Positions 1 to 61,661 of a stretch of 61,661 nucleotides of DNA are shown piece after piece. The notes beneath the pieces are model-generated. The model did no database searches. It was not told the DNA's origin and saw only the letters and a list, made by a program, of their open reading frames with translations. Made by a program: the position numbers and the translations under genes. The stretch is from Nonlabens sp. (GTDB lineage: Bacteria; Bacteroidota; Bacteroidia; Flavobacteriales; Flavobacteriaceae), in contig JAHDIQ010000011.1 in NCBI GenBank assembly GCA_020630715.1, forward strand, positions 34,193 through 95,853. The letters are read 5' to 3'. Position 1 is the stretch's first letter; each line of letters starts with the position of its first letter.

Positions 1-76
1 GACTCAAAGACTCAAAGACTCAAAGACTCAAAGACTCAAAGACTCAAAGACTCAAAGACTCAAGGACTCAAAGACT
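1..76. repeat. Tandem repeat of 8-mer GACTCAAA at contig start
   Basis: About nine head-to-tail copies of GACTCAAA (the eighth is GACTCAAG) run from the first base to the stop codon of the DUF983 gene at 75-77. The array is cut by the window edge, so its true length is unknown. Such arrays change copy number by slippage and break short-read assemblies. Confidence 0.95.
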
Positions 77-452
77 ACTTCGCTTTCTCCTTATCGTAAC
101 TCATAAAAAGATTGATCCAGATATTACGAGATAATCTGATGATCACTGGTAAGCCAAAAATCATAATCGCCATAATCGCAAGAAAGATCTGAATGCGATC
201 TAAATCAAAAACGTAAGATGCGATTAAAAAAGTAATAATACCTAGAGCCACTCCTACGCCATAACTCACATACATCGCACCGTAAAAGAAGCTAGGCTCT
301 ATTTTATACTTAGTATGGCAATGAGAGCATCGCTCGTTCATTTCTTGCGTTTTTGATGGATGGTACAAGTTTGAACTGGTGTACATGGACTCATTTTGGC
401 AAACTGGGCAAGTACCCGTAAAAATGCTGTATAATTTTGTCCCTTTTAGCAT
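75..452 (-). CDS. DUF983 family membrane protein
   Basis: A 125-residue protein with an N-terminal zinc-ribbon-like region (CPVC at 15-18, CSHC at 42-45) and two hydrophobic segments at roughly 58-80 and 85-108. This layout is typical of DUF983, a Bacteroidota/Alphaproteobacteria family of unknown function. The ATG at 452 is the natural start. It is divergent from the ABC-F gene. Its stop codon abuts the 8-mer array, so length changes in the array would alter only the 3' untranslated region. Confidence 0.85.
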   Translation of the reverse strand: MLKGTKLYSIFTGTCPVCQNESMYTSSNLYHPSKTQEMNERCSHCHTKYKIEPSFFYGAMYVSYGVGVALGIITFLIASYVFDLDRIQIFLAIMAIMIFGLPVIIRLSRNIWINLFMSYDKEKAK

Positions 453-510
453 GGTAAAACTTTAGTGTTTAAATGCAGTTGCGCATCTTTGCAAAGTTAC
501 AAAAATCACT

Positions 511-2442
511 ATGCTTAATATTCACAATCTCCACGTTAGTTTCGGTGGTGAACCACTTTTTGAAGAAATCACATTCCGCTTAAATGCTGGTAATCGTGTA
601 GGATTGATCGGTAAAAATGGTGCTGGTAAATCCACACTTCTCAAGGTTATTTCTGGTGATATAGAATATGATTCAGGACAGCTAGCGATAGAAAAAGAGG
701 TGAGCATCGGTTTTTTGAGGCAGGATATTGACTTTGTTCAAGGTAGGACCGTACTGGAGGAAGCATATACCGCTTTCGCGAAAGCGAGATCCATAGAAAC
801 TGAATTAGACAAGATTAACAATGAGCTAGCGACCAGAACAGATTATGAAAGTGATTCTTACACAGAATTAATCAATAATTTAAGCGATCTTACTCATGAG
901 TATGATCTAGTAGGTGGATATCATTACAAAGGTGAAACAGAGAAGATATTAAAAGGTCTTGCTTTTAAGCCAGATCAGTTTGATATGTTGACAGATGAGC
1001 TTTCTGGTGGATGGCGTATGCGCATAGAATTAGCAAAATTACTCTTAGAAAAACACGATATCTTACTGCTGGATGAACCTACTAACCACTTAGATATTGA
1101 TTCTATTTTATGGCTAGAACAGTTTTTACAGAATTATCCTGGAGCGGTAGCGATTGTAAGTCACGATAAGATGTTCCTGGATAATGTAACTAATAGAACC
1201 ATAGAAATTAGTCTTGGGCGTATTTATGATTACCCTAAACCGTATACTAAATTTCTAGCGTTGCGTGCAGAAATACGTGAGCAGCAAGCAGCAACATTAA
1301 AGAATCAACAAAAAGAAATCGAACGCACTGAAAAACTGATTGAAAAATTTAAGGCAAAGGCTAGTAAAGCAACCATGGCGCAATCACTCATGAAAAAACT
1401 AGACCGCATGGATGTGGTAGAAGTGGACCAGGAAGATAATGCAGCGATGAATATTAATTTTTCTAAGTGTATTCAACCAGGTAAAGTAGTACTAGAACTG
1501 GAAGATGTTACTAAATCTTATGATGACAAGCTTGTGCTAGATAAAGTAGATCTAATGCTAGAACGTGGTAAAAGAGTCGCTTTTGTAGGTCAGAATGGAA
1601 TGGGGAAATCCACACTAGCCAAAATTATTGTAGGAGACATCAAGGACGCGACTGGCGATATCAAGCTAGGTCATAATGTACAGCTAGGATATTTTGCACA
1701 AAATCAGGCAGAATATTTAGACGGAGAAAAGACCATATTAGATACCATGATCGATGCTGCAGATGATACAAATCGTGTGAAAGTACGAGATATGTTAGGA
1801 TCATTCCTATTCCGTGGTGATGAAGTAGAAAAAAAAGTTAAGGTGTTAAGTGGTGGCGAGCGCAATAGGTTAGCACTGTGTAAATTGTTGCTACAGCCAT
1901 TTAATGTTCTAATCATGGATGAGCCTACAAACCATCTAGATATTCAGTCTAAAAATGTTTTGAAAAAAGCGCTAGTTAATTATGATGGTACCTTAATAGT
2001 GGTTTCACATGATCGTGAATTCCTTCAAGGTCTTACAGAATTAGTTTATGAATTCCGTGATCACAAGATTAAATTGCATTTAGGTGACATTGATTACTAT
2101 CTGGATCAACGTAAGGCTCAGGATATGAGAGAGATTGAGAAAGGTAGTGAGGTTAAGGAAAATACGCTTTCGCGAAAGCAAAATAAAGACAAGCAACAAT
2201 TATCCTATGAGGATCAAAAGAAATTAAAGTCCTTAAATAACAGACTCTCAAAAGCCGAAGCGAATATTAACGACCTAGAACGTGAGATTAAAAAACTAGA
2301 TAATGAACTAGCAGCAAATTATGATGAGCTTGCCGCGAAGTCTGGGTTTTTTGATAGTTATCAGGAGAAAAAGAACAGCCTAGTAGCATGGATGGATAAA
2401 TGGGAAGCGATATCAGAAGAAATCGATGCGTTTCAATTATGA
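511..2442 (+). CDS. ABC-F family ATP-binding protein (ribosome-associated ATPase)
   Basis: A 643-residue protein with two ABC domains in tandem and no membrane segments, which defines the ABC-F class. Domain 1 has Walker A GKNGAGKST (about 34-42), signature LSGGW (about 164) and LLLDEPTNHLD (about 186-196). Domain 2 has GQNGMGKST (about 360), LSGGER (about 447) and LIMDEPTNHLD (about 466-476). A charged linker and a C-terminal coiled coil (about 565-640) follow the Uup/YdiF pattern. ABC-F proteins bind the ribosomal E site; some relieve stalling or give antibiotic protection, but the sequence does not say which. Two copies of repeat A lie in the frame, encoding AFAKA (about residues 87-91) and LSRK (about 552-555), both probably in loop or linker positions. 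Confidence 0.93.
   Translation: MLNIHNLHVSFGGEPLFEEITFRLNAGNRVGLIGKNGAGKSTLLKVISGDIEYDSGQLAIEKEVSIGFLRQDIDFVQGRTVLEEAYTAFAKARSIETELDKINNELATRTDYESDSYTELINNLSDLTHEYDLVGGYHYKGETEKILKGLAFKPDQFDMLTDELSGGWRMRIELAKLLLEKHDILLLDEPTNHLDIDSILWLEQFLQNYPGAVAIVSHDKMFLDNVTNRTIEISLGRIYDYPKPYTKFLALRAEIREQQAATLKNQQKEIERTEKLIEKFKAKASKATMAQSLMKKLDRMDVVEVDQEDNAAMNINFSKCIQPGKVVLELEDVTKSYDDKLVLDKVDLMLERGKRVAFVGQNGMGKSTLAKIIVGDIKDATGDIKLGHNVQLGYFAQNQAEYLDGEKTILDTMIDAADDTNRVKVRDMLGSFLFRGDEVEKKVKVLSGGERNRLALCKLLLQPFNVLIMDEPTNHLDIQSKNVLKKALVNYDGTLIVVSHDREFLQGLTELVYEFRDHKIKLHLGDIDYYLDQRKAQDMREIEKGSEVKENTLSRKQNKDKQQLSYEDQKKLKSLNNRLSKAEANINDLEREIKKLDNELAANYDELAAKSGFFDSYQEKKNSLVAWMDKWEAISEEIDAFQL
771..786. repeat. Repeat A, coding (ABC-F)
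   Basis: Perfect CGCTTTCGCGAAAGCG inside the ABC-F gene, read as AFAKA. Confidence 0.95.
2165..2180. repeat. Repeat A, coding (ABC-F, second copy)
   Basis: CGCTTTCGCGAAAGCA, 15 of 16 bases of the palindrome, in the segment encoding the linker before the C-terminal coiled coil, read in a different phase as LSRK. Confidence 0.9.
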
Positions 2443-2618
2443 TAGAGCATTTTTTTATGTGTCCGCATTGCTGGCAGGAAATATCCATGTTGCTAGATCC
2501 AGCTTATTCTCAAACTTATGTAGAAGATTGTGAAGTGTGTTGTAATCCTATAGAATTGCATGTGAATTTTGAAGAAGGTGAATTAGTAGGATTTGAAGCT
2601 ATAGAAATCGGTCAATAA
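2439..2618 (+). CDS. CPXCG-motif cysteine-rich small protein
   Basis: A 59-residue protein with two cysteine pairs (CPHC at 8-11 and CEVCC at 31-35) that match the CPXCG zinc-ribbon family of unknown function. I start it at the ATG at 2439, which overlaps the ABC-F stop as ATGA, a sign of translational coupling; a longer frame from 2400 lies fully inside the ABC-F gene and is unlikely. It is followed by a strong terminator, so the two genes form one transcription unit. Confidence 0.8.
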   Translation: MIEHFFMCPHCWQEISMLLDPAYSQTYVEDCEVCCNPIELHVNFEEGELVGFEAIEIGQ

Positions 2619-2648
2619 AAAAATGCGACGTTCAGTCGCATTTTTTTA
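2617..2648 (+). terminator. Rho-independent terminator after the ABC-F/CPXCG unit
   Basis: Stem ATGCGAC / GTCGCAT with loop GTTCA, an A-run before and a T-run after. The A-tract means it can also act for the convergent DUF2383 gene. Confidence 0.9.
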
Positions 2649-2664
2649 TTTATTTGAAGGCAAT

Positions 2665-3129
2665 CTACAGATTGTTTTCATCTGCTATGTCTTCTAACCT
2701 TCTAATGGTGTTTACTGTAGATTGTATCTCATCTTTTTGGGCTTCTAAAATTGAAACTATAGTAGGTGGTAGTTCTGATTGATGTTCTAAGACTTGTTTA
2801 TATTCTTCAATTGCTTTTTTTTCACCTACGATACACTCTTCTAGAATAGCATCATCTTTGTTAAAGCTTAGAGCTGCTTTTATATTCATCCATCCACGAT
2901 GCATATCTCCCTTAAAACTTCCGTCTGTTTCTGGTTCTTGATTCATGTTCTTCATTTCGCCTGCTAGCGATGCGGCATATTCAGTTCTTCTTGCACCTTG
3001 TTGTGCAAACCATCTTTTTAATTGTACATGTTCTGTGATTTCTGCAGCGTTTGCATATCCACGTTGTGCATCGTACGTTTTTTCTAATAGATTGTTTAAA
3101 TAGGTCTCTGTTGCTAGGTTACTTTCCAT
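2665..3129 (-). CDS. DUF2383 (PA2169-type) four-helix protein
   Basis: A 154-residue all-helical protein without signal peptide. It matches the DUF2383/PA2169 ferritin-like four-helix family: an N-terminal YLNNLLEKTYDAQRGYANAAE segment, alternating heptads, and a mid-protein KAALSFNKDDAILEECIVGE with acidic residues. Family members are often stress- or stationary-phase-linked in Bacteroidota; the function is unproven. It stands alone, convergent with the CPXCG gene, with the initiator tRNA reading away on the other side. Confidence 0.8.
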   Translation of the reverse strand: MESNLATETYLNNLLEKTYDAQRGYANAAEITEHVQLKRWFAQQGARRTEYAASLAGEMKNMNQEPETDGSFKGDMHRGWMNIKAALSFNKDDAILEECIVGEKKAIEEYKQVLEHQSELPPTIVSILEAQKDEIQSTVNTIRRLEDIADENNL

Positions 3130-3243
3130 TTTCTAAATATTTTTTGATTCACAATAAAGTAAGAAACTATTTTCAAGTAGTCGTTAAATTGAAATCAATT
3201 ATCATAGTCTTAAGGTTATTTAGTATTTTCTTAGAAATAAAAG

Positions 3244-3274
3244 TTGTGAGAACTTAGATTTGTAATTATATTTG
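3244..3274 (+). promoter_or_regulatory. Promoter of the initiator tRNA
   Basis: TTG at 3244-3246, a 20-base spacer and TATATTTG at 3267-3274 match the Bacteroidota -33 TTG / -7 TAnnTTTG promoter. The predicted transcript starts about 3278, leaving a leader of some 60 bases before the tRNA. Confidence 0.75.
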
Positions 3275-3341
3275 CAACCCAATAAAAAATGGATCACTAG
3301 TAGTGTAATGAGCTACATCAACATAGGGGAACATTTTACAT

Positions 3342-3414
<73 letters not shown>

Positions 3415-3422
3415 CTAAATTG

Positions 3423-3453
3423 AAAGTCATAACTTAATTGTTGTGACTTTTTT
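3423..3453 (+). terminator. Terminator after tRNA-fMet
   Basis: Stem AAAGTCATAAC / GTTGTGACTTT, loop TTAATT, then a T-run, nine bases after the tRNA. Confidence 0.8.
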
Positions 3454-3488
3454 GTTTTTATGGCATTATTATATGGACGAGAAGTTTA

Positions 3489-3508
3489 CACTGAGCCTCG
3501 TCGAAGTG
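3489..3508 (+). repeat. Repeat B beside a tRNA fragment
   Basis: CACTGAGCCTCGTCGAAGTG, a copy of the imperfect palindrome family B. Its last base starts a 21-base exact duplicate of the tRNA-fMet 3' end. Confidence 0.85.
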
Positions 3509-3528
3509 AGTCCAGTCCTCGCTACTAA
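3508..3528 (+). repeat. 21-bp exact duplicate of the tRNA-fMet 3' end
   Basis: Bases 3508-3528 are identical to 3398-3418, which cover the T-loop, T-stem, acceptor 3' strand and the first bases after the tRNA. No 5' half of a tRNA lies in front. It is either the scar of a second tandem tRNA or an attachment-site-like duplication. Confidence 0.9.
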
Positions 3529-3529
3529 C

Positions 3530-3561
3530 AAAAGCCATTCTGAAAAGAGTGGCTTTTTTAT
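3530..3561 (+). terminator. Second terminator after the tRNA fragment
   Basis: Stem AAAGCCATTC / GAGTGGCTTT with loop TGAAAA and a T-run, so the duplicated tRNA end also has its own terminator. Confidence 0.75.
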
Positions 3562-3601
3562 TATACGACAGTATTTGAAAATGGATTTCAGTTCTGTTTT
3601 T

Positions 3602-4879
3602 TTAAAACCCACCAAAACGGTTATAAGCTTCTTTTTCTAACGAAGCTCTAAATTCTGGGTGAGCAATTGCGATAAGAGCTTTGGCGCGTTGTTTTAGGTT
3701 TTTACCAAATAAGTTTGCAACGCCATATTCTGTAACCACATAATGTACATGGGCTCTAGTAGTAGTTACTCCAGCACCTTGTTTTAAAAATGGTGTGATC
3801 TTAGAAATTCCACGTGGAGAACGTGAGGTCATTGCAAAAATAGGTTTCCCACCATCTGATAAAGATGCGCCACGTATAAAATCCATCTGACCACCTACGC
3901 CACTGTATTGTTTTCCACCTATGGTATCTGCACAAACTTGTCCGGTAAGGTCTATTTCTATCGCACTGTTAATAGCTGTGACTTTAGGATTGCGACGTAT
4001 AATGGCCGTATCATTTGTATATCCAGCTTCTTTAAAATGCACCAGCGGATTGTCATCTACAAAATCATAGAGTTTTTGTGATCCTACGGCAAAACAAGTT
4101 ACAATTTTCCCTGTCTTCACTTCTTTTTCTTCGCCGGTGATCACACCACTTTCTACCAGAGGTAGGATACCGTCAGAAAACATTTCTGTATGAATTCCCA
4201 GTCGCCTATGATTGCCTAAGTTATTTAAAACTGCGTTTGGGATATTTCCTATTCCCATTTGTAAGGTAGCGCCATCTTCTATGAGTCCAGCGACGTTGCT
4301 TCCTATTTGCGCTTCTATATCTGTGATGATCGCGCTATTTGAAATACTTAAATCACGATCTGCATGAACAGAGCAGTCTATATCGTTAATATGTATAATT
4401 CCATCACCATGAGTGCGTGGCACATTAGGATTAATTTGGGCTACTACGTATTTTGCAGTTTGTACCGCAGGCAATGTTATATCAACACTAGTTCCTAGAG
4501 AACAGTATCCATGACGATCTGGTGGTGATACATGAATAAAAGCCACGTCAATAGGTAAAATCTTACGACGGAATAGCAAGTGTATTTCACTTAAAAATAT
4601 AGGAATGTAATCACCGTTACCACCATTAACTGCTCCACGTACATTTCCACCTACAAAACTGCTGTTGACGTTAAATGCAGTGTCATAAGGTTCTTGGGTA
4701 TACCTAGCAGTTCCTTCAGTATGTACTTGAATAATCTCTACGTTTTCTAATTCCTGATACCTTTCACATAATGCATTGATTAGTAAATTAGGTGTCATTG
4801 CGGCGCCTTGAAAAAAGACTCTATCTCCAGATTTTACTTTTGATACAGCTTCTACTAGGCTTACGATTTTTAAATCCAT
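3602..4879 (-). CDS. Acetyl-CoA hydrolase/transferase family protein (4-hydroxybutyrate CoA-transferase-like)
   Basis: A 425-residue class I CoA-transferase-like protein. It has the N-terminal substrate domain (SGDRVFFQGAAMTPNLL), a central glycine motif (MGIGNIPNAVL) and the HTEMFSDG segment whose Glu (about residue 232) is the expected catalytic residue that forms the glutamyl-CoA thioester. The family moves CoA between acetyl-CoA and another acid, or hydrolyses acetyl-CoA. I start it at the ATG at 4879: an upstream TTG at 4909 overlaps a -7 box (TATTTTTG on the minus strand). Its closeness to the acetate-type uptake module suggests a shared link to acetate/acetyl-CoA, but it is transcribed the other way. 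Confidence 0.85.
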   Translation of the reverse strand: MDLKIVSLVEAVSKVKSGDRVFFQGAAMTPNLLINALCERYQELENVEIIQVHTEGTARYTQEPYDTAFNVNSSFVGGNVRGAVNGGNGDYIPIFLSEIHLLFRRKILPIDVAFIHVSPPDRHGYCSLGTSVDITLPAVQTAKYVVAQINPNVPRTHGDGIIHINDIDCSVHADRDLSISNSAIITDIEAQIGSNVAGLIEDGATLQMGIGNIPNAVLNNLGNHRRLGIHTEMFSDGILPLVESGVITGEEKEVKTGKIVTCFAVGSQKLYDFVDDNPLVHFKEAGYTNDTAIIRRNPKVTAINSAIEIDLTGQVCADTIGGKQYSGVGGQMDFIRGASLSDGGKPIFAMTSRSPRGISKITPFLKQGAGVTTTRAHVHYVVTEYGVANLFGKNLKQRAKALIAIAHPEFRASLEKEAYNRFGGF

Positions 4880-4906
4880 TTGATCTATGATTCTATAGTA
4901 TGAGCA

Positions 4907-4914
4907 CAAAAATA
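4907..4914 (-). promoter_or_regulatory. Putative -7 box for the CoA-transferase gene
   Basis: TATTTTTG on the minus strand, 27 bases before the chosen ATG. No clear -33 TTG is seen at the right distance. Confidence 0.4.
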
Positions 4915-4979
4915 AATCGCAATAGCATCTATGAATATGATAAGTATCATAAATGAGTGTTTAAGTAAGATCAGATAAA

Positions 4980-5083
4980 AAAGTTTAATTTGTTGCGTTT
5001 TGTTTTATTAAATCAAATAAAAAGTAAAACAAATGATGTGTTTGTTGCTAAATTAATATATTTATGCTAAATAAATATAGTTC
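4980..5083. promoter_or_regulatory. Repeat-rich control region before the zinc-ribbon/HTH gene
   Basis: TTTGTTGC occurs at 4989-4996 and again at 5041-5048, enclosing a partial inverted repeat (GTTTTGTTTTATT against AATAAAAAGTAAAAC). The layout would suit an autoregulatory site for the HTH protein that follows, but no factor can be named. Confidence 0.35.
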
Positions 5084-5497
5084 ATGAGAAATTGTCCTAA
5101 TTGTTCGTCAGAAAACAACATTAAAAGTGGTGTCATAAATGATAGACAGCGTTTTAAATGTAAAGATTGTAATTATTATTTTACGGTAGATAAACTAGGT
5201 AAGAAGATTGATGATTACTACGTTAATAAGGCATTGCAATTATATTTAGAAGGCCTTACTTATCGCGAGATAGAACGTATTTTAGGAATTTCGCATGTGA
5301 CAGTTATGAATTGGGTAAAGAAGTATCAAATTAAACGACCTTACAAAGCAAATTATCATCCTACTTATACGATTTTAAACCATTCAGAATTAGCATCTTA
5401 CTTTGCAGATACTACTAACTTAAAAGGTGCCGGATCACTCGTGACAGAGCTAGGAGATAAATTTATGCTTATTAAATGGGAGCGATTTAGAAGTTAA
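5084..5497 (+). CDS. Zinc-ribbon/helix-turn-helix protein resembling the N-terminus of IS1/IS1595 transposases
   Basis: A 137-residue protein. Residues 1-35 form an InsA-like zinc ribbon (CPNC at 4-7, CKDC at 26-29). Residues 55-80 (LTYREIERILGISHVTVMNWVK) are a resolvase/InsA-type helix-turn-helix. The remaining 50 residues hold no DDE catalytic core, so it cannot transpose by itself. No terminal inverted repeats or target duplication are seen around it. It heads the porin-symporter-kinase-acs gene row in the same direction, which suggests a domesticated DNA-binding regulator of that module; the alternative is a truncated insertion sequence. Confidence 0.7.
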   Translation: MRNCPNCSSENNIKSGVINDRQRFKCKDCNYYFTVDKLGKKIDDYYVNKALQLYLEGLTYREIERILGISHVTVMNWVKKYQIKRPYKANYHPTYTILNHSELASYFADTTNLKGAGSLVTELGDKFMLIKWERFRS

Positions 5498-5615
5498 TAA
5501 CTATACATGTTAACAAATAACTATAGTATATTTTATTGAACATAAGAATTTGTTGAGGTTAGCAGTGCGAAAGAAAACGACTTCGTAACCAACAAACTAA
5601 CCAACTAACACTCTT

Positions 5616-6863
5616 ATGAAAAATAAGTATCTATTTGTACTTTCTTTCCTTTTACTAGCCACGGTCATTGCTAGTGCACAAGGTTCCTCTGAATATACTG
5701 GCGGGATGAAAGTAAAACTAAATGAAGACGGCACTAAGTACTTCCGTATTATATCGTGGGCGCAATTCTGGGCACAGCATACTGATAATCAAACCTTGAA
5801 TGCTAATGGAAATAAAGAAGCAGATCTCAATTTTTCTATGCGTCGTGCTCGGGTATTAATGTATGCGCAACTTTCCAAGAAATTTTTAATTCTAACGCAT
5901 TTTGGTCTGAATAGCCAGAACGCGGGAAATATGACACCTATAGGAACTGGTGATCGGTCTCAATTATTCTTTCATGATGTATGGGGTGAATACTCATTGA
6001 CTAGTAATCACGCTGTAGGTGGTGGATTGCATTACTGGAATGGTATTTCACGTGCTAATAACCAGAGTACCTTAAACATGCTCACGCTGGATAATAACCG
6101 TCAGAGTTGGTCCACCATAGGATTGAGTGACCAGTTTGCGCGTCACATAGGTGTTTATGCTAAAGGTAAATTTGGTAAACTGCAGTATCGAGTAGCTATT
6201 AATGAAGCTTTAAATAACGGACTAGATGTAAATGGAGTTCCAGCAGTAAATGATGCTACTTATAACGGTCGTGCTATTCTAGGTGGTGCAGATGCTGGAA
6301 AGAATTTTGCTGGCTATTTTGATTATAACTTCTTAGATCAAGAAGGAAACCTTCTTCCTTATAAAGTAGGTTCATACATAGGTACTAAGAAAGTGTTTAA
6401 TGTAGGAGCAGGATTTTTCTATCATCCTAATGGAAGTGTGTCTTTAAACAGTAGCGGTAATTTTAAAGGCGAGGACGTTGCTATTCTATCAGTGGATGCG
6501 TTCTATGACGCACCGCTAGGTGACAACGGATCTGCAATTACCGCATATGCACAGTTCCAAAGCAATGATTACGGTACTAATTTCACTTTAGGTCAGACCT
6601 ATGAAACGGGAACCATGTTTTATACGCACGTAGGTTATTTATTACCTGGTGATGCAGACCGCAAGTTAAAAATACAGCCTTATGTATCCTATAACAACCG
6701 CAGTATTGATGCGATAGATGACAGTGCTAACCGTTTAGGATTAGGTGGTAACCTATACTTCAGCGGTCATCATTCTAAATTATCTCTAGAATATTCTAAC
6801 CAAAAATATGGCAATCTGGATGCAGTAGGAACTGTAACCGTTCAGGCCATGATTTACTTATAA
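5616..6863 (+). CDS. Outer-membrane porin (beta-barrel)
   Basis: A 415-residue protein with signal peptide (about 1-21, cleavage after ASA) and then alternating aromatic/hydrophobic strands throughout, ending in VTVQAMIYL, a C-terminal barrel strand with terminal hydrophobic residue. The pattern fits the phosphate-selective porin-like families of Bacteroidota. Its place just before DUF4212 and the symporter suggests it lets the same small carboxylate cross the outer membrane. Substrate cannot be read from sequence. The gene is 12 bases ahead of DUF4212, so the two are co-transcribed. Confidence 0.75.
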   Translation: MKNKYLFVLSFLLLATVIASAQGSSEYTGGMKVKLNEDGTKYFRIISWAQFWAQHTDNQTLNANGNKEADLNFSMRRARVLMYAQLSKKFLILTHFGLNSQNAGNMTPIGTGDRSQLFFHDVWGEYSLTSNHAVGGGLHYWNGISRANNQSTLNMLTLDNNRQSWSTIGLSDQFARHIGVYAKGKFGKLQYRVAINEALNNGLDVNGVPAVNDATYNGRAILGGADAGKNFAGYFDYNFLDQEGNLLPYKVGSYIGTKKVFNVGAGFFYHPNGSVSLNSSGNFKGEDVAILSVDAFYDAPLGDNGSAITAYAQFQSNDYGTNFTLGQTYETGTMFYTHVGYLLPGDADRKLKIQPYVSYNNRSIDAIDDSANRLGLGGNLYFSGHHSKLSLEYSNQKYGNLDAVGTVTVQAMIYL

Positions 6864-6875
6864 AATCAATCAATT

Positions 6876-7139
6876 ATGTCAGATAAAAAATCAAATGCAA
6901 CAGCCTACTGGAAAGAGAATATCAAGTATCTCTTTATCCTTTTAGGAATCTGGTTTGTCGTTTCATACGGCGCTGGAATTTTATTTAAAGATGCCTTAGA
7001 CGAGTTTCGTCTGGGTGGTTTCAAACTAGGTTTCTGGTTTGCCCAGCAAGGTTCTATCTATGTTTTTGTGGTGCTCATATTTGTTTATGTGCGCATTATG
7101 AATAAGCTGGATAAAAAATACGGCTATGACGAAGAGTAA
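6876..7139 (+). CDS. DUF4212 small subunit of a sodium:solute symporter
   Basis: An 87-residue protein with two membrane helices (about 19-40 and 55-78) and the family pattern YWKENIKYLFILLGIWF...GFWFAQQGSIYVFV. DUF4212 proteins accompany VC_2705-type sodium:solute symporters as small subunits. The large subunit follows 216 bases downstream, after a structured spacer. Confidence 0.9.
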   Translation: MSDKKSNATAYWKENIKYLFILLGIWFVVSYGAGILFKDALDEFRLGGFKLGFWFAQQGSIYVFVVLIFVYVRIMNKLDKKYGYDEE

Positions 7140-7223
7140 AAATCAAAAACAAAACTAAAATCAAAAACAAGTTAGTAGTAAGTAATTCCTCAAATGCTTA
7201 AAGATCGCAGTGAGGTAGTACTT

Positions 7224-7305
7224 ATTCCGCTTTCGTACCGTGTCAAGTACGGCATAAACTTCTTTAATTACGCTTTTGCGAAAGCATAATTAAAGAAAGC
7301 GGAAT
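7224..7305. repeat. Three-way-junction-like inverted repeat with a repeat A variant
   Basis: An outer stem ATTCCGCTTTC (7224-7234) / GAAAGCGGAAT (7295-7305) encloses a small hairpin CCGT-GTCAAGT-ACGG (7238-7252) and a long hairpin from 7260 to 7297 whose tip is the repeat A variant CGCTTTTGCGAAAGCA (7271-7286) with TAATTA-type flanks. The inner and outer arms share three bases. It fills the gap between the small and large symporter subunits. Confidence 0.75.
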
Positions 7306-7355
7306 CATAATAGACTTACTCACTTACTAATATCTAACAACTAAAAGACTAAATT

Positions 7356-9146
7356 ATGGATGTTCAAATGTGGACTTATATACTGGTAGGAATCACCTTT
7401 ACCCTTTACATAGGAATTGCGATCTGGTCGCGTGCAGGTTCTACCAAAGAATTTTATGTAGCTGGTGGTGGTGTATCACCGCTAGCAAATGGTATGGCTA
7501 CCGCAGCAGACTGGATGAGTGCGGCGTCGTTTATTTCAATGGCAGGAATTATAGCCTTTTCAGGTTATGATGGTTCTGTATATCTTATGGGATGGACTGG
7601 TGGATATGTACTATTAGCTTTATTACTAGCACCATATTTAAGGAAATTTGGAAAATTTACGGTACCTGATTTTATAGGTGATCGTTATTATTCTAAAACA
7701 GCTAGACTAGTAGCTGTATTCTGTGCGTTACTAGTTTCTTTCACCTATGTAGCAGGACAGATGCGTGGTGTAGGACTAGTGTTCTCACGCTTTCTAGAAG
7801 TAGAGATTAATACTGGTGTGATCATAGGTATGATTATCGTGCTTTTTTATGCAGTATTAGGAGGAATGAAAGGAATAACTTACACTCAGGTAGCGCAGTA
7901 TTGTGTATTGATTTTTGCATTTACGGTTCCAGCGATATTTATTTCTATTCAAATGACTGGTAACCCGATACCTCAACTAGGAATGGGAAGCACACTTGCA
8001 GATGGTTCTGGTACTTTTTTACTAGATAAGCTAGATGGATTGAGTACAGAATTAGGTTTTAGCGCTTATACAGATGGTTCTAAATCTATGATGGATGTAT
8101 TTGCAATTACGCTTGCATTGATGGTAGGTACCGCAGGTCTACCGCATGTGATTGTGCGTTTCTTTACTGTAAAACGTGTAAAGGATGCTCGTAAAAGTGC
8201 TGGATGGGCACTACTTTTAATTGCGATATTGTATACGATGGCACCAGCAGTTGCCGTATTTGCAAAAACTAATATGATGGAAAGTGTTGTAGGTAAATCT
8301 TATGAAGAACAACCACAATGGTTGAAAAACTATGAAGATTTAGGACTGATCGCGTGGACTGATAAAAATGGTGATGGTATTGTACAATACAGTCCAGGAA
8401 ATGCATTTGAAGGCAATAAAACAAAACCTATCTACAATGAAAAGCAGCGTACCGCGTTAGGGAATCGTGTTACCACAAATGCTAGTGTAACTAGCGCAAA
8501 TGAATTGTATGTAGACCGCGATATCATGGTACTGGCAAATCCTGAAATAGCTAATTTACCAGGATGGGTGATTGCACTAGTCGCTGCAGGAGCACTTGCT
8601 GCTGCACTTTCTACAGCGGCAGGATTGTTATTAGTAATATCATCGTCTGTTTCTCATGATTTAATTAAGAAAGTGGTAAACCCAAATATCTCTGAAAAAG
8701 GAGAATTAGTAGCAGCACGTTTAAGTGCAGTAGGTGCAGTTTGTGTAGCAGGTTACTTTGGTATTAATCCACCAGGATTTGTGGCTGCGGTTGTGGCGCT
8801 AGCCTTTGGACTGGCAGCAGCATCCTTTTTTCCAGCTATTATCCTAGGAATTTTTTATAAGAAAATGAATAAAGAAGGTGCTATCGCTGGTATGGTGGTA
8901 GGTATTGTAACCATGTTATTGTACATGATTAAATATAAGCTAGGATGGTTTGATGAGGTATTACCAGGTAAGGATGAATGGTGGTTTGGAATTTCACCAG
9001 AAGGTTTTGGTACGGTTGCCATGATCATAAACTTTATAGTTAGTGTTATTATTTGTCAGTTTACATCGCCACCACCACAAGAAGTTCAGGATATCGTAGA
9101 AAACATACGTATCCCTAGTGGTGCAGGAGAAGCCACTGGTCACTAG
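7356..9146 (+). CDS. Sodium:solute symporter, VC_2705/ActP-like (probable acetate or short-chain carboxylate uptake)
   Basis: A 596-residue polytopic inner-membrane protein with about 13 helices. It carries the SSSF signature region (AGGGVSPLANGMATAADWMSA near 36-56, then GYVLLALLLAPYLRKFGKFTVPDFIGDRYY). A hydrophilic insert at about 305-390 is usual for the VC_2705 subfamily that pairs with DUF4212. Downstream acs and the upstream porin point to acetate or another small carboxylate as substrate, driven by sodium. The start ATG at 7356 follows the structured spacer. Transcription probably comes from the porin promoter or from the spacer. Confidence 0.88.
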   Translation: MDVQMWTYILVGITFTLYIGIAIWSRAGSTKEFYVAGGGVSPLANGMATAADWMSAASFISMAGIIAFSGYDGSVYLMGWTGGYVLLALLLAPYLRKFGKFTVPDFIGDRYYSKTARLVAVFCALLVSFTYVAGQMRGVGLVFSRFLEVEINTGVIIGMIIVLFYAVLGGMKGITYTQVAQYCVLIFAFTVPAIFISIQMTGNPIPQLGMGSTLADGSGTFLLDKLDGLSTELGFSAYTDGSKSMMDVFAITLALMVGTAGLPHVIVRFFTVKRVKDARKSAGWALLLIAILYTMAPAVAVFAKTNMMESVVGKSYEEQPQWLKNYEDLGLIAWTDKNGDGIVQYSPGNAFEGNKTKPIYNEKQRTALGNRVTTNASVTSANELYVDRDIMVLANPEIANLPGWVIALVAAGALAAALSTAAGLLLVISSSVSHDLIKKVVNPNISEKGELVAARLSAVGAVCVAGYFGINPPGFVAAVVALAFGLAAASFFPAIILGIFYKKMNKEGAIAGMVVGIVTMLLYMIKYKLGWFDEVLPGKDEWWFGISPEGFGTVAMIINFIVSVIICQFTSPPPQEVQDIVENIRIPSGAGEATGH

Positions 9147-9148
9147 AG

Positions 9149-9330
9149 CTCAACTTGATTGGGTATCCCGCGCAGGCGGCAATCTACTCAACTTGAACAG
9201 GTATCTGCGCGGGCAGAAATTTAATAATAATATGTAATAGTACTGTAAGTGTAACATATGAAAACACTTACTCGTGAACTATAGAAAATAATTATTCAAG
9301 TGGCACTTTCCCTAAGGTGCTGCTTGTTTT
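9149..9330. other. Hairpin-rich spacer between symporter and sensor kinase unit
   Basis: Three stem-loops stand in a row. CCCGCGCAG (9167-9175) pairs with CTGCGCGGG (9205-9213), with a direct repeat CTCAACTTGA at 9149-9158 and 9187-9196. GTAAGTGT (9245-9252) pairs with ACACTTAC (9264-9271). GCAC/GTGC with CAAG/CTTG arms and a T-run (9297-9330) looks like a terminator. The symporter operon probably ends here. Confidence 0.6.
9297..9330 (+). terminator. Probable terminator of the porin-symporter operon
   Basis: CAAG..GCAC, 10-base loop, GTGC..CTTG, followed by TTTTATTA. The stem has a TG/TG internal loop. Confidence 0.5.
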
Positions 9331-9350
9331 ATTACAAAGGTGATGTTATT

Positions 9351-9368
9351 ACGCTTTCGCGAAAGCGT
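9351..9368. repeat. Repeat A, intergenic, extended palindrome
   Basis: The core palindrome at 9352-9367 is extended by TTA/TAA on both sides, making a 22-base perfect palindrome (9349-9370). It lies about 100 bases before the small membrane protein. Confidence 0.95.
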
Positions 9369-9466
9369 AACCAGAAGTTAACCTAATACCTTGAAAAACA
9401 AAGAAATGACAAATGTCATATTCTATACCAGTGAAAAATGGGATATTTCCGAAAGATAATGGAGCG

Positions 9467-9658
9467 ATGAAAAAAAGACATCAACAAAAACTAGTTATAC
9501 TATCCATAGGATTAATCATATTCCTAAACATTCCCATACTGTTTATTTTCAATAGTGAAGAGGCTGTTTTAGGAATTCCTGTGTTGTATGCCTACATTTT
9601 TCTAGTATGGTTCATTAGTATCATCATCACCTTTACAGTAATAAATAAATATGCCTAA
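9467..9658 (+). CDS. Small two-helix membrane protein before the sensor kinase
   Basis: A 63-residue protein (start chosen at MKKRHQQKL; an upstream ATG at 9413 would add 18 residues). It has a basic start followed by two membrane helices separated by a short acidic loop (NSEEAVLG). The size and position before an SSSF-domain protein resemble small symporter partner subunits such as DUF4212 and DUF3311, but I do not recognise a named family. It overlaps the next gene by 8 bases, so both are translated from one message. It may be the small subunit of the symporter-like sensor domain. Confidence 0.65.
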   Translation: MKKRHQQKLVILSIGLIIFLNIPILFIFNSEEAVLGIPVLYAYIFLVWFISIIITFTVINKYA

Positions 9659-12338
9659 TTACGCGATCATTTTAGTAATCATAGGATATCTAATGCTACT
9701 TTTCGGGATTGGGATCTGGGCAGATCATAAATCTGGCTCGCGATGGGTACATAATCCATGGGTTTATGCGCTTTCACTTGCTGTTTATTGCAGTGCGTGG
9801 ACTTATTATGGTAGTGTAGGAATTGCTGCTACTAGTGGTGTTAGTTTTTTAACTACGTATTTAGGACCTGTTATCGCGTTACCTTTATGGATCGTGGTTT
9901 TGAAGCGTATTGTAGTTTTATCTAAACAATATCAAGTATCCAGTATCGCAGATTTCATATCACTGCGTTACGGGAATGACCGTTCTATAGGAGCCGTAGT
10001 AACCATTATTTGCGTGGTTGCCGTGTTTCCTTATATCGCACTGCAGTTAAAAGCAGTTTCAGAAACTTTTGATATTCTTTCATCTGGAGCAGATAATAAT
10101 TTTGCATTAACAGATTCTACTTTTTACATCGCTATTCTACTTGCGATTTTTGCAGCGCTTTTTGGTACAAAAACGACAGATGCATCTCAAGGACGCAGTG
10201 GATTAATGTTCACTGTTGCTGTAGAAAGTGTTTTAAAACTAATGTTCTTTTTAATCATAGGTATTTATGCAACCTTTTATCTTTTTGATGGTACTACAGA
10301 TATTTATAACCAGATTAGCGCCTTAGATGGTTTTGAAACTTTAGCGACTTTTGAAAATATGGAAGCTAGTGTCAACTGGTATTTCATGATTGCACTATCC
10401 TTTTTTGCTATTTTCTTATTACCTAGACAGTTTCAAGTAAGTGTGGTAGAAAATACATCAACTGCATATTTAAAAAAGGCGAGTTGGGTTTTTCCTTTGT
10501 ATTTATTACTGTTTAATGTCTTTGTGATTTTTATTGCTTGGGCTGGCAAATTAGTTTTAAGTAGTGATGTGAATCCAGACTATTACACCTTGTACCTACC
10601 ACTAGAGCATGGACATAAATTATTAGGATTAATGGTGTTTTTAGGTGGACTTTCATCTGTTATTTCAATGGTAGTGGTTAGCGCACTTGCCTTAAGCACT
10701 ATGGTGAGTAATAACCTTATAATTCCTTACGGATTTTTAAAGGTGCTTAATAAAAGTAATCCTGAGAGTAATGCAAATGCAATTAAAAACATTCGTAGGA
10801 TTGCGATTTTCATTCTGATTATAGGAGCTTACTTTTTCTATATTAATTTTAATATTGAGCTATCCCTATTTAGCATTGGTTTAATTGCTTTTGTAATTAT
10901 TGCCCAACTTGCGCCAGCATTTTTTATTGGTTTATTTTGGAATCGTGGTAGTGCGACAGCGGCAAAAATGGGAATACTCGCCGGCTCTATCATCACGTTT
11001 TATACACTGGCCTTACCTTTTATAACAGATGTATTTATAGAAGGAAGCTCCTTTACAACAGCTGGTCCTAATGGGATAGAATTGTTAAAACCTTATGCGT
11101 TATTTGGATTAGATTTTATGCCACCAGTAACGCACGCTTTTTTCTGGTCTATGGTTTTTAACGTGATGTTTTATCTTATCTTTTCTGTATTGCGAAAAGG
11201 AAATTACCGTGAACGCAACTATGCTGAGATGGTGGTAAACGCTAGTAGTATAGGTGAGTTAGAAGAAAATGCATTTGTATGGCGTGGTGAAGCCTATAAA
11301 TCTGAGATTGAGAAAGTGCTTATCCGTTTTCTAGGTGAGAAAAATACGGCTCGTGCTTTAAAAATCTTTTACCGTAAGTATGATATCGATCCTCATCAAG
11401 AAGAGGCAGATGCTAGATTAGTGAACTTTTCAGAAAAGATACTGACAGGATCCATAGGAGCTGCTAGTGCTAAATTAATGATAGGTCAGGTAGTAAAGGA
11501 ACAACCCGTAAGCCTACCAGAAGTGTTAAAAGTACTAGAGGAAAATAAGGAAACCATAAGCGCAAATAAGCAGTTACAACAACAGTCCTATGATCTAAAG
11601 CGCGTTACTGAAAGATTAAAGGAAGCTAATCTAGCACTCATAGAAAAGGATCAACAAAAAGATGAATTTCTTGATACAGTAGCTCACGAGTTAAAAACAC
11701 CTACCGCATCCATACGCGCTGCTAGTGAAGTCCTAGCAGATGCTGATGATATGCCACCAGAACTAGTGCAAAAATTCTTAAATAATATTGTGAACGACGC
11801 AGATCGACTTACTATTTTGATAAGTAATATTTTAGATCTGGAAAAATTATCTAGCGGTCGTGAGATCATGGATAAAAAAGAGTATCTATTGAAAAACACA
11901 CTTGATAAAGCCATTGATGGCATCTATCAACTAGCGCTTAAAAAAGGTGTCAATATAGAAGTAGGTGAAGTATCAAATCTCACTTTAATCTACGATGAAG
12001 ATCGGATTCTTCAAGTTTTCACAAACCTATTAAGTAACAGTATCAAATTTGTACCAGAAGAAACGGGAACCATTAAAATTGATGCAAAACTAAAGACGGA
12101 TCATATAATAATGACCTTTGAAGACAATGGTAAAGGCGTGCCAAAAGAAGATATGCAGTACATCTTTGAAAAATTCTATCAGTCAAATAATCAGAATATT
12201 AAAAAACCTATAGGAAGTGGAATGGGACTAGCTATAAGCCGTCATATCATAGAAAGTCATGATGGTAGTATCACCATAGATCCAGAATTTGAAAAAGGAG
12301 CCCGATTTATCTTAACATTAAAAACCGCAGGATTATGA
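9651..12338 (+). CDS. Sensor histidine kinase with N-terminal sodium:solute symporter domain (CbrA-like)
   Basis: An 895-residue fusion. Residues 1-520 are an SSSF-type domain with about 13 membrane helices (WTYYGSVGIAATSGVSFLTTYLGP near the start). Residues 560-640 are a linker with coiled coil. The HisKA domain has the H-box DTVAHELKTP (His about 678) and the ATPase domain has the N-box (about 796), DNGKGV (about 825) and GSGMGLAISRH (about 856). In Pseudomonas CbrA and related kinases the transporter domain is linked to nutrient sensing. Here the context suggests sensing of the carboxylate taken up by the neighbouring symporter. Its stop overlaps the response-regulator start (ATGA), so they form a pair. 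Confidence 0.92.
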   Translation: MPNYAIILVIIGYLMLLFGIGIWADHKSGSRWVHNPWVYALSLAVYCSAWTYYGSVGIAATSGVSFLTTYLGPVIALPLWIVVLKRIVVLSKQYQVSSIADFISLRYGNDRSIGAVVTIICVVAVFPYIALQLKAVSETFDILSSGADNNFALTDSTFYIAILLAIFAALFGTKTTDASQGRSGLMFTVAVESVLKLMFFLIIGIYATFYLFDGTTDIYNQISALDGFETLATFENMEASVNWYFMIALSFFAIFLLPRQFQVSVVENTSTAYLKKASWVFPLYLLLFNVFVIFIAWAGKLVLSSDVNPDYYTLYLPLEHGHKLLGLMVFLGGLSSVISMVVVSALALSTMVSNNLIIPYGFLKVLNKSNPESNANAIKNIRRIAIFILIIGAYFFYINFNIELSLFSIGLIAFVIIAQLAPAFFIGLFWNRGSATAAKMGILAGSIITFYTLALPFITDVFIEGSSFTTAGPNGIELLKPYALFGLDFMPPVTHAFFWSMVFNVMFYLIFSVLRKGNYRERNYAEMVVNASSIGELEENAFVWRGEAYKSEIEKVLIRFLGEKNTARALKIFYRKYDIDPHQEEADARLVNFSEKILTGSIGAASAKLMIGQVVKEQPVSLPEVLKVLEENKETISANKQLQQQSYDLKRVTERLKEANLALIEKDQQKDEFLDTVAHELKTPTASIRAASEVLADADDMPPELVQKFLNNIVNDADRLTILISNILDLEKLSSGREIMDKKEYLLKNTLDKAIDGIYQLALKKGVNIEVGEVSNLTLIYDEDRILQVFTNLLSNSIKFVPEETGTIKIDAKLKTDHIIMTFEDNGKGVPKEDMQYIFEKFYQSNNQNIKKPIGSGMGLAISRHIIESHDGSITIDPEFEKGARFILTLKTAGL

Positions 12339-12700
12339 AGAAATTACTGATTGTAGATGATGAGCCTAATATCGTAATGTCACTGGAATACGCATTCCAG
12401 AAACAAGGCTATCAGGTCTTCATCGCCCGTGATGGAAGTGAGGCGATGGTTATTATGAAACGGGAACATCCAGATCTGGTTGTGCTGGATATTATGATGC
12501 CACAGGTAGATGGCTATGAGACAATTAAACAGATAAAAAGTGATTCCGCTTTCGCGAAAGCAAAAGTCATTTTCCTATCTGCTAAAAGTAGACCTGAGGA
12601 TATCGAGAAAGGCCTTGCGTTAGGTGCAGACAGTTATTTTACCAAACCGTTTTCTGTCAAAAAGTTGATTGCCGAGGTAAATCAATTAATAAGTATTTAA
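12335..12700 (+). CDS. Receiver-only response regulator
   Basis: A 121-residue CheY-type receiver domain with acidic D8/D9, phospho-acceptor D52 (VVLDIMMP), S82 in LSAK and K104 in FTKPF. There is no output domain. It is translationally coupled to the kinase and sits 30 bases before acs. A receiver without output must act through another protein. A repeat A copy lies in the frame and encodes AFAKA at 72-76, just before beta-strand 4, without disturbing the key residues. Confidence 0.93.
   Translation: MKKLLIVDDEPNIVMSLEYAFQKQGYQVFIARDGSEAMVIMKREHPDLVVLDIMMPQVDGYETIKQIKSDSAFAKAKVIFLSAKSRPEDIEKGLALGADSYFTKPFSVKKLIAEVNQLISI
12547..12562. repeat. Repeat A, coding (response regulator)
   Basis: CGCTTTCGCGAAAGCA, 15 of 16, read as AFAKA in the receiver domain. 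Confidence 0.9.
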
Positions 12701-12730
12701 AATCATTAACCAAAAACTAAACTTTATACT

Positions 12731-14641
12731 ATGAGTAATTATCACATAAAACACCTAGAAGAATACTGGCAAGTCTACCGTAAATCCGTGCGTAATCCTG
12801 AAAACTTTTGGGAAGAAATCGCCGAAGAACATTTCCTGTGGCGCAAGAAATGGGATAAGGTATTGTCATGGGATTTTTCAAAACCAGAAGTAAAATGGTT
12901 TGAAGGTGCACAACTTAATATTACTGAAAATTGTATCGACAGGCATCTGGCAACTCGCGGTGATAAAACAGCGATACTTTTTGAACCCAATGACCCTAGT
13001 GAAGGCGCACAACACATTACTTATAAAGAATTGCATGAACGCGTTAGTACCATGGCAAATGTCTTAAAAGCTCAAGGCGTAGAAAAAGGAGATCGCGTTT
13101 GTATTTACTTACCTATGATTCCAGAACTAGCAGTCGCATTACTAGCCTGTGCAAGGATAGGAGCGGTACATTCGGTAGTTTTTGCTGGTTTTAGTGCAAC
13201 GGCACTAGCTACACGTATCAATGATTGTGATTGTAAGATGGTAATTTGTAGTGATGGTAGTTACCGTGGCAAAAAGAAAATCGATTTAAAAAGTATCGTA
13301 GATGAAGCCCTAGAAAGCTGTCCTGGTGTGACCACAAATCTAGTGGTACAACGAACTGGTGGCGAGGTAACGATGAAAGAAGGTCGTGATATATGGTTAC
13401 AGCCATTATTAGATCAGGCAGATACCGTTTGTAAAGCAACCGTTATGGATGCAGAAGATTCATTATTTATTCTGTATACTTCTGGATCTACTGGTAAACC
13501 TAAAGGTATGGTGCACACCACTGGTGGCTATATGGTGTATACGGCGTATAGTTTTAAAAACGTATTCCAGTATCGTGAAAATGACGTCTACTGGTGTACC
13601 GCAGATATAGGCTGGATAACTGGTCATAGTTATATTGTGTATGGACCTTTATGTAATGGTGCAACGACAGTCATGTTTGAAGGTGTACCGTCGTATCCAG
13701 ATTATGGTCGTTTCTGGGAAATTGTGGAAAAACACAAAATCACCCAATTTTATACAGCTCCTACAGCGATAAGAGCACTTGCCAAAGAAAATTTAGACTA
13801 CGTCGAAAAATATGATTTGTCTAGCTTAAAAGTTTTAGGAACTGTAGGTGAGCCTATTAATGAAGAAGCATGGCACTGGTATAATGACCACGTAGGTAAG
13901 AAAAATAGTCCCATTGTAGATACCTGGTGGCAAACAGAAACTGGCGGAATCATGATATCACCTATACCTTATTCTACACCTACGATTCCTACGTTTGCAA
14001 CCTTACCGTTACCAGGAATACAACCTACCTTAATGGATGAAAATGCTCAAGAAATTAAAGGAAATCAGGTAGAAGGAAGGTTATGTATTAAGTTCCCATG
14101 GCCATCTATGGCGCGTACGATTTATGGAAATCATGAACGTTATCGCGATACGTATTTCAGCGCTTATAAAGGAATGTATTTTACTGGTGATGGCGCACGT
14201 CGTGACGCAGTAGGCTATTACCGTATTACGGGTCGTGTAGATGACGTGATTATTGTAAGTGGTCACAATCTAGGAACTGCTCCTATAGAAGATGCTATTA
14301 ATGAACATCCAGCAGTAGCAGAAAGTGCCATTGTAGGTTTCCCGCATGATATTAAAGGAAATGCGCTTTACGGTTACATTACCTTAAAAGAAACAGGCGA
14401 AGGACGTGATCAAGATAACCTGCGTAAAGAGATCAATCAATTAATTACAGATCGTATAGGACCTATAGCAAAGTTGGATAAAATCCAGTTTACTAATGGA
14501 TTACCTAAAACTCGTAGTGGTAAAATTATGCGTCGTATTCTACGTAAAATTGCTGGAAAAGATACTGGCAATTTAGGCGATACGAGTACGCTATTGAATC
14601 CAGAAGTGGTTCAGGATATTATGGACAATGCTTTAGTGTAG
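12731..14641 (+). CDS. acs: Acetyl-CoA synthetase
   Basis: A 636-residue AMP-forming enzyme, normal length for Acs, that activates acetate to acetyl-CoA through acetyl-AMP. Visible motifs are the P-loop YTSGSTGKPKG (about 250-260), WWQTETGG (about 399-406) that helps set acetate specificity, GRVDDVIIVSGHNLGTAPIE (hinge region) and the C-terminal PKTRSGKIMRR whose Lys near 600 is the site of acetylation control in characterised Acs. A GHNLGTAPIE sequence replaces the common GHRLGTAEIE, which is a known natural variant position. Located 30 bases after the response regulator and followed by a terminator, it closes the acetate-type module. Confidence 0.95.
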   Translation: MSNYHIKHLEEYWQVYRKSVRNPENFWEEIAEEHFLWRKKWDKVLSWDFSKPEVKWFEGAQLNITENCIDRHLATRGDKTAILFEPNDPSEGAQHITYKELHERVSTMANVLKAQGVEKGDRVCIYLPMIPELAVALLACARIGAVHSVVFAGFSATALATRINDCDCKMVICSDGSYRGKKKIDLKSIVDEALESCPGVTTNLVVQRTGGEVTMKEGRDIWLQPLLDQADTVCKATVMDAEDSLFILYTSGSTGKPKGMVHTTGGYMVYTAYSFKNVFQYRENDVYWCTADIGWITGHSYIVYGPLCNGATTVMFEGVPSYPDYGRFWEIVEKHKITQFYTAPTAIRALAKENLDYVEKYDLSSLKVLGTVGEPINEEAWHWYNDHVGKKNSPIVDTWWQTETGGIMISPIPYSTPTIPTFATLPLPGIQPTLMDENAQEIKGNQVEGRLCIKFPWPSMARTIYGNHERYRDTYFSAYKGMYFTGDGARRDAVGYYRITGRVDDVIIVSGHNLGTAPIEDAINEHPAVAESAIVGFPHDIKGNALYGYITLKETGEGRDQDNLRKEINQLITDRIGPIAKLDKIQFTNGLPKTRSGKIMRRILRKIAGKDTGNLGDTSTLLNPEVVQDIMDNALV

Positions 14642-14663
14642 GAAGCTTATTTAATGTAATGAT

Positions 14664-14693
14664 AAAGCCATCTCTTTTTGAGGTGGTTTTTTT
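14664..14693 (+). terminator. Terminator after acs
   Basis: Stem AAGCCATCTC / GAGGTGGTTT with loop TTTTT and a T-run. Confidence 0.85.
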
Positions 14694-14697
14694 GTTT

Positions 14698-14713
14698 CGC
14701 TTTCGCGAAAGCG
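14698..14713. repeat. Repeat A, intergenic
   Basis: Perfect palindrome directly after the acs terminator, followed by TAATTC. Confidence 0.95.
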
Positions 14714-14736
14714 TAATTCATCAAAATCCTTACTCA

Positions 14737-14809
14737 AGACAATTGACTATTTTTACTAGACAGTTTTCTAATTTAAGAAAAAAGTCTTAAATTTGTAGAC
14801 AAATGACTA
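14737..14809 (+). promoter_or_regulatory. Promoter/operator region of the Xre/RES toxin-antitoxin operon
   Basis: TAAATTTG at 14788-14795 is a -7 box. It overlaps the right arm of a perfect 9-bp inverted repeat AATTTAAGA (14770-14778) / TCTTAAATT (14785-14793). Three direct repeats surround it: AGACAATTGACTA (14737-14749), AGACAGTTTTCTA (14758-14770) and AGACAAATGACTA (14797-14809). This is the expected architecture for autorepression by an antitoxin. Confidence 0.6.
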
Positions 14810-14813
14810 AGCT

Positions 14814-15266
14814 ATGAATAAGTATGAAATAAATAATGGTGATGAAAAGCAAGTGAATGAAGCTGCGGTACAATATTTACGTAGTTTTCAATCGCCTATG
14901 GATAAGGTAAAGTTTATAAGAAATGGTGTGCCCTTTTCTATGTTTGTGCAATTGCGTGAGGAAATACCATTTAGTGACGAGGAATGGGCTGTTTTATTAG
15001 ATATTTCTTTAAAATCTTTACAACGGTATATGAAAGATGGCAGTCATATTTTTAAGGTATCACACAGTGAGCGTATTCTAGAAGTTGTAGAGGTATGTGA
15101 ATTAGGTATTGATGTTTTCGGTAATAGTGAGGTTTTTTATAAATGGTGTAAAGTAGGTAAGCCAGCACTTAATTTTATTCCGCCGTTAGAATTGTTACGT
15201 GATAGTTATGGTAAATCACTAGTTATGGATGAATTACACGCTATAGATCACGGTATTTTTGCATGA
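14814..15266 (+). CDS. Antitoxin of a RES-type system (Xre/ParS, DUF2384)
   Basis: A 150-residue protein with an N-terminal helical DNA-binding region (about 45-85, PFSDEEWAVLLDISLKSLQRY) and a C-terminal DUF2384 toxin-binding domain (FGNSEVFYKWCKVGKPALNF at about 101-120). This matches the antitoxins that partner RES toxins, which neutralise the toxin and repress their own promoter. The inverted and direct repeats upstream are probable binding sites. It overlaps the toxin gene by 4 bases. Confidence 0.9.
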   Translation: MNKYEINNGDEKQVNEAAVQYLRSFQSPMDKVKFIRNGVPFSMFVQLREEIPFSDEEWAVLLDISLKSLQRYMKDGSHIFKVSHSERILEVVEVCELGIDVFGNSEVFYKWCKVGKPALNFIPPLELLRDSYGKSLVMDELHAIDHGIFA

Positions 15267-15712
15267 TGTTATTTAGATTAACCAGGCTTAAATATGCTCA
15301 AGATTTATCAGGATATGGTGCTTCTTTAAGTAGCACAAATCGATGGAACTCTAAAGGTAATTCTGTACTATATACTGCATCTAATCGTGCACTAGCATTT
15401 GCAGAAATTCTACCACATTTAGACCTTTCTGAGATACCTAAAGATTATGTGATGCTTACTCTACGAGTTCCAGATGATGTTGTTATCGTAGATGTTAATC
15501 TGCTAGAAAATATACGAGAGATTCCCATAAAAAAAACACAGCAATTAGGAGATGAATTCTTGAAGAACAAGTTTCAATTTGCCACGCGAGTTCCTAGCGC
15601 GGTCGTTCCAGGAGAATTCAATGTTTTAATAAACCCATCACATCCACTAGCAGACCGATTAATTATTGAGGACGTACAGCCTTTACAATTTGATAGTAGG
15701 TTTACGAGTTAA
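15263..15712 (+). CDS. RES-domain toxin
   Basis: A 149-residue RES protein with the N-terminal Arg (R5/R8), RWNSKGNSVLYTASNRALAFAE (28-48, Glu48 the likely conserved acidic residue) and NPSHPLADRLII near the end with the family Ser. Characterised RES toxins degrade NAD+ (by hydrolysis or phosphorolysis), stopping growth. ATG at 15263 overlaps the antitoxin stop; a second in-frame ATG at 15266 is also possible. Full length with no interruption, so the pair looks active. Confidence 0.9.
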   Translation: MMLFRLTRLKYAQDLSGYGASLSSTNRWNSKGNSVLYTASNRALAFAEILPHLDLSEIPKDYVMLTLRVPDDVVIVDVNLLENIREIPIKKTQQLGDEFLKNKFQFATRVPSAVVPGEFNVLINPSHPLADRLIIEDVQPLQFDSRFTS

Positions 15713-15756
15713 TGAGTTTACTGCTTATGAAGTGTGCTTATTGATTAACTTTACAT

Positions 15757-17289
15757 ATGAATCGATTTATAGCAGTTTACGTTTTTTTGATATTAAGTAT
15801 TCCTCTTTATGGACAATCTCCTTCATTAGATCTTACCTATGGTACAAACGGTTATGCTTCTGGTATTTCAAACGGTAGTTTTGTGAATTATGCCCAAATG
15901 CTACCTGATGATAGTATCATTATTATAGGAGAACCTAACGCTAATACAGAGTTTTATGCAGAGAAGTTTTTGCCTAGCGGTCAGCGTGATATGACTTTTG
16001 GAAATAATGGATTTATCTTACATGAAAGCCTTTTAAACTCAAAGGAGGAACCTAGTGGAATGATCATTCAGCCAGATGGAAAAATTCTAGTCTCTGGTAA
16101 AGCAGATGTAAACCCTAGTCTTTTTGGAACTTATGACAACGTATTTGTTGCTCGTATGATGCCAGACGGCTCCTTAGATATAAGTTTTGGGACTAATGGT
16201 TATGTAAAAGTCGATCTAGGAACTAACGATGATGAAGCATGGGGAATTGCTATAGATAGTTCTGGTAGTATCTATGTATTAGGGACATTGCAAACGGCAA
16301 ATGGCAATGAAAGTAGACTCCTTAAATTTACAGATGTAGGTGTTCTCGATTTAACTTTTGGCGCAAATGGAATCTTAGATATCTACTTACAAGCAGATAC
16401 TCAAATTACAGACATCATTATAGATGCAAATGACAACTTGTTTCTTTCTGGTGTTGTAGAAAATATTAATCAAGTCAACGATGCAGTGATTCTTAAAATG
16501 GATCAAAATGGTGTTTTAGATCCTACTTACGGCACCAGTGGAATAGTTACCATAGTGGACGGTTTTAATACTAATGGTGTGGCACGTAGTTTTTTCACAC
16601 CTACTGGAGAATTAGTAATAGCACATGCTGTGTTCTCATCTACTACTGGTAGACAAGTGAGAATTTCTAGATTAGTATCAAACGGTTCATTTGATACTAC
16701 CTTTAACACATCTGGACAATTGTATTTAAATCCTAGCTTAAACAGTTATTCTACGTTTTTTCCTTATGATATTAAACTACTGCCAGATGGGAATTATTTA
16801 ATTCTCAATGATCTAATTCGTAATAATAATTATGACTTGTATTTTTTCAAGATCACACCTAGCGGAGTTTTAGACACAAGTTTTAATTCTTCTGGAGAAT
16901 TCTGGCTAGATAGATCAACGCATCAAGATTATAATCGTGACATTCATATAGAAAGTGATGGTGATGTTATCATATCTGGAATGTCCACAGACAATACGAC
17001 CCGATTTAATACGCTAACTAAATTTGATGGTATCGTAACTTTAAGTATAGAAGAAAATGAACCATTACCTTTTAAGGTTTATCCTAATCCTGTAAAAGAT
17101 TATTTTACTATTGATTCTAACGGTTTAAGTATTCAATCTATTCAACTTTATAATTTAACTGGATCTAAAATCAAGACTGACTACTTAAACCATCAAATGG
17201 ATATATCTAGTTTATCATCTGGTATGTATATCCTTGAAATTATAGATAACGATAATAGCAAAACACTTTTAAAAATCATCAAAAAGTAA
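15757..17289 (+). CDS. Secreted delta-60 repeat protein with T9SS type A sorting domain
   Basis: A 510-residue protein with signal peptide (about 1-20, cleavage after GQ) and about seven delta-60 repeats (pattern LDxTFGxNGxxxxxxG; for example LDISFGTNGYVKVDLG). Residues from about 430 form a Por secretion C-terminal domain: KVYPNPVKDYFTI, IQLYNLTGSKI, and LSSGMYILEI followed by LLKIIKK. This sends it across the outer membrane by the type IX system for surface anchoring or release. The repeats probably form a beta-propeller; the ligand is unknown. Confidence 0.88.
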   Translation: MNRFIAVYVFLILSIPLYGQSPSLDLTYGTNGYASGISNGSFVNYAQMLPDDSIIIIGEPNANTEFYAEKFLPSGQRDMTFGNNGFILHESLLNSKEEPSGMIIQPDGKILVSGKADVNPSLFGTYDNVFVARMMPDGSLDISFGTNGYVKVDLGTNDDEAWGIAIDSSGSIYVLGTLQTANGNESRLLKFTDVGVLDLTFGANGILDIYLQADTQITDIIIDANDNLFLSGVVENINQVNDAVILKMDQNGVLDPTYGTSGIVTIVDGFNTNGVARSFFTPTGELVIAHAVFSSTTGRQVRISRLVSNGSFDTTFNTSGQLYLNPSLNSYSTFFPYDIKLLPDGNYLILNDLIRNNNYDLYFFKITPSGVLDTSFNSSGEFWLDRSTHQDYNRDIHIESDGDVIISGMSTDNTTRFNTLTKFDGIVTLSIEENEPLPFKVYPNPVKDYFTIDSNGLSIQSIQLYNLTGSKIKTDYLNHQMDISSLSSGMYILEIIDNDNSKTLLKIIKK

Positions 17290-17345
17290 TTTTAGGGAAT
17301 TATAGATCATTCTAGGTGAATGATGTAAATGTGATGAGGTGATAG

Positions 17346-17369
17346 TTGATAGTAAATTTGTACTATCAA
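17346..17369 (+). promoter_or_regulatory. Perfect inverted repeat over a -7 box
   Basis: TTGATAGTA (17346-17354) and TACTATCAA (17361-17369) flank AATTTG; the -7 box TAAATTTG (17353-17360) lies between and inside them. A repressor bound here would block transcription of the next gene. It could also be a transcript hairpin. Confidence 0.55.
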
Positions 17370-17390
17370 TTAATAATAAAGCTTATCGCC

Positions 17391-17831
17391 ATGAAAATGT
17401 TATCAACTATCATATTTTTATTTATTTCACTAACTGCGTTAGGTCAGGAGTATCGAGATCAATTAGATGAAGTTGTTGTCATCCAAAACCATATAGTAGA
17501 AAATAGTTTTATAACTACTAACAAGGAATTGACTACTACGTCCAAACTTAAAATTAGAAAGCAGATTAAAGTAGCGCAAGAATCAAATGATGTTTTGCAA
17601 CTTTCTACAGATAGTACCATCGTTAAAATAAGTAAAGAAACTTATTTAAAAATGATAAGAAAATCAGCAAATAGGAGTGAGGACCACAAGCAGTTTTTAG
17701 ACCAGTTAAGTAGAGAGTTACCATTGCTAGAAGAAAGCATTTGCAATGATCGTTCTTTTATAGAATTGTACCAAGTAGTACGTCCTCAAACAATGAATGG
17801 AAAGTTAGATACGTTACCTAGCGTATTATAA
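17391..17831 (+). CDS. Small secreted protein of unknown function
   Basis: A 146-residue product from the ATG at 17391 (MKMLSTIIFLFISLTALGQ signal peptide, cleavage after GQ). A frame beginning at 17346 would start inside the operator and is unlikely. The mature protein is charged and mostly helical, with no cysteine pairs or family motif I recognise. It ends before a bidirectional terminator shared with the OmpA gene. Confidence 0.65.
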   Translation: MKMLSTIIFLFISLTALGQEYRDQLDEVVVIQNHIVENSFITTNKELTTTSKLKIRKQIKVAQESNDVLQLSTDSTIVKISKETYLKMIRKSANRSEDHKQFLDQLSRELPLLEESICNDRSFIELYQVVRPQTMNGKLDTLPSVL

Positions 17832-17835
17832 ATCT

Positions 17836-17877
17836 AAAAAGGCCTTCACAGCAAAGAGAAAACTGAGTGAAGACCTT
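17836..17877. terminator. Bidirectional terminator
   Basis: AAAGGCCTTCAC pairs with GTGAAGACCTTT (one mismatch) around an 18-base loop, between convergent genes. Confidence 0.7.
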
Positions 17878-17901
17878 TCTGACCAACCAACTAAAACTTA
17901 T

Positions 17902-18783
17902 TTACTCTTCATTACTTTTTGAACTTAGTGGCTGGGAATCACTTGCGATAAGTGCAAAAAACTTATCTAGATTAGGCATAATGATAATCTTAGTACGTCT
18001 ATTTCTTGATCTATTTTCATTATTAGAATTTGCTACTAATGGATCATAACTAGCTCTACCAGCTACAATTAATTGATCTGGTGAAACGCCAAATTTTTCT
18101 TGAAGCCTACGTACTATCGACGCACTACGTTCTGTGCTTAAATCCCAATTGTCTTTTACATAACTACCTTTTTTAACCGTTCTATCATCCGTATGACCTT
18201 CAACTAGAATCTCTAACGATGGTTCTGAATTTACGATTTCGGCAATTTTTGCAAGAATATCATCTGCATCGTCGCCTATACGGTAGCTACTATCTTTAAA
18301 TAATAGATGATCCTCAATATTGATCATTACCACAGATTCTTCAATAGATGCGTTAATGGTCTTTCCTGTTGCAAATCCATTAATCGATTGCATCATGTTA
18401 TGAGAAATAGCAAGGTTAAGAGAATCTTTTAAAGTTTTTGCATTGGCTAGTTTCTCTACTGGAACTTGCTTTAAGGTATTGCGCATAGCAACTTTATTAT
18501 TCTCAGATAATACTAGTGATCCATCAGAGCTGGTGACTAGCATTTCGTTTTTTAACACTGAATTATCCGTATTTAAGGATGCTATTTTCTGGTTATAGCG
18601 TTCTACTCGCATTTGGATTTGTTCCATTTGTCGTTGTAAATCCTCTTGGGCAACTTTGGTTTTTACGAGTTCGCTACGTGTGTTGTTGTAGTTTCCCTCT
18701 AATTCTGTGTACTTTTTCTTTGAAACGCAACTAACACATAGCACTGCGATGGTTGCGATTAATACAGGTTTTCTAAAATTCAT
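17902..18783 (-). CDS. OmpA-family lipoprotein
   Basis: A 293-residue envelope protein. It begins with a lipoprotein signal (probable acylated Cys19, followed by VSKKKY), continues with a coiled coil at about 25-90 and a C-terminal OmpA-like peptidoglycan-binding domain (about 150-275) with LVEGHTDDRTVKKG and NWDLSTERSASIVRRL. It probably tethers the outer membrane to the cell wall. It has its own unit, convergent with the small secreted protein gene. Confidence 0.9.
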   Translation of the reverse strand: MNFRKPVLIATIAVLCVSCVSKKKYTELEGNYNNTRSELVKTKVAQEDLQRQMEQIQMRVERYNQKIASLNTDNSVLKNEMLVTSSDGSLVLSENNKVAMRNTLKQVPVEKLANAKTLKDSLNLAISHNMMQSINGFATGKTINASIEESVVMINIEDHLLFKDSSYRIGDDADDILAKIAEIVNSEPSLEILVEGHTDDRTVKKGSYVKDNWDLSTERSASIVRRLQEKFGVSPDQLIVAGRASYDPLVANSNNENRSRNRRTKIIIMPNLDKFFALIASDSQPLSSKSNEE

Positions 18784-18930
18784 AGCAATTTTTTATGGTA
18801 GTACGTTTTAAAAACTGCTTTGGATGAATTAACGTGCTGTTTTTTTATGGAATTCTGTTACATGGTGCTATTGAAAAATTTAAAAGCATATTAATTATGA
18901 TTAAAAAAGGATTCATTGTAAATTGAATTT

Positions 18931-18970
18931 CGCTTTCGCGCGTCGCACTGAGCTTGTCGAAGTGAAAGCG
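18931..18970. repeat. Repeat A interrupted by repeat B
   Basis: CGCTTTCGCG (18931-18940) and AAAGCG (18965-18970) together make an exact repeat A. The 24 bases between them (18941-18964) hold repeat B, CACTGAGCTTGTCGAAGTG (18946-18964). One dispersed palindrome has been inserted into another. Confidence 0.85.
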
Positions 18971-19003
18971 TCATCTAATCACATCACATTAAACCTTTAT
19001 TCT

Positions 19004-19480
19004 ATGAATTATTCTAAAGTATTAGTATTGTTAGCGGTAGTCTTTACCTTTTTTTCTTGTGTTAAAGAGCCAGAAAAACCACAACAAACAGATGAAGAAG
19101 CATACGTAGCGGTAGAAGCAGTCGTGCAAGGTTTATTTGATGAGGTATGGGCAGGATATGATGAAAACGCCATTACAAAATATCAAACAGATGATTTTTT
19201 ATTGCTAGAACATGGTGAGGTCTGGAATAACGATACCATAGCAAACTGGTGTAAAGAGGCACAAACTAGAAATTCTGGTTATGAACGTATCAATAATTTT
19301 GAACGTATTGATGCGCGACGTAACGGTGATAAACTATGGCTAGCCTATCATAATTATGGAACCTTTAAAAAAGATACGATTCAATTTGAAAGAGGCTGGT
19401 TAGAAAGTGTGGTAGCCGTAAAAAAAGATACGATCTGGAAATTAGAATTGATGCATTCTACAAGACAACCTATAAAATGA
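19004..19480 (+). CDS. Lipoprotein with NTF2-like fold (SnoaL/DUF4440 type)
   Basis: A 158-residue protein from ATG 19004 with lipoprotein signal MNYSKVLVLLAVVFTFFSC (acylated Cys19). The rest fits an NTF2-like fold: helix with VVQGLFDEVWAGYDENAITKY, then DFLLLEHGEVWNNDTIANW and strands ending in KKDTIWKLELMHSTRQPIK. A longer frame from 18923 would be encoded by the nested repeats and is rejected. Function unknown; such domains are often enzymes or binding scaffolds. Confidence 0.8.
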   Translation: MNYSKVLVLLAVVFTFFSCVKEPEKPQQTDEEAYVAVEAVVQGLFDEVWAGYDENAITKYQTDDFLLLEHGEVWNNDTIANWCKEAQTRNSGYERINNFERIDARRNGDKLWLAYHNYGTFKKDTIQFERGWLESVVAVKKDTIWKLELMHSTRQPIK

Positions 19481-19608
19481 TAATTCACTGGATGTACTGA
19501 TAACAGTAGATTGTCGGGCAAATGTCGGGTTTAAATCACTTTAAATATTTTGAGTGAACAGCTTTGTCTAACTAATCTTGTCCTGTTCAATCATTAAAAT
19601 AGCATATC

Positions 19609-20439
19609 ATGAATCAGCCGGAATTAGGAAATTACATCGCACAATTAAGAAAAGAACAAGGTCTTACTCAAGAAGAACTTGTAGAAAAATGCAACATTAA
19701 TGTACGCACTATACAGCGTATTGAGAATGGTGATGTTACACCACGTAGTTATACTATAAAGAATATTCTAGAAGCACTAGGAAAATCATTTGATGAAGTT
19801 TATCAAGGCAATAAAGAAATCCAAACGGTAAAGGAAACACTACAAGAATCTCCTACTTATACTTATAATTATCGCACCTTAATTATCGCTGGAATTGCTG
19901 GAGTGATATTGTTTATTTGTAATCAATTAATGACTACAAATGATGTCATGCATTCTTTTACAACAGATAATATCCTTTCTCAAACGGCTTATAGCACACT
20001 CGGGATTATTGGTATGATAAGCGCTGTGATTTTGTATTTAGGAGTTTATCATATAGGACAAATTAGAGAAAATAGTTTGTTGAAACTGTCTGCAATTTTA
20101 GCGATGATACTTAATATTTGCGCTACCACATTTTTAGTTTTTTACATTGATTATAATACAGACTTCACTAGTTCTGTGGAGATTGCGCTAGGAATAGCTG
20201 TAGTAGTAATGACTGGAATTGCCTACATCATGCTAGGCGCTGGATACCTTGCGCAACGTAAGGACGAGCAAGGAATAGATCGATATATGGGATTTATTGC
20301 TTTACTGGCTGGTGGAATGATTATTACTATTATTCTAGCACCTATAGCACTACTTTTTATTATCATTTTTGATATCACACAGATTATTTACCTGATAAAA
20401 AACGCAGATAAAAGCAAAAAGACTCAACTAGATCACTAG
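19609..20439 (+). CDS. Membrane-bound XRE-family transcriptional regulator
   Basis: A 276-residue protein. Residues 8-62 are an XRE helix-turn-helix (YIAQLRKEQGLTQEELVEKCNINVRTIQRIENG). From about residue 82 there are six membrane helices. HTH regulators fused to membrane domains occur in Flavobacteriia, with unknown signals. The stop codon lies in the stem of its terminator. It is a single-gene unit. Confidence 0.88.
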   Translation: MNQPELGNYIAQLRKEQGLTQEELVEKCNINVRTIQRIENGDVTPRSYTIKNILEALGKSFDEVYQGNKEIQTVKETLQESPTYTYNYRTLIIAGIAGVILFICNQLMTTNDVMHSFTTDNILSQTAYSTLGIIGMISAVILYLGVYHIGQIRENSLLKLSAILAMILNICATTFLVFYIDYNTDFTSSVEIALGIAVVVMTGIAYIMLGAGYLAQRKDEQGIDRYMGFIALLAGGMIITIILAPIALLFIIIFDITQIIYLIKNADKSKKTQLDH

Positions 20440-20453
20440 TTGAGTCTTTTTTT
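20416..20453 (+). terminator. Strong terminator overlapping the XRE gene stop codon
   Basis: Perfect 11-bp stem GACTCAACTAG / CTAGTTGAGTC, loop ATCA, A-run before and T-run after. It can serve both convergent genes. Confidence 0.95.
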
Positions 20454-20471
20454 AAATCTAAAAGCGTATTC

Positions 20472-21404
20472 TTAATTGTCTGAAAATGCTTCTACATCTA
20501 CTTTCTGCATCTCTAACTTATTGTCAAATTGTAAGGTTCTAATAGGGAATGGGATATTAATACCTTCCTTGTCAAATGCTTTTTTAAGTACAATAATCGC
20601 CTCGCTGGTGTTTACTAATTTTTGCAAGCCATTTTCAATATCATAGTAAAAACGCAACATAAAATTGATACTACTACCGCCAAATTCACGGTAGTAAAAC
20701 TCTACATCATCTTTAGAATCTATCTGGTCAAAGTTGTCTACAATCGCTTGTTTTGCGACCTCACGCACGTGATCTAAATCACTTTCATAACCTACACCAC
20801 AATTAATGATGACACGCATTGTTTTAGTAAGTCCATAATTTTTCATGGGACTCTCCATAATGGATTTATTAGGAATGATCACCGTATTATTATCTGCCGT
20901 ACGCAGTACAAACTTATTAAGGTCGATATTAATGATTTCACCTTCATAGCCATTAGTCTCTACCCAATCGCCTATGTTCACCATTTTCCTAAAACTTAAA
21001 TGGATACCACTTAAGGTATTAGATAAGGTACCTTGTAGCGCTAGACCTATTACAAGACCAGAAACACCAGCACCAGCGATAATCGCTTGAACCGTTTCAT
21101 TCAATTCTAGTACGTTAAGGGCAATAAAAATTCCACCTACAATTACTACCACGGCAGATGCTTTTCCTATCAATCTGCGCACTGAGACTTGGTTTACCTT
21201 ATTTTCTAATAAACGTTGCACTCCTTTACTTACCCATCTAGAGATGAAGTAGGTGATGATTAAAACGATGGATGCAACCGCTAGATTAGGTAGTAAGATG
21301 ATAAAACTTTCGTACCACGACTCTAGTTGTGTTGTGATCATTTCTGTAGTTGATAATGAATTTGTAGAAGCCGTTTGGGTCGCTTCTGTGGTTGTGTTTT
21401 GCAT
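20472..21404 (-). CDS. MscS-family mechanosensitive ion channel
   Basis: A 310-residue inner-membrane protein with three helices in the first 140 residues. It carries the pore/MscS signature (GAGVSGLVIGLALQGTLSNTLSGIHL) and a cytoplasmic beta domain with NIGDWVETNGYEGEIINIDL, followed by the C-terminal alpha/beta domain. It is a small-conductance-type channel that releases solutes on hypo-osmotic shock. Compact form, one pore domain. Confidence 0.92.
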   Translation of the reverse strand: MQNTTTEATQTASTNSLSTTEMITTQLESWYESFIILLPNLAVASIVLIITYFISRWVSKGVQRLLENKVNQVSVRRLIGKASAVVVIVGGIFIALNVLELNETVQAIIAGAGVSGLVIGLALQGTLSNTLSGIHLSFRKMVNIGDWVETNGYEGEIINIDLNKFVLRTADNNTVIIPNKSIMESPMKNYGLTKTMRVIINCGVGYESDLDHVREVAKQAIVDNFDQIDSKDDVEFYYREFGGSSINFMLRFYYDIENGLQKLVNTSEAIIVLKKAFDKEGINIPFPIRTLQFDNKLEMQKVDVEAFSDN

Positions 21405-21544
21405 AATTAGTATTGGGTTTTGCTACAGTATAACATTCTATGATGTGCACAGCAAGTATTTAACAGCCTTTAACGGTATTTGGTCTCAATAAGGTTAATA
21501 AATCCTAAAATGGCTGGGTCTTATTAACAGTATTGAAATTATTT

Positions 21545-21560
21545 CGCTTTCGCGAAAGCG
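21545..21560. repeat. Repeat A, intergenic
   Basis: Perfect palindrome in the context ATTT-core-TAATC, 28 bases before the next gene. Confidence 0.95.
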
Positions 21561-21588
21561 TAATCTCAACAACCATTATCTTTAACCC

Positions 21589-22218
21589 ATGAAATATTTT
21601 TTTACAATTACAATTGTGCTCTTAGGTTTGACATCATGTAAGTATGGTGAAACACTTAAGGCATTTGAACAGATAGATGCAAGCGTACAATTATCCCAAG
21701 AAGAACAAATTAAAGATGTAACTGCTTTAAAAAAGCAAGTGACAGATAGCGCTATGGCAAATCCAGCCCGATATGCCAGTGCTTTTAACCACGCAAATGA
21801 GTTTCATACAAAAACAGAAACTTTACTAGCAGAAATACGTGCGGTTAAAGAATTAATCAACCAGCAAATGAGCGATCAACCTGATTTTGAAGAAATGAAT
21901 GAACATCTAGATGAGGTTTTTTATGACGGAGAAGAACCGTCAGAACATGGTTTACGATTAAAGAAAGCTCTAGAAAATTACCTACTCACAGCAGAGGATC
22001 AATTGTATTTCTTTCCAGAGGCAGAGAAGATGGCAAAACGCGCTTTTGATACAGCACCAGTTTTAAACCGTGAAGGCAAAGAGATCGAATGGTTAGAATA
22101 CAACTATAAAGGCTATCCAGCTATTGCCTCAAAAACAAAACTCACACTGCTGGAACAAGAAGCTTATAAAGTTGAACTTACCTTTTTACGTGCTTTACTA
22201 GAAAAACCACAGTTTTAA
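21589..22218 (+). CDS. Lipoprotein resembling the N-terminal region of GldM
   Basis: A 209-residue protein with lipoprotein signal MKYFFTITIVLLGLTSC (Cys17). The following segment resembles GldM: TLKAFEQIDASVQLS early, a helical middle with YDGEEPSEHGLRLKKALENY, and the late pattern WLEYNYKGYPAIASKTKLTLLEQEAYKVE, close to the GldM pattern W...F...P....LTLLSKLQNDV. GldM proper is 500+ residues with a membrane helix and drives type IX secretion. This is a short, lipid-anchored relative, so its role is uncertain. Era follows after 17 bases. Confidence 0.5.
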   Translation: MKYFFTITIVLLGLTSCKYGETLKAFEQIDASVQLSQEEQIKDVTALKKQVTDSAMANPARYASAFNHANEFHTKTETLLAEIRAVKELINQQMSDQPDFEEMNEHLDEVFYDGEEPSEHGLRLKKALENYLLTAEDQLYFFPEAEKMAKRAFDTAPVLNREGKEIEWLEYNYKGYPAIASKTKLTLLEQEAYKVELTFLRALLEKPQF

Positions 22219-22223
22219 TAGTC

Positions 22224-22231
22224 TAAATTTG
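22224..22231 (+). promoter_or_regulatory. -7 box directly before era
   Basis: TAAATTTG ends four bases before the era ATG. If used, the transcript would begin at or next to the start codon. No -33 TTG is seen, so this may be chance. Confidence 0.3.
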
Positions 22232-22235
22232 TCCT

Positions 22236-23150
22236 ATGGAAGAAAAGGTAGCTCAAGCGGTAGAACATAAAGCAGGTTTTGTAAATATTGTAGGGAATCC
22301 TAATGTGGGAAAATCTACTTTAATGAATGCGCTAGTAGGTGAACGACTTTCCATCATCACTAGTAAAGCGCAAACGACCAGACATCGTATTCTAGGAATT
22401 GTGAACGGTGAAGATTTCCAGATGGTGTTAAGTGACACACCTGGAATTATTAAGCCAGCGTACAAACTGCAAGAAAGCATGATGGAGTTTGTGAAAAATG
22501 CTTTTGAAGATGCAGATTGTATTCTTTATATGGTAGAGTTAGGAGAGAAGTCATTGAAAAATGAAGCCTTTGAAAAACGACTCACATTTGCCGAAGTTCC
22601 TGTATTTGTCCTAATTAATAAAATAGATAAAGGTGATGCACACCAGTTAGAAGAATCTGTAAATCACTGGAAGGAGAAGCTTCCCAATGCAGAGGTTTTT
22701 GCGATTAGCGCTCTAGAGAATTTTGGAGTACCACAATTGCTTTCACGTATTATAGAAGTATTACCAGTATCGCCAGCATTTTATCCTAAAGATGCACTTA
22801 CAGATAAGCCAGAACGCTTTTTTGTCAATGAATCTATACGCGAGAAAATCCTTTTACATTACAAAAAAGAAATCCCGTATTCTGTAGAGATTGACACAGA
22901 AGAGTTTTTTGAAGATGAAGATATTATACGTATCAGGTCTGTCATTATGGTAGAACGTGAAACCCAAAAAGGTATCATCATAGGCCATAAAGGTAGCGCT
23001 ATAAAACGTGTAGGAACAGAAGCTAGAAAGGACTTGCAGAAGTTTTTTGGCAAACAAGTCCACATAGAACTATACGTAAAGGTGAATAAAAACTGGCGCA
23101 GTGATGAGAGACAGTTACGCCGTTTTGGGTATAAAGGAGATCATAAATAG
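22236..23150 (+). CDS. era: GTPase Era
   Basis: A 304-residue protein of normal Era length. The GTPase domain has G1 GNPNVGKST (20-28), G3 DTPG (about 69), G4 NKID (about 127) and SAL. The C-terminal KH domain has the GIIIGHKGSAIKRVG loop (about 245-259). Era binds the 3' end of 16S rRNA and is needed for small-subunit maturation. Confidence 0.96.
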   Translation: MEEKVAQAVEHKAGFVNIVGNPNVGKSTLMNALVGERLSIITSKAQTTRHRILGIVNGEDFQMVLSDTPGIIKPAYKLQESMMEFVKNAFEDADCILYMVELGEKSLKNEAFEKRLTFAEVPVFVLINKIDKGDAHQLEESVNHWKEKLPNAEVFAISALENFGVPQLLSRIIEVLPVSPAFYPKDALTDKPERFFVNESIREKILLHYKKEIPYSVEIDTEEFFEDEDIIRIRSVIMVERETQKGIIIGHKGSAIKRVGTEARKDLQKFFGKQVHIELYVKVNKNWRSDERQLRRFGYKGDHK

Positions 23151-23214
23151 TATTCAGTTTACAGTTTACGGTTAACAGATAACGTTAAGGGATTGAAGTT
23201 AGATCAAATAACTA

Positions 23215-23997
23215 TTACGGTTCCACTCGTAAAGGAACTGTCGCTACTAGATTCTCAACACTAGCTTTTTTACTACCACCAGATTTTTCTATGGTGATGT
23301 TTAAATCTGTGGCGTTTTTAAGCGTTTCAACACTTATAGTTTTAGGTAGTAAGTCATCTATAATAGCAAGCGACATCATTTCACCATCTACATCTGCCCA
23401 AAGTTGATAATCATGACGATCATCTAATTCAGGAAGTGAAGCAATTTCTATTTGTGCTTTACCTAGTGTCGCATTGTGATATGCAATGACTCTAAGAGGT
23501 TGTTCCTCTATGTAACCACGTAGTAAGTATTTATCAGTATCTGCAGATTCAATGAAATCTAGTCGTTCTTCTAGAATTAGTTTTTGAGCTTCTGTGAATT
23601 CAAAACTACGTTCTAGGTCTTCATAATTAGTTACAGTTTCTACCATTTCTTGTTTTAAAGAACTGTTAGCCTGATATAAGTAAACAAAACCACTTAAGGC
23701 AAATATGGTAACGATCATCGCAGCGATGTTGAGCCAGTTTGCAGTAGCATTATTCTTTGTGTCTACTTTAATTTCAGTGAGAATTCTATTTTCTACAACT
23801 TCTGGTGGATTGACACTATGAAGTTGCGCGTATGTAGATAGATCATCTTGCAATTGGTCATAGGAATCCTTTACTTCTGGATGTTTTGAAATCATTTCCT
23901 CTACATAAATGCGATCTTTTTCTTCAATCGAATCTATGAGGTATTGCTCTAGTAATCCAGAGTTTAAAAATGCTATGATGTCTTTATCTTGTGACAT
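23215..23997 (-). CDS. Anti-sigma factor, RskA-like
   Basis: A 260-residue single-pass membrane protein. The cytoplasmic part (1-85) has the pattern LEQYLIDSIEEKDRIYVEEMI of anti-sigma-K/RskA proteins. There is one helix (about 88-107), a short coiled coil (about 110-150), and an extracytoplasmic beta domain (DDRHDYQLWADVDGEMMSLA) typical of RskA. It lacks a clear HxxxCxxC zinc motif. It lies 3 bases after the sigma-factor gene and should hold the sigma factor at the membrane. Confidence 0.9.
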   Translation of the reverse strand: MSQDKDIIAFLNSGLLEQYLIDSIEEKDRIYVEEMISKHPEVKDSYDQLQDDLSTYAQLHSVNPPEVVENRILTEIKVDTKNNATANWLNIAAMIVTIFALSGFVYLYQANSSLKQEMVETVTNYEDLERSFEFTEAQKLILEERLDFIESADTDKYLLRGYIEEQPLRVIAYHNATLGKAQIEIASLPELDDRHDYQLWADVDGEMMSLAIIDDLLPKTISVETLKNATDLNITIEKSGGSKKASVENLVATVPLRVEP

Positions 23998-24000
23998 AGT

Positions 24001-24558
24001 TTAACTATTCGTGAGCAATATAAGAACCACAATTTGTACAGTGGTGCGTAATTGAATTAATGCGTTGCGTATTCTAGATTTAAACGTTCCTAATGGTAAA
24101 TCTAAATAATTAGCAGCTTCTACATGTGTCATTCCTTTAAAAAAAACAGTATGAATGGCTTCTTTAAATTTATCATCCAGTGCGTTAATTTTACTGTGTA
24201 AATTTTCCACATCTTCTATTTCTAACCTAGTTTCCTCTAGTATTACGTTCGTTTTCTCTAATTGGATTTCTTTAGATTGTTTTTTTTGCTTTTTTCTTAA
24301 GTAATCAATAGTGGTGTTTCTAGTGATTTGAAAAACCCAAGTAAATAATTTTGCCTTTTCAGGATTATAGGTATCTGCTTTTTTCCAGACTTTAATAAAA
24401 GCGTCTTGTAGAATATCACTTGCTAGATCCTCATCATGTACCATTTGCAAAATACTACCATATAATGAGGCACTGTATTTTTTGTAAAGCATTTTCATGC
24501 CGCGTTCATCGCCTTCTTGAAGTAATTCTGTGATATGTTGATCTACAAATGAGGACAA
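24001..24558 (-). CDS. ECF RNA polymerase sigma factor (SigK-like)
   Basis: A 185-residue sigma factor with region 2 (SILQMVHDEDLASDILQDAFIKVWKKADTYNP) and region 4 (MTHVEAANYLDLPLGTFKSRIRNALIQLR). The IRNALIQLR C-terminus runs into a hydrophobic tail. It is co-transcribed with the RskA-like anti-sigma gene. Divergent from it is a fasciclin-domain gene. Confidence 0.95.
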   Translation of the reverse strand: MSSFVDQHITELLQEGDERGMKMLYKKYSASLYGSILQMVHDEDLASDILQDAFIKVWKKADTYNPEKAKLFTWVFQITRNTTIDYLRKKQKKQSKEIQLEKTNVILEETRLEIEDVENLHSKINALDDKFKEAIHTVFFKGMTHVEAANYLDLPLGTFKSRIRNALIQLRTTVQIVVLILLTNS

Positions 24559-24605
24559 AATCTATTTAACGTTTTTTTATGTTGATGTAATAATCTGAAT
24601 CTAAG

Positions 24606-24624
24606 TTACGTGCGTACAACGTAA
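24606..24624. promoter_or_regulatory. Inverted repeat between sigma factor and fasciclin genes
   Basis: TTACGT and ACGTAA separated by GCGTACA, in the middle of the 112-base divergent region. Candidate ECF promoter or operator; no sigma recognition sequence can be assigned with certainty. Confidence 0.4.
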
Positions 24625-24670
24625 AGATGCATCACTCTTTTTAAAAAATTAACAACAAAAAAAACAAATC

Positions 24671-25246
24671 ATGAAAATCAAAAAAATAATAGCAACGCTT
24701 ATATTAGCTTTTACTTGCGCAGTTTCATATGCTCAATATGAAAATGAACTTGCTTATCAAGAACAATCTGTGACTATTCAAAAAACAGTCCAAGAGCCAG
24801 GTGATATTGTCACTGTTGCAGCAGGTAATGAGTCCTTTATAACGCTAGTAACTGCAGTTAAAGCTGCAGGATTAGTTGAAACACTTCAAGGTGAAGGACC
24901 ATTTACCGTTTTTGCACCTACTAATGAAGCCTTTGAAAAATTACCTGAAGGAACTGTAGCAACCTTATTAAAAGAGGAAAACAAAGAACAATTAACATCC
25001 GTGTTAACCTATCATGTTGTCGCTGGAAAAATCACTGCTAGAGATCTTTTAAAAGCTATTAATGTGAGTAAAGGATCGTTTAAGATGACTACAGTGCAAG
25101 GTCAAGTTTTAACAGCAAGTATCTATGAAGGTAACGTAGTGCTTACTGATTCAAATGGAAATACGGCAACCGTAACTTCAACAGATGTTGAAGCTAGTAA
25201 TGGTGTGATCCATGTTATCGACCAAGTAGTATTACCTAAATCATAA
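24671..25246 (+). CDS. Secreted fasciclin-domain protein
   Basis: A 191-residue protein with signal peptide (about 1-21, cleavage after SYA) and one fasciclin (FAS1) domain from about 50 to 190: FITLVTAVKAAGLVETLQGEGPFTVFAPTNEAF and YHVVAGKI, ending NGVIHVIDQVVLP. FAS1 domains mediate adhesion or ligand binding. It is divergent from the ECF sigma gene, which echoes the mycobacterial SigK-RskA and MPT70/MPT83 (fasciclin) arrangement. Confidence 0.93.
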   Translation: MKIKKIIATLILAFTCAVSYAQYENELAYQEQSVTIQKTVQEPGDIVTVAAGNESFITLVTAVKAAGLVETLQGEGPFTVFAPTNEAFEKLPEGTVATLLKEENKEQLTSVLTYHVVAGKITARDLLKAINVSKGSFKMTTVQGQVLTASIYEGNVVLTDSNGNTATVTSTDVEASNGVIHVIDQVVLPKS

Positions 25247-25277
25247 TCACTGGATAGAAACCCTTTTCTATCTTTTT

Positions 25278-25316
25278 AAACCTCTTGCTATTCCCTAAAA
25301 GGCAAGAGGTTTTTTT
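25278..25316. terminator. Bidirectional terminator
   Basis: AAACCTCTTGC / GCAAGAGGTTT stem with 9-13-base loop and T-run, between the convergent fasciclin and M14 genes. Confidence 0.9.
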
Positions 25317-27843
25317 ACATCTGTTCTGCAAAGAAAATCGCATTCATAAGTAACTTATTAGTTCCATACCAGAATGCTCTAAACTGTGTGTTGTCTGTAA
25401 ATCCTATCACATCACCACGACCATAATTACGATGCTGGAAAGGAACCGTTCCTTTAAGAACTTCTAATTTCTCTTCAGAAATGTAACCGCTCATCAGTGG
25501 ATGGTTAGTATACTGTATTGGGTTTCTAAAAGATTCCTTAGCAGGTTTTACAAAAATGCTGGTGTTTCTAAACATAGGTAGTTGATCATCTTTATATCCA
25601 AAAGCAATAGGATGTGATCGATCTAATTTAGTTTCAAAAATAGCTCCACCGATATTTTGTGCACCATAAAAACTAGAACGCTCTTCAAAGCTTACATTTT
25701 TTGCCTCTACACTAGAGGTAGCAAATTCTAGTGGTAGCATTTTACTGGTACTCATCCATCTTAAAGCGCTGCGATATCCTATTAAAGTACCACCAGCACG
25801 AGTCCATTCTTTTAATTGATCAATGACTTCATTTTCTGGGCTTCCGTAAGTATTAGGAACAATAATGGTATTATATCTAGAAAGATCTTTACGATTAATG
25901 TCAGTAAGATCAATTTTAGTCACCGGAATATCATAACGTTGATCTAGTAGATGCCAAATCTCTCCTGCATCGTAAGGATTAATTCCATCACCTATTAACA
26001 AAGCGATTTTAGGCTGTTTTAAAGCGCGGAATTGGCGTGAACCTAAGTCTATGCCAGTGGTGAGACCAGAGTTTACCGGAGTAAACATCACCTTGTTTTC
26101 AGATTGTAATTTGCTTAAGAATATTCCTAAATCTTGATTGTTTAAGGTTTGATTTTGAACAGGAATAAGAATCGTACCATAATCGTAATTAACACCATTC
26201 ATACTAAACTGTTCCATGGCTACTTTGGCTCTTAGCTCTTTAGATAGAATTTTTTGTAACACCTTAGGAGTTAAGTATTCATTCCATGGCATTAGGTAGG
26301 CATAATTTGAACTATTAAAAACCTGAAATTTATTGACTTGATTTGGCGTGTTTGTAGTTTTTGAGTTTGATCCATCGCTTAAACTAGCATTCTCATCATA
26401 ATCCATATCAAAGGCTAGCGGAAAAGTCCATGCACTTATATCATAAAATAAGCTGTCCTGAAAGGTAGTACGCTTCTCAAACATCGCTTTGATCAATCGC
26501 GAATTCTTTTGATTTTTAGGAACAACGTAAGCATAGTCTTTCTTATAAATCTTTCCGTTTTTAGTTACATCATTTTTCAGGCCTCGTACTTCTATATGAT
26601 GACGCATTAAAATTTTGGCTAGTGCATCAGTACGACCAGCATCTGTATGATCGCCAAAAATAATCGCACCATTACCAGCTTCTTTACGTGCCTTACTATA
26701 AAAATCTTGATGATAATCTAAGATCGTTTTACGCATACTTACAGCCGCTTTTAAGGTAGAAATCCCAGCAGTATATTGATTGCGTATGGTAAATGGAAAA
26801 GTAAGCACTCCATTATCAGAGTTTTGAGCGTGACCTCTAGAGCTGGCTTGTTCAAATAGAATTCCTATAGATCCGTTAATATCTGGAAAAGTAGATCCTT
26901 TACCATAGTAAAAGTCATCATAGCTTTCTTCTGTATAATAAAGTGATCCTATTTTATCTAACTCGGCAGCGTGATAGTTTCCTATTTCTCTAGTTAACTG
27001 CTGGTTCATCGCAGGAGTTAATGGATGCGTGCGTGATGGAATTCCAGGCTGGAAAAAGAAGGTTGCATTTGTTCCCATCTCGTGATGGTCTGTAAGGATA
27101 TTAGGCATCCATTTGTGAAACGTTTCTATACGTGCTTGTGATTCTGGTAATTGTACTGGTAACCAGTCTCTATTCATGTCAAACCAGTAGTGATTAGTAC
27201 GTCCACCTGGCCATGCCTCATCATATTCACGATCATAAGAATCTGGATTAACGTGATTGCTTTTATGCTGATTTACCCAGCCAGCAAATCGTTGTAATCC
27301 GTCTGGATTAAAACAAGGATCAAATAAGATGACCGCATTGCTCAATAGTTCATCCATAGCATCGCCTTGTCCTGCGGCTAGATGATAAGCTAGGAGTAAG
27401 GCAGCATTAGAACCACTGGCTTCATTACCGTGAATGGAGAATCCTTGGTATACGACAATAGGCATATCACTGGTATTCATAGACCCATTGCCTTCTGATA
27501 GTTTCAAGTGATTTGCTTGAATAGCATCTAGGTTAGCATGGTTTTGAGGTGCGGTAATCGTCAGTAAGATTAACGGCCTATCCTCATAAGTGGTACCTCG
27601 ATTTTCTATGGTGATGCGATCTGACTGTCTGGCTAGAACTCGCATGTATTCCACTAATTTATCGTGAGTCACGTGCCATTTTCCAGGTACATATCCTAAT
27701 ACTTCTTCTGGTGTGGAAATGGATTCATCATAGGTAATATCACTAGGTAGGTAGTAACTTAATGATGGATTATTTAGGGATGATTGTGCTGGTAACGCTT
27801 TCGCGAAAGCGAAACAAATAACTATAATAAAGATTCTATACAT
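25315..27843 (-). CDS. Secreted M14 family zinc carboxypeptidase-like protein
   Basis: An 842-residue protein with signal peptide (about 1-20). The M14 domain shows the zinc HxxE in HGNEASG (about 134-137), the third zinc ligand near DHHEMG (about 254) and a candidate catalytic Glu in ILFEQASSRG (about 332). A long C-terminal part (from about 400) resembles the glutamine-amidotransferase-like module found in large bacterial M14 enzymes (YNTIIVPNTYGSPENEVIDQLKEW). The signal peptide contains repeat A, encoding AFAKA before the cleavage site (ALPAQ). The peptide still looks functional. Confidence 0.88.
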   Translation of the reverse strand: MYRIFIIVICFAFAKALPAQSSLNNPSLSYYLPSDITYDESISTPEEVLGYVPGKWHVTHDKLVEYMRVLARQSDRITIENRGTTYEDRPLILLTITAPQNHANLDAIQANHLKLSEGNGSMNTSDMPIVVYQGFSIHGNEASGSNAALLLAYHLAAGQGDAMDELLSNAVILFDPCFNPDGLQRFAGWVNQHKSNHVNPDSYDREYDEAWPGGRTNHYWFDMNRDWLPVQLPESQARIETFHKWMPNILTDHHEMGTNATFFFQPGIPSRTHPLTPAMNQQLTREIGNYHAAELDKIGSLYYTEESYDDFYYGKGSTFPDINGSIGILFEQASSRGHAQNSDNGVLTFPFTIRNQYTAGISTLKAAVSMRKTILDYHQDFYSKARKEAGNGAIIFGDHTDAGRTDALAKILMRHHIEVRGLKNDVTKNGKIYKKDYAYVVPKNQKNSRLIKAMFEKRTTFQDSLFYDISAWTFPLAFDMDYDENASLSDGSNSKTTNTPNQVNKFQVFNSSNYAYLMPWNEYLTPKVLQKILSKELRAKVAMEQFSMNGVNYDYGTILIPVQNQTLNNQDLGIFLSKLQSENKVMFTPVNSGLTTGIDLGSRQFRALKQPKIALLIGDGINPYDAGEIWHLLDQRYDIPVTKIDLTDINRKDLSRYNTIIVPNTYGSPENEVIDQLKEWTRAGGTLIGYRSALRWMSTSKMLPLEFATSSVEAKNVSFEERSSFYGAQNIGGAIFETKLDRSHPIAFGYKDDQLPMFRNTSIFVKPAKESFRNPIQYTNHPLMSGYISEEKLEVLKGTVPFQHRNYGRGDVIGFTDNTQFRAFWYGTNKLLMNAIFFAEQM
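27796..27811. repeat. Repeat A, coding (signal peptide)
   Basis: Perfect palindrome in the M14 signal peptide, read as AFAKA. Confidence 0.95.
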
Positions 27844-27869
27844 CTTATGAGTGTGTTAGTGCATAAAAA

Positions 27870-27905
27870 TAAAAAAGCCTTTCTTGTGATAGAAAGGCTT
27901 TGTGA
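27870..27905 (-). terminator. Terminator of the DUF3276 gene
   Basis: AAAGCCTTTC / GAAAGGCTTT stem with 8-base loop; the A-run on the + side is a T-run on the minus strand. Confidence 0.85.
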
Positions 27906-27924
27906 ATTAATTAGTACTTCTAGC

Positions 27925-28320
27925 TTATATATCGTCGAAGCTTACGTCTGTATACTTACCATCTACGCCACCATCTTCTGTAGAGGTAGTTAGTGGTGTT
28001 TCCTTTGCTGCATGAGCAGCAGGATCGTAATTAGACTGGTGTCTATCTGAAATGACCTCGCCACCTTTTTCTTTTATGATAAACTGTGTCATCTCTGAAA
28101 GTGTTGCTTCAAACTCTGCAAAATCCTCTTTATATAGGTAGATTTTATGTTTCTTAAAATGGAAACTACCATCGTCGTTTGTAAACTTCTTACTTTCTGT
28201 AATAGTTAAGTAATAATCATCTGCCTTTGTGGATCTTACGTCAAAGAAATACGTACGTCTACCGGCGCGCACTACTTTTGAAAAAATATCTTCCTGTTCT
28301 CTATAATCTCTATCGCTCAT
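27925..28320 (-). CDS. DUF3276 (PUR-alpha-like) protein
   Basis: A 131-residue protein with the PUR-like domain common to Bacteroidota (DUF3276): IFSKVVRAGRRTYFFDVRSTKADDYYLTITESKK, then FHFKKHKIYLYKEDFAEFEATL. The acidic C-tail (after about 95) is variable. Family members are thought to bind single-stranded nucleic acid; this is not demonstrated here. It is a single-gene unit with its own terminator. Confidence 0.9.
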   Translation of the reverse strand: MSDRDYREQEDIFSKVVRAGRRTYFFDVRSTKADDYYLTITESKKFTNDDGSFHFKKHKIYLYKEDFAEFEATLSEMTQFIIKEKGGEVISDRHQSNYDPAAHAAKETPLTTSTEDGGVDGKYTDVSFDDI

Positions 28321-28383
28321 TTTACTATTTGAAGGTTAATCGATACTGTCAAAAATAAAAAAAAATGTTAAACCGCAAAGTTC

Positions 28384-30141
28384 TTAGGCAGTTGTTTCTT
28401 CTAGCATTTGATTTGAGTACAACTCTGCATAGTAACCATTACCATTTACAAGGCTTTCGTGTGTTCCACGTTCAACGATGCGACCTTCATCCAGTACAAT
28501 GATATGATCTGCATTTTTTGCACTACTGACACGATGGCTCACAATAATTGTGGTAGTGTCTTGAGTTACTTTTTTAAGATTGTTAAGTATTTGCTCTTCG
28601 GTTTCTGTATCAACGGCGCTCAAACAGTCATCAAATAAAAGGATTTGAGGTTGCTTTATGATAGCTCTCGCTATAGAAACACGTTGTTTTTGTCCGCCAC
28701 TAAGTGTGATTCCACGTTCACCTAGTACGGTTTCGTATTCTTTTGTAAAGTCTTTTATGTTTTTGTGAACCACTGCATTTTTTGCAGCTGCGATAATTTC
28801 TTCCTCGCTTGCGTCCTTTTTTCCAAATGCAATATTATTTCCTATACTGTCAGAAAATAAGAACGCATCTTGTGGTACGTAACCTATAGCCTTGCGTAAA
28901 TCATCTACATTTAGGGTTTTAATTTCCTGATTATCGATATTAATCTTACCATTAGTGGTATCATATAATCTACCTATTAATTCTAGAATAGTAGACTTAC
29001 CGCTACCGGTTTTTCCTAAAATCGCCAGCGTCTCGCCAGCATTCACCTTAAAACTAACATCTTTAAGCGCGTGAATATTTGTGTCATCATAGATGAAATT
29101 CACCGTATCAAATTCAATCGTTCCTTTAATAGGTGTAGGTTGTTCTGTTTCATTTTGAATTTGTGGAACGATGTCTAGAAATTCATTAATTCGTTTTTGT
29201 GACGCGGCAGCCTGTTGCACCATGTTTGTTACCCATCCTACAACGGCAACTGGCCATGTAAGCATGTTTACATAAATTAAGAATTCTGGAATGGTTCCTA
29301 CCTCTATGATTCCTGCCACGGCTTGTTTTCCACCTATGTATAAAACCAGCACATTACTTAATCCTATTAGTAGTACCATTAATGGGAAAAACAAGGCTTG
29401 TATTCTAGCTAGGTCTATGTTTTTTTCTTTACTATCATTAGCAATTTGAGTAAACTGCTGGTTCATTCTGCCACCTAAGTTGTATGCTTTAATTACAGAT
29501 ATACCGCTAAAAGATTCCTGTGCAATGGTATTTAAACTAGATAATTGCTCCTGAACTAATGTACTACGTTTATTAATTTCTCTACTAATCACATAAATCG
29601 CAACAGATAAAAAAGGCAACGGTAAAACGGTATAAATAGCTAGAGTAGGAGCGGTAGCAATCATTACTGGAATCACTACAATAAATAACGTGACCATATT
29701 TACTGTGTACATAATTGCTGGTCCCATGTACATACGTACTTTACCTACGTCTTCACTAATCCGGTTCATTAAATCACCGGTACGATTTTGCTTGTAAAAT
29801 CCTAGTGATAATCGCTGATACTGCTGGTAGATGAGGTTTTTTAAGTCATATTCCAGGTGTCTAGAAACAACAATGATAAGCTGGCGCATTACAAATGTCA
29901 ATACTGCAGATAGTAAGGTAGCACCAAGGATAATTCCTATGTAAATAAGGAGTTGATCGTTTAAGAAAGATTCATCTGTAACGGTTTCTTTTTCATAATC
30001 TGTCAATAGGTTGATGATCTTACCTATGTATTTAGGTAATACTAATGATAGTAACCTGGCTATTACAGTTACCAGAATACCACCTATCAATTGCCACTTG
30101 TATTGAGCAAATAATTTATTAAGCTTTTTAAGTTCTTTCAT
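28384..30141 (-). CDS. ABC exporter half-transporter (multidrug/lipid type)
   Basis: A 585-residue protein from the ATG at 30141 (a second ATG at 30156 lies in a hairpin). Six membrane helices in about 1-320 precede an ATPase domain with GKTGSGKST (about 373), LSGGQKQR and H-loop SHR. After Walker B the usual Glu is Asp (LLFDDCLSAVDTET), as in degenerate-site subunits of heterodimeric exporters such as BmrC. No partner gene is next to it, so it may pair with a product encoded elsewhere or work with reduced activity. A terminator-like hairpin lies in its leader. Confidence 0.9.
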   Translation of the reverse strand: MKELKKLNKLFAQYKWQLIGGILVTVIARLLSLVLPKYIGKIINLLTDYEKETVTDESFLNDQLLIYIGIILGATLLSAVLTFVMRQLIIVVSRHLEYDLKNLIYQQYQRLSLGFYKQNRTGDLMNRISEDVGKVRMYMGPAIMYTVNMVTLFIVVIPVMIATAPTLAIYTVLPLPFLSVAIYVISREINKRSTLVQEQLSSLNTIAQESFSGISVIKAYNLGGRMNQQFTQIANDSKEKNIDLARIQALFFPLMVLLIGLSNVLVLYIGGKQAVAGIIEVGTIPEFLIYVNMLTWPVAVVGWVTNMVQQAAASQKRINEFLDIVPQIQNETEQPTPIKGTIEFDTVNFIYDDTNIHALKDVSFKVNAGETLAILGKTGSGKSTILELIGRLYDTTNGKINIDNQEIKTLNVDDLRKAIGYVPQDAFLFSDSIGNNIAFGKKDASEEEIIAAAKNAVVHKNIKDFTKEYETVLGERGITLSGGQKQRVSIARAIIKQPQILLFDDCLSAVDTETEEQILNNLKKVTQDTTTIIVSHRVSSAKNADHIIVLDEGRIVERGTHESLVNGNGYYAELYSNQMLEETTA

Positions 30142-30173
30142 AAAAAAGGCAACCATTAAAAGTTAGGTTGCTT
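30142..30173 (-). promoter_or_regulatory. Possible transcription attenuator before the ABC exporter
   Basis: On the minus strand GCAACC (30171-30166), an 11-base loop and GGTTGC (30154-30149) are followed by CTTTTTT and then the ATG at 30141. This is a terminator-shaped hairpin directly in front of the start codon; it would either stop transcription or mask initiation. Confidence 0.5.
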
Positions 30174-30200
30174 AAGTGATGCTAAATTAAGACTAGATAA

Positions 30201-30231
30201 TTGTTAAGTTGTGAAATTGACGTTATTTTTG
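30201..30231 (+). promoter_or_regulatory. Promoter of the leucine dehydrogenase gene
   Basis: TTG at 30201-30203, 20-base spacer, TATTTTTG at 30224-30231. Predicted leader about 40 bases. Confidence 0.7.
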
Positions 30232-30274
30232 CCCGCTTTTTATTCTTAAATAGCAAAGACACAAAATTACACCA

Positions 30275-31378
30275 ATGTCACAAGAACATACTACGTTAGA
30301 AAAAATCATAAATCAGGATCCTGTATTTGGTCAATTATCATTTGATGATCATGAACAAGTGGTTTTTTGTAATGATAAAGAAACAGGTTTAAAAGCCATC
30401 ATAGGAATTCACAATACCGTTTTAGGTCCAGCACTAGGTGGAACACGTATGTGGAATTATGATAATGAATGGGCAGCGCTAAATGATGCACTACGTCTAT
30501 CTCGTGGTATGACCTATAAAAGCGCTATCACAGGATTAAATCTAGGTGGTGGAAAAGCGGTGATCATAGGCGATGCAAAAACTCAAAAGACGCCAGAGAT
30601 GATGCGCAAATTTGGTGAGTTTGTACATTCATTAAGTGGTAAATACATCACCGCAGAAGACGTAGGAATGGCGACTGAAGATATGGATACAGTGCGTGAA
30701 GTAACGCCTTATGTGACTGGTATCTCTCAGGAAAAAGGTGGTGCAGGTAATCCTTCACCTATCACGGCTTATGGTGTTTTTATGGGAATGAAAGCAGCAG
30801 CGCAATTTAAGTATGGTAATGATGTGCTAGAAGATCGCGTCGTTTTTGTGGAAGGAATAGGGAATGTAGGAGAAACACTAGTAGAATATCTTACCCAAGA
30901 AGGTGCTCAGGTTCATATCGCAGATATCAATCAGCAACGACTAGAAGAGGTGAGCAGTAAATACGGTGCTATTATTTATAAAGGTGCAGATTTACATGCT
31001 GAGAAAATGGATATCTACGCTCCATGTGCCTTAGGAGCGACGATAAATGATAACACGATACAGAAATTACAAGCTTCAATAGTAGCAGGTGCTGCAAATA
31101 ATCAACTCGCAGATGAACACAAACACGGTATGTTGTTACAGCAACGAGGAATCGTTTATGCACCAGATTTTTTAATTAACGCAGGTGGAATCATAAACGT
31201 ATATGCAGAATTAGAAGGTTACGATCGCTCTGAAATCATGCGTAAGACAGAAAATATTTACACCACTACCATTGAAATATTGAATAAAGCACAAGAGTCT
31301 GGCGTAACGACTCACGTGGCAGCATTTGAAATTGCACAAGCAAGAATAGATGCGCGCCGTAGAGAGCAACAGGCTTAA
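30275..31378 (+). CDS. Leucine dehydrogenase (Glu/Leu/Phe/Val dehydrogenase family)
   Basis: A 367-residue NAD-dependent amino-acid dehydrogenase. The N-terminal domain has GGTRMWNYDNEWAALNDALRLSRGMTYKSAITGLNLGGGKAVI, with the catalytic Lys and the Gly-rich loop. The Rossmann domain has FVEGIGNVGETLVEYL. Length and motifs fit leucine dehydrogenase more than glutamate dehydrogenase (over 410 residues). It interconverts branched amino acids and keto acids. Single-gene unit. Confidence 0.88.
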   Translation: MSQEHTTLEKIINQDPVFGQLSFDDHEQVVFCNDKETGLKAIIGIHNTVLGPALGGTRMWNYDNEWAALNDALRLSRGMTYKSAITGLNLGGGKAVIIGDAKTQKTPEMMRKFGEFVHSLSGKYITAEDVGMATEDMDTVREVTPYVTGISQEKGGAGNPSPITAYGVFMGMKAAAQFKYGNDVLEDRVVFVEGIGNVGETLVEYLTQEGAQVHIADINQQRLEEVSSKYGAIIYKGADLHAEKMDIYAPCALGATINDNTIQKLQASIVAGAANNQLADEHKHGMLLQQRGIVYAPDFLINAGGIINVYAELEGYDRSEIMRKTENIYTTTIEILNKAQESGVTTHVAAFEIAQARIDARRREQQA

Positions 31379-31436
31379 ATTATTGTTGTAATTTTGGCTT
31401 TTCTGATTTTAGTGCTTCAGAGATTGTTATGAATGA

Positions 31437-31452
31437 CGCTTTCGCGAAAGCG
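31437..31452. repeat. Repeat A, intergenic
   Basis: Perfect palindrome between leucine dehydrogenase and nusB, about 66 bases before nusB. Confidence 0.95.
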
Positions 31453-31518
31453 AGGTAAAAACAACCCTACAGTTTGTAAAGTATCAAATTGTAGAGAATT
31501 GAATTAATAAACGTTCTT

Positions 31519-32457
31519 ATGCTTACTAGAAGACAACTGCGTATCAAAGTCATGCAGGCTATTTTTGCTTTTCAAAAACAGGATCAACCTGAGCTGAAAG
31601 ATTTAGAGAAATTTCTAAATCAAAGCATGGCTCAAACTTATTCCTTATTCCTTTACATGACGCAGTTGCTGGTAGAGATTCATGCACTATCCATGGATCG
31701 TACAGAAAAGCAAATGAAACGTCATCTAGCCACTGAGGCTCATCGCAATCCTAGCAGAAATTTTGTAGATAATCGCATTCTTAATCAATTGTATCATAGT
31801 GAGGCTTTAAAAGAAGCCCTTAAAAAACGCAAGTTAAAGCCGTGGCATCTTAATGCTAAGTATGTAGAGAATCTTTATGATCAGATTACGTCCAGTAAAA
31901 CATATGTAATGTATTTAAGCGAGCAGGAAACGTCGCTTAAAAAAGACCTTACTTTTCTTACCCAAATTTATACAGATATTATTGCTCCTAGTGATGAGGT
32001 TATGGACTTTCTGGAGGATGAAAACATAACTTGGATGGATGATTATCCACTGGTGAATACCGCGATGATTATGTTTTTACGCAAGGTAAAGCCTAATAAA
32101 GAGGTGAAACTACCGGAACTGGTAAAAGATGAGGACGATATTAAGTTTTCTATGGACTTATTTAGAAAAACCGTTCTTAATCAGGATGAATATCTAGACC
32201 GTATTGACGGTAAAACACCTAACTGGGAAAAAGATCGTATCGCACAAATTGACCTTATTTTAATTATGATGGGACAATGTGAGCTTTTAAAATTTAATAG
32301 TATTCCAGTAAAGGTAACATTGAATGAGTACCTTGAAATAGCAAAGGATTACTCAACTCCTAAGAGCTCTTTTTTCATTAATGGTATTCTAGATAATCTC
32401 GTAAAAGAGTTTGAAAAAGATGGTACTATGAATAAAGTAGGTCGTGGCTTGATGTAA
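31519..32457 (+). CDS. nusB: Transcription antitermination factor NusB, long Bacteroidota form
   Basis: A 312-residue protein. MLTRRQLRIKVMQAIFAFQKQ is the NusB start. The NusB fold returns at the C-terminus (RIAQIDLILIMMGQCELLKFNSIPVKVTLNEYLEIAKDYS, then FFINGILDNLVKEF). Most bacteria have about 140 residues; the extra middle segment is usual in Bacteroidota. NusB binds boxA of rRNA leaders with S10. It opens a unit with DUF1573 and yajC. Confidence 0.93.
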   Translation: MLTRRQLRIKVMQAIFAFQKQDQPELKDLEKFLNQSMAQTYSLFLYMTQLLVEIHALSMDRTEKQMKRHLATEAHRNPSRNFVDNRILNQLYHSEALKEALKKRKLKPWHLNAKYVENLYDQITSSKTYVMYLSEQETSLKKDLTFLTQIYTDIIAPSDEVMDFLEDENITWMDDYPLVNTAMIMFLRKVKPNKEVKLPELVKDEDDIKFSMDLFRKTVLNQDEYLDRIDGKTPNWEKDRIAQIDLILIMMGQCELLKFNSIPVKVTLNEYLEIAKDYSTPKSSFFINGILDNLVKEFEKDGTMNKVGRGLM

Positions 32458-32514
32458 AAAGCAGTTTTACTTACATTTGCAGTTATTGAAAACAACTTTT
32501 TAAATAAAAAGAAA

Positions 32515-32985
32515 ATGAAAAAATTAATCTTAATGGTAGCAGCTATCGCTACTATCACTCTTACTAGTTGTAATGAGAAGGCAAGTGCAAAAATTGATGA
32601 AGCAAATTTAACTGCTGCTGCAGAGCGTGAAAGCGTTGTAGGAGATTTTCCAGTTATGACATTTGCAGAAAGTGAATTTGACTTTGGTACTGTAGATGAA
32701 GGTACTGTTGTAGAGCATGAATACAAATTTACAAATACTGGTAACGCACCATTAATCGTTGTAAGTGCAAAAGGTTCATGTGGATGTACAGTTCCTACAT
32801 GGTCTAAAGAGCCATTAGCTCCAGGTGAAGAAGGTTCTATGTTAGTAAAGTTTAATACTAACGGTAAGCCTAATAACCAGACTAAGACGGTTACGATTAA
32901 AGCAAACACAGAATCTGGTACAGAGTCTATCCGTATTAAAGGTTTTGTAACACCTAAGGCTAAGGCAGCATCGCCTAACGCATAA
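32515..32985 (+). CDS. DUF1573 lipoprotein
   Basis: A 156-residue protein with lipoprotein signal (MKKLILMVAAIATITLTSC, Cys19) and a DUF1573 immunoglobulin-like domain: FDFGTVDEGTVVEHEYKFTNTGNAPLIVVSAKGSCGCTVP and ITIKANT. Common in Bacteroidota; role unknown. It overlaps operon-wise with yajC (2 bases apart). Confidence 0.9.
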   Translation: MKKLILMVAAIATITLTSCNEKASAKIDEANLTAAAERESVVGDFPVMTFAESEFDFGTVDEGTVVEHEYKFTNTGNAPLIVVSAKGSCGCTVPTWSKEPLAPGEEGSMLVKFNTNGKPNNQTKTVTIKANTESGTESIRIKGFVTPKAKAASPNA

Positions 32986-32987
32986 GG

Positions 32988-33278
32988 ATGGACATGAACA
33001 CCATCACACAGTACGCGCCGTTTGTACTGATTATAGCGATCTTTTATTTTTTAATCATTAGACCGCAATCACAACGTCGTAAAGCTGAAAAGGAATTTAC
33101 TGAATCACTTAAAGTAGGCGATAGAGTAATCACTACTAGTGGAATTCATGGTAAAGTAACCCAACTCAATACAGAGAAAGGTACGGTACAAATTGAAACT
33201 GGTGCAGGTAAAATTTTGTTTGAACGATCAGCGATCTCGCAGGAATTGTCTTCAAAATTAAATGCAGAAAAAAAGTAA
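32988..33278 (+). CDS. yajC: Preprotein translocase subunit YajC
   Basis: A 96-residue protein with one membrane helix (about 10-28), the family motif FLIIRPQSQRRKAEKEF and GDRVITTSGIHGKVTQL. It joins SecDF at the Sec translocon. Start could be M1 or M3. Placed between DUF1573 and a bidirectional terminator. Confidence 0.94.
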   Translation: MDMNTITQYAPFVLIIAIFYFLIIRPQSQRRKAEKEFTESLKVGDRVITTSGIHGKVTQLNTEKGTVQIETGAGKILFERSAISQELSSKLNAEKK

Positions 33279-33296
33279 ATTCATTTTATAGAATCG

Positions 33297-33326
33297 AAAA
33301 ACCCTTGAGAAATCAAGGGTTTTTTT
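33297..33326. terminator. Bidirectional terminator after yajC
   Basis: Stem AACCCTTGA / TCAAGGGTT with loop GAAA, A-run and T-run. Confidence 0.9.
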
Positions 33327-33819
33327 ATGCGATATGATGATCCATTCCAGGTAATTCTTTCCATTTTTCAGATTCGGCTATGGATTTTAAAGTAGCATTG
33401 CGTTGTTCTAGTAATCGGGTCATATAGTTTTTAAGAAAAAGTACATCTGCCACTGTTCCTAGGATTCCTAAAGGTGATTTGTAAATAAAGATGTCATTCA
33501 TGATCGTAGTATCATTTCCATCACTTTTAAAATGATGCTCGTGCCTAAAACTGTGAAAAGCACCACGTACCATTTCATCTGCAAATAGATGATGAGGTTG
33601 CTCATCTGTAATGATGCTAGTAAGCTGTTGTTTAAAACCTAGATGTCGCGCTTCCCAAGTGACCGTTTCCCCTAATTCAATAAGTCCAGTGGTCTTACCG
33701 GCGATTGCTTTTTCATTAGTATGTTCAAGTGACTGGATGTGTAAATCGATGCTGCGCGCTAGATCGTATACCCTTTTTAACGGTGCATTGATGGTCGTCT
33801 CGAGGTATATTATTGGCAT
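33325..33819 (-). CDS. SRPBCC (START-like) family protein
   Basis: A 164-residue soluble protein. It starts IYLETTINAPLKRVYDLARSIDLH, the usual first strand and helix of a ligand-binding SRPBCC domain, and ends with the long C-terminal helix (TRLLEQRNATLKSIAE). Related families bind hydrophobic ligands. The specific role is unknown. It is convergent with yajC. Confidence 0.85.
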   Translation of the reverse strand: MPIIYLETTINAPLKRVYDLARSIDLHIQSLEHTNEKAIAGKTTGLIELGETVTWEARHLGFKQQLTSIITDEQPHHLFADEMVRGAFHSFRHEHHFKSDGNDTTIMNDIFIYKSPLGILGTVADVLFLKNYMTRLLEQRNATLKSIAESEKWKELPGMDHHIA

Positions 33820-33946
33820 TTTTTTGAATTATTAGTACGGTGATTTTTCCTTAAAATGAATGGAAAAATGTATTTGTACAAAAATAGTATCTTTAAGTTG
33901 TTGATACCTTAACTTTAAATAGGAGTTAGAAAAGTATTTTTAATCT

Positions 33947-33962
33947 CGCTTTCGCGAAAGCG
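33947..33962. repeat. Repeat A, intergenic
   Basis: Perfect palindrome 25 bases before the glgA start codon, so within its leader or promoter. Confidence 0.95.
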
Positions 33963-33987
33963 TAAATCCAACCATTAAACCCTTAAA

Positions 33988-35397
33988 ATGAACATCTTAC
34001 ATATAAGTGCAGAGTGTTATCCAGTTGCAAAAGTAGGCGGACTGGCTGATGTGGTAGGCGCTTTACCAAAGTATTTAAATGAAGCTGGACAAGAGGCAAG
34101 TGTTATCATGCCGTTTTATGATGTGACTTTTACACAGCAACATCAATTTGAAACCGTTTATGAAGATGCGGTTTTTATAGGTTCTGATAATTACAAGTTT
34201 CAGGTGTTGAAATTAAAAGATAAAGCGGTGAAATTTGACCTATTTCTTATAGATATTCCTCAATTGCTTTTCAAAGATTACGTATATTCTTATGACGATT
34301 CACTACGTTTTACAGCATTTCAAATTGCTACTTTAAAATGGGTGCAACTACATAGAAACAAACTAGATGTGATCCACTGTCACGATCATCATACGGGATT
34401 AATACCGTTTATGATGCAGTATTGTTATCGATTTGAAAATTTAAAGAGTATACCTACCGTACTTACTATTCATAATGCGCAGTATCAAGGCTGGTTTTCT
34501 CATGAACGTATTGATATGATTCCAGAGTTTGATAAAAAACATATTGGTTTATTGGATTGGGATGGTTCTATAAATCCGCTAGCCGCTGCTATTAAATGTG
34601 CGTGGCGAGTGAATACGGTTTCTCCTAGCTATATGGAAGAGCTAAAACAGAATGCTAATGGACTAGAGTCTTTATTAAGTCATGAAGCGGCAAAATGCTC
34701 TGGAATTCTTAATGGTATAGATACGACAGTATGGAATACAGAAACAGATACTTTTATTAAAAAACAATTTAAAGTAACTAATAATGTAAGCGGTAAAAAA
34801 GCAAATAAAAAATGGTTGTGTGACACCTATGGATTAGATCTCAACAAGCCACTTTTTACATTCATAGGAAGATTAGTTTATGAAAAAGGATCTGATTTAT
34901 TTCCAGTTGTTTTTGATGAGTTTTTACAAGAATACAAAGCCTCTATTTTTTTGCTAGGAAGTGGCGACACAGAAACAGAACAACAGCTAACCGCGCTTAA
35001 AGAAAAACACTCAGGTAGTTTCAATGCTTTTATAGGTTATGATGAAGCATTATCTCATATCATTTATGCAGGTGCAGACTTTCTCTTAATGCCATCCAGA
35101 GTAGAACCATGTGGTTTGAATCAAATGTATTCCCTAACTTACGGAACAATTCCTATTGTGCGTAGTATAGGTGGTTTAAAAGATACTATTGTTGATATTA
35201 CAGATGGTGGTTTTGGGTTTACACATATGGATACAACAGTAGATGATATTAAAAATGCCATGCATAGAGCAATGGTTTTTTATGAAAACACTACAGCGTT
35301 TAGGAAAACCAGAAAACGTATAATGATGATAGATCACTCGTGGGATAACGCGGCGCAACAGTACATTAATTTATATGATTCTTTAAAAAATGAGTAG
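33988..35397 (+). CDS. glgA: Glycogen synthase (ADP-glucose type)
   Basis: A 469-residue GT5 enzyme with the ADP-glucose motif KVGGLADVVGALP (about 15-27) and the second-domain motif EPCGLNQMYSLTYGTIPIV. It extends alpha-1,4-glucan from ADP-glucose. Its stop overlaps the glgC start by 8 bases, so translation is coupled. Opens the glycogen operon. Confidence 0.95.
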   Translation: MNILHISAECYPVAKVGGLADVVGALPKYLNEAGQEASVIMPFYDVTFTQQHQFETVYEDAVFIGSDNYKFQVLKLKDKAVKFDLFLIDIPQLLFKDYVYSYDDSLRFTAFQIATLKWVQLHRNKLDVIHCHDHHTGLIPFMMQYCYRFENLKSIPTVLTIHNAQYQGWFSHERIDMIPEFDKKHIGLLDWDGSINPLAAAIKCAWRVNTVSPSYMEELKQNANGLESLLSHEAAKCSGILNGIDTTVWNTETDTFIKKQFKVTNNVSGKKANKKWLCDTYGLDLNKPLFTFIGRLVYEKGSDLFPVVFDEFLQEYKASIFLLGSGDTETEQQLTALKEKHSGSFNAFIGYDEALSHIIYAGADFLLMPSRVEPCGLNQMYSLTYGTIPIVRSIGGLKDTIVDITDGGFGFTHMDTTVDDIKNAMHRAMVFYENTTAFRKTRKRIMMIDHSWDNAAQQYINLYDSLKNE

Positions 35398-36661
35398 CAT
35401 GAATGATAAGGTATTGAGTATTATTTTAGGTGGTGGACAAGGATCCAGACTTTACCCGTTAACAGAAAGTCGTTCAAAACCAGCTGTGCCTATCGCTGGG
35501 AAATACAGATTAGTAGACATTCCTATTTCTAATTGTATCAATTCTGGTCTAAAGAGAATGTATGTGTTAACCCAATTCAACTCTGCTTCTTTAAACAGGC
35601 ATATAAAAAACACCTATCACTTTAGCTTTTTTAGTTCGGCATTTGTGGATGTTCTAGCGGCAGAACAGACTCCTAATAATAAAGGCTGGTTTCAAGGTAC
35701 GGCAGATGCGGTACGTCAATCCATGCATCACGCCTTAAGGCATGAGTTTGAATATGTATTGATTCTATCCGGTGACCAGTTGTATCAAATGGATTTTAAT
35801 GAAATGATTCAAGCACATATAGATGCTGATGCTAAGATTTCAATTGCAACGATCCCTGTAAATGAAAAGGACGCCACATCTTTTGGTATTCTTAAAACAG
35901 ATGATAAAAATGTGATCACTTCATTCATAGAAAAACCAGATGCTAGTTTATTGTCAGACTGGACTAGTCCTGTAAGTAATGAGATGAAAAATCAAGGAAA
36001 AAACCACCTTGCTAGTATGGGGATTTACATTTTTAATAGAGACTTATTAGTAGAATTATTAGAAGATGAAACGACTATTGATTTTGGAAAAGAAATCATT
36101 CCACAGTCTATAAATCACCATAAAACCTTGAGTTATCAATTTGAGGGATACTGGACAGATATAGGTAATATAGATTCTTTTTTTGAAGCTAACTTAGGTC
36201 TTACAGACGATATTCCACAGTTTAATCTTTTTGATTCAAAGCAAAGAGTCTATACAAATGCTCGTTTACTACCTACCTCTAAAATTTCGGGAACGCACCT
36301 AGATAAGGCCGTAATAGCAGAAGGTTGCATCATTCACGCTGCAAAAATTGAACGATCTGTCATAGGAATACGTTCTAGAATAGGTAAAGAATCTACTGTT
36401 ATCAATACCTATATGATGGGTAATGATGACTATGAAACATTAAATGAAATCAACGCTTCAAAAATTGATATACTTTCTGGAATAGGAGACCGTTGTTTCA
36501 TTAAAAATACCATTGTAGATAAGAACGTACGCATAGGTGACGATGTACGCATTAATGGTGGTCCACATTTGAAAGATCAGGAAACAGATCGATTTGTAGT
36601 TAAGGAAGGAATTGTAGTTATTAAAAAAAACGCAGTCATTCCTAAAGGCTTTTCACTTTAA
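35390..36661 (+). CDS. glgC: Glucose-1-phosphate adenylyltransferase
   Basis: A 423-residue enzyme that makes ADP-glucose. It has the nucleotidyltransferase motif GGGQGSRLYPLTESRSKPAVP, VLTQFNSASLNRHI, GTADAVRQ, and a C-terminal left-handed beta-helix with hexapeptide repeats. The alternative start M4 at 35399 is possible. Spaced 3 bases from glgB. Confidence 0.95.
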   Translation: MSSMNDKVLSIILGGGQGSRLYPLTESRSKPAVPIAGKYRLVDIPISNCINSGLKRMYVLTQFNSASLNRHIKNTYHFSFFSSAFVDVLAAEQTPNNKGWFQGTADAVRQSMHHALRHEFEYVLILSGDQLYQMDFNEMIQAHIDADAKISIATIPVNEKDATSFGILKTDDKNVITSFIEKPDASLLSDWTSPVSNEMKNQGKNHLASMGIYIFNRDLLVELLEDETTIDFGKEIIPQSINHHKTLSYQFEGYWTDIGNIDSFFEANLGLTDDIPQFNLFDSKQRVYTNARLLPTSKISGTHLDKAVIAEGCIIHAAKIERSVIGIRSRIGKESTVINTYMMGNDDYETLNEINASKIDILSGIGDRCFIKNTIVDKNVRIGDDVRINGGPHLKDQETDRFVVKEGIVVIKKNAVIPKGFSL

Positions 36662-36664
36662 TAG

Positions 36665-38563
36665 ATGGGCAACGTTATAACACATAGCCTGTTTTCAGAC
36701 TTTGATATCAACCTTTTTAAAAGCGGTAGGCATTATCGTTTGTATGAAAAAATGGGTTCTCATGTCATAGAAGTTGACGGTGTGCAAGGAACTTATTTTG
36801 CGGTCTGGGCACCTAGTGCCAAGTCTGTTGCTGTGATAGGAGATTTTAATTTTTGGGATGATAGTACACATTTACTCAATGTAAGATGGGACAGCAGTGG
36901 TATATGGGAAGGTTTTATTCCTCATGTATCACATGGAACAACTTATAAATATAAAATTCATTCTTCACATCATGACGTTATTACAGAAAAGGCAGATCCT
37001 TATGCAAGACGTTGCGAGCATCCACCTAAAACGGCCAGTATTGTTTATGACTATAAACCCAACTGGAGTGATCAAAAATGGATGCAAAATCGTGCAAAGC
37101 ATAATGCATTAGACGCACCATATTCAGTTTACGAAGTTCACCTAGGAAGCTGGAAACGAAAGATAGAAGAAAATAGAAGTTTAAGTTATCACGAGCTTTC
37201 TCTGGATCTGGTCGCTTACGCAAAAAAGATGCAATTCACGCATATTGAGTTCATGCCCATCATGGAGTATCCTTATGATCCTTCATGGGGTTATCAATTA
37301 ACCGGTTATTTTGCTCCTACATCTAGATTTGGTTATCCAGAAGAATTCCAAGAACTCATTAATGCTTGTCATGAAGCAGGAATAGGAGTGATACTGGATT
37401 GGGTTCCATCGCATTTTCCAGAAGATGCACATGGTTTAGGAAATTTTGATGGTACACATTTATATGAGCATCCTGATAAAAAAAGAGGTTATCATCCAGA
37501 CTGGAAATCCTTGATTTTTAATTATGGCCGTAATGAGGTGAAGAGTTTCTTGATTTCAAACGCTTTATTCTGGCTAGATCAGTATCATATAGATGGATTG
37601 CGAGTAGATGCAGTAGCCAGTATGTTATTCCTAGATTATTCTAGAGAAGATGGAGAATGGGAAGCTAATATTCATGGTGGACGAGAGAATCTAGAAGCGA
37701 TTGCATTCATGAGAGAAATGAATGAAGCCGTCTATTTGAATTATCCAGATACACAAACCATTGCCGAAGAAAGTACCAGCTTTCCTATGGTAAGTAAACC
37801 TACCTCTATGGGTGGTTTAGGATTTGGTATGAAATGGATGATGGGCTGGATGCATGACACCTTGCAATACTTTAAAAAAGATCCTATTCATAGGCGTCAC
37901 CATCAGGACGATTTGACTTTTTCTATGACCTATGCCTTTACAGAAAATTTTATGCTACCGCTATCGCATGATGAGGTCGTTTATGGTAAAAGTTCTATCC
38001 TAGGTAGAATGCCAGGAGACGACTGGCAAAAATTTGCAAACCTGCGATTGATGTACAGTTATATGTTTACACATCCTGGAGGAAATTTATTAATGATGGG
38101 ATCAGAATTTGGACAGCACGCAGAGTGGAATTTTGAAGGAAGCCTAGACTGGCATCTTACAGAATTTGCACCACATCAGGGAATTCAAAAAACCATAACA
38201 GACCTTAATAAATTATACAGATCCCAAAAAGCATTGCATGAAAAACAATTTGATGCGACAGGTTTTGAATGGATATCTCATGATGATTCAGAGAACTGTG
38301 TGATTTCTTATGTGCGTAGAGGTTATGATAGTGTACTAGTAATCGTTTGTAATCTCACACCAGTGCCTAGAGAAAACTACCGTATAGGCTTGCCTAACAC
38401 TGGAACTTATAAATTGCTTTATAACAGTGATGATGTCAAATATGACGGTTCTGGTTTCAAGGTAAAAAAGTTATTTAAAGCGCAAACAAAAGACTGGCAA
38501 TATCGTGAGCAAAGTGTGGAGTTGGATGTACCGCCTTTAGGTGTTTTGGTTTATGGGGTTTGA
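36665..38563 (+). CDS. glgB: 1,4-alpha-glucan branching enzyme
   Basis: A 632-residue GH13 enzyme. The N-terminal CBM48-like module (FAVWAPSAKSVAVIGDFNFW) precedes the TIM barrel with GLRVDAVASM (nucleophile Asp), AEEST (Glu general acid) and LPLSHDEVVYG. It adds alpha-1,6 branches to glycogen. Last of the glgACB operon core. Confidence 0.95.
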   Translation: MGNVITHSLFSDFDINLFKSGRHYRLYEKMGSHVIEVDGVQGTYFAVWAPSAKSVAVIGDFNFWDDSTHLLNVRWDSSGIWEGFIPHVSHGTTYKYKIHSSHHDVITEKADPYARRCEHPPKTASIVYDYKPNWSDQKWMQNRAKHNALDAPYSVYEVHLGSWKRKIEENRSLSYHELSLDLVAYAKKMQFTHIEFMPIMEYPYDPSWGYQLTGYFAPTSRFGYPEEFQELINACHEAGIGVILDWVPSHFPEDAHGLGNFDGTHLYEHPDKKRGYHPDWKSLIFNYGRNEVKSFLISNALFWLDQYHIDGLRVDAVASMLFLDYSREDGEWEANIHGGRENLEAIAFMREMNEAVYLNYPDTQTIAEESTSFPMVSKPTSMGGLGFGMKWMMGWMHDTLQYFKKDPIHRRHHQDDLTFSMTYAFTENFMLPLSHDEVVYGKSSILGRMPGDDWQKFANLRLMYSYMFTHPGGNLLMMGSEFGQHAEWNFEGSLDWHLTEFAPHQGIQKTITDLNKLYRSQKALHEKQFDATGFEWISHDDSENCVISYVRRGYDSVLVIVCNLTPVPRENYRIGLPNTGTYKLLYNSDDVKYDGSGFKVKKLFKAQTKDWQYREQSVELDVPPLGVLVYGV

Positions 38564-38565
38564 TT

Positions 38566-39828
38566 ATGAATAGAATTGTACTAATTGGAAATGGGTTTGA
38601 TTTAGCTCATAAAAAAAGAACGAGCTACAATAATTTTTTGAAAGATTATTGGAAAGGTATTATTGAAAATATCAAATTGTTAAGAGAATTTGAATCGTAT
38701 CAAGACGATAATATTTTAATCAAGCAAACACCTGGCAATTATACTAATGCATCGGATTTTGAAGATTTACAAACGTCTGTTTTTAGATATGGGAAATCAA
38801 AAATTGAATTTAAGAATTCGTTTTTAGCTCACTTAACTAAAATACATGGCGTAAATTCATGGGTTGATGTTGAGACCGAATATTATTTTTTGTTAAAGAC
38901 TATCTTAAATGGACAAAACCATGATCAAAATGAAGAAATACAAAAATTAAATGGTGACTTTAAAATTATAAAAACTCTATTGTCGGATTATTTAAAACGA
39001 GTTGATAATAGTTTTAATCAATCACAATGTTATGAAACGATAAGAGATATTGGCTTTAAAATCTATGAAAATCTAAATCCTAAAGATTTCTCGGAATCAT
39101 TTTTGGATAAATATGCAAATGATCAATATTCAGTAATAAAGGATCAATTGGATTTTTTTCTTTCGAATAGAATGTTACCAGATAATATTTCTCAGAGCAA
39201 TAGGTTGCTAATTGAAAATATTAATTCACTCGATCCTATAAAACAGATAAAAAAAATACTTAGATACGGTAGTGCCTCGAATTATTTTGACTTAGTTCCA
39301 AACTCAACTTTACTTTTAAATTTTAATTACACAAATACAACTAATTACTACGAAGACCCTAGACATTTTGAAAGGTTTTCAGATACTTTAACTAAAGTAT
39401 CATTAAATCATATTCATGGAGATTTAAACAATCAAAAAACAAATCCGATGATTTTTGGATTTGGCGATGAATTAGATGAAGATTACATGAGAATTGAAAA
39501 AACGAATAATAATGACTTTTTAGAGAATGTAAAATCAATTAATTATTTGGAATCGGACAACTTAAAAAAACTTTTAGAGTTTGCTAATAGCGATGATTAT
39601 CAAATTTACATAATGGGTCATTCTTGTGGGGTTTCAGATAGGACATTATTAAACACTCTTTTTGAACATAAAAATTGCGCAACTGTTAAATTCTTTTACC
39701 ATAAGAAAGAAGATGGTACGGATAATTATAGTGATATAATAAGAAATATTTCTCGAAATTTTAATGATAAAGCTATCATGAGGGAGCGAGTTGTGAATAA
39801 AAAGTACTGTTATCCGTTAGAAGGTTAA
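38566..39828 (+). CDS. AbiH-family phage abortive infection protein
   Basis: A 420-residue protein. The N-terminus MNRIVLIGNGFDLAHKKRTSYNNFL is the hallmark of AbiH, along with LLNFNYTNTTNYY, HGDLNN, FGFGDELDED and YIMGHSCGVSDRTLLNTLF. AbiH from Lactococcus aborts phage infection; the mechanism is unknown. The ATG at 38566 lies two bases after the glgB stop (an earlier TTG at 38560 is in the glgB tail). It reads noticeably more AT-rich than glgB and GH31, and it splits a glycogen gene row. It probably arrived by transfer and uses the operon promoter. Confidence 0.88.
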   Translation: MNRIVLIGNGFDLAHKKRTSYNNFLKDYWKGIIENIKLLREFESYQDDNILIKQTPGNYTNASDFEDLQTSVFRYGKSKIEFKNSFLAHLTKIHGVNSWVDVETEYYFLLKTILNGQNHDQNEEIQKLNGDFKIIKTLLSDYLKRVDNSFNQSQCYETIRDIGFKIYENLNPKDFSESFLDKYANDQYSVIKDQLDFFLSNRMLPDNISQSNRLLIENINSLDPIKQIKKILRYGSASNYFDLVPNSTLLLNFNYTNTTNYYEDPRHFERFSDTLTKVSLNHIHGDLNNQKTNPMIFGFGDELDEDYMRIEKTNNNDFLENVKSINYLESDNLKKLLEFANSDDYQIYIMGHSCGVSDRTLLNTLFEHKNCATVKFFYHKKEDGTDNYSDIIRNISRNFNDKAIMRERVVNKKYCYPLEG

Positions 39829-39961
39829 TGACTAAATTGTGTCGACAACGTTCTCGTAACAAATCTTGATTTAACACTGCGATTGCTTTCTTTTTTGCTA
39901 TTTTCAACAGTCTTATAAGGAACACTTTTTTCTTAGTCAAAATATTGAATATCATCATTTT

Positions 39962-42364
39962 ATGATTACAAATACAGAATTACATAGTCAGGGAAATGTA
40001 TTTCCTGGTGAGTTAGATCAATTTGATCAAGTTGTAGATACGCTAACCTTTCACACCGTAAATGGTGTGATCTTAAAACTACAGGTATTAAGAGATAGTG
40101 TATTGCGGTTTAAGTACGGTACTGGTGGGAAATTAGAAGAAGATTTCTCGTATGCCATTGATGAGGATGGAAATCGTGGCTATAATAAATTAGAGGTTGA
40201 AGAGACCGCTAATCATTACCTGATCAGAACTTCTAAAATAGTATGTCACATTGCCAAAACAGATTTGCGTTCCCGCATTTTTGATCTGGACGGTAAAATC
40301 ATTTGTGAAGATGAATTGGGCTTTCATTATGAAGAAAGCTATCAGTATGGTGGTGAGATTGTAAAAATGTCTAAAAAAGCACAACCTGGAGAGAGTTACT
40401 ACGGTCTAGGTGATAAACCAGCAGATAATAACATGCGTGCTAAACGTTTTGAATTATGGGGAACAGACCAGTACGCTTTTGGAAAACAAACAGACCCATT
40501 GTATAAAAACGTACCCTTTTATGTAGGTCTACAAAATAAAATCGCCTACGGGATTTTCTTTGATAATACCTTTAGATCGTTTTTTGACTTTGCTCATGAA
40601 CGTCACCATGTGACCAGCTTCTGGGCACAAGGTGGATCTATGGATTATTATTTTATTTATGGTCCAGACGTGAATAGTGTAGTAAGTGGTTATACTGAAT
40701 TAACCGGTAAACCAGAACTACCACCATTATGGGCGCTAGGTTATCACCAGTGTAAGTGGAGTTATTACCCAGAAAGTAATGTAAGAGAAATTGCTGGAAA
40801 ATTCCGCGAGTTGCAAATACCTTGTGATGCGATATATCTAGACATCGATTACATGGATGGATTTAGATGCTTTACTTGGGATAATGATAAATTCCCAGAT
40901 CCTACTAAAATGATTAGTGACTTAAAAGAAGATGGTTTTAAAACCATTGCTATCATAGATCCAGGAATTAAGGTAGATCCAGATTACAGCGTTTATCAAG
41001 AGGCTATGGAAAATGACTATTTCTGTAAACGAGCAGATGGTCCCTACATGAAAGGTAAAGTATGGCCTGGACAATGTTATTTCCCAGATTATACAAATCC
41101 TAAAGTAAGAACCTGGTGGGCAGATTTATTTAAAGGACTTATTGCAGATAATGGACTTGCAGGAGTATGGAATGATATGAATGAGCCTGCCGTTATGGAA
41201 GTTCCTAATAAAACATTTCCAGATGATGTAAGACACGATTATGATGGGCATCCATGCTCGCATAGAAAAGCACATAATATTTATGGAATGCAAATGGCGC
41301 GTGCTACTTATGAAGGTGTAAAGAAATTCATTTACCCTAAACGTCCATTTGTCATTACCAGGTCAGCATATTCTGGTACACAACGTTATACCAGTAGTTG
41401 GTTTGGTGATAATGTAGCCACATGGGAACATTTAAGTATAGCAAATATTCAAGCGCAACGCATGGCACTTTCTGGAATGTCATTTGCCGGATCAGATATA
41501 GGAGGATTTGCAGAACAACCTACTGGAGAATTGTTTGCAAGATGGATCGCATTAGGTGTGTTTCATCCATTTTGCAGAGTTCATTCTAGCGGTGATCATG
41601 GAGATCAAGAACCGTGGACCTTTGATGAAAACGTAACAAACATCACTAGAAAATTTGTGGAACTGCGCTACAAACTACTTCCATATTTATATACGACCTT
41701 CTGGCAGTATGTAGAAGAAGGAACACCTATGTTAAAGTCGCTAGTAGTTTATGATCAGGAAGATGCGCAAACTCACTATCGCAATGATGAATTCATGTAT
41801 GGCGATAAGTTTTTAGTCTGTCCTGTACTAGAACCTAATGCAAAAGGTCGCAGAATGTATATCCCACGCGGTGAATGGTATAACTTCTGGACTAGAGAAA
41901 TCATTGCCGGTGGTAAAGAAGCTTGGGTAGATGCAGATATAGATGAGATACCACTATTTGTAAAAGCTGGTGCGATTATACCACGTTATCCCGTGATGCA
42001 ATATGTAGGAGAGAAGCAAATAGAATTCTTAACACTGGATGTTTTCTATACTCAAGGTAAAGAAAAGTCTGTGGTTTATGAAGATGCAAATGATGGATAT
42101 GACTATAAAAAAGGCCGTTTTAGTTTACGTAATCTATCCTTTAAAGGAAAGGAGAAAGAAATAGTGATATCGCAATATAAGGATGGTAAATACACGACTG
42201 AATATGAAACCTTACGTTTTAACTTTATAGGACTTCCATTTGAAATAGATTACGTTGAGGTGGATAATGTAAAAATCTCTTTTGCAGATTTAAATTATGA
42301 TCTAACAACACAAACGATGTATGTGAATAAGGAATTTAGTGAATTACACATCGTAGGTAAATAA
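39962..42364 (+). CDS. Alpha-glucosidase, GH31 family
   Basis: An 800-residue glycoside hydrolase without a signal peptide, so cytoplasmic. It has an N-terminal beta-sandwich, the barrel with the nucleophile motif GVWNDMNEP, a downstream FAGSDIGGF with the acid/base Asp, and C-terminal beta domains. It likely releases glucose from glycogen-derived or maltodextrin chains. It follows AbiH by 133 bases in the same direction, matching its glycogen context. Confidence 0.93.
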   Translation: MITNTELHSQGNVFPGELDQFDQVVDTLTFHTVNGVILKLQVLRDSVLRFKYGTGGKLEEDFSYAIDEDGNRGYNKLEVEETANHYLIRTSKIVCHIAKTDLRSRIFDLDGKIICEDELGFHYEESYQYGGEIVKMSKKAQPGESYYGLGDKPADNNMRAKRFELWGTDQYAFGKQTDPLYKNVPFYVGLQNKIAYGIFFDNTFRSFFDFAHERHHVTSFWAQGGSMDYYFIYGPDVNSVVSGYTELTGKPELPPLWALGYHQCKWSYYPESNVREIAGKFRELQIPCDAIYLDIDYMDGFRCFTWDNDKFPDPTKMISDLKEDGFKTIAIIDPGIKVDPDYSVYQEAMENDYFCKRADGPYMKGKVWPGQCYFPDYTNPKVRTWWADLFKGLIADNGLAGVWNDMNEPAVMEVPNKTFPDDVRHDYDGHPCSHRKAHNIYGMQMARATYEGVKKFIYPKRPFVITRSAYSGTQRYTSSWFGDNVATWEHLSIANIQAQRMALSGMSFAGSDIGGFAEQPTGELFARWIALGVFHPFCRVHSSGDHGDQEPWTFDENVTNITRKFVELRYKLLPYLYTTFWQYVEEGTPMLKSLVVYDQEDAQTHYRNDEFMYGDKFLVCPVLEPNAKGRRMYIPRGEWYNFWTREIIAGGKEAWVDADIDEIPLFVKAGAIIPRYPVMQYVGEKQIEFLTLDVFYTQGKEKSVVYEDANDGYDYKKGRFSLRNLSFKGKEKEIVISQYKDGKYTTEYETLRFNFIGLPFEIDYVEVDNVKISFADLNYDLTTQTMYVNKEFSELHIVGK

Positions 42365-42384
42365 TTTGAGTTTTAAATAATATT

Positions 42385-42421
42385 TAGGAGCCAGCTATTT
42401 AATTAAATCGCTGGCTTTTTC
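42385..42421. terminator. Bidirectional terminator
   Basis: AGCCAGC (42389-42395) / GCTGGCT (42410-42416) with T-run, between convergent GH31 and DUF1801 genes. Confidence 0.85.
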
Positions 42422-42772
42422 AATTGCTATCGCTTCTAGAATGTACTTTTTAATCTGTGCGGTGTTGATAATTTCGCTTTCGCGAAAGCGTAATTGACGC
42501 AACATTTGTGTCTTTCCTGGTTGTGCATTGATAAGAATTTGATCTTCATCTTTTAATAACGCTCCTTTATGAAACCAGATGGCACAATGGTTTTTGAATC
42601 CTACTAAACCTATTAAGTTTTTACCATGGAGTGTATAGCATGGTGCGCCCCATTTTATGGTTTCTACCAGTTCTGTTTCTTTAAGAATTCGGTGAATTGC
42701 ATTGAAATGTAGTTCCCATTTCGGGAAGAGTTTGATATACTCTTGTGTGTTTTTAATTTTTGGCTTGCTCAA
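42395..42772 (-). CDS. DUF1801 domain protein (YdhG-like)
   Basis: A 125-residue protein with the DUF1801 pattern: KWGAPCYTLHGKNLIGLVGFKNHCAIWFHKGALL. Soluble, function unknown. Repeat A in frame encodes RFRES near residue 93-97. The insertion is at a helical linker after QPGKTQMLRQL, so the fold may be intact. Confidence 0.85.
   Translation of the reverse strand: MSKPKIKNTQEYIKLFPKWELHFNAIHRILKETELVETIKWGAPCYTLHGKNLIGLVGFKNHCAIWFHKGALLKDEDQILINAQPGKTQMLRQLRFRESEIINTAQIKKYILEAIAIEKASDLIK
42475..42490. repeat. Repeat A, coding (DUF1801)
   Basis: Perfect palindrome, read as RFRES. Confidence 0.95.
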
Positions 42773-43213
42773 AAGTTTCTTTTAAAGAAAAAAAATGCGT
42801 GCACTAGGCTCACATGTTTAATTTGTTATCTAGGTAAATTTAGAATCTCTTACTGAGTAAATCTTGCTCTTATGGAGAAATCTTCCTATTTATCAAAAAT
42901 CCGCCTTCTTCCGGATCTGCAATACCGATTGCTCCACCTATAACGCCATGTAAGTCAATAAAAACCTGAATTACTAACCCATTTCCAGCCTATTCTTACA
43001 CTAAAAAAGTTTACTTATACTTCTATTTCGATTCCGTTGTTATCAAAAAGAAATCTTGCTGATTAAACGTACAAGTTTTAGCAAAATTTCTAAAAATGAA
43101 GATTTTCATAAAAATTTACATAAACAATACCAGCATTCAAATGAACTTAGTTAAATACCTTAAGAATTGAGCTTCATATTAAAATGGAGTTTGATTAAAT
43201 GAAATTTATATGT
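42773..43213. other. 441-base gap with a possible gene remnant
   Basis: No intact gene. On the minus strand 42870-42989 is a 39-codon frame after a stop, without start codon, with the gene-like text DLHGVIGGAIGIADPEEGG. This may be a degraded gene end. Nothing else is seen. Confidence 0.4.
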
Positions 43214-43714
43214 TTATGAAGCAGAACTTTCGTACAGCTTCAGGTAACTATTCCTTTCTATAAAGTCTATTGCTTTTTGAACATCGTACCTAGAAGTAGA
43301 GGTGAATAGTCTTTTATGTTGTGATGGCGTTTCCTTAAATAAGGAAACGTCATAAATAATTTCTTCGGTATTGTATTTCTGTAAACTAGTACCTTTTTGT
43401 TGTCTTATCATCTCTATACTTCCTACAGTTTTATAGTTGAAATCATTTATAGTACTGGTGTCTATCGTTATGCCAAATAAGAAAGATGCTTTCATCAACT
43501 TACCGCGTTTTTCTAATAAACCAGATTTCATATTCATAATTCCACCTAATACAATAGTGGGAATTAACGTGATGAGAAAAATAATAAAACCAAAAAGATC
43601 AACTTCGTATGCAAAGAATTGAAACATACTATAAAGAATATTAAAAACCATCGCACAGATAATGACCGTTCTAGAGGTAGAATTTAGTGCATTTGCAATT
43701 ATTAATTTATTCAT
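43214..43714 (-). CDS. Two-helix membrane protein of unknown function
   Basis: A 166-residue protein with two membrane helices in the first 65 residues (TVIICAMVFNILYSMFQFFAYEV and FGFIIFLITLIPTIVLGGIM) and a soluble C-terminal half. The latter (STINDFNYKTVGSIEMIRQQKGTS, then a KAIDFIERN helix) resembles PH-like domains by pattern, but I do not assign a family. It lies 3 bases after pepT in the same direction, so they are one unit. Confidence 0.7.
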   Translation of the reverse strand: MNKLIIANALNSTSRTVIICAMVFNILYSMFQFFAYEVDLFGFIIFLITLIPTIVLGGIMNMKSGLLEKRGKLMKASFLFGITIDTSTINDFNYKTVGSIEMIRQQKGTSLQKYNTEEIIYDVSLFKETPSQHKRLFTSTSRYDVQKAIDFIERNSYLKLYESSAS

Positions 43715-43716
43715 TC

Positions 43717-44949
43717 TTACTTTTCTATTGCTACTAATTGCGCAATTTTTACAATAACCTCAGTAGCTTTCATCATGCTTTCTACAGGAACATATTCATA
43801 AGGACCATGGAAATTATGACCACCTGCAAAAATATTAGGACACGGTAATCCCATATAACTTAATTGTGATCCGTCTGTTCCACCGCGTATAGGTTTTATA
43901 AGAGGTTCAATGCCTAATTCATGCATAGCACGTTCAGCCACATCTACGATATGCATCACAGGTTCCACCTTTTCGCGCATGTTAAAGTATTGATCCTTAA
44001 TTTCAATGCTTATAGCTTTACGATCGTATTGGGCATTGATATCGTTAGTTAGTTTACGCATCACTTCTTTACGAGCTTCAAATTTATCGTGATCATGATC
44101 ACGTATGATGTAATGTAGGGTAGTTTCCTCTACTGCACCTTTTATATGATGTAAATGAAAGAATCCTTGATAACCTTCTGTATGCTCTGGAGTTTCTAGT
44201 CTAGGTAAAGAATCAATAAATTCCTGTGCGATATACATGGAGTTGATCATTTTACCTTTTGCATATCCAGGATGTACTATTTTACCATGAACGGTAACTA
44301 CGGCTCCAGCCGCATTAAAGTTCTCATATTCCAGCTCACCTATCTGGCTACCATCCATGGTATAAGCCCAATCTGCACCAAATTTTTCTACATCAAATTT
44401 ATGTGCTCCACGACCTATTTCCTCATCTGGTGTAAAACCTACTTTAATGGTTCCATGTTTAATATCTGGATTTTCAATCAGATGTTTTACGGCCGTCATT
44501 ATTTCTGTGATTCCAGCCTTATCATCTGCTGCTAGTAAGGTAGTTCCATCTGTAGTAATGATGGTCTGACCTTTATATTGCTTTAAGGATTGAAAATAAT
44601 CGGGACTTAGTACAAGATCGCTTCCTTTTAATGGGATATCACCACCATCATAGTTTTCTATAATTTGAGGTTTGATGTCTTTACCCGTAAAATCTGGTGT
44701 ACTGTCAAAATGGGATATAAAACCTATTACTGGAACATCGTGATCCACATTAGATGGTAAAGTAGCCATCACATACGCATTCTCATCTATAGAAACATCA
44801 CTCATTCCCATATCGATGAGTTCTTGATGCAACTTGCGCGCTAGATCCCATTGCTTTTCTGTACTAGGCGTTGTATCGCTAGCTGGATCAGATTCTGTGT
44901 CTATGGTGATGTAACTTATAAAACGATCTATGATAGCTTGTTTATTCAT
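43717..44949 (-). CDS. pepT: Peptidase T (tripeptidase)
   Basis: A 410-residue M20B aminotripeptidase. Zinc ligands and catalytic residues show as HFDST (His, Asp), AADDKAG (bridging Asp), DEEIGRGAH (catalytic and ligand Glu), MDGSQIG (Asp) and [12 protein letters not shown] (His). It releases the N-terminal residue of tripeptides. Normal length and intact. Confidence 0.95.
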
Positions 44950-44986
44950 GGAAGTATCTTATTTGTGATAAAGATAGTGGTGATTC

Positions 44987-45002
44987 CGCTTTCGCGAAAG
45001 CG
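44987..45002. repeat. Repeat A, intergenic
   Basis: Perfect palindrome, 37 bases upstream of pepT, in its promoter region. Confidence 0.95.
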
Positions 45003-45024
45003 TAATTCAAACAAACTAGAGCAT

Positions 45025-45063
45025 AAAAAATCGGGACGCTTTCCCTACTAAGCGACCCGATTA
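45025..45063 (-). terminator. Terminator of the beta-helix T9SS gene
   Basis: On the minus strand TCGGGTCGCTT pairs with AAGCGTCCCGA (one mismatch) and is followed by TTTTTT. It stands 180 bases past the gene end, so the message has a long 3' tail. Confidence 0.75.
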
Positions 45064-45242
45064 CTTTTCATAATTATTACTTTGTAAAGGTAAGTTTGTT
45101 TATCTGCTGTTTTTAAACCATTTGCTGAAATGTAGGTTTGGGTTGATGAATGGTAGTAAAAAGAAAATCAAGCCTTCAAAAAGACCTGATTTCTAAATCA
45201 TCAATTATGAAAATTACTACAAAACATAACCGATAGGTACTC

Positions 45243-47411
45243 TTATTTTTTGATCAGCTTTTGTGTTGCTGTCGCGCCAGATGTACTCGTAACTTTTACT
45301 AGATAAATGCCGCTAGTAAGATCGCTTATGTTCACTCGATCACTACTGCTTGTTTTTACGAGTTGACCTTGTAGATTATACATGGCTATTTGATCTATCT
45401 GCTCTTGATCTAGTTCAACTGTGAATTCAGTTGTTGCTGGGTTAGGATATAAACGTGCTTGAAGTGATTTGATATCATCGTTGCTAGCGGTACTATCAGT
45501 AACAGTTATAGGTATGGTAATACTATCAGTGTTTCCAGCAGCATCTGTTGCGATTACAGTGATGTTATAATTTCCTACAGCGTTGAATACGTTAGGTGTA
45601 GAAAGTGAAGTTGACACTGTTCCATTACAATTATCAGAGGTAGAGATCATTAGATCAGTGCTTAAATCAACTACTACTTGCGGTTGTCCATTAAGATCTG
45701 CAGTAAAACTTGCGACACCTGTAATTGTTGGGTCTGTAGTATCATTAACCACAACAGCTTGGGTAAGTGAACTTGTGTTTCCATTACCATCGTCAAAGGT
45801 CCAAGTAATAGTTGTATTACTAGAAATTGTTCCTGTAGTAACGGTTGTACCAGTAACCGTTCCTGCACAATTATCAGTAACCGTAGGTGGTATGATAGTT
45901 TGAACAGTAATTGGGCATTGCGTTGAGACACCTTGTAAATTAATTCCAGCGATACTAGGTGCAAGATCATCTACAACAGTCACCGTTGCTGTTCCTGTAG
46001 CGCTGTTTCCAGACGGATCTGTAACGGTTAATATAACCGGATTTGCTCCTATGTTTGAACAATCAAATATTGAAATGTCTAAGCTATAGTTTAACTGTCC
46101 ACTACTATTATCAGTACTGCCATTATCGATATCGCTAGCCATAATCGTTGCGTTTCCGCTTGCGTCTAAGCTTACATTTATATTTTGAGTTATAACTGTA
46201 GGTGGTGTTGTATCTGTGCTAGATGTTCCAAATTCATAAGGACCCATATCTACGGTAGTATTTACAATTCTTGTATTACCAGCTAAATCTGTGGTTAAAG
46301 TGGTGTACTGGTTATCTCCTGCATCTATAGCTGGTGAACCTGATTGTAACGTATAATCCCCATTTACAGGATCTGTAAACAACGGATTTGCGTTTGAAAC
46401 ATTTGTAGTACTAGAACTACTTGCAAAATTATTATTAGATATACTATTGCTTACACTACCATTTGTATTAGATTCTACCGCATCTGAAAATGTACCCGAA
46501 AAGTTATCACCATTATTCCAAAATATAGAATTATATATATCAACCACAACTGAACCACCACTAGTATTTATTTTATCAATTACCGCTCTACTAGAATCTA
46601 AGTTATTGTCTGAAAATGTAGAATTTATTATCTCAGCAAATTGAGAACCTGAAATATCTTGTCTAAGCCAAATTAAAGAGCCAGTACTAGACACTGAGGT
46701 GTTTTTTGTAAATAGACAGCCTTCAAATATAATGTTTATAGTTCCGTTGGCTCGACCGTAATAAACAGTTCCAAATGACGATTCATTATCTTTAAAGATA
46801 GAATTTGTAATTTCAATATCCGTAAAACTATTATTTGTATCTATAGACCTAATGACACCACCTCTATTTAAGGTATGTTGGAAAAATTTACAGTTATTTA
46901 TTTCTACACTACCTTGTGCATTAACATTAACAGCCGATCCTTCTCTCTGTGAAGTTGCGTTACCATTAGCATTTCCATTGTTAATACTAAAGCCATCTAT
47001 AACTACTCCACCGCCATTAATTTCTACAATTCTATAGCTGTTTTCAGATCGATTTGGGTCAGTGGTAGAAAATACCATATTATCATTACCGTTAATGTCA
47101 CCAGATAAAATAGTCGGGTTCACTTCTGGATCTCTCTGAAATACACTAACTTCTGTGCCATTAAATCCTCCATATATTTCCTGATTATTAGTTAAGGTAA
47201 AACTATCTGTTCTACTAGATCCAGGTATGTACGTACCTGCTTTTACCCAAAATGCGCTAGTTGGGTTATTATTTAGGGCATTTTGTAGATCTGTATAAGC
47301 ATCTGTCCAGCTGGTTCCATCATTTGCTCCTGTAGCACTAGCGTCTACGTATACTTGAGCAGTTGAATACATGCTTATTAAAAAAGCAATTAAAAGTAAA
47401 TGTGTTTTCAT
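45243..47411 (-). CDS. Secreted beta-helix protein with HYR-like and T9SS type A sorting domains
   Basis: A 722-residue product from the ATG at 47411 (signal peptide MKTHLLLIAFLISMYSTAQ; the in-frame ATG at 47435 is less likely). The N-terminal 400 residues contain the pattern YVDASATGANDGTSWTDAYTDLQNAL, then parallel beta-helix strands with many Asn/Ser, and SPAIDAGDNQYTTLTTDLAGNTRIVNTTVDMGPYEFG (choice-of-anchor type). Three or four HYR/Ig-like repeats follow. The end is a Por sorting domain (LYPNPATTEFTVELDQEQ; LTSGIYLVKV; TQKLIKK). Probably a surface adhesin or polysaccharide-binding protein. Confidence 0.88.
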   Translation of the reverse strand: MKTHLLLIAFLISMYSTAQVYVDASATGANDGTSWTDAYTDLQNALNNNPTSAFWVKAGTYIPGSSRTDSFTLTNNQEIYGGFNGTEVSVFQRDPEVNPTILSGDINGNDNMVFSTTDPNRSENSYRIVEINGGGVVIDGFSINNGNANGNATSQREGSAVNVNAQGSVEINNCKFFQHTLNRGGVIRSIDTNNSFTDIEITNSIFKDNESSFGTVYYGRANGTINIIFEGCLFTKNTSVSSTGSLIWLRQDISGSQFAEIINSTFSDNNLDSSRAVIDKINTSGGSVVVDIYNSIFWNNGDNFSGTFSDAVESNTNGSVSNSISNNNFASSSSTTNVSNANPLFTDPVNGDYTLQSGSPAIDAGDNQYTTLTTDLAGNTRIVNTTVDMGPYEFGTSSTDTTPPTVITQNINVSLDASGNATIMASDIDNGSTDNSSGQLNYSLDISIFDCSNIGANPVILTVTDPSGNSATGTATVTVVDDLAPSIAGINLQGVSTQCPITVQTIIPPTVTDNCAGTVTGTTVTTGTISSNTTITWTFDDGNGNTSSLTQAVVVNDTTDPTITGVASFTADLNGQPQVVVDLSTDLMISTSDNCNGTVSTSLSTPNVFNAVGNYNITVIATDAAGNTDSITIPITVTDSTASNDDIKSLQARLYPNPATTEFTVELDQEQIDQIAMYNLQGQLVKTSSSDRVNISDLTSGIYLVKVTSTSGATATQKLIKK

Positions 47412-47767
47412 GATTGAATTGATTATTAATTTCAATCACAAAAGTGTGGTATTAAATAACCTGTTTTAAAAACACTTTCTGAATTGCAGTATAAGTTGCT
47501 GAAATGGCGCTTCGGCTACGCTCAGTGACCTCTGTCCGTTTCATAGATTTGAGAAATCTATTTTAGTTATACGCTTTGTTCAGACGCCATTTTGTGATAT
47601 AATAGATGCAGAGAAATTTTTGCAAATGATGGTTGAGCGTATATCAATTGAGTTATTTATTATTAATAAGCTTCAAAATAATGTTGAATTTAGATCACTG
47701 AGCGCGTAGTCAAAGTCACCTGTAGTAGTCATGAGATTTTAGGTCACTGAACGCAGTGGAAGTGAGC
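47412..47767. other. Repeat-filled intergenic region with three repeat B copies
   Basis: No gene. Repeat B copies are at 47507-47530 (reverse, GCGCTTCGGCTACGCTCAGTG plus GACC), 47693-47720 (forward, degenerate) and 47742-47763 (forward). The rest is unstructured AT-rich DNA. Confidence 0.7.
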
Positions 47768-47768
47768 T
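47718..47768. repeat. 51-bp flanking repeat, left copy (repeat B composite)
   Basis: Matches 48130-48180 at 47 of 51 bases, same orientation. It contains the shared spacer GTAGTCATGAGATTTTA, then a repeat B copy, and its last base is in the GIY-YIG stop codon. Confidence 0.9.
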
Positions 47769-48085
47769 CACAAATACTTATCCTTAAAATATATATGGCT
47801 AGTTTCATTTAAGCATCTGGCAAGTTTCTTCAATTCTGAAATATTACCACTTATTAGAGCTTTTTTTTTTGCTCTTGTCCACTTTTTAATTTGATGTTCT
47901 CTGTTAAAAGCATAATCTATGCGATCAAAAGATTCAAGATATACGACTGCTTGCGGTGGAAACTTTTTAGTATGGTTTGCTCCTAAACCTGAGAAATGTT
48001 TTTTAAGTCTACTTTCTAGAAACTTTGTACTACCTGTATAATAGCTTTCGTTAGAACATTGTAATATGTATACATAGCAATTCAT
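47768..48085 (-). CDS. GIY-YIG nuclease-family protein (UPF0213/URI-like)
   Basis: A 105-residue protein with the GIY-YIG core: YVYILQCSNESYYTGST, then LESRLKKH (Arg), VVYLESFD, and the Glu/Lys cluster NREHQIKKWTRAKKKALI. The single-domain form is common in Bacteroidota and its role is not established. It is bracketed by 51-bp direct repeats containing repeat B, which makes it the likely centre of a small mobile or repeat-maintaining unit. Homing endonucleases and UvrC share the fold; this protein lacks other domains. Confidence 0.9.
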   Translation of the reverse strand: MNCYVYILQCSNESYYTGSTKFLESRLKKHFSGLGANHTKKFPPQAVVYLESFDRIDYAFNREHQIKKWTRAKKKALISGNISELKKLARCLNETSHIYFKDKYL

Positions 48086-48107
48086 TGAGGTAATTTATAA
48101 ATAAAAT

Positions 48108-48223
48108 GTGACTTCGGCTACGCTCCGTCACCTCTAGTAGTCATGAGATTTTAGGTCACTAAACGCAGTCTAAGTGAGCTTTAGCAATCATTAAGTTTTA
48201 GGTCACTGAGCGCAGTCGAAGTG
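48108..48223. repeat. Right repeat cluster: 51-bp copy and repeat B copies
   Basis: 48108-48132 is a reverse repeat B; 48130-48180 is the right copy of the 51-bp repeat (B at 48154-48179); 48201-48223 is the most intact B (CACTGAGCGCAGTCGAAGTG inside). The last ends at the LytTR gene's stop codon. Confidence 0.9.
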
Positions 48224-48976
48224 CTAAAACAACTCCTTAATCATCCCAAAAAACTCTTCACGTTTATCTCTAGATATAGGTACTAATTTACCATTATCCA
48301 TCACTAGATGTCCACCTTCTTTTTTATTGAATTCTTTTATAGAGTTGATATTGATGAGGTAGGAGCGATGTGGTTTGTAAAACTGTGCGCTATCGTGCAA
48401 CTGTTCTGCAAAATGTTTTAGTGGCTTACATATCATTTCTTTATGACCTGACTTTAGGAAAAATGTAGTGTACATTCCGTCTGCTTCTAGATATAGAATG
48501 TCATTATGTTCTACAAAAATGATTCCTCTAGGAACATCCAGAGCAATCTTATTGCTAGATAGTTTTTTAAATGACTGCTTTAATTCCTCTAGGTTAGTAG
48601 TGATGTTATGTTGCTCTTTTAATTTTATAGCTTTATCTACAGCACTTACTAATTCTAGATGGTCTAAAGGTTTGAGTAAATAATCTACCGCACTTAATTT
48701 AAAAGCTTCTATCGCATACTGATTATAAGCTGTGGTAAAAATGATTTGGAAATCTATTTTATGATCATCAAAAAATTCTAAAATCTGTAATCCTGAATAC
48801 TTAGGCATTTCTATGTCTAGAAAAACCAATTCTGGATGCTCTGATTTTATTAAAGCCACACCAGTTTCTAGATCTTCTGCTTGATGGAAAGTGGTGATGC
48901 TAGGACAGTGTTCTTGCAATAATGTATGGAGTAGTTTGCGTGCCTTAGGCTCGTCGTCTATAATGATGGCTTTCAT
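48224..48976 (-). CDS. LytTR-family response regulator
   Basis: A 250-residue protein with a receiver domain (acidic DDE near 7-9, phospho-Asp in LVFLDIEMP at about 55, Lys in LLKPLD) and a C-terminal LytTR DNA-binding domain (DILYLEADGMYTTFFLKSGH, FYKPHRSYLININSI). LytTR regulators bind direct repeats upstream of target genes. Its start overlaps the kinase stop by 4 bases, so they are coupled. Confidence 0.94.
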   Translation of the reverse strand: MKAIIIDDEPKARKLLHTLLQEHCPSITTFHQAEDLETGVALIKSEHPELVFLDIEMPKYSGLQILEFFDDHKIDFQIIFTTAYNQYAIEAFKLSAVDYLLKPLDHLELVSAVDKAIKLKEQHNITTNLEELKQSFKKLSSNKIALDVPRGIIFVEHNDILYLEADGMYTTFFLKSGHKEMICKPLKHFAEQLHDSAQFYKPHRSYLININSIKEFNKKEGGHLVMDNGKLVPISRDKREEFFGMIKELF

Positions 48977-51888
48977 AATTCTTGTGGTATGATGATGCGT
49001 ACCTCTGTACCGGTAGGCGTATTTGATTCATTCTTTAAGTCTGTAATTTCAACACTTAAAGGTTTTTTACGTTTTCTGTTGAGTAATTTTACACGTTCAT
49101 TATTTGCATGCGTAGCAAAACTTTTATGATATGAACTGCGGTTTGAAATAATTTCTTGAGACGCCTGCCTACCTATACCATTATCATTTATAGTAACAGC
49201 TAGACGTGTTTTATCCTCACATAAATTAAAATCTAAAGACAGCTTACGATCTGATTTTTTATGCAGTAATCCATGTTTTAAAGCATTCTCAACATAAGGT
49301 TGTATGAATAGTGGTGGCACTTTTGTTTTGTCCATATCTATGGTAGCATCCACATTAAGTTCATAGATTAATTTATCTTCAAAACGCACTTTTTCCAACT
49401 GTAAATACAGGTTCATCGCATCCAGTTCCTGACCTAAAGTAATTTCATTATCACGGCTTTGGTCTAGATACATTCTTATCAATCTAGAGAATTTTACCAG
49501 ATAACTGCTCGCTAGATTCTTCTCGTTACTTACAATGTACTCTTGAATAGAATTGAGTGCATTAAAGATAAAATGCGGATTCATCTGTGAGCGCAAATTT
49601 TCTAATTTGAGGCTGATTAACTCATTGTCTAGAGCTAGCTTTTTAAGTTGCTCGTTTTTTACGCTTTCGCGAAAGCGTAATTTCCTTTTATAATAAACCA
49701 CTAGGCCAGCTATAGATAATCCTACTACAGCGATCCAGAATAAAACATTTTTATAGAAGACCTGATTTACCGTAAAGTATACAGATTGCACCTTGTCTGA
49801 ATCTGATTGTCGCAGTTGAAATTCTAAATCACCTGTAGGCAAGCTGGCAAATTGAATCACATTACTGCCCGTAGGTTGAGCCGTCCAGTCTGTCTGATCC
49901 TTAATGCGGTATTCAAAACTTCCATTAGATAAACCACGCAAGCCGTTTACATTGTAGCTTATAGAAATAGGTGTTTCCTGATCTGGAATTTCATAACGAT
50001 CAGCATCTGGCTGGTTGATACCGTCAATCGATATGTCTGTAAAATAATAATCAGGAATATAGAGTGGTTTAAATCCCTTGTTTTTATCAATACTATAAAC
50101 GTTTTGCGAAGTGTTTAAGAGGATTTGATCTTGTAAAACGACCATATCTCTTATGGAGAATTCTGGGATCCCATCCCTAGCATTAAGGCTTTTTATCTCG
50201 CCAGTTGTGGTGTTGTACTTTTCAATTGCCTGATCTGTCGCGATCCAAAGATGACTGTCATCTAAAACAATGGAATTAATGATAGAAGAGCTTAATCCAT
50301 CTTGTGGATCTATGTGATCTACTACTTTACCATTTGTGATTTTATAAATACCATTTGTAAAAGTACCTGCCCATATCGTGCCCTTATGATCCTGAACTAG
50401 GTTACGAGTAAGAATGGATTTACCATCTGTGGTTTTAAGTTCTTGTGGATTGCCATCCCTATTAAAGGTCATTAGTCCTGTTACGGTCGCAAAGTAGGAA
50501 GTTTCATTTTTCCCATCATGAATTACAGTATATCCTCTTTTATCATATTTTAAATCATAATTATTTTCAGGAGGAAAGGAATTATTTTTAAGAGATACTT
50601 TAGTTACAAATCCAGAGTTTGCTAGCAAAAATTTACCAGTTGTAGTGATATCAGTGTTTTTTACATTCCCTATACGGTTATTAATTCTTGTTAATTGACC
50701 AGTCTTATGATCATAAGTGTAATTATGTAACTTTTGGAAAAAGTAACTTCGGTTTTTAGTATCATCGTAATGAATAGTACTTATAGAAGATGGAGTAGGA
50801 AGATCTATGTGTTTAAACTCATTATTAGTGATTCTATATTCATATACATCACCGGATTCAAAACCCATAAGAACCGTTGAGTCGTTTTTCTTTTCTAGTC
50901 TAGATGGTAATTCTTCTGGTAGTGAGATTCGTTTTACATGTATATTAGGAATTACTACAATACCATCTCTTAAAGTGCTTACCCATAAGTTTAAGTCGGC
51001 ATCTTCAAATAGGGAAGTGGTAAAATATTCCGTCAGAAAATGATCTTTTAAGAGTAGTTTTTCATCTAGTATGGTAAAATTAAAAATGCCACGATCAGTT
51101 AAAAACCATAATTCATTATGTAAATAATAAACGGCTATGACCTGTCTAGATGCTAGATTTTTAGGAGTTGTTAATTCCTTCCACTCGTCATTACTTTTTC
51201 TTTTAAATACCTTAATGATTTTGCCTCTAACCTGATTTATTAAAAAGCGTTCTTTATTTTCACCTTGAACAATTAACATATGTTCTGGTTTCTTATGGAA
51301 AGCAATGAGATTATCAGGTAAGGATCCTGTTTCTTTAAACGTGAAATCTTTTAGTGTATAGGTGTTTTTGTTTACGTACCATTCGATTTGATGATCTATT
51401 ACCGTAGGAATTGAGTAATGAACCGTTTTGTCTTGTATTGGGATGATTTCCTTTGATTTAGTATTTAAATCATAAATAATATGTTTTTTAAACATTGAAA
51501 TCACTAGTGATTGTGAAACTACGTTGATGCTTGCTAGTGAACCGTTGAGATCTTCTTTAAGATCTGCAAAAAGGTGCATCGTTTCTTTTTCAACATAGAA
51601 AAGCTGTCCAGAAATATTCATACACCACACGCGATCTAGCTCGTCAATAAATGGTTCAAAAACAGAAAGGCCACGCTGGTCTGGATGCGTAAATTTTATA
51701 AACTCAGATCCATCATATCTTATCAGTCCTTTATTACTGGCAATCCATACAAAACCTTTACTATCTTCCTTAAGTTCGTAGATTTCATTATCAGGTAAAC
51801 CATATGCTGTGGTGAGATGTAACAGCACAGGATCCTGTGCCATCGCATAGCTAGAAATACACAATAAAATTAGGAAGATGTAACGCAC
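48973..51888 (-). CDS. Two-component regulator-propeller sensor kinase (LytS/YpdA type)
   Basis: A 971-residue protein with signal peptide (about 1-17), a periplasmic region of two regulator-type beta-propellers (LKEDSKGFVWIASNKGLIRYDG; LVQDHKGTIWAGTFTNGIYK), a Y_Y_Y-like domain, one membrane helix (about 712-732), a coiled coil and a His_kinase domain (NPHFIFNALNSIQEYI, His about 769) with ATPase motifs VENALKHGL and DNGIGR. This is the HTCS-like partner of a LytTR regulator, not of an AraC fusion. Repeat A, encoding RFRES, sits just after the membrane helix. Confidence 0.93.
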   Translation of the reverse strand: MRYIFLILLCISSYAMAQDPVLLHLTTAYGLPDNEIYELKEDSKGFVWIASNKGLIRYDGSEFIKFTHPDQRGLSVFEPFIDELDRVWCMNISGQLFYVEKETMHLFADLKEDLNGSLASINVVSQSLVISMFKKHIIYDLNTKSKEIIPIQDKTVHYSIPTVIDHQIEWYVNKNTYTLKDFTFKETGSLPDNLIAFHKKPEHMLIVQGENKERFLINQVRGKIIKVFKRKSNDEWKELTTPKNLASRQVIAVYYLHNELWFLTDRGIFNFTILDEKLLLKDHFLTEYFTTSLFEDADLNLWVSTLRDGIVVIPNIHVKRISLPEELPSRLEKKNDSTVLMGFESGDVYEYRITNNEFKHIDLPTPSSISTIHYDDTKNRSYFFQKLHNYTYDHKTGQLTRINNRIGNVKNTDITTTGKFLLANSGFVTKVSLKNNSFPPENNYDLKYDKRGYTVIHDGKNETSYFATVTGLMTFNRDGNPQELKTTDGKSILTRNLVQDHKGTIWAGTFTNGIYKITNGKVVDHIDPQDGLSSSIINSIVLDDSHLWIATDQAIEKYNTTTGEIKSLNARDGIPEFSIRDMVVLQDQILLNTSQNVYSIDKNKGFKPLYIPDYYFTDISIDGINQPDADRYEIPDQETPISISYNVNGLRGLSNGSFEYRIKDQTDWTAQPTGSNVIQFASLPTGDLEFQLRQSDSDKVQSVYFTVNQVFYKNVLFWIAVVGLSIAGLVVYYKRKLRFRESVKNEQLKKLALDNELISLKLENLRSQMNPHFIFNALNSIQEYIVSNEKNLASSYLVKFSRLIRMYLDQSRDNEITLGQELDAMNLYLQLEKVRFEDKLIYELNVDATIDMDKTKVPPLFIQPYVENALKHGLLHKKSDRKLSLDFNLCEDKTRLAVTINDNGIGRQASQEIISNRSSYHKSFATHANNERVKLLNRKRKKPLSVEITDLKNESNTPTGTEVRIIIPQEL
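49662..49677. repeat. Repeat A, coding (sensor kinase)
   Basis: Perfect palindrome extended to 22 bases by TTA/TAA (49659-49680); on the gene strand it is read as RFRES. Confidence 0.95.
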
Positions 51889-52098
51889 CTCAAAAATTTT
51901 AAGAATAAAAGTACGATACTTAAGTACTAGTTTGAGGTTTCAATTGCTCAAATGCAGTAGGAATTGCTGAAATGTTGAAATCATGTTTGATTTCACATCC
52001 ATATGTTATAGTGACTTTAAAGTAAAGCCTATGTATTGTAGAATTTCATAAGCATAACACCTATAAGTTACCATCGTTATAAAAAAATCCGTGGATCA

Positions 52099-52530
52099 TT
52101 AAAATCTAGGCGCGATGATTCCGCCATTTGTATAGCCAGCACTTAATACCGTATTGCGAGTAGCCTCATAAAACGCATTATTGTTTGCGCGTTTATTTAA
52201 AAATTCTACATCATAATCGCCTAGCTGTATGAAGGGTTCTTTATTTGTATTGTAGATGGTAGGGAATTCATTGTTAGGTGCTAGAACAGGTAATGTAGAA
52301 AAATCAATCTGATTTGTATTCACTGAAACTAAGTGGGTAGTTTGACGAGGCTTAAAAAAGGATGAGATGTTTAAACTACTTAAGTTTGAAGTGGTCACCA
52401 TACTAGGCTGTAAATTTACTCCATAATTAGGATCAAATAACACTGAATTTTGAACGGTAGGTTGTTGAGCTACAGCTGTGAAAGTGGTTAAAAGAACTAG
52501 TGCTGTAGTGAATTTTAATATTACATTCAT
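52099..52530 (-). CDS. Small secreted protein of unknown function
   Basis: A 143-residue protein with signal peptide (MNVILKFTTALVLLTTFTAVAQ). The mature part is low-complexity Asn/Thr/Phe rich, without cysteine or a family I recognise. Two adjacent ATGs (52530 and 52533) are possible starts. It stands alone, with gaps of 93 and 210 bases on its sides that hold nothing recognisable. Confidence 0.65.
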   Translation of the reverse strand: MNVILKFTTALVLLTTFTAVAQQPTVQNSVLFDPNYGVNLQPSMVTTSNLSSLNISSFFKPRQTTHLVSVNTNQIDFSTLPVLAPNNEFPTIYNTNKEPFIQLGDYDVEFLNKRANNNAFYEATRNTVLSAGYTNGGIIAPRF

Positions 52531-52625
52531 CATCCTTATTATTTCCCATAAAAATAATATGGAATGATCAGATTACAATTCTATTTCACTTGATTTTAGG
52601 AATTTTAAAAACAGTAATTGACGGA

Positions 52626-54056
52626 CTATTTAGTGGTGTTTAATCCTAATTCTTTACCTTTTTTAAGCATCCATTCTCTAGCAGCTTCATAATCGTTTGG
52701 GATTTTCCCATCCAGAATAGCTTCTTTAATACTTGCCTTAATAGAACCGATCTCGCGACATGGTTTTAAGTTAAAGGTTTTCATGATTTCCTCACCACTT
52801 ACTGGTGGCTGGAAATTACGCACGTGGTCACGTTCTTCTACTTCCACAATTTTATCGCGTACTTTCTGGAAATTGTTATGGTATTTTTTAAATCGTTTGG
52901 GGTTTTTTGTGGTGATATCTGCTTCACACAAGGTCATTAAATCCTCAATATGATCGCCTGCATCATGCACTAATCTGCGTACGGCGCTATCTGTAGCACT
53001 TTCATCTATTACAGCGATAGGTCTGGATGACATACGTACCATTTTCTGGACAAATTTCATTTTATCATTCAATGGCATTTTCAACCTTTTAAAAAGGTGG
53101 AACACCATTTTTGATCCTTTGAATTCATGACCATGAAAGGTCCATCCTACTTTTTTTGAAAAACGCTTTGTAGGCGCTTTTCCTATGTCATGAAGTAATG
53201 CTGCCCAGCGCAACCATATATCATCGGTGTTCTTTGAGATGTTGTCCACCACTTCTAGTGTGTGGTAGAAATTGTCTTTATGTGTTTGTCCTTCCACTTC
53301 ATCAATGCCTTTAAGAGCGGTAAGTTCTGGTAGAAAATAGGGTAGTAGTCCTGTCTTTTCTAATAGTAAAAAGCCTCGAGATGGTTTTTTACATGCCATT
53401 ATTTTATGAAGCTCAGTAACGATACGTTCATTTGTAATGATCTTAATACGGTCTGCATTTTTTTTAATGCTCTGGAACGACTCATCATCAATCTTAAAAT
53501 CCAGTTGACTGGCAAAACGTATCGCACGTAACATGCGCAATGGATCATCACTATAGGTGATATCTGGATCTAATGGGGTGCGTATGATTTGTTTTTTTAA
53601 ATCAGATAGACCATTAAATGGATCAAGTAGTTGTGCATTATGCTTTCGCGAAAGCGAAATAGCCATAGCATTTATCGTAAAATCGCGTCTGTTCTGGTCA
53701 TCTTCCAGCGTTCCATTTTCTACAATAGGATTGCGGCTATCATGACTATAACTTTCTTTACGCGCTCCTACAAATTCGAGTTCTAGGTCATCAGTTTTTA
53801 CCATCGCAGTGCCGTAGGTTTTAAAAACAGAAACTTTAGTAGCGTGAGGTAACAATTGAGCTACTTTTTGAGCTAATTCAATACCACTTCCTACGGTGAC
53901 GATATCGATATCCTGTTGTTCACCACGGTTTAAAAAATAATCACGTACATATCCACCTATAACATAGGTTTCTAATCCTAAGTCTGTTGCTGCATTACTA
54001 ATAGTTTCAAAAACGGGATGTTTTATAGCCTCTGGATATATATTCTCTTTACTCAT
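52626..54056 (-). CDS. cca: CCA tRNA nucleotidyltransferase with HD domain
   Basis: A 476-residue class II enzyme. The head holds VIGGYVRDYFL and QDIDIVTVG (metal Asp pair), followed by ENGTLEDDQNRRDFTINAMA. The C-terminal half has an HD phosphohydrolase domain (LLHDIGK). It adds or repairs CCA, which is needed because the window's tRNA does not encode it. Repeat A, encoding LSRK, occurs at about residues 134-138. Confidence 0.93.
   Translation of the reverse strand: MSKENIYPEAIKHPVFETISNAATDLGLETYVIGGYVRDYFLNRGEQQDIDIVTVGSGIELAQKVAQLLPHATKVSVFKTYGTAMVKTDDLELEFVGARKESYSHDSRNPIVENGTLEDDQNRRDFTINAMAISLSRKHNAQLLDPFNGLSDLKKQIIRTPLDPDITYSDDPLRMLRAIRFASQLDFKIDDESFQSIKKNADRIKIITNERIVTELHKIMACKKPSRGFLLLEKTGLLPYFLPELTALKGIDEVEGQTHKDNFYHTLEVVDNISKNTDDIWLRWAALLHDIGKAPTKRFSKKVGWTFHGHEFKGSKMVFHLFKRLKMPLNDKMKFVQKMVRMSSRPIAVIDESATDSAVRRLVHDAGDHIEDLMTLCEADITTKNPKRFKKYHNNFQKVRDKIVEVEERDHVRNFQPPVSGEEIMKTFNLKPCREIGSIKASIKEAILDGKIPNDYEAAREWMLKKGKELGLNTTK
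53641..53656. repeat. Repeat A, coding (cca)
   Basis: TGCTTTCGCGAAAGCG, 15 of 16, read as LSRK on the gene strand. Confidence 0.9.
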
Positions 54057-54057
54057 A

Positions 54058-54708
54058 TTACTTACGCAAAATTTTCATGATGCCATTTCCAGATAGTTTA
54101 ATAATGGATGATAATTTAGGATTCTTATTTAGTAACGGAACATCCATTACATGATCTGCACCTTCTTTTAAAACCTCTTTTATATCATAAAATCCTAATG
54201 CAATGGCTTCACCTTTAATACTAGCGCTGGTGCTCACAATAGGTTTGCGCAGTCCTTTTATTAACGCTCTACATATAGGGTCGTTTGTGACGCGTATGGC
54301 AATGGTGTTATCTGATGGGATAATATTTTCTGCCATTCCTTTAGGTCTATCATAGATGATGGTGAGTGGCTTTTTATTGTGTTTTAAAACTTCCCATGCC
54401 ATTTCTGGAACTTCTTCAACATACTGATCTAGCATATTAAAACTGTCTACTAAAATGATTAAACCGTCTTCTTTAGATCTATGAGTTAATTCATAGATTT
54501 TTTCTACGGCATCATAGTTTGTAGCGTCGCAACCTATACCATAAATAGTATCTGTAGGATAAAGAATGGTCTTGCCATGTTTTAATGCAGTAACAGCTTC
54601 CTTAATATCTTCCATAGGAAGTTCTATGGCTGGTAGCTGTTTTTTTTGAGATGGTTTGCGCCCTTTTACGGGTTGTCTCCTTTTTTTATCGCGATCGCTG
54701 CGTGGCAT
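54058..54708 (-). CDS. L-threonylcarbamoyladenylate synthase (YrdC/Sua5 type)
   Basis: A 216-residue protein. After a basic N-terminal tail it has the YrdC domain motifs: TILYPTDTIYGIGCDATNYDAVEKI, LTIIYDRPKG, NTIAIRVTNDP and PIVSTSASIKGE. It makes threonylcarbamoyl-AMP for t6A37 in tRNA. It is 1 base before cca, so two tRNA-maturation genes are co-transcribed. Confidence 0.92.
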   Translation of the reverse strand: MPRSDRDKKRRQPVKGRKPSQKKQLPAIELPMEDIKEAVTALKHGKTILYPTDTIYGIGCDATNYDAVEKIYELTHRSKEDGLIILVDSFNMLDQYVEEVPEMAWEVLKHNKKPLTIIYDRPKGMAENIIPSDNTIAIRVTNDPICRALIKGLRKPIVSTSASIKGEAIALGFYDIKEVLKEGADHVMDVPLLNKNPKLSSIIKLSGNGIMKILRK

Positions 54709-54892
54709 GTTCTTTTTATTTTAAGTGCTCAATGCACAAGTTGCAAAATTACAATTAATGTGATAAGAAATTATTTAAATAAAGCTACAGTCTGCTAGAT
54801 CGCTTTAAAAATTTGAGAATGGATGGTGTGAAACAACAAATTAAACCAGCATAAATTAGTTATTTGCTACTTAAGTATTCATTAACTTCTCG

Positions 54893-54900
54893 TAGTTTTG
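54893..54900 (+). promoter_or_regulatory. -7 box directly before the WaaP-like gene
   Basis: TAGTTTTG ends four bases before the ATG at 54905. The nearest upstream TTG is 26 bases away, outside the usual spacing. Confidence 0.3.
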
Positions 54901-54904
54901 AATC

Positions 54905-55666
54905 ATGCAAGAGCATTACCATTCTTCTTATGATCATTTAAAATCAGAATTACAGGCTGCCGCGCGTGATTTTGATCATATAGGTGATGTATTGCAGGAT
55001 AGTCGTAATACGGTAAAGGTTATCACTATAAATGGTGAACGTTTTAATTACAAACGTTTTAAAGTACCTGGATTTATTAATAAGCTGGTATATCGTTTTT
55101 TTAGAACGTCAAAGGCACAGCGCAGTTTTGAGTACGCTCAACGATTATTAGAAAACGGAATAGGAACACCGCAACCGGTGGCTTATTTTCTAGAATTAGG
55201 ACCCATAAGTTTAGGATCCAGCTTTTATATAAGTAAGCAGTATGACGCAGATTTTACTTTTAGAGATCTCATTCAGGATGAAAACATACCAGATAAAGAA
55301 GGAATTTTAAGATCCTACACTAGATTCCTTTATAAAATGCATGAGTCGGGAATTTATTTTATGGATAATTCCTTAGGAAACACCTTGATTACTGCAAAGA
55401 ATGAAGACTATGAATTCGCTTTGGTAGATCTCAATAGAATGAAGTTTTACGATATTCCTTGGGATGATCGCATGCGTAATTTTGCAAGATTGTCACCAGT
55501 TAAATGGCCATTTGAGATTATGGGAGATGAATATAGTAAGCTTTCGCGAAATCATAATTCACAAACCACCACAGATCAAATGTGGCATTATGCCCAGGAG
55601 TTTCAATATAAATTTGCTAGAAAAAAAAGATATAAGAAACGATTTAAAGCATTTTTAAAAGCATAG
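54905..55666 (+). CDS. WaaP-like LPS kinase family protein
   Basis: A 253-residue protein of the Kdo/WaaP/InaA kinase fold: INGERFNYKRFKVPGFINKLVYRFF, FYISKQYDADFTFRDL, MHESGIYFMDNSLGNTLI (replacing the usual HxDxxxxN; here the pattern is MDNSLGN) and VDLNRMKF with Asp. It would phosphorylate sugar in the lipopolysaccharide core. A degenerate repeat A copy (55540-55553, read as LSRN) lies near the C-terminus. Adjacent to glycosyltransferases. Confidence 0.85.
   Translation: MQEHYHSSYDHLKSELQAAARDFDHIGDVLQDSRNTVKVITINGERFNYKRFKVPGFINKLVYRFFRTSKAQRSFEYAQRLLENGIGTPQPVAYFLELGPISLGSSFYISKQYDADFTFRDLIQDENIPDKEGILRSYTRFLYKMHESGIYFMDNSLGNTLITAKNEDYEFALVDLNRMKFYDIPWDDRMRNFARLSPVKWPFEIMGDEYSKLSRNHNSQTTTDQMWHYAQEFQYKFARKKRYKKRFKAFLKA
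55540..55553. repeat. Degenerate repeat A, coding
   Basis: GCTTTCGCGAAATC, 13 of 14 core bases, in the WaaP-like gene. Confidence 0.65.
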
Positions 55667-55669
55667 ATT

Positions 55670-56506
55670 ATGAAGTTAAATGAAATGCCATTATCGATTA
55701 AGTATAGTCTTAAAATGCGAATGATCCATAAGCGTGATCTAGGTGCTAATTTTGAAAAAAAAATACCTGTTGTAGTTTCTTTAACCAGCATTCCTTCTAG
55801 ATTACGCACGTTAGACATTACGATACGCAGTATGATGCAACAATCGTTTCAACCAGAAAAAATAGTGCTGTGGCTTAAAGAGGATTTAAAAGCCAGCATA
55901 CCTAAAAGACTGCAAAAACTACAAGGCGATTTTTTTGAAATACGTTATTCGCCTTACGGATTTTCTCACCGTAAATTAATCCACAGTCTTACAGATTTTC
56001 CTAAATTCCCTGTTATCACCTGTGATGATGATGTAATTTATGATAAGGATACGGTAAAGCAACTTTATCTAACTCATCTAGAGCATCCAGATGTGGTCAT
56101 AGGCAATCGATGCAGGGAAATTACCTATCACAACGATGAGGTGTTGAGTTATTCTAAATGGTCTTTTTTGAAAAACGAGGCAACACATAAAGAATTAGTA
56201 ATGCCAGTAGGAGCGTTTTGCGTTTTGTATCCAGTAAATAGTCTAGACAGTGAGGTGCAAAATGTTGATCTATTCATGAAGCTAGCGCCACGTGCAGATG
56301 ATTTGTGGTTTAAAGCTATGGCATTGAGAAATGGAGTTTTATCTATTCAAAATCATCGTGATATAAAATTTCCTATTCCTATTTTAGGTACGCAGTTTAT
56401 CGCACTTAAAAAAGAGAATAAGGGTCAAGATAAAAATCGCGTACAGTGGAATAATATCCAGAAATACTATGACTGGAATAAGGAGCGTATTCTTAAACTG
56501 GTGTAG
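55670..56506 (+). CDS. Glycosyltransferase-like protein, probably envelope glycan
   Basis: A 278-residue protein with GT-A style motifs: PVVVSLTSIPSRLRTLDITIRSMMQQ near the start, FPVITCDDDVIYDKDTVK (DxD-like), and ADDLWFKAMAL late. It lies 3 bases after the WaaP-like gene. Specific sugar unknown. Confidence 0.75.
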   Translation: MKLNEMPLSIKYSLKMRMIHKRDLGANFEKKIPVVVSLTSIPSRLRTLDITIRSMMQQSFQPEKIVLWLKEDLKASIPKRLQKLQGDFFEIRYSPYGFSHRKLIHSLTDFPKFPVITCDDDVIYDKDTVKQLYLTHLEHPDVVIGNRCREITYHNDEVLSYSKWSFLKNEATHKELVMPVGAFCVLYPVNSLDSEVQNVDLFMKLAPRADDLWFKAMALRNGVLSIQNHRDIKFPIPILGTQFIALKKENKGQDKNRVQWNNIQKYYDWNKERILKLV

Positions 56507-56508
56507 TA

Positions 56509-57273
56509 CTACTCTAGATTACGTCGTAACAACCATAACTTTACATATCTCATAAAGATTCCATAACTACGCAGGTAGGCAATGGTAAATCCTACAAATC
56601 CGTCTAGAAATCCTTTTTGAAGGAAATAGTGTTTTATAAAGCCATAGAGAGGTTTAATAACTACATGAAATGCGGTAATCTTACCTACCTTTTTATCAAA
56701 ATCGTGAGCCTGTAATCCAGCATAACGCTGCAGTTTTGCCACATGATGATCAATATTGATATACTTATAATGTAATAAACGATTATTTAACCATCCTACA
56801 GGTCCATCTGCTTGTATCTCTGAATGGACATGCTTATCCACGTACTTACATTTGGATTTTTTAAACAAACGGATGACACGATCATTTTTCCATCCACTGT
56901 AACGTACCTCTTTACCCATAAAGAAGTTGCGACGTTTCATCCAATAACCTACTTCTTCACGATCATCAATAGTTTCTAGAAGTGTTAAGATTTCTTCTTT
57001 TAGCGCTGGAGTGACACGCTCATCTGCATCTACTAATAAAATCCATTCATGTTGTGCTTGTGGAATCGCCCAGTTTTTTTGGGATGCGCTATGCTCATAT
57101 TCTCTAGTGAGTAGTTTAGTGTAATATGGTTTTGCTAATTCTACCGTATTATCATTACTATTACTATCTACTAGAATGATTTCATCACAAAAGTTGACGC
57201 TTTTAAGAACTTCTACAATATTATGTGCTTCATTATAGGCTGGTACTATGGCGCTTAATAAAACCTTTGACAT
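56509..57273 (-). CDS. Glycosyltransferase family 2 (WaaE/KdtX-like)
   Basis: A 254-residue GT2 enzyme with AIVPAYNEAHNIVEVLKSVNF, DEIILVDSNSNDNT and WILLVDADERVTPAL (DxD); the C-terminal part (YWMKRRNFFMGKEVRY, HVHSEIQ) fits WaaE/KdtX core glycosyltransferases. Convergent with the previous gene. Confidence 0.88.
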   Translation of the reverse strand: MSKVLLSAIVPAYNEAHNIVEVLKSVNFCDEIILVDSNSNDNTVELAKPYYTKLLTREYEHSASQKNWAIPQAQHEWILLVDADERVTPALKEEILTLLETIDDREEVGYWMKRRNFFMGKEVRYSGWKNDRVIRLFKKSKCKYVDKHVHSEIQADGPVGWLNNRLLHYKYINIDHHVAKLQRYAGLQAHDFDKKVGKITAFHVVIKPLYGFIKHYFLQKGFLDGFVGFTIAYLRSYGIFMRYVKLWLLRRNLE

Positions 57274-57300
57274 TAAAATCTACTTCTTAGGGTTGAGTTA

Positions 57301-57349
57301 CAAAAATAAACTTGTATTTGATATAACCGCTTATGAATTAGTAAATTTG
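57301..57349. promoter_or_regulatory. Divergent promoter region between two GT2 genes
   Basis: For the + gene: TTG at 57318-57320, 21 bases, TAAATTTG at 57342-57349. For the minus gene: TATTTTTG at 57308-57301. The + promoter is the stronger match. Confidence 0.6.
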
Positions 57350-57374
57350 TATAATATAAAACCGCATCGATTAA

Positions 57375-58205
57375 ATGATCAATAAACCGTCCATATCTGT
57401 AATTATTAGTACTTACAATTCTGTAGAGTGGCTGGAAAAGACATTATGGAGTTATGAGCATCAGGTTTTTAGAGAGTTTGAGATCATTATTGCAGATGAT
57501 GGTAGTGGTGATGAAACAAAAGATTTTATAGCTAATTATAAAAAAACAAGCTCTAAACCTATCATTCATATATGGCATGAAGATGATGGATTTCAAAAGA
57601 GTTCTATTCTTAATAAGGCTTTAATAGCTTGTAATACTGATTATGTAGTAATGTCTGATGGAGACTGTATTGCTAGAGACGACTTTTTGCAAATCCATTA
57701 TGAACGTCGTGAGAAAGGATTTTTTCTTTCTGGTGGTTATTACAAGTTGCCCTTAGATCTTTCAAAACTTATTACTAAAAGAGATATTGCATCGCAGCGC
57801 TGTTTTGATTTAGAATGGCTGAAAGAAAAAGGTTTGCCAGCTTCTTATAAAAATCAGAAACTTGTTTCTGGATTTGTAACCGCTGGCGTTATGGAGGCAT
57901 TAACACCTACCAATGCTAGCTGGAATGGTCATAATTCTAGTGGCTGGTTAGCAGATTTAAAAGCAGTAAATGGTTTTGATGAACGTATGCAGTACGGTGG
58001 ACAAGATCGTGAGCTAGGAGAACGATTGTTTAACTACGGTATTAAATCTAAGCAAATACGTTACAGCGCGATCTGTTTACACCTAGATCATGCTAGAGGA
58101 TACAAGAATCAAGAATCAATAGATAAGAATAGAGCTATTAGAAAGTCCACAAGGTCTGAAAAGAAGAAATTCACTCCATACGGTATTGTAAAAAGTCAAT
58201 CCTAG
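57375..58205 (+). CDS. Glycosyltransferase family 2
   Basis: A 276-residue GT2 enzyme: ISVIISTYNSVEWLEKTLWSYEHQ, FEIIIADDGSGDET, YVVMSDGDCIARDDF, and a C-terminal W-rich segment (GGQDRELGERL) typical of chondroitin-polymerase/galactosyltransferase-like C-terminal domains. It is divergent from WaaE-like and convergent with the Stealth gene. Confidence 0.88.
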   Translation: MINKPSISVIISTYNSVEWLEKTLWSYEHQVFREFEIIIADDGSGDETKDFIANYKKTSSKPIIHIWHEDDGFQKSSILNKALIACNTDYVVMSDGDCIARDDFLQIHYERREKGFFLSGGYYKLPLDLSKLITKRDIASQRCFDLEWLKEKGLPASYKNQKLVSGFVTAGVMEALTPTNASWNGHNSSGWLADLKAVNGFDERMQYGGQDRELGERLFNYGIKSKQIRYSAICLHLDHARGYKNQESIDKNRAIRKSTRSEKKKFTPYGIVKSQS

Positions 58206-58208
58206 GAT

Positions 58209-59126
58209 TTAAACTTGTGTCCTTTTTTCTAGCCAAGAGATTAAATACTTCAACGTGGATTCTTTTGCTTTATTCATGCTTTGTAATCCTAAGAAGAGTT
58301 TCTTTTTACCAGCCTGATGTAGCTTGTATCGATACCAGAATAAAGGACGTTTAAAAGATCTAAAATAAGCAAGGTTTAGTTCTTTCTCCATTCTAAAGGT
58401 TTTGTTTTTAAGCTCTAAATGATTTGCTAGTGCTACAATTAAAAACTGTTTGTTGCTTCTGAATTTGTGTTTTAAATTATTTCTTAGTAGATCAGGATGT
58501 TTTTGAAAGTAATTAGATAATGTAGATTTTCTTATAGGATGTGGTGTGTGCTTAAATCGATACAACTGATCAAATCCTAAATGCTTTGCTGCTAGCTCCT
58601 GCGCGGTCTTGTGACTTGCACGCGTTTTTAATTTATCGTCAAATTTTTGCCAGAAACCTCTTAAAACAGGATAACCTTCACTAGTGAAAAAATCAGTTTT
58701 TTTAGTTGGGTTGATGATGAAAAAATCGTCATTAAGGTATATAAAATGTTCTGCTAATTGTGGTATGCGATAAATAGCTGTTTCTATACTTCTACTATTG
58801 AAAACAGGCAAAAACTCTTCATACTCTTTAAAAATAATTTGATGATCAATAATGCACACTTTTGAGTAACAACTATCAGTATCAGTTTTCTTTAAAAACT
58901 CTGGAGTCTGTTGATCTGTTACTATAAAAATATGACGTAAATAAGGCGCGTATTTGAGTAAGGCATTTACGTTATACTGTATTTCATCTACTTGCTGGTA
59001 TCTAGTTTTATATCCATCAAGGACATCAGAATCTTGTGGTAAGTGTGAGGCTAGTTTTTTTCTATAGGACTCTTCATTCCCATTTACCCATAAAATAACA
59101 GCGTCTATTACTAAATCCTTACTCAT
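58209..59126 (-). CDS. Stealth-family phosphotransferase (CR1/CR2)
   Basis: A 305-residue protein of the Stealth family. CR1 is IDAVILWVNGNEESY and CR2 is DEIQYNVNALLKYAPYLRHIFIVTDQQTP; LNDDFFI and later CR3/CR4-like segments follow. Family members transfer hexose-1-phosphate to build phosphoglycan capsules. It lies 3 bases after the next gene upstream (TupA-like), so these are one unit. Confidence 0.9.
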   Translation of the reverse strand: MSKDLVIDAVILWVNGNEESYRKKLASHLPQDSDVLDGYKTRYQQVDEIQYNVNALLKYAPYLRHIFIVTDQQTPEFLKKTDTDSCYSKVCIIDHQIIFKEYEEFLPVFNSRSIETAIYRIPQLAEHFIYLNDDFFIINPTKKTDFFTSEGYPVLRGFWQKFDDKLKTRASHKTAQELAAKHLGFDQLYRFKHTPHPIRKSTLSNYFQKHPDLLRNNLKHKFRSNKQFLIVALANHLELKNKTFRMEKELNLAYFRSFKRPLFWYRYKLHQAGKKKLFLGLQSMNKAKESTLKYLISWLEKRTQV

Positions 59127-59129
59127 AGA

Positions 59130-60068
59130 TCAAGGATTTTTAGAATAAACAATCTCTTGTATGCTCGTGATTACATCGTTATTGTTATTGAGTTGAGGTA
59201 GCGTTAAATAATCACCGATGACTTTGTTATACTCTTCTGGATAGAACTTCTTACGTGCATCAGATGGGTAAAAGGTCATCTCGCCAAAAACCGTTCTACC
59301 ATTTACAGAATAAAAATCAACCCTAACAAATGGAAGGTCTATTGCAAGAATTCTTGCTAGCCTGGTCATTTCATCTAAATTGGTAGGTTTTTTTAAATCA
59401 CTAGAAATGGACTTGTAGCTTTTACTTTTACCAAAAGGTAATAATTGAAAATCCAGATCAAAACAACCTTGTTTATGATCTTCTTCTCTATCTAGGTGTA
59501 CATCTATAAAGATAGGTTCTCCATTAAAGCAGTAGTATTTGTAATCTACTAAGGATGTTTTATCATCCTCTTTTAAAAACTTTTCTATGATATATCTAGG
59601 CGTTACGTCTTTATAAGCCCATTCTTGACCCATTCTGTAGTATTGATTCACTTTAAGCCATTTTTTTAGTTTTTTTCTGACTTTAGCTTCATCAATGCTG
59701 GACTTATCTGTGACAATGATATTGTGACCGCTAGAATGTGTGGCTTTAATTACAAATTTATCAGGTAAATCATTAAAATCAATGTCATCTACGGTATCGT
59801 ATACTCCATAAATGTCATTGAGATATTCACTTCCTATGGTATCGTTTATAAAATCTCTTACTTCATATTTATCTACTAGTGTATTTAAAATCTTAGGCCT
59901 AAAAAAAACTTTATACCATTCAATCTTTGCATTAAAATCTTGAGGGTTTTCAAGATCTAGTGGTTGACCTGAAAAATATTCATAGTGAATTTTTGCATAG
60001 AATTTAGATGGTAAAAACCTAAATTTACGCAGGTGCCTGCAAAAAAATCTTCGAATATCTTTAATCAA
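59130..60068 (-). CDS. ATP-grasp protein of the TupA-like family
   Basis: A 312-residue protein with FNAKIEWYKVFFRPKILNTLVDKYEVRDFI, then PDKFVIKATHSSGHNIIV, and DLPFVRVDFYSVNGRTVFGEMTFYPSDA with the metal-binding acidic segment of an ATP-grasp. The TupA-like/DUF family is found in cell-surface polysaccharide loci, where it may attach amino acids. Co-directional with the Stealth gene. Confidence 0.8.
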   Translation of the reverse strand: MIKDIRRFFCRHLRKFRFLPSKFYAKIHYEYFSGQPLDLENPQDFNAKIEWYKVFFRPKILNTLVDKYEVRDFINDTIGSEYLNDIYGVYDTVDDIDFNDLPDKFVIKATHSSGHNIIVTDKSSIDEAKVRKKLKKWLKVNQYYRMGQEWAYKDVTPRYIIEKFLKEDDKTSLVDYKYYCFNGEPIFIDVHLDREEDHKQGCFDLDFQLLPFGKSKSYKSISSDLKKPTNLDEMTRLARILAIDLPFVRVDFYSVNGRTVFGEMTFYPSDARKKFYPEEYNKVIGDYLTLPQLNNNNDVITSIQEIVYSKNP

Positions 60069-60123
60069 TACGTATTGAGTTAGTTTAAATCTCTATTTCT
60101 TAAATAGCAATTTACAGATTTAA

Positions 60124-60939
60124 TTACACCGCTACATTATATTCTCTTAATGCATCATTAAGCGAGGTCTTCTTATTAGTACTTTCTTTACGAGTTCCTA
60201 TAATTAAGGCACATGGTACGTTATACGTTCCAGATGGAAATTCTTTTGCATAACTACCTGGAATAACTACAGATCTAGCAGGAACGACGCCTTTACGTTC
60301 TACTGGTGCGTCACCAGTAACATCTATGATTTTTGTCGATGCAGTAAGTACTACATTTGCTCCTAAAACAGCTTCTGTTTCAACACGCACACCTTCTACA
60401 ACAATACATCGCGATCCTATAAAAGCATTATCTTCTATGATCACTGGTGCGGCCTGTAAAGGTTCTAAAACTCCACCTATTCCTACGCCACCGCTTAAAT
60501 GCACATTTTTACCTATTTGCGCACAGCTTCCTACCGTTGCCCAGGTGTCTACCATCGTTCCTTCTTCCACATGAGCACCTATATTAATATAACTAGGCAT
60601 CATGATTACACCACTTGATATATAAGCACCATGTCTAGCAACCGCATGTGGTACCACACGTATACCTTTATGAGCATAACCCGTTTTTAGCGGTATTTTA
60701 TCATGAAATTCTAATGGACCACATTCAATGGTCTCCATTTTTTGAATAGGGAAATAAAGAACAACAGCCTTTTTTATCCATTCGTTTACTTGCCATCCGT
60801 TAGCGGTAGGTTCTGCAACTCGCAGTGTGCCACGATCTAGCATATCTACCACTTCTCTAATCGCTTTTTGAGTGACTCTATTTTCTAATTGAGAACGATC
60901 TTCCCACGCTTCCTCGATAACATTTTGTAATTGATCCAC
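60124..60939 (-). CDS. dapD: 2,3,4,5-tetrahydropyridine-2,6-dicarboxylate N-succinyltransferase
   Basis: A 271-residue enzyme of lysine/diaminopimelate biosynthesis. The N-terminal helical region (residues 1-90) has IREVVDMLDRGTLRVAEP. The beta-helix repeats start at YISSGVIMMPSYINIGAHVEEGTMVDTWATVGSCAQIGKNVHLSGGVGIGGVLEPL. Ends PCALIIG. Normal length, intact. Confidence 0.95.
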   Translation of the reverse strand: MDQLQNVIEEAWEDRSQLENRVTQKAIREVVDMLDRGTLRVAEPTANGWQVNEWIKKAVVLYFPIQKMETIECGPLEFHDKIPLKTGYAHKGIRVVPHAVARHGAYISSGVIMMPSYINIGAHVEEGTMVDTWATVGSCAQIGKNVHLSGGVGIGGVLEPLQAAPVIIEDNAFIGSRCIVVEGVRVETEAVLGANVVLTASTKIIDVTGDAPVERKGVVPARSVVIPGSYAKEFPSGTYNVPCALIIGTRKESTNKKTSLNDALREYNVAV

Positions 60940-60955
60940 AATATTGAGTTTTATG

Positions 60956-60985
60956 CAAATTTAGTACAACTGCGTCTTAAGACGC
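60956..60985 (-). promoter_or_regulatory. Promoter with 14-bp palindrome before dapD
   Basis: The minus strand has a -7 box TAAATTTG (60963-60956) 16 bases before the ATG. Directly upstream, GCGTCTTAAGACGC (60972-60985) is a perfect palindrome where the -33 element would lie; it may be an operator. Confidence 0.5.
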
Positions 60986-61040
60986 GCATAAAACTCATTA
61001 CTGTTTAAAACCATGCTAATTCCCTATTTTTGCATTCCTT

Positions 61041-61454
61041 ATGAACAGAATACTTGCTATTGATTACGGTAAAAAACGCACAGGAATCGCTGTGACAGAT
61101 CCTATGCAGATTATTGCATCGGGATTAACCACAGTGGCTACTCATGAGTTGCATCAATTCCTGGAAGATTATTTAAAGCAAGAATCTGTAGAAACCATCG
61201 TGATAGGTGAACCTAAACAAATGGACTATACGGATAGTGAGTTGGGCGCGGTTATTAACGCTTTCGCGAAAGCGTTACAACTCAAGCATCCTACTATTAA
61301 GATAGAAAGAGTAGACGAAAGATTTACTTCAAAAATGGCATTTCAAACCATGATTGATAGTGGTCTAAGCAAAAGTAAACGGCGCAACAAAGCTCTAGTA
61401 GATGAAATCGCCGCGACGATCATATTACAGACTTATATGGATAGAAAGGGCTAG
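61041..61454 (+). CDS. ruvX: RuvX/YqgF family nuclease
   Basis: A 137-residue RNase H-fold protein: MNRILAIDYGKKRTGIAVTDP with the catalytic Asp, VETIVIGEPKQMDYTDSE in place of the common G.P..MDG, VDERFTS with the Glu, and DEIAATIILQTYM with the last Asp. The family acts in 16S rRNA 5' maturation and possibly Holliday junction processing. Repeat A, encoding AFAKA, is in frame. A -7 box TATTTTTG (61025-61032) is just upstream. Confidence 0.92.
   Translation: MNRILAIDYGKKRTGIAVTDPMQIIASGLTTVATHELHQFLEDYLKQESVETIVIGEPKQMDYTDSELGAVINAFAKALQLKHPTIKIERVDERFTSKMAFQTMIDSGLSKSKRRNKALVDEIAATIILQTYMDRKG
61259..61274. repeat. Repeat A, coding (ruvX)
   Basis: Perfect palindrome, read as AFAKA in a helix of RuvX. 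Confidence 0.95.
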
Positions 61455-61600
61455 TTTAAATTTGAAAAAGAAGTAAAACGAGTAGGTGGCAGGGCGCATT
61501 CGGCAATAGCCTAAGAGTTATCTAAGTCATCAGATGTTGAAAATAAAAGTAAAACAGAAATTAAAAACAAGGTCTTATTCCAAAAGAAAACAAACCTTTT
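61455..61600. other. Non-coding tail before the terminal tandem repeat
   Basis: No gene or clear terminator is seen in these 146 bases. A following gene, if any, lies past the window end. Confidence 0.6.
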
Positions 61601-61661
61601 GAACACTGAACACTGAACACTGAACACTGAACACTGAACACTGAACACTGAACACTGAACA
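61601..61661. repeat. Tandem repeat of 7-mer GAACACT at contig end
   Basis: About 8.7 exact head-to-tail units run to the last base. Different unit from the array at the other end. It is cut by the window edge, so the true length is unknown. Confidence 0.95.

Follow-up and report, generated by a model that had tools for sequence, protein, structure and literature searches.

What does a small nuclease gene do in the midst of a crowd of short palindromes, and, if the two belong together, does the nuclease spread the palindromes? The window (the whole 61,661-nt stretch of DNA analysed, from a source genome of 2.98 Mb in 17 contigs) contains, at positions 47768–48085 on the minus strand, an open reading frame for a single-domain GIY-YIG nuclease of 105 residues that matches Pfam PF01541 (GIY-YIG) at 63.1 bits, against a cut-off of 22.6. 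PF01541 is the sole domain match of the protein in Pfam, a Y1 (HUH) transposase domain being absent by the same search, and only about 30 residues lie beyond the nuclease domain. In alignment A1 (16 rows), residues Y17, R27, H31, and E64 are invariant and Y7 is nearly invariant; membership of the GIY-YIG family is thus met both by score and by the conservation of the Y, Y, R, and E columns, which we presume to have catalytic roles. As the sequence-only reading had stated, the gene lies between two 51-bp composite direct repeats (47718–47768 and 48130–48180, both on the plus strand), which are identical at 47 of 51 positions.

The palindromes of the cluster, termed B, are imperfect, have the form GGTC-ACTGAGCGNAGYCGAAGT-G, and were located as matches to the 20-mer CACTGAGCGCAGTCGAAGTG with at most five mismatches. 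The window has six such sites; 20 two-base-block shuffles have a mean of 0.1 and a maximum of one. Five sites surround the gene: an exact consensus copy at 48204–48223 (plus strand), with its GGTC tag at 48201–48204, abutting the stop codon of a LytTR gene; a copy with three mismatches at 48157–48176 (plus strand), within the second 51-bp repeat; a copy with five mismatches and GAC/GTC arms at 48110–48129 (minus strand), the nearest upstream of the gene; a copy with two mismatches at 47745–47764 (plus strand), the nearest downstream of the gene and within the first 51-bp repeat; and an outermost copy with three mismatches at 47508–47527 (minus strand). Sequence comparison adds a copy broken by an indel at 47692–47716 (plus strand). 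The crowding at the gene that had been claimed is therefore real, with five sites plus the disrupted copy, but elsewhere in the window there is one lone B-like site (3489–3508, plus strand, three mismatches) and not the two that had been counted. The nearest palindromes on either side of the gene are inverted, with GGT(C) tags pointing outward with respect to the gene's direction, and the layout of RAYT loci, a gene between two inverted REPs, is met. The whole genome contains ten B sites with at most three mismatches, five of them in the window and four of these at the GIY-YIG locus; a reversed-pattern control finds none.

Gene and palindromes form an insert (47506–48223) that is absent from three related genomes. 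In G010 (LytTR orthologue 79% identical), G002, and G015 (74%), the secreted-protein gene comes after the LytTR gene, and the GIY-YIG gene is missing. The corresponding neighbours in the window, both identified as open reading frames on the minus strand, are a 250-residue response regulator of LytTR type by inspection (48224–48976; left neighbour of the empty site) and a 730-residue protein of secreted type by inspection (45243–47435; right neighbour). The fetched stretches of the three empty sites contain neither B nor the core palindrome, GAGC-N(1–4)-GTCGA, that we use below. One palindrome, set at the LytTR stop codon, opens the extra DNA; at the other end, homology is clear again directly past the 47508 palindrome, where the boundary is not exact to the base. 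By eye, several relatives have a response-regulator gene and then a secreted-looking gene, not the same protein in all, in a position comparable to that of 45243–47435.

Two further sets of sites show the same pattern. Downstream of yajC (identified by inspection), three of 23 genus genomes (G004, G007, G018) carry the gene with core palindromes, perhaps as a single event, and the other 20 carry neither in the 1.3 kb read. Between sufB and sufC, Azospirillum lipoferum 4B has a palindrome pair, a GIY-YIG gene, and another palindrome pair; in A. ramasamyi, sp. B510, and A. oryzae the sufB-sufC gap is short and without such palindromes, and a stretch of about 92 bp of the 4B insert matches other 4B replicons at 83–87% identity. 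At the loci compared, gene and palindromes are present or absent together. It had been suggested that empty sites might keep one 51-bp copy; empty sites do exist, but none of the three sets holds a palindrome of the element's type, indicating that the cluster came or went with the gene and left no 51-bp copy behind.

A search with the window protein in 59 related genomes gave matches in 32, from which 30 loci were fetched (L018–L047). The 20-mer B with at most five mismatches matches only nine of these 30 loci, one of them (L037) by a single weak match only, which rules out one fixed motif for all loci. Reading of the flanks showed other palindrome types at the other loci, and we therefore adopted a score that uses no motif: the 300 bp on one side of the gene are compared with the 300 bp on the other, and the best match in inverted orientation counts, with a threshold of at least 16. 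After exclusion of two loci on short contigs (L034 and L037), 19 of 28 GIY-YIG loci, found by protein alone, reach the threshold (median 17.5). Crosswise pairing of the flanks of different loci (756 pairs) sets the noise level at a mean of 10.8 and a 95th percentile of 15, and in control DNA (20 stretches of 20 kb, 400 kb in total, from 20 of the scored-locus genomes) only 2 of 74 genes with gaps of at least 80 bp on both sides reach 16 (3 of all 338 control genes; Fisher p = 6e-12). In a second set, taken from a phylum sample of 296 genomes in which a profile search found the family in 187 (the most matches in one genome being at least 16), 16 of 29 loci, the locus of the window not counted, reach the threshold; for the 122 genes of all 116 loci taken together, the number is 53.

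The core motif gives the same picture. Over 57 loci, the 100 bp next to the gene hold 6.4 copies per kb and the successive bins 3.7, 1.9, and 1.4 per kb, with 0 beyond 1.1 kb; the 400-kb control DNA has 0.025 per kb, which makes a roughly 250-fold excess within 100 bp. A core lies within 350 bp in 41 of the 57 loci. In a separate set of named genomes, searched by protein only (Flavicella, Gelidibacter, Lacinutrix, Aequorivita, Algibacter, and metagenome-assembled genomes of Omnitrophota, Gottesmanbacteria, Zambryskibacteria, and others), 20 of 23 loci have the core, or a GCCGA variant of it, no more than 400 bp from the gene; core and variant together reach 3.75 per kb there versus 0.024 per kb more than 1 kb away. 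By inverted-match score, 8 of 22 reach 16. Counted by genome, the gene is present in all 16 related genomes with at least three core copies versus 16 of the 43 others, and in 45 of 51 such genomes of the phylum sample versus 142 of 245 others, the genomes in these counts not being phylogenetically independent. The sequence-only reading had proposed a RAYT-like pairing of nuclease and repeat, to be refuted if gene and repeat proved unassociated or if orthologues always sat at one repeat-free locus. Neither is the case: the genes occupy many loci, with palindromes, and empty sites exist. The pairing is supported, but it is not special to repeat B, and clades differ in palindrome type.

Palindrome type tracks the protein more closely than it tracks the genome. 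The genome of the window itself contains two more single-domain genes of this kind, L130 and L131 (contigs C10 and C17), each with a different palindrome array: one lies among ATCGAGCGACAGTCGAGAT repeats, the other in a TTGTCATTCTGAGCTTGCCGAAGAATCTC array. A further GIY-YIG gene of this genome (L003, contig C6; a 128-residue frame beside a tRNA-like sequence, by eye) is without such palindromes and has a shared GAGGCTTTTTTGTTTTATAGAAG tract on both sides. Across taxonomic families, and over the 122 genes, the proportion of flank pairs that score at least 18 is 0.4% at 25–35% protein identity, 12.5% at 45–55%, and 21.6% at 55–65%; the across-family correlation of flank and protein is r = 0.36, versus a mean of 0.21 in within-family permutations of the flanks, none of 2000 of which reaches the observed value. 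The flank is closer to that of protein relatives in other genomes for 39 genes and to that of own-genome paralogues for nine, with five ties. Same-genome paralogues share flanks in 2 of 58 pairs below 45% identity and in 10 of 18 pairs at 45% or above, some of the latter being neighbouring copies. Co-descent of linked DNA could account for part of this co-variation; neutral DNA, for its part, should not remain alignable at such protein distances.

Dispersed copies provide a test that does not rest on linkage. Outside the fetched loci, the median number of core copies is ten in 21 genomes with a gene flanked by class-I palindromes versus zero in 43 genomes in which the fetched genes are flanked otherwise (p = 1e-6), and at least three copies are present in 18 of the 21 versus 13 of the 43. 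Not all GIY-YIG genes of these genomes were fetched for the test, and two patterns, slightly unlike each other, were used for the counts. The pairing of nuclease and palindrome type is specific, and the same type is dispersed in the genomes that carry such a gene.

Many of these palindromes are tagged. Near Bacteroidota genes, 92 of 209 core palindromes are preceded by TGTC, CGTC, or GGTC and then A (82, 6, and 4, respectively; AGTC and A precede another 5); the 5′ side has a majority TGTCA at −9 to −5, and GTC is present in 128 of 209 5′ flanks versus 59 of 199 3′ flanks. Core palindromes lie on both sides of 41 of 105 Bacteroidota genes, inverted and with tags outward in 20 of the 41; for 42 of the 105 genes the adjoining 300 bp contain none of the searched palindrome classes, although some of these genes show other classes by eye. 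A GTAG-type tag is not met, the window having GGTC and Bacteroidota mostly TGTC where a tag is seen. GGTC is one base off the tags of the CGTC superfamily, and several proteobacterial loci have CGTC or CCTC.

The pairing extends to other phyla. Of 16 loci taken from plasmid and chromid records, eight pass the flank-score threshold, those of Planktothrix, Rhizobium sp. CIAT894, Aeromonas, Sinorhizobium meliloti, Azospirillum, Novosphingobium, Sphingobium, and Methylobacterium, with palindromes that begin CGTCATTCCC in Aeromonas, CGTCATCCCC in Azospirillum, CGTCACCCC in Sphingobium, CGTCGCCCC in Novosphingobium, and CCTCATCCC in Sinorhizobium. Below the score are Spirosoma, which nevertheless has palindromes on both sides by eye, and Photobacterium and Rhizobium tumorigenes, each with a complete or partial palindrome on one side; no palindromes were seen, within this set, at Sphingomonas, Acetoanaerobium, Variovorax, and two yazA-type operons. 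The Planktothrix plasmid gene and its palindromes (L108) lie between an MmeI-type restriction gene and drmA of DISARM, and a relative in Sphingomonas paeninsulae (L117), at which no palindromes were seen, lies between rnc and era. Some members of the family reside in housekeeping operons without palindromes, as is the case for yazA. The nearest solved relatives of the nuclease are in fact the single-domain UPF0213/YazA proteins (PDB 1zg2, E 6e-22; 1ywl, E 5e-15; profile search), and the difference is one of setting: the two yazA-type genes examined lie in a trmNF-yazA-rsmI-like operon without palindromes. In NCBIfam, no family name scores above cut-off for six proteins.

In Neisseria gonorrhoeae, repeats such as ATTCCCGCGCAGGCGGGAAT lie on both sides of a GIY-YIG gene and fit the dRS3 pattern given in the accessible part of PMC3898611. 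Di Nocera et al. (2013; PMC3733652) defined the CGTC superfamily of REPs, which includes Neisseria dRS3 and which, as far as the available part of that survey goes, apparently lacks a dedicated transposase, its mover being left open. Our palindromes resemble those described there in palindromic form and, at some loci or in some genomes, in a CGTC (or TGTC, CCTC) tag and in inverted dimers, and CGTC-like repeats adjoin a GIY-YIG gene in Neisseria and in A. lipoferum and S. meliloti, two species named in the portion seen of PMC3733652. They differ in that the window tag is GGTC and the window stem imperfect and, with respect to the superfamily as described in that portion, in having a GIY-YIG gene as candidate in place of no dedicated transposase.

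We consider it likely that the insert is a REP-type element consisting of a GIY-YIG-clade nuclease gene and palindromes recognised by that nuclease, the recognition being inferred, without biochemistry. Several observations count against this reading: the 42 of 105 Bacteroidota genes without a searched palindrome class, the flank score attained by only eight of the 16 plasmid and chromid loci and eight of the 22 named-genome loci, the family members in palindrome-free housekeeping operons, the weak predicted folding of repeat B, and the possible share of co-descent in the co-variation. Four other explanations must be weighed against it, and two of them draw on exceptions to the association. 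By the phylum-sample profile, 6 of the 51 genomes with at least three core copies lack the family. Five of the six have 3–14 core copies; in these, PF01541 matches fall only in long frames, with nothing in G315 and, in G218, additional weak matches in frames of 295 and 118 residues. The sixth, G060 (3.9 Mb), has 162 core copies and neither a single-domain GIY-YIG gene nor a Y1_Tnp match, and no candidate enzyme was found in the 400 kb of neighbourhoods read. No common enzyme for the exceptions emerged, G060 having matches of neither kind.

The gene could be a selfish, free-standing homing gene whose nuclease targets palindromes that something else spreads. GIY-YIG is a homing-endonuclease fold, a weak match to a group I intron endonuclease model exists in NCBIfam (E 0.003, below cut-off), and G060 is rich in palindromes without the gene. 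The empty sites, however, hold no palindrome of the element's type, indicating that the gene did not land in a pre-existing palindrome there (a different recognition site is not excluded), and dispersed copies follow the type that flanks the gene. In comparison with GIY-YIG homing endonucleases, no intron or intein is seen at the window locus, the targets would be many dispersed palindromes, and only about 30 residues are available beyond the nuclease domain. We regard this explanation as unlikely.

Still less probable, in our judgement, is that some third enzyme carries or targets both gene and palindromes; a phage integrase, as has been proposed in the case of dRS3, would be an example. In favour of this, dRS3 is where the Nf1 phage integrates, according to the part of PMC3898611 available, and G060 has no matches to single-domain GIY-YIG or Y1_Tnp. 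Against this, a GIY-YIG gene recurs beside such palindromes, co-varying with them, across phyla, other gene families not having been compared. No viral carriage was found in viral contigs in one scan with a paralogue query, which reaches close relatives only.

It is very unlikely that RAYT (Y1/HUH) transposases spread these palindromes as ordinary REPs and that the GIY-YIG gene is among them by accident. Y1_Tnp matches are present in 30 of the 59 related genomes, the window's own included, and isolated core copies occur near Y1_Tnp genes: single ones at about 110 and 830 bp in G218, and one, of 48 in that genome, at about 440 bp in G014. Nonetheless, none of ten fetched Y1_Tnp loci has a core within 400 bp; seven of the ten have inverted flanks of their own at a score of at least 16 (for example GCGGACTTAAGTCCGC); in the nine genomes compared, these flanks match GIY-YIG flanks only at 12–16, where the noise has its 95th percentile at 15; and six genomes (G004, G007, G019, G022, G027, G036) have at least three core copies and a GIY-YIG gene without a Y1_Tnp match. 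In addition, no RAYT is flanked by CGTC repeats according to the available part of PMC3733652. We therefore reject RAYTs as drivers of the core palindromes. At three Y1_Tnp loci of the window's genus (L050, L053, L057), a GTGCGGACTTAAGTCCGCAC palindrome brackets the gene, partly decayed on one side in two of them. Finally, terminators or regulatory hairpins of the GIY-YIG gene would lie, as these palindromes do, in intergenic DNA on both sides of it, but they would not explain same-type copies dispersed outside the fetched GIY-YIG loci or the joint absence of gene and palindromes at empty sites, and this reading is hardly tenable.

The REP-type element that we prefer resembles REPs and REPINs with their RAYT (TnpA-REP) genes in several respects: a gene flanked by inverted tagged palindromes that are also dispersed in the genome, a palindrome type specific to each enzyme, and, in some genomes, inverted pairs as units (PMC2817692 and PMC3116915, each seen in part). 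The differences are a GIY-YIG enzyme here and a Y1/HUH transposase there, and a TGTC, CGTC, or GGTC tag here and GTAG there. The gene-palindrome pairing recurs in many bacteria, each gene having its own type, and the GIY-YIG enzyme may thus be the missing spreading engine: the clade is the best candidate for a dedicated enzyme of CGTC-type REPs, with a RAYT-like role and an unrelated fold. More broadly, and with somewhat less assurance, we favour the view that the clade of single-domain GIY-YIG nucleases present in Bacteroidota, Pseudomonadota, Cyanobacteria, and candidate phyla constitutes a second REP spreader with an evolutionary origin of its own, which drives the CGTC/TGTC superfamily, Neisseria dRS3 included, with its own palindrome type for each enzyme clade. 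In that case, the spreading of REPs would have arisen two or more times, by way of enzymes that are not related. Among the repeats in the intergenic DNA of bacteria, short palindromes are common, and a small, specific enzyme family with matched DNA partners makes the question of the CGTC mover directly testable. Among the matches listed, no paper linked GIY-YIG proteins to CGTC-type REPs; preprints and most subscription papers were outside the scope of the search.

Binding, cutting, and copying or spreading of the palindromes by the GIY-YIG protein are inferred, with no biochemistry behind them. The protein, probably as a dimer, would bind the tagged palindrome as a hairpin or cruciform and cut it, and host repair or replication might then copy palindromes, or inverted pairs of them, to new places. 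GIY-YIG homing endonucleases have the same catalytic fold and provide a candidate for break-induced copying. GIY-YIG enzymes hydrolyse DNA without a covalent intermediate, for which reason we think of copying through host break repair, as in homing, rather than by strand transfer. The gene itself would move rarely while the palindromes spread: among the matches listed, where the whole gene was noticed in near-equal copies, these are no more than about 7 kb apart or lie at the two ends of one contig, suggesting that the gene is seldom mobile. RAYT genes are likewise reported to move rarely, in the part of PMC3116915 available.

The folding of the palindromes varies. In a standard folding model no stable single hairpin was found for repeat B (−2.0 kcal/mol, z 0.37), and two proteobacterial palindromes do fold (−9.7 and −8.9 kcal/mol, z −4.6 and −4.2). 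Repeat B does not meet the superfamily trait of a stable stem of 8–9 bp with a loop of 4–5 nt; its arms contain GA/AG mismatches, which folding models may handle poorly. Dispersed inverted-pair units were not shown in the window's genome. Inverted pairs are seen in G060, G230, and G129, and a unit recurs in A. lipoferum 4B. Many core copies within the 400 kb of G060 sampled are arranged as inverted pairs; for two such pairs the folding energies are −21 and −28 kcal/mol (z −6.7 and −10.4). The G060 loci L204–L223 contain REPIN-like units of about 75 bp with TGTCAT ends, often beside GTCATTGCGAGGAACGAAGCAATC palindromes.
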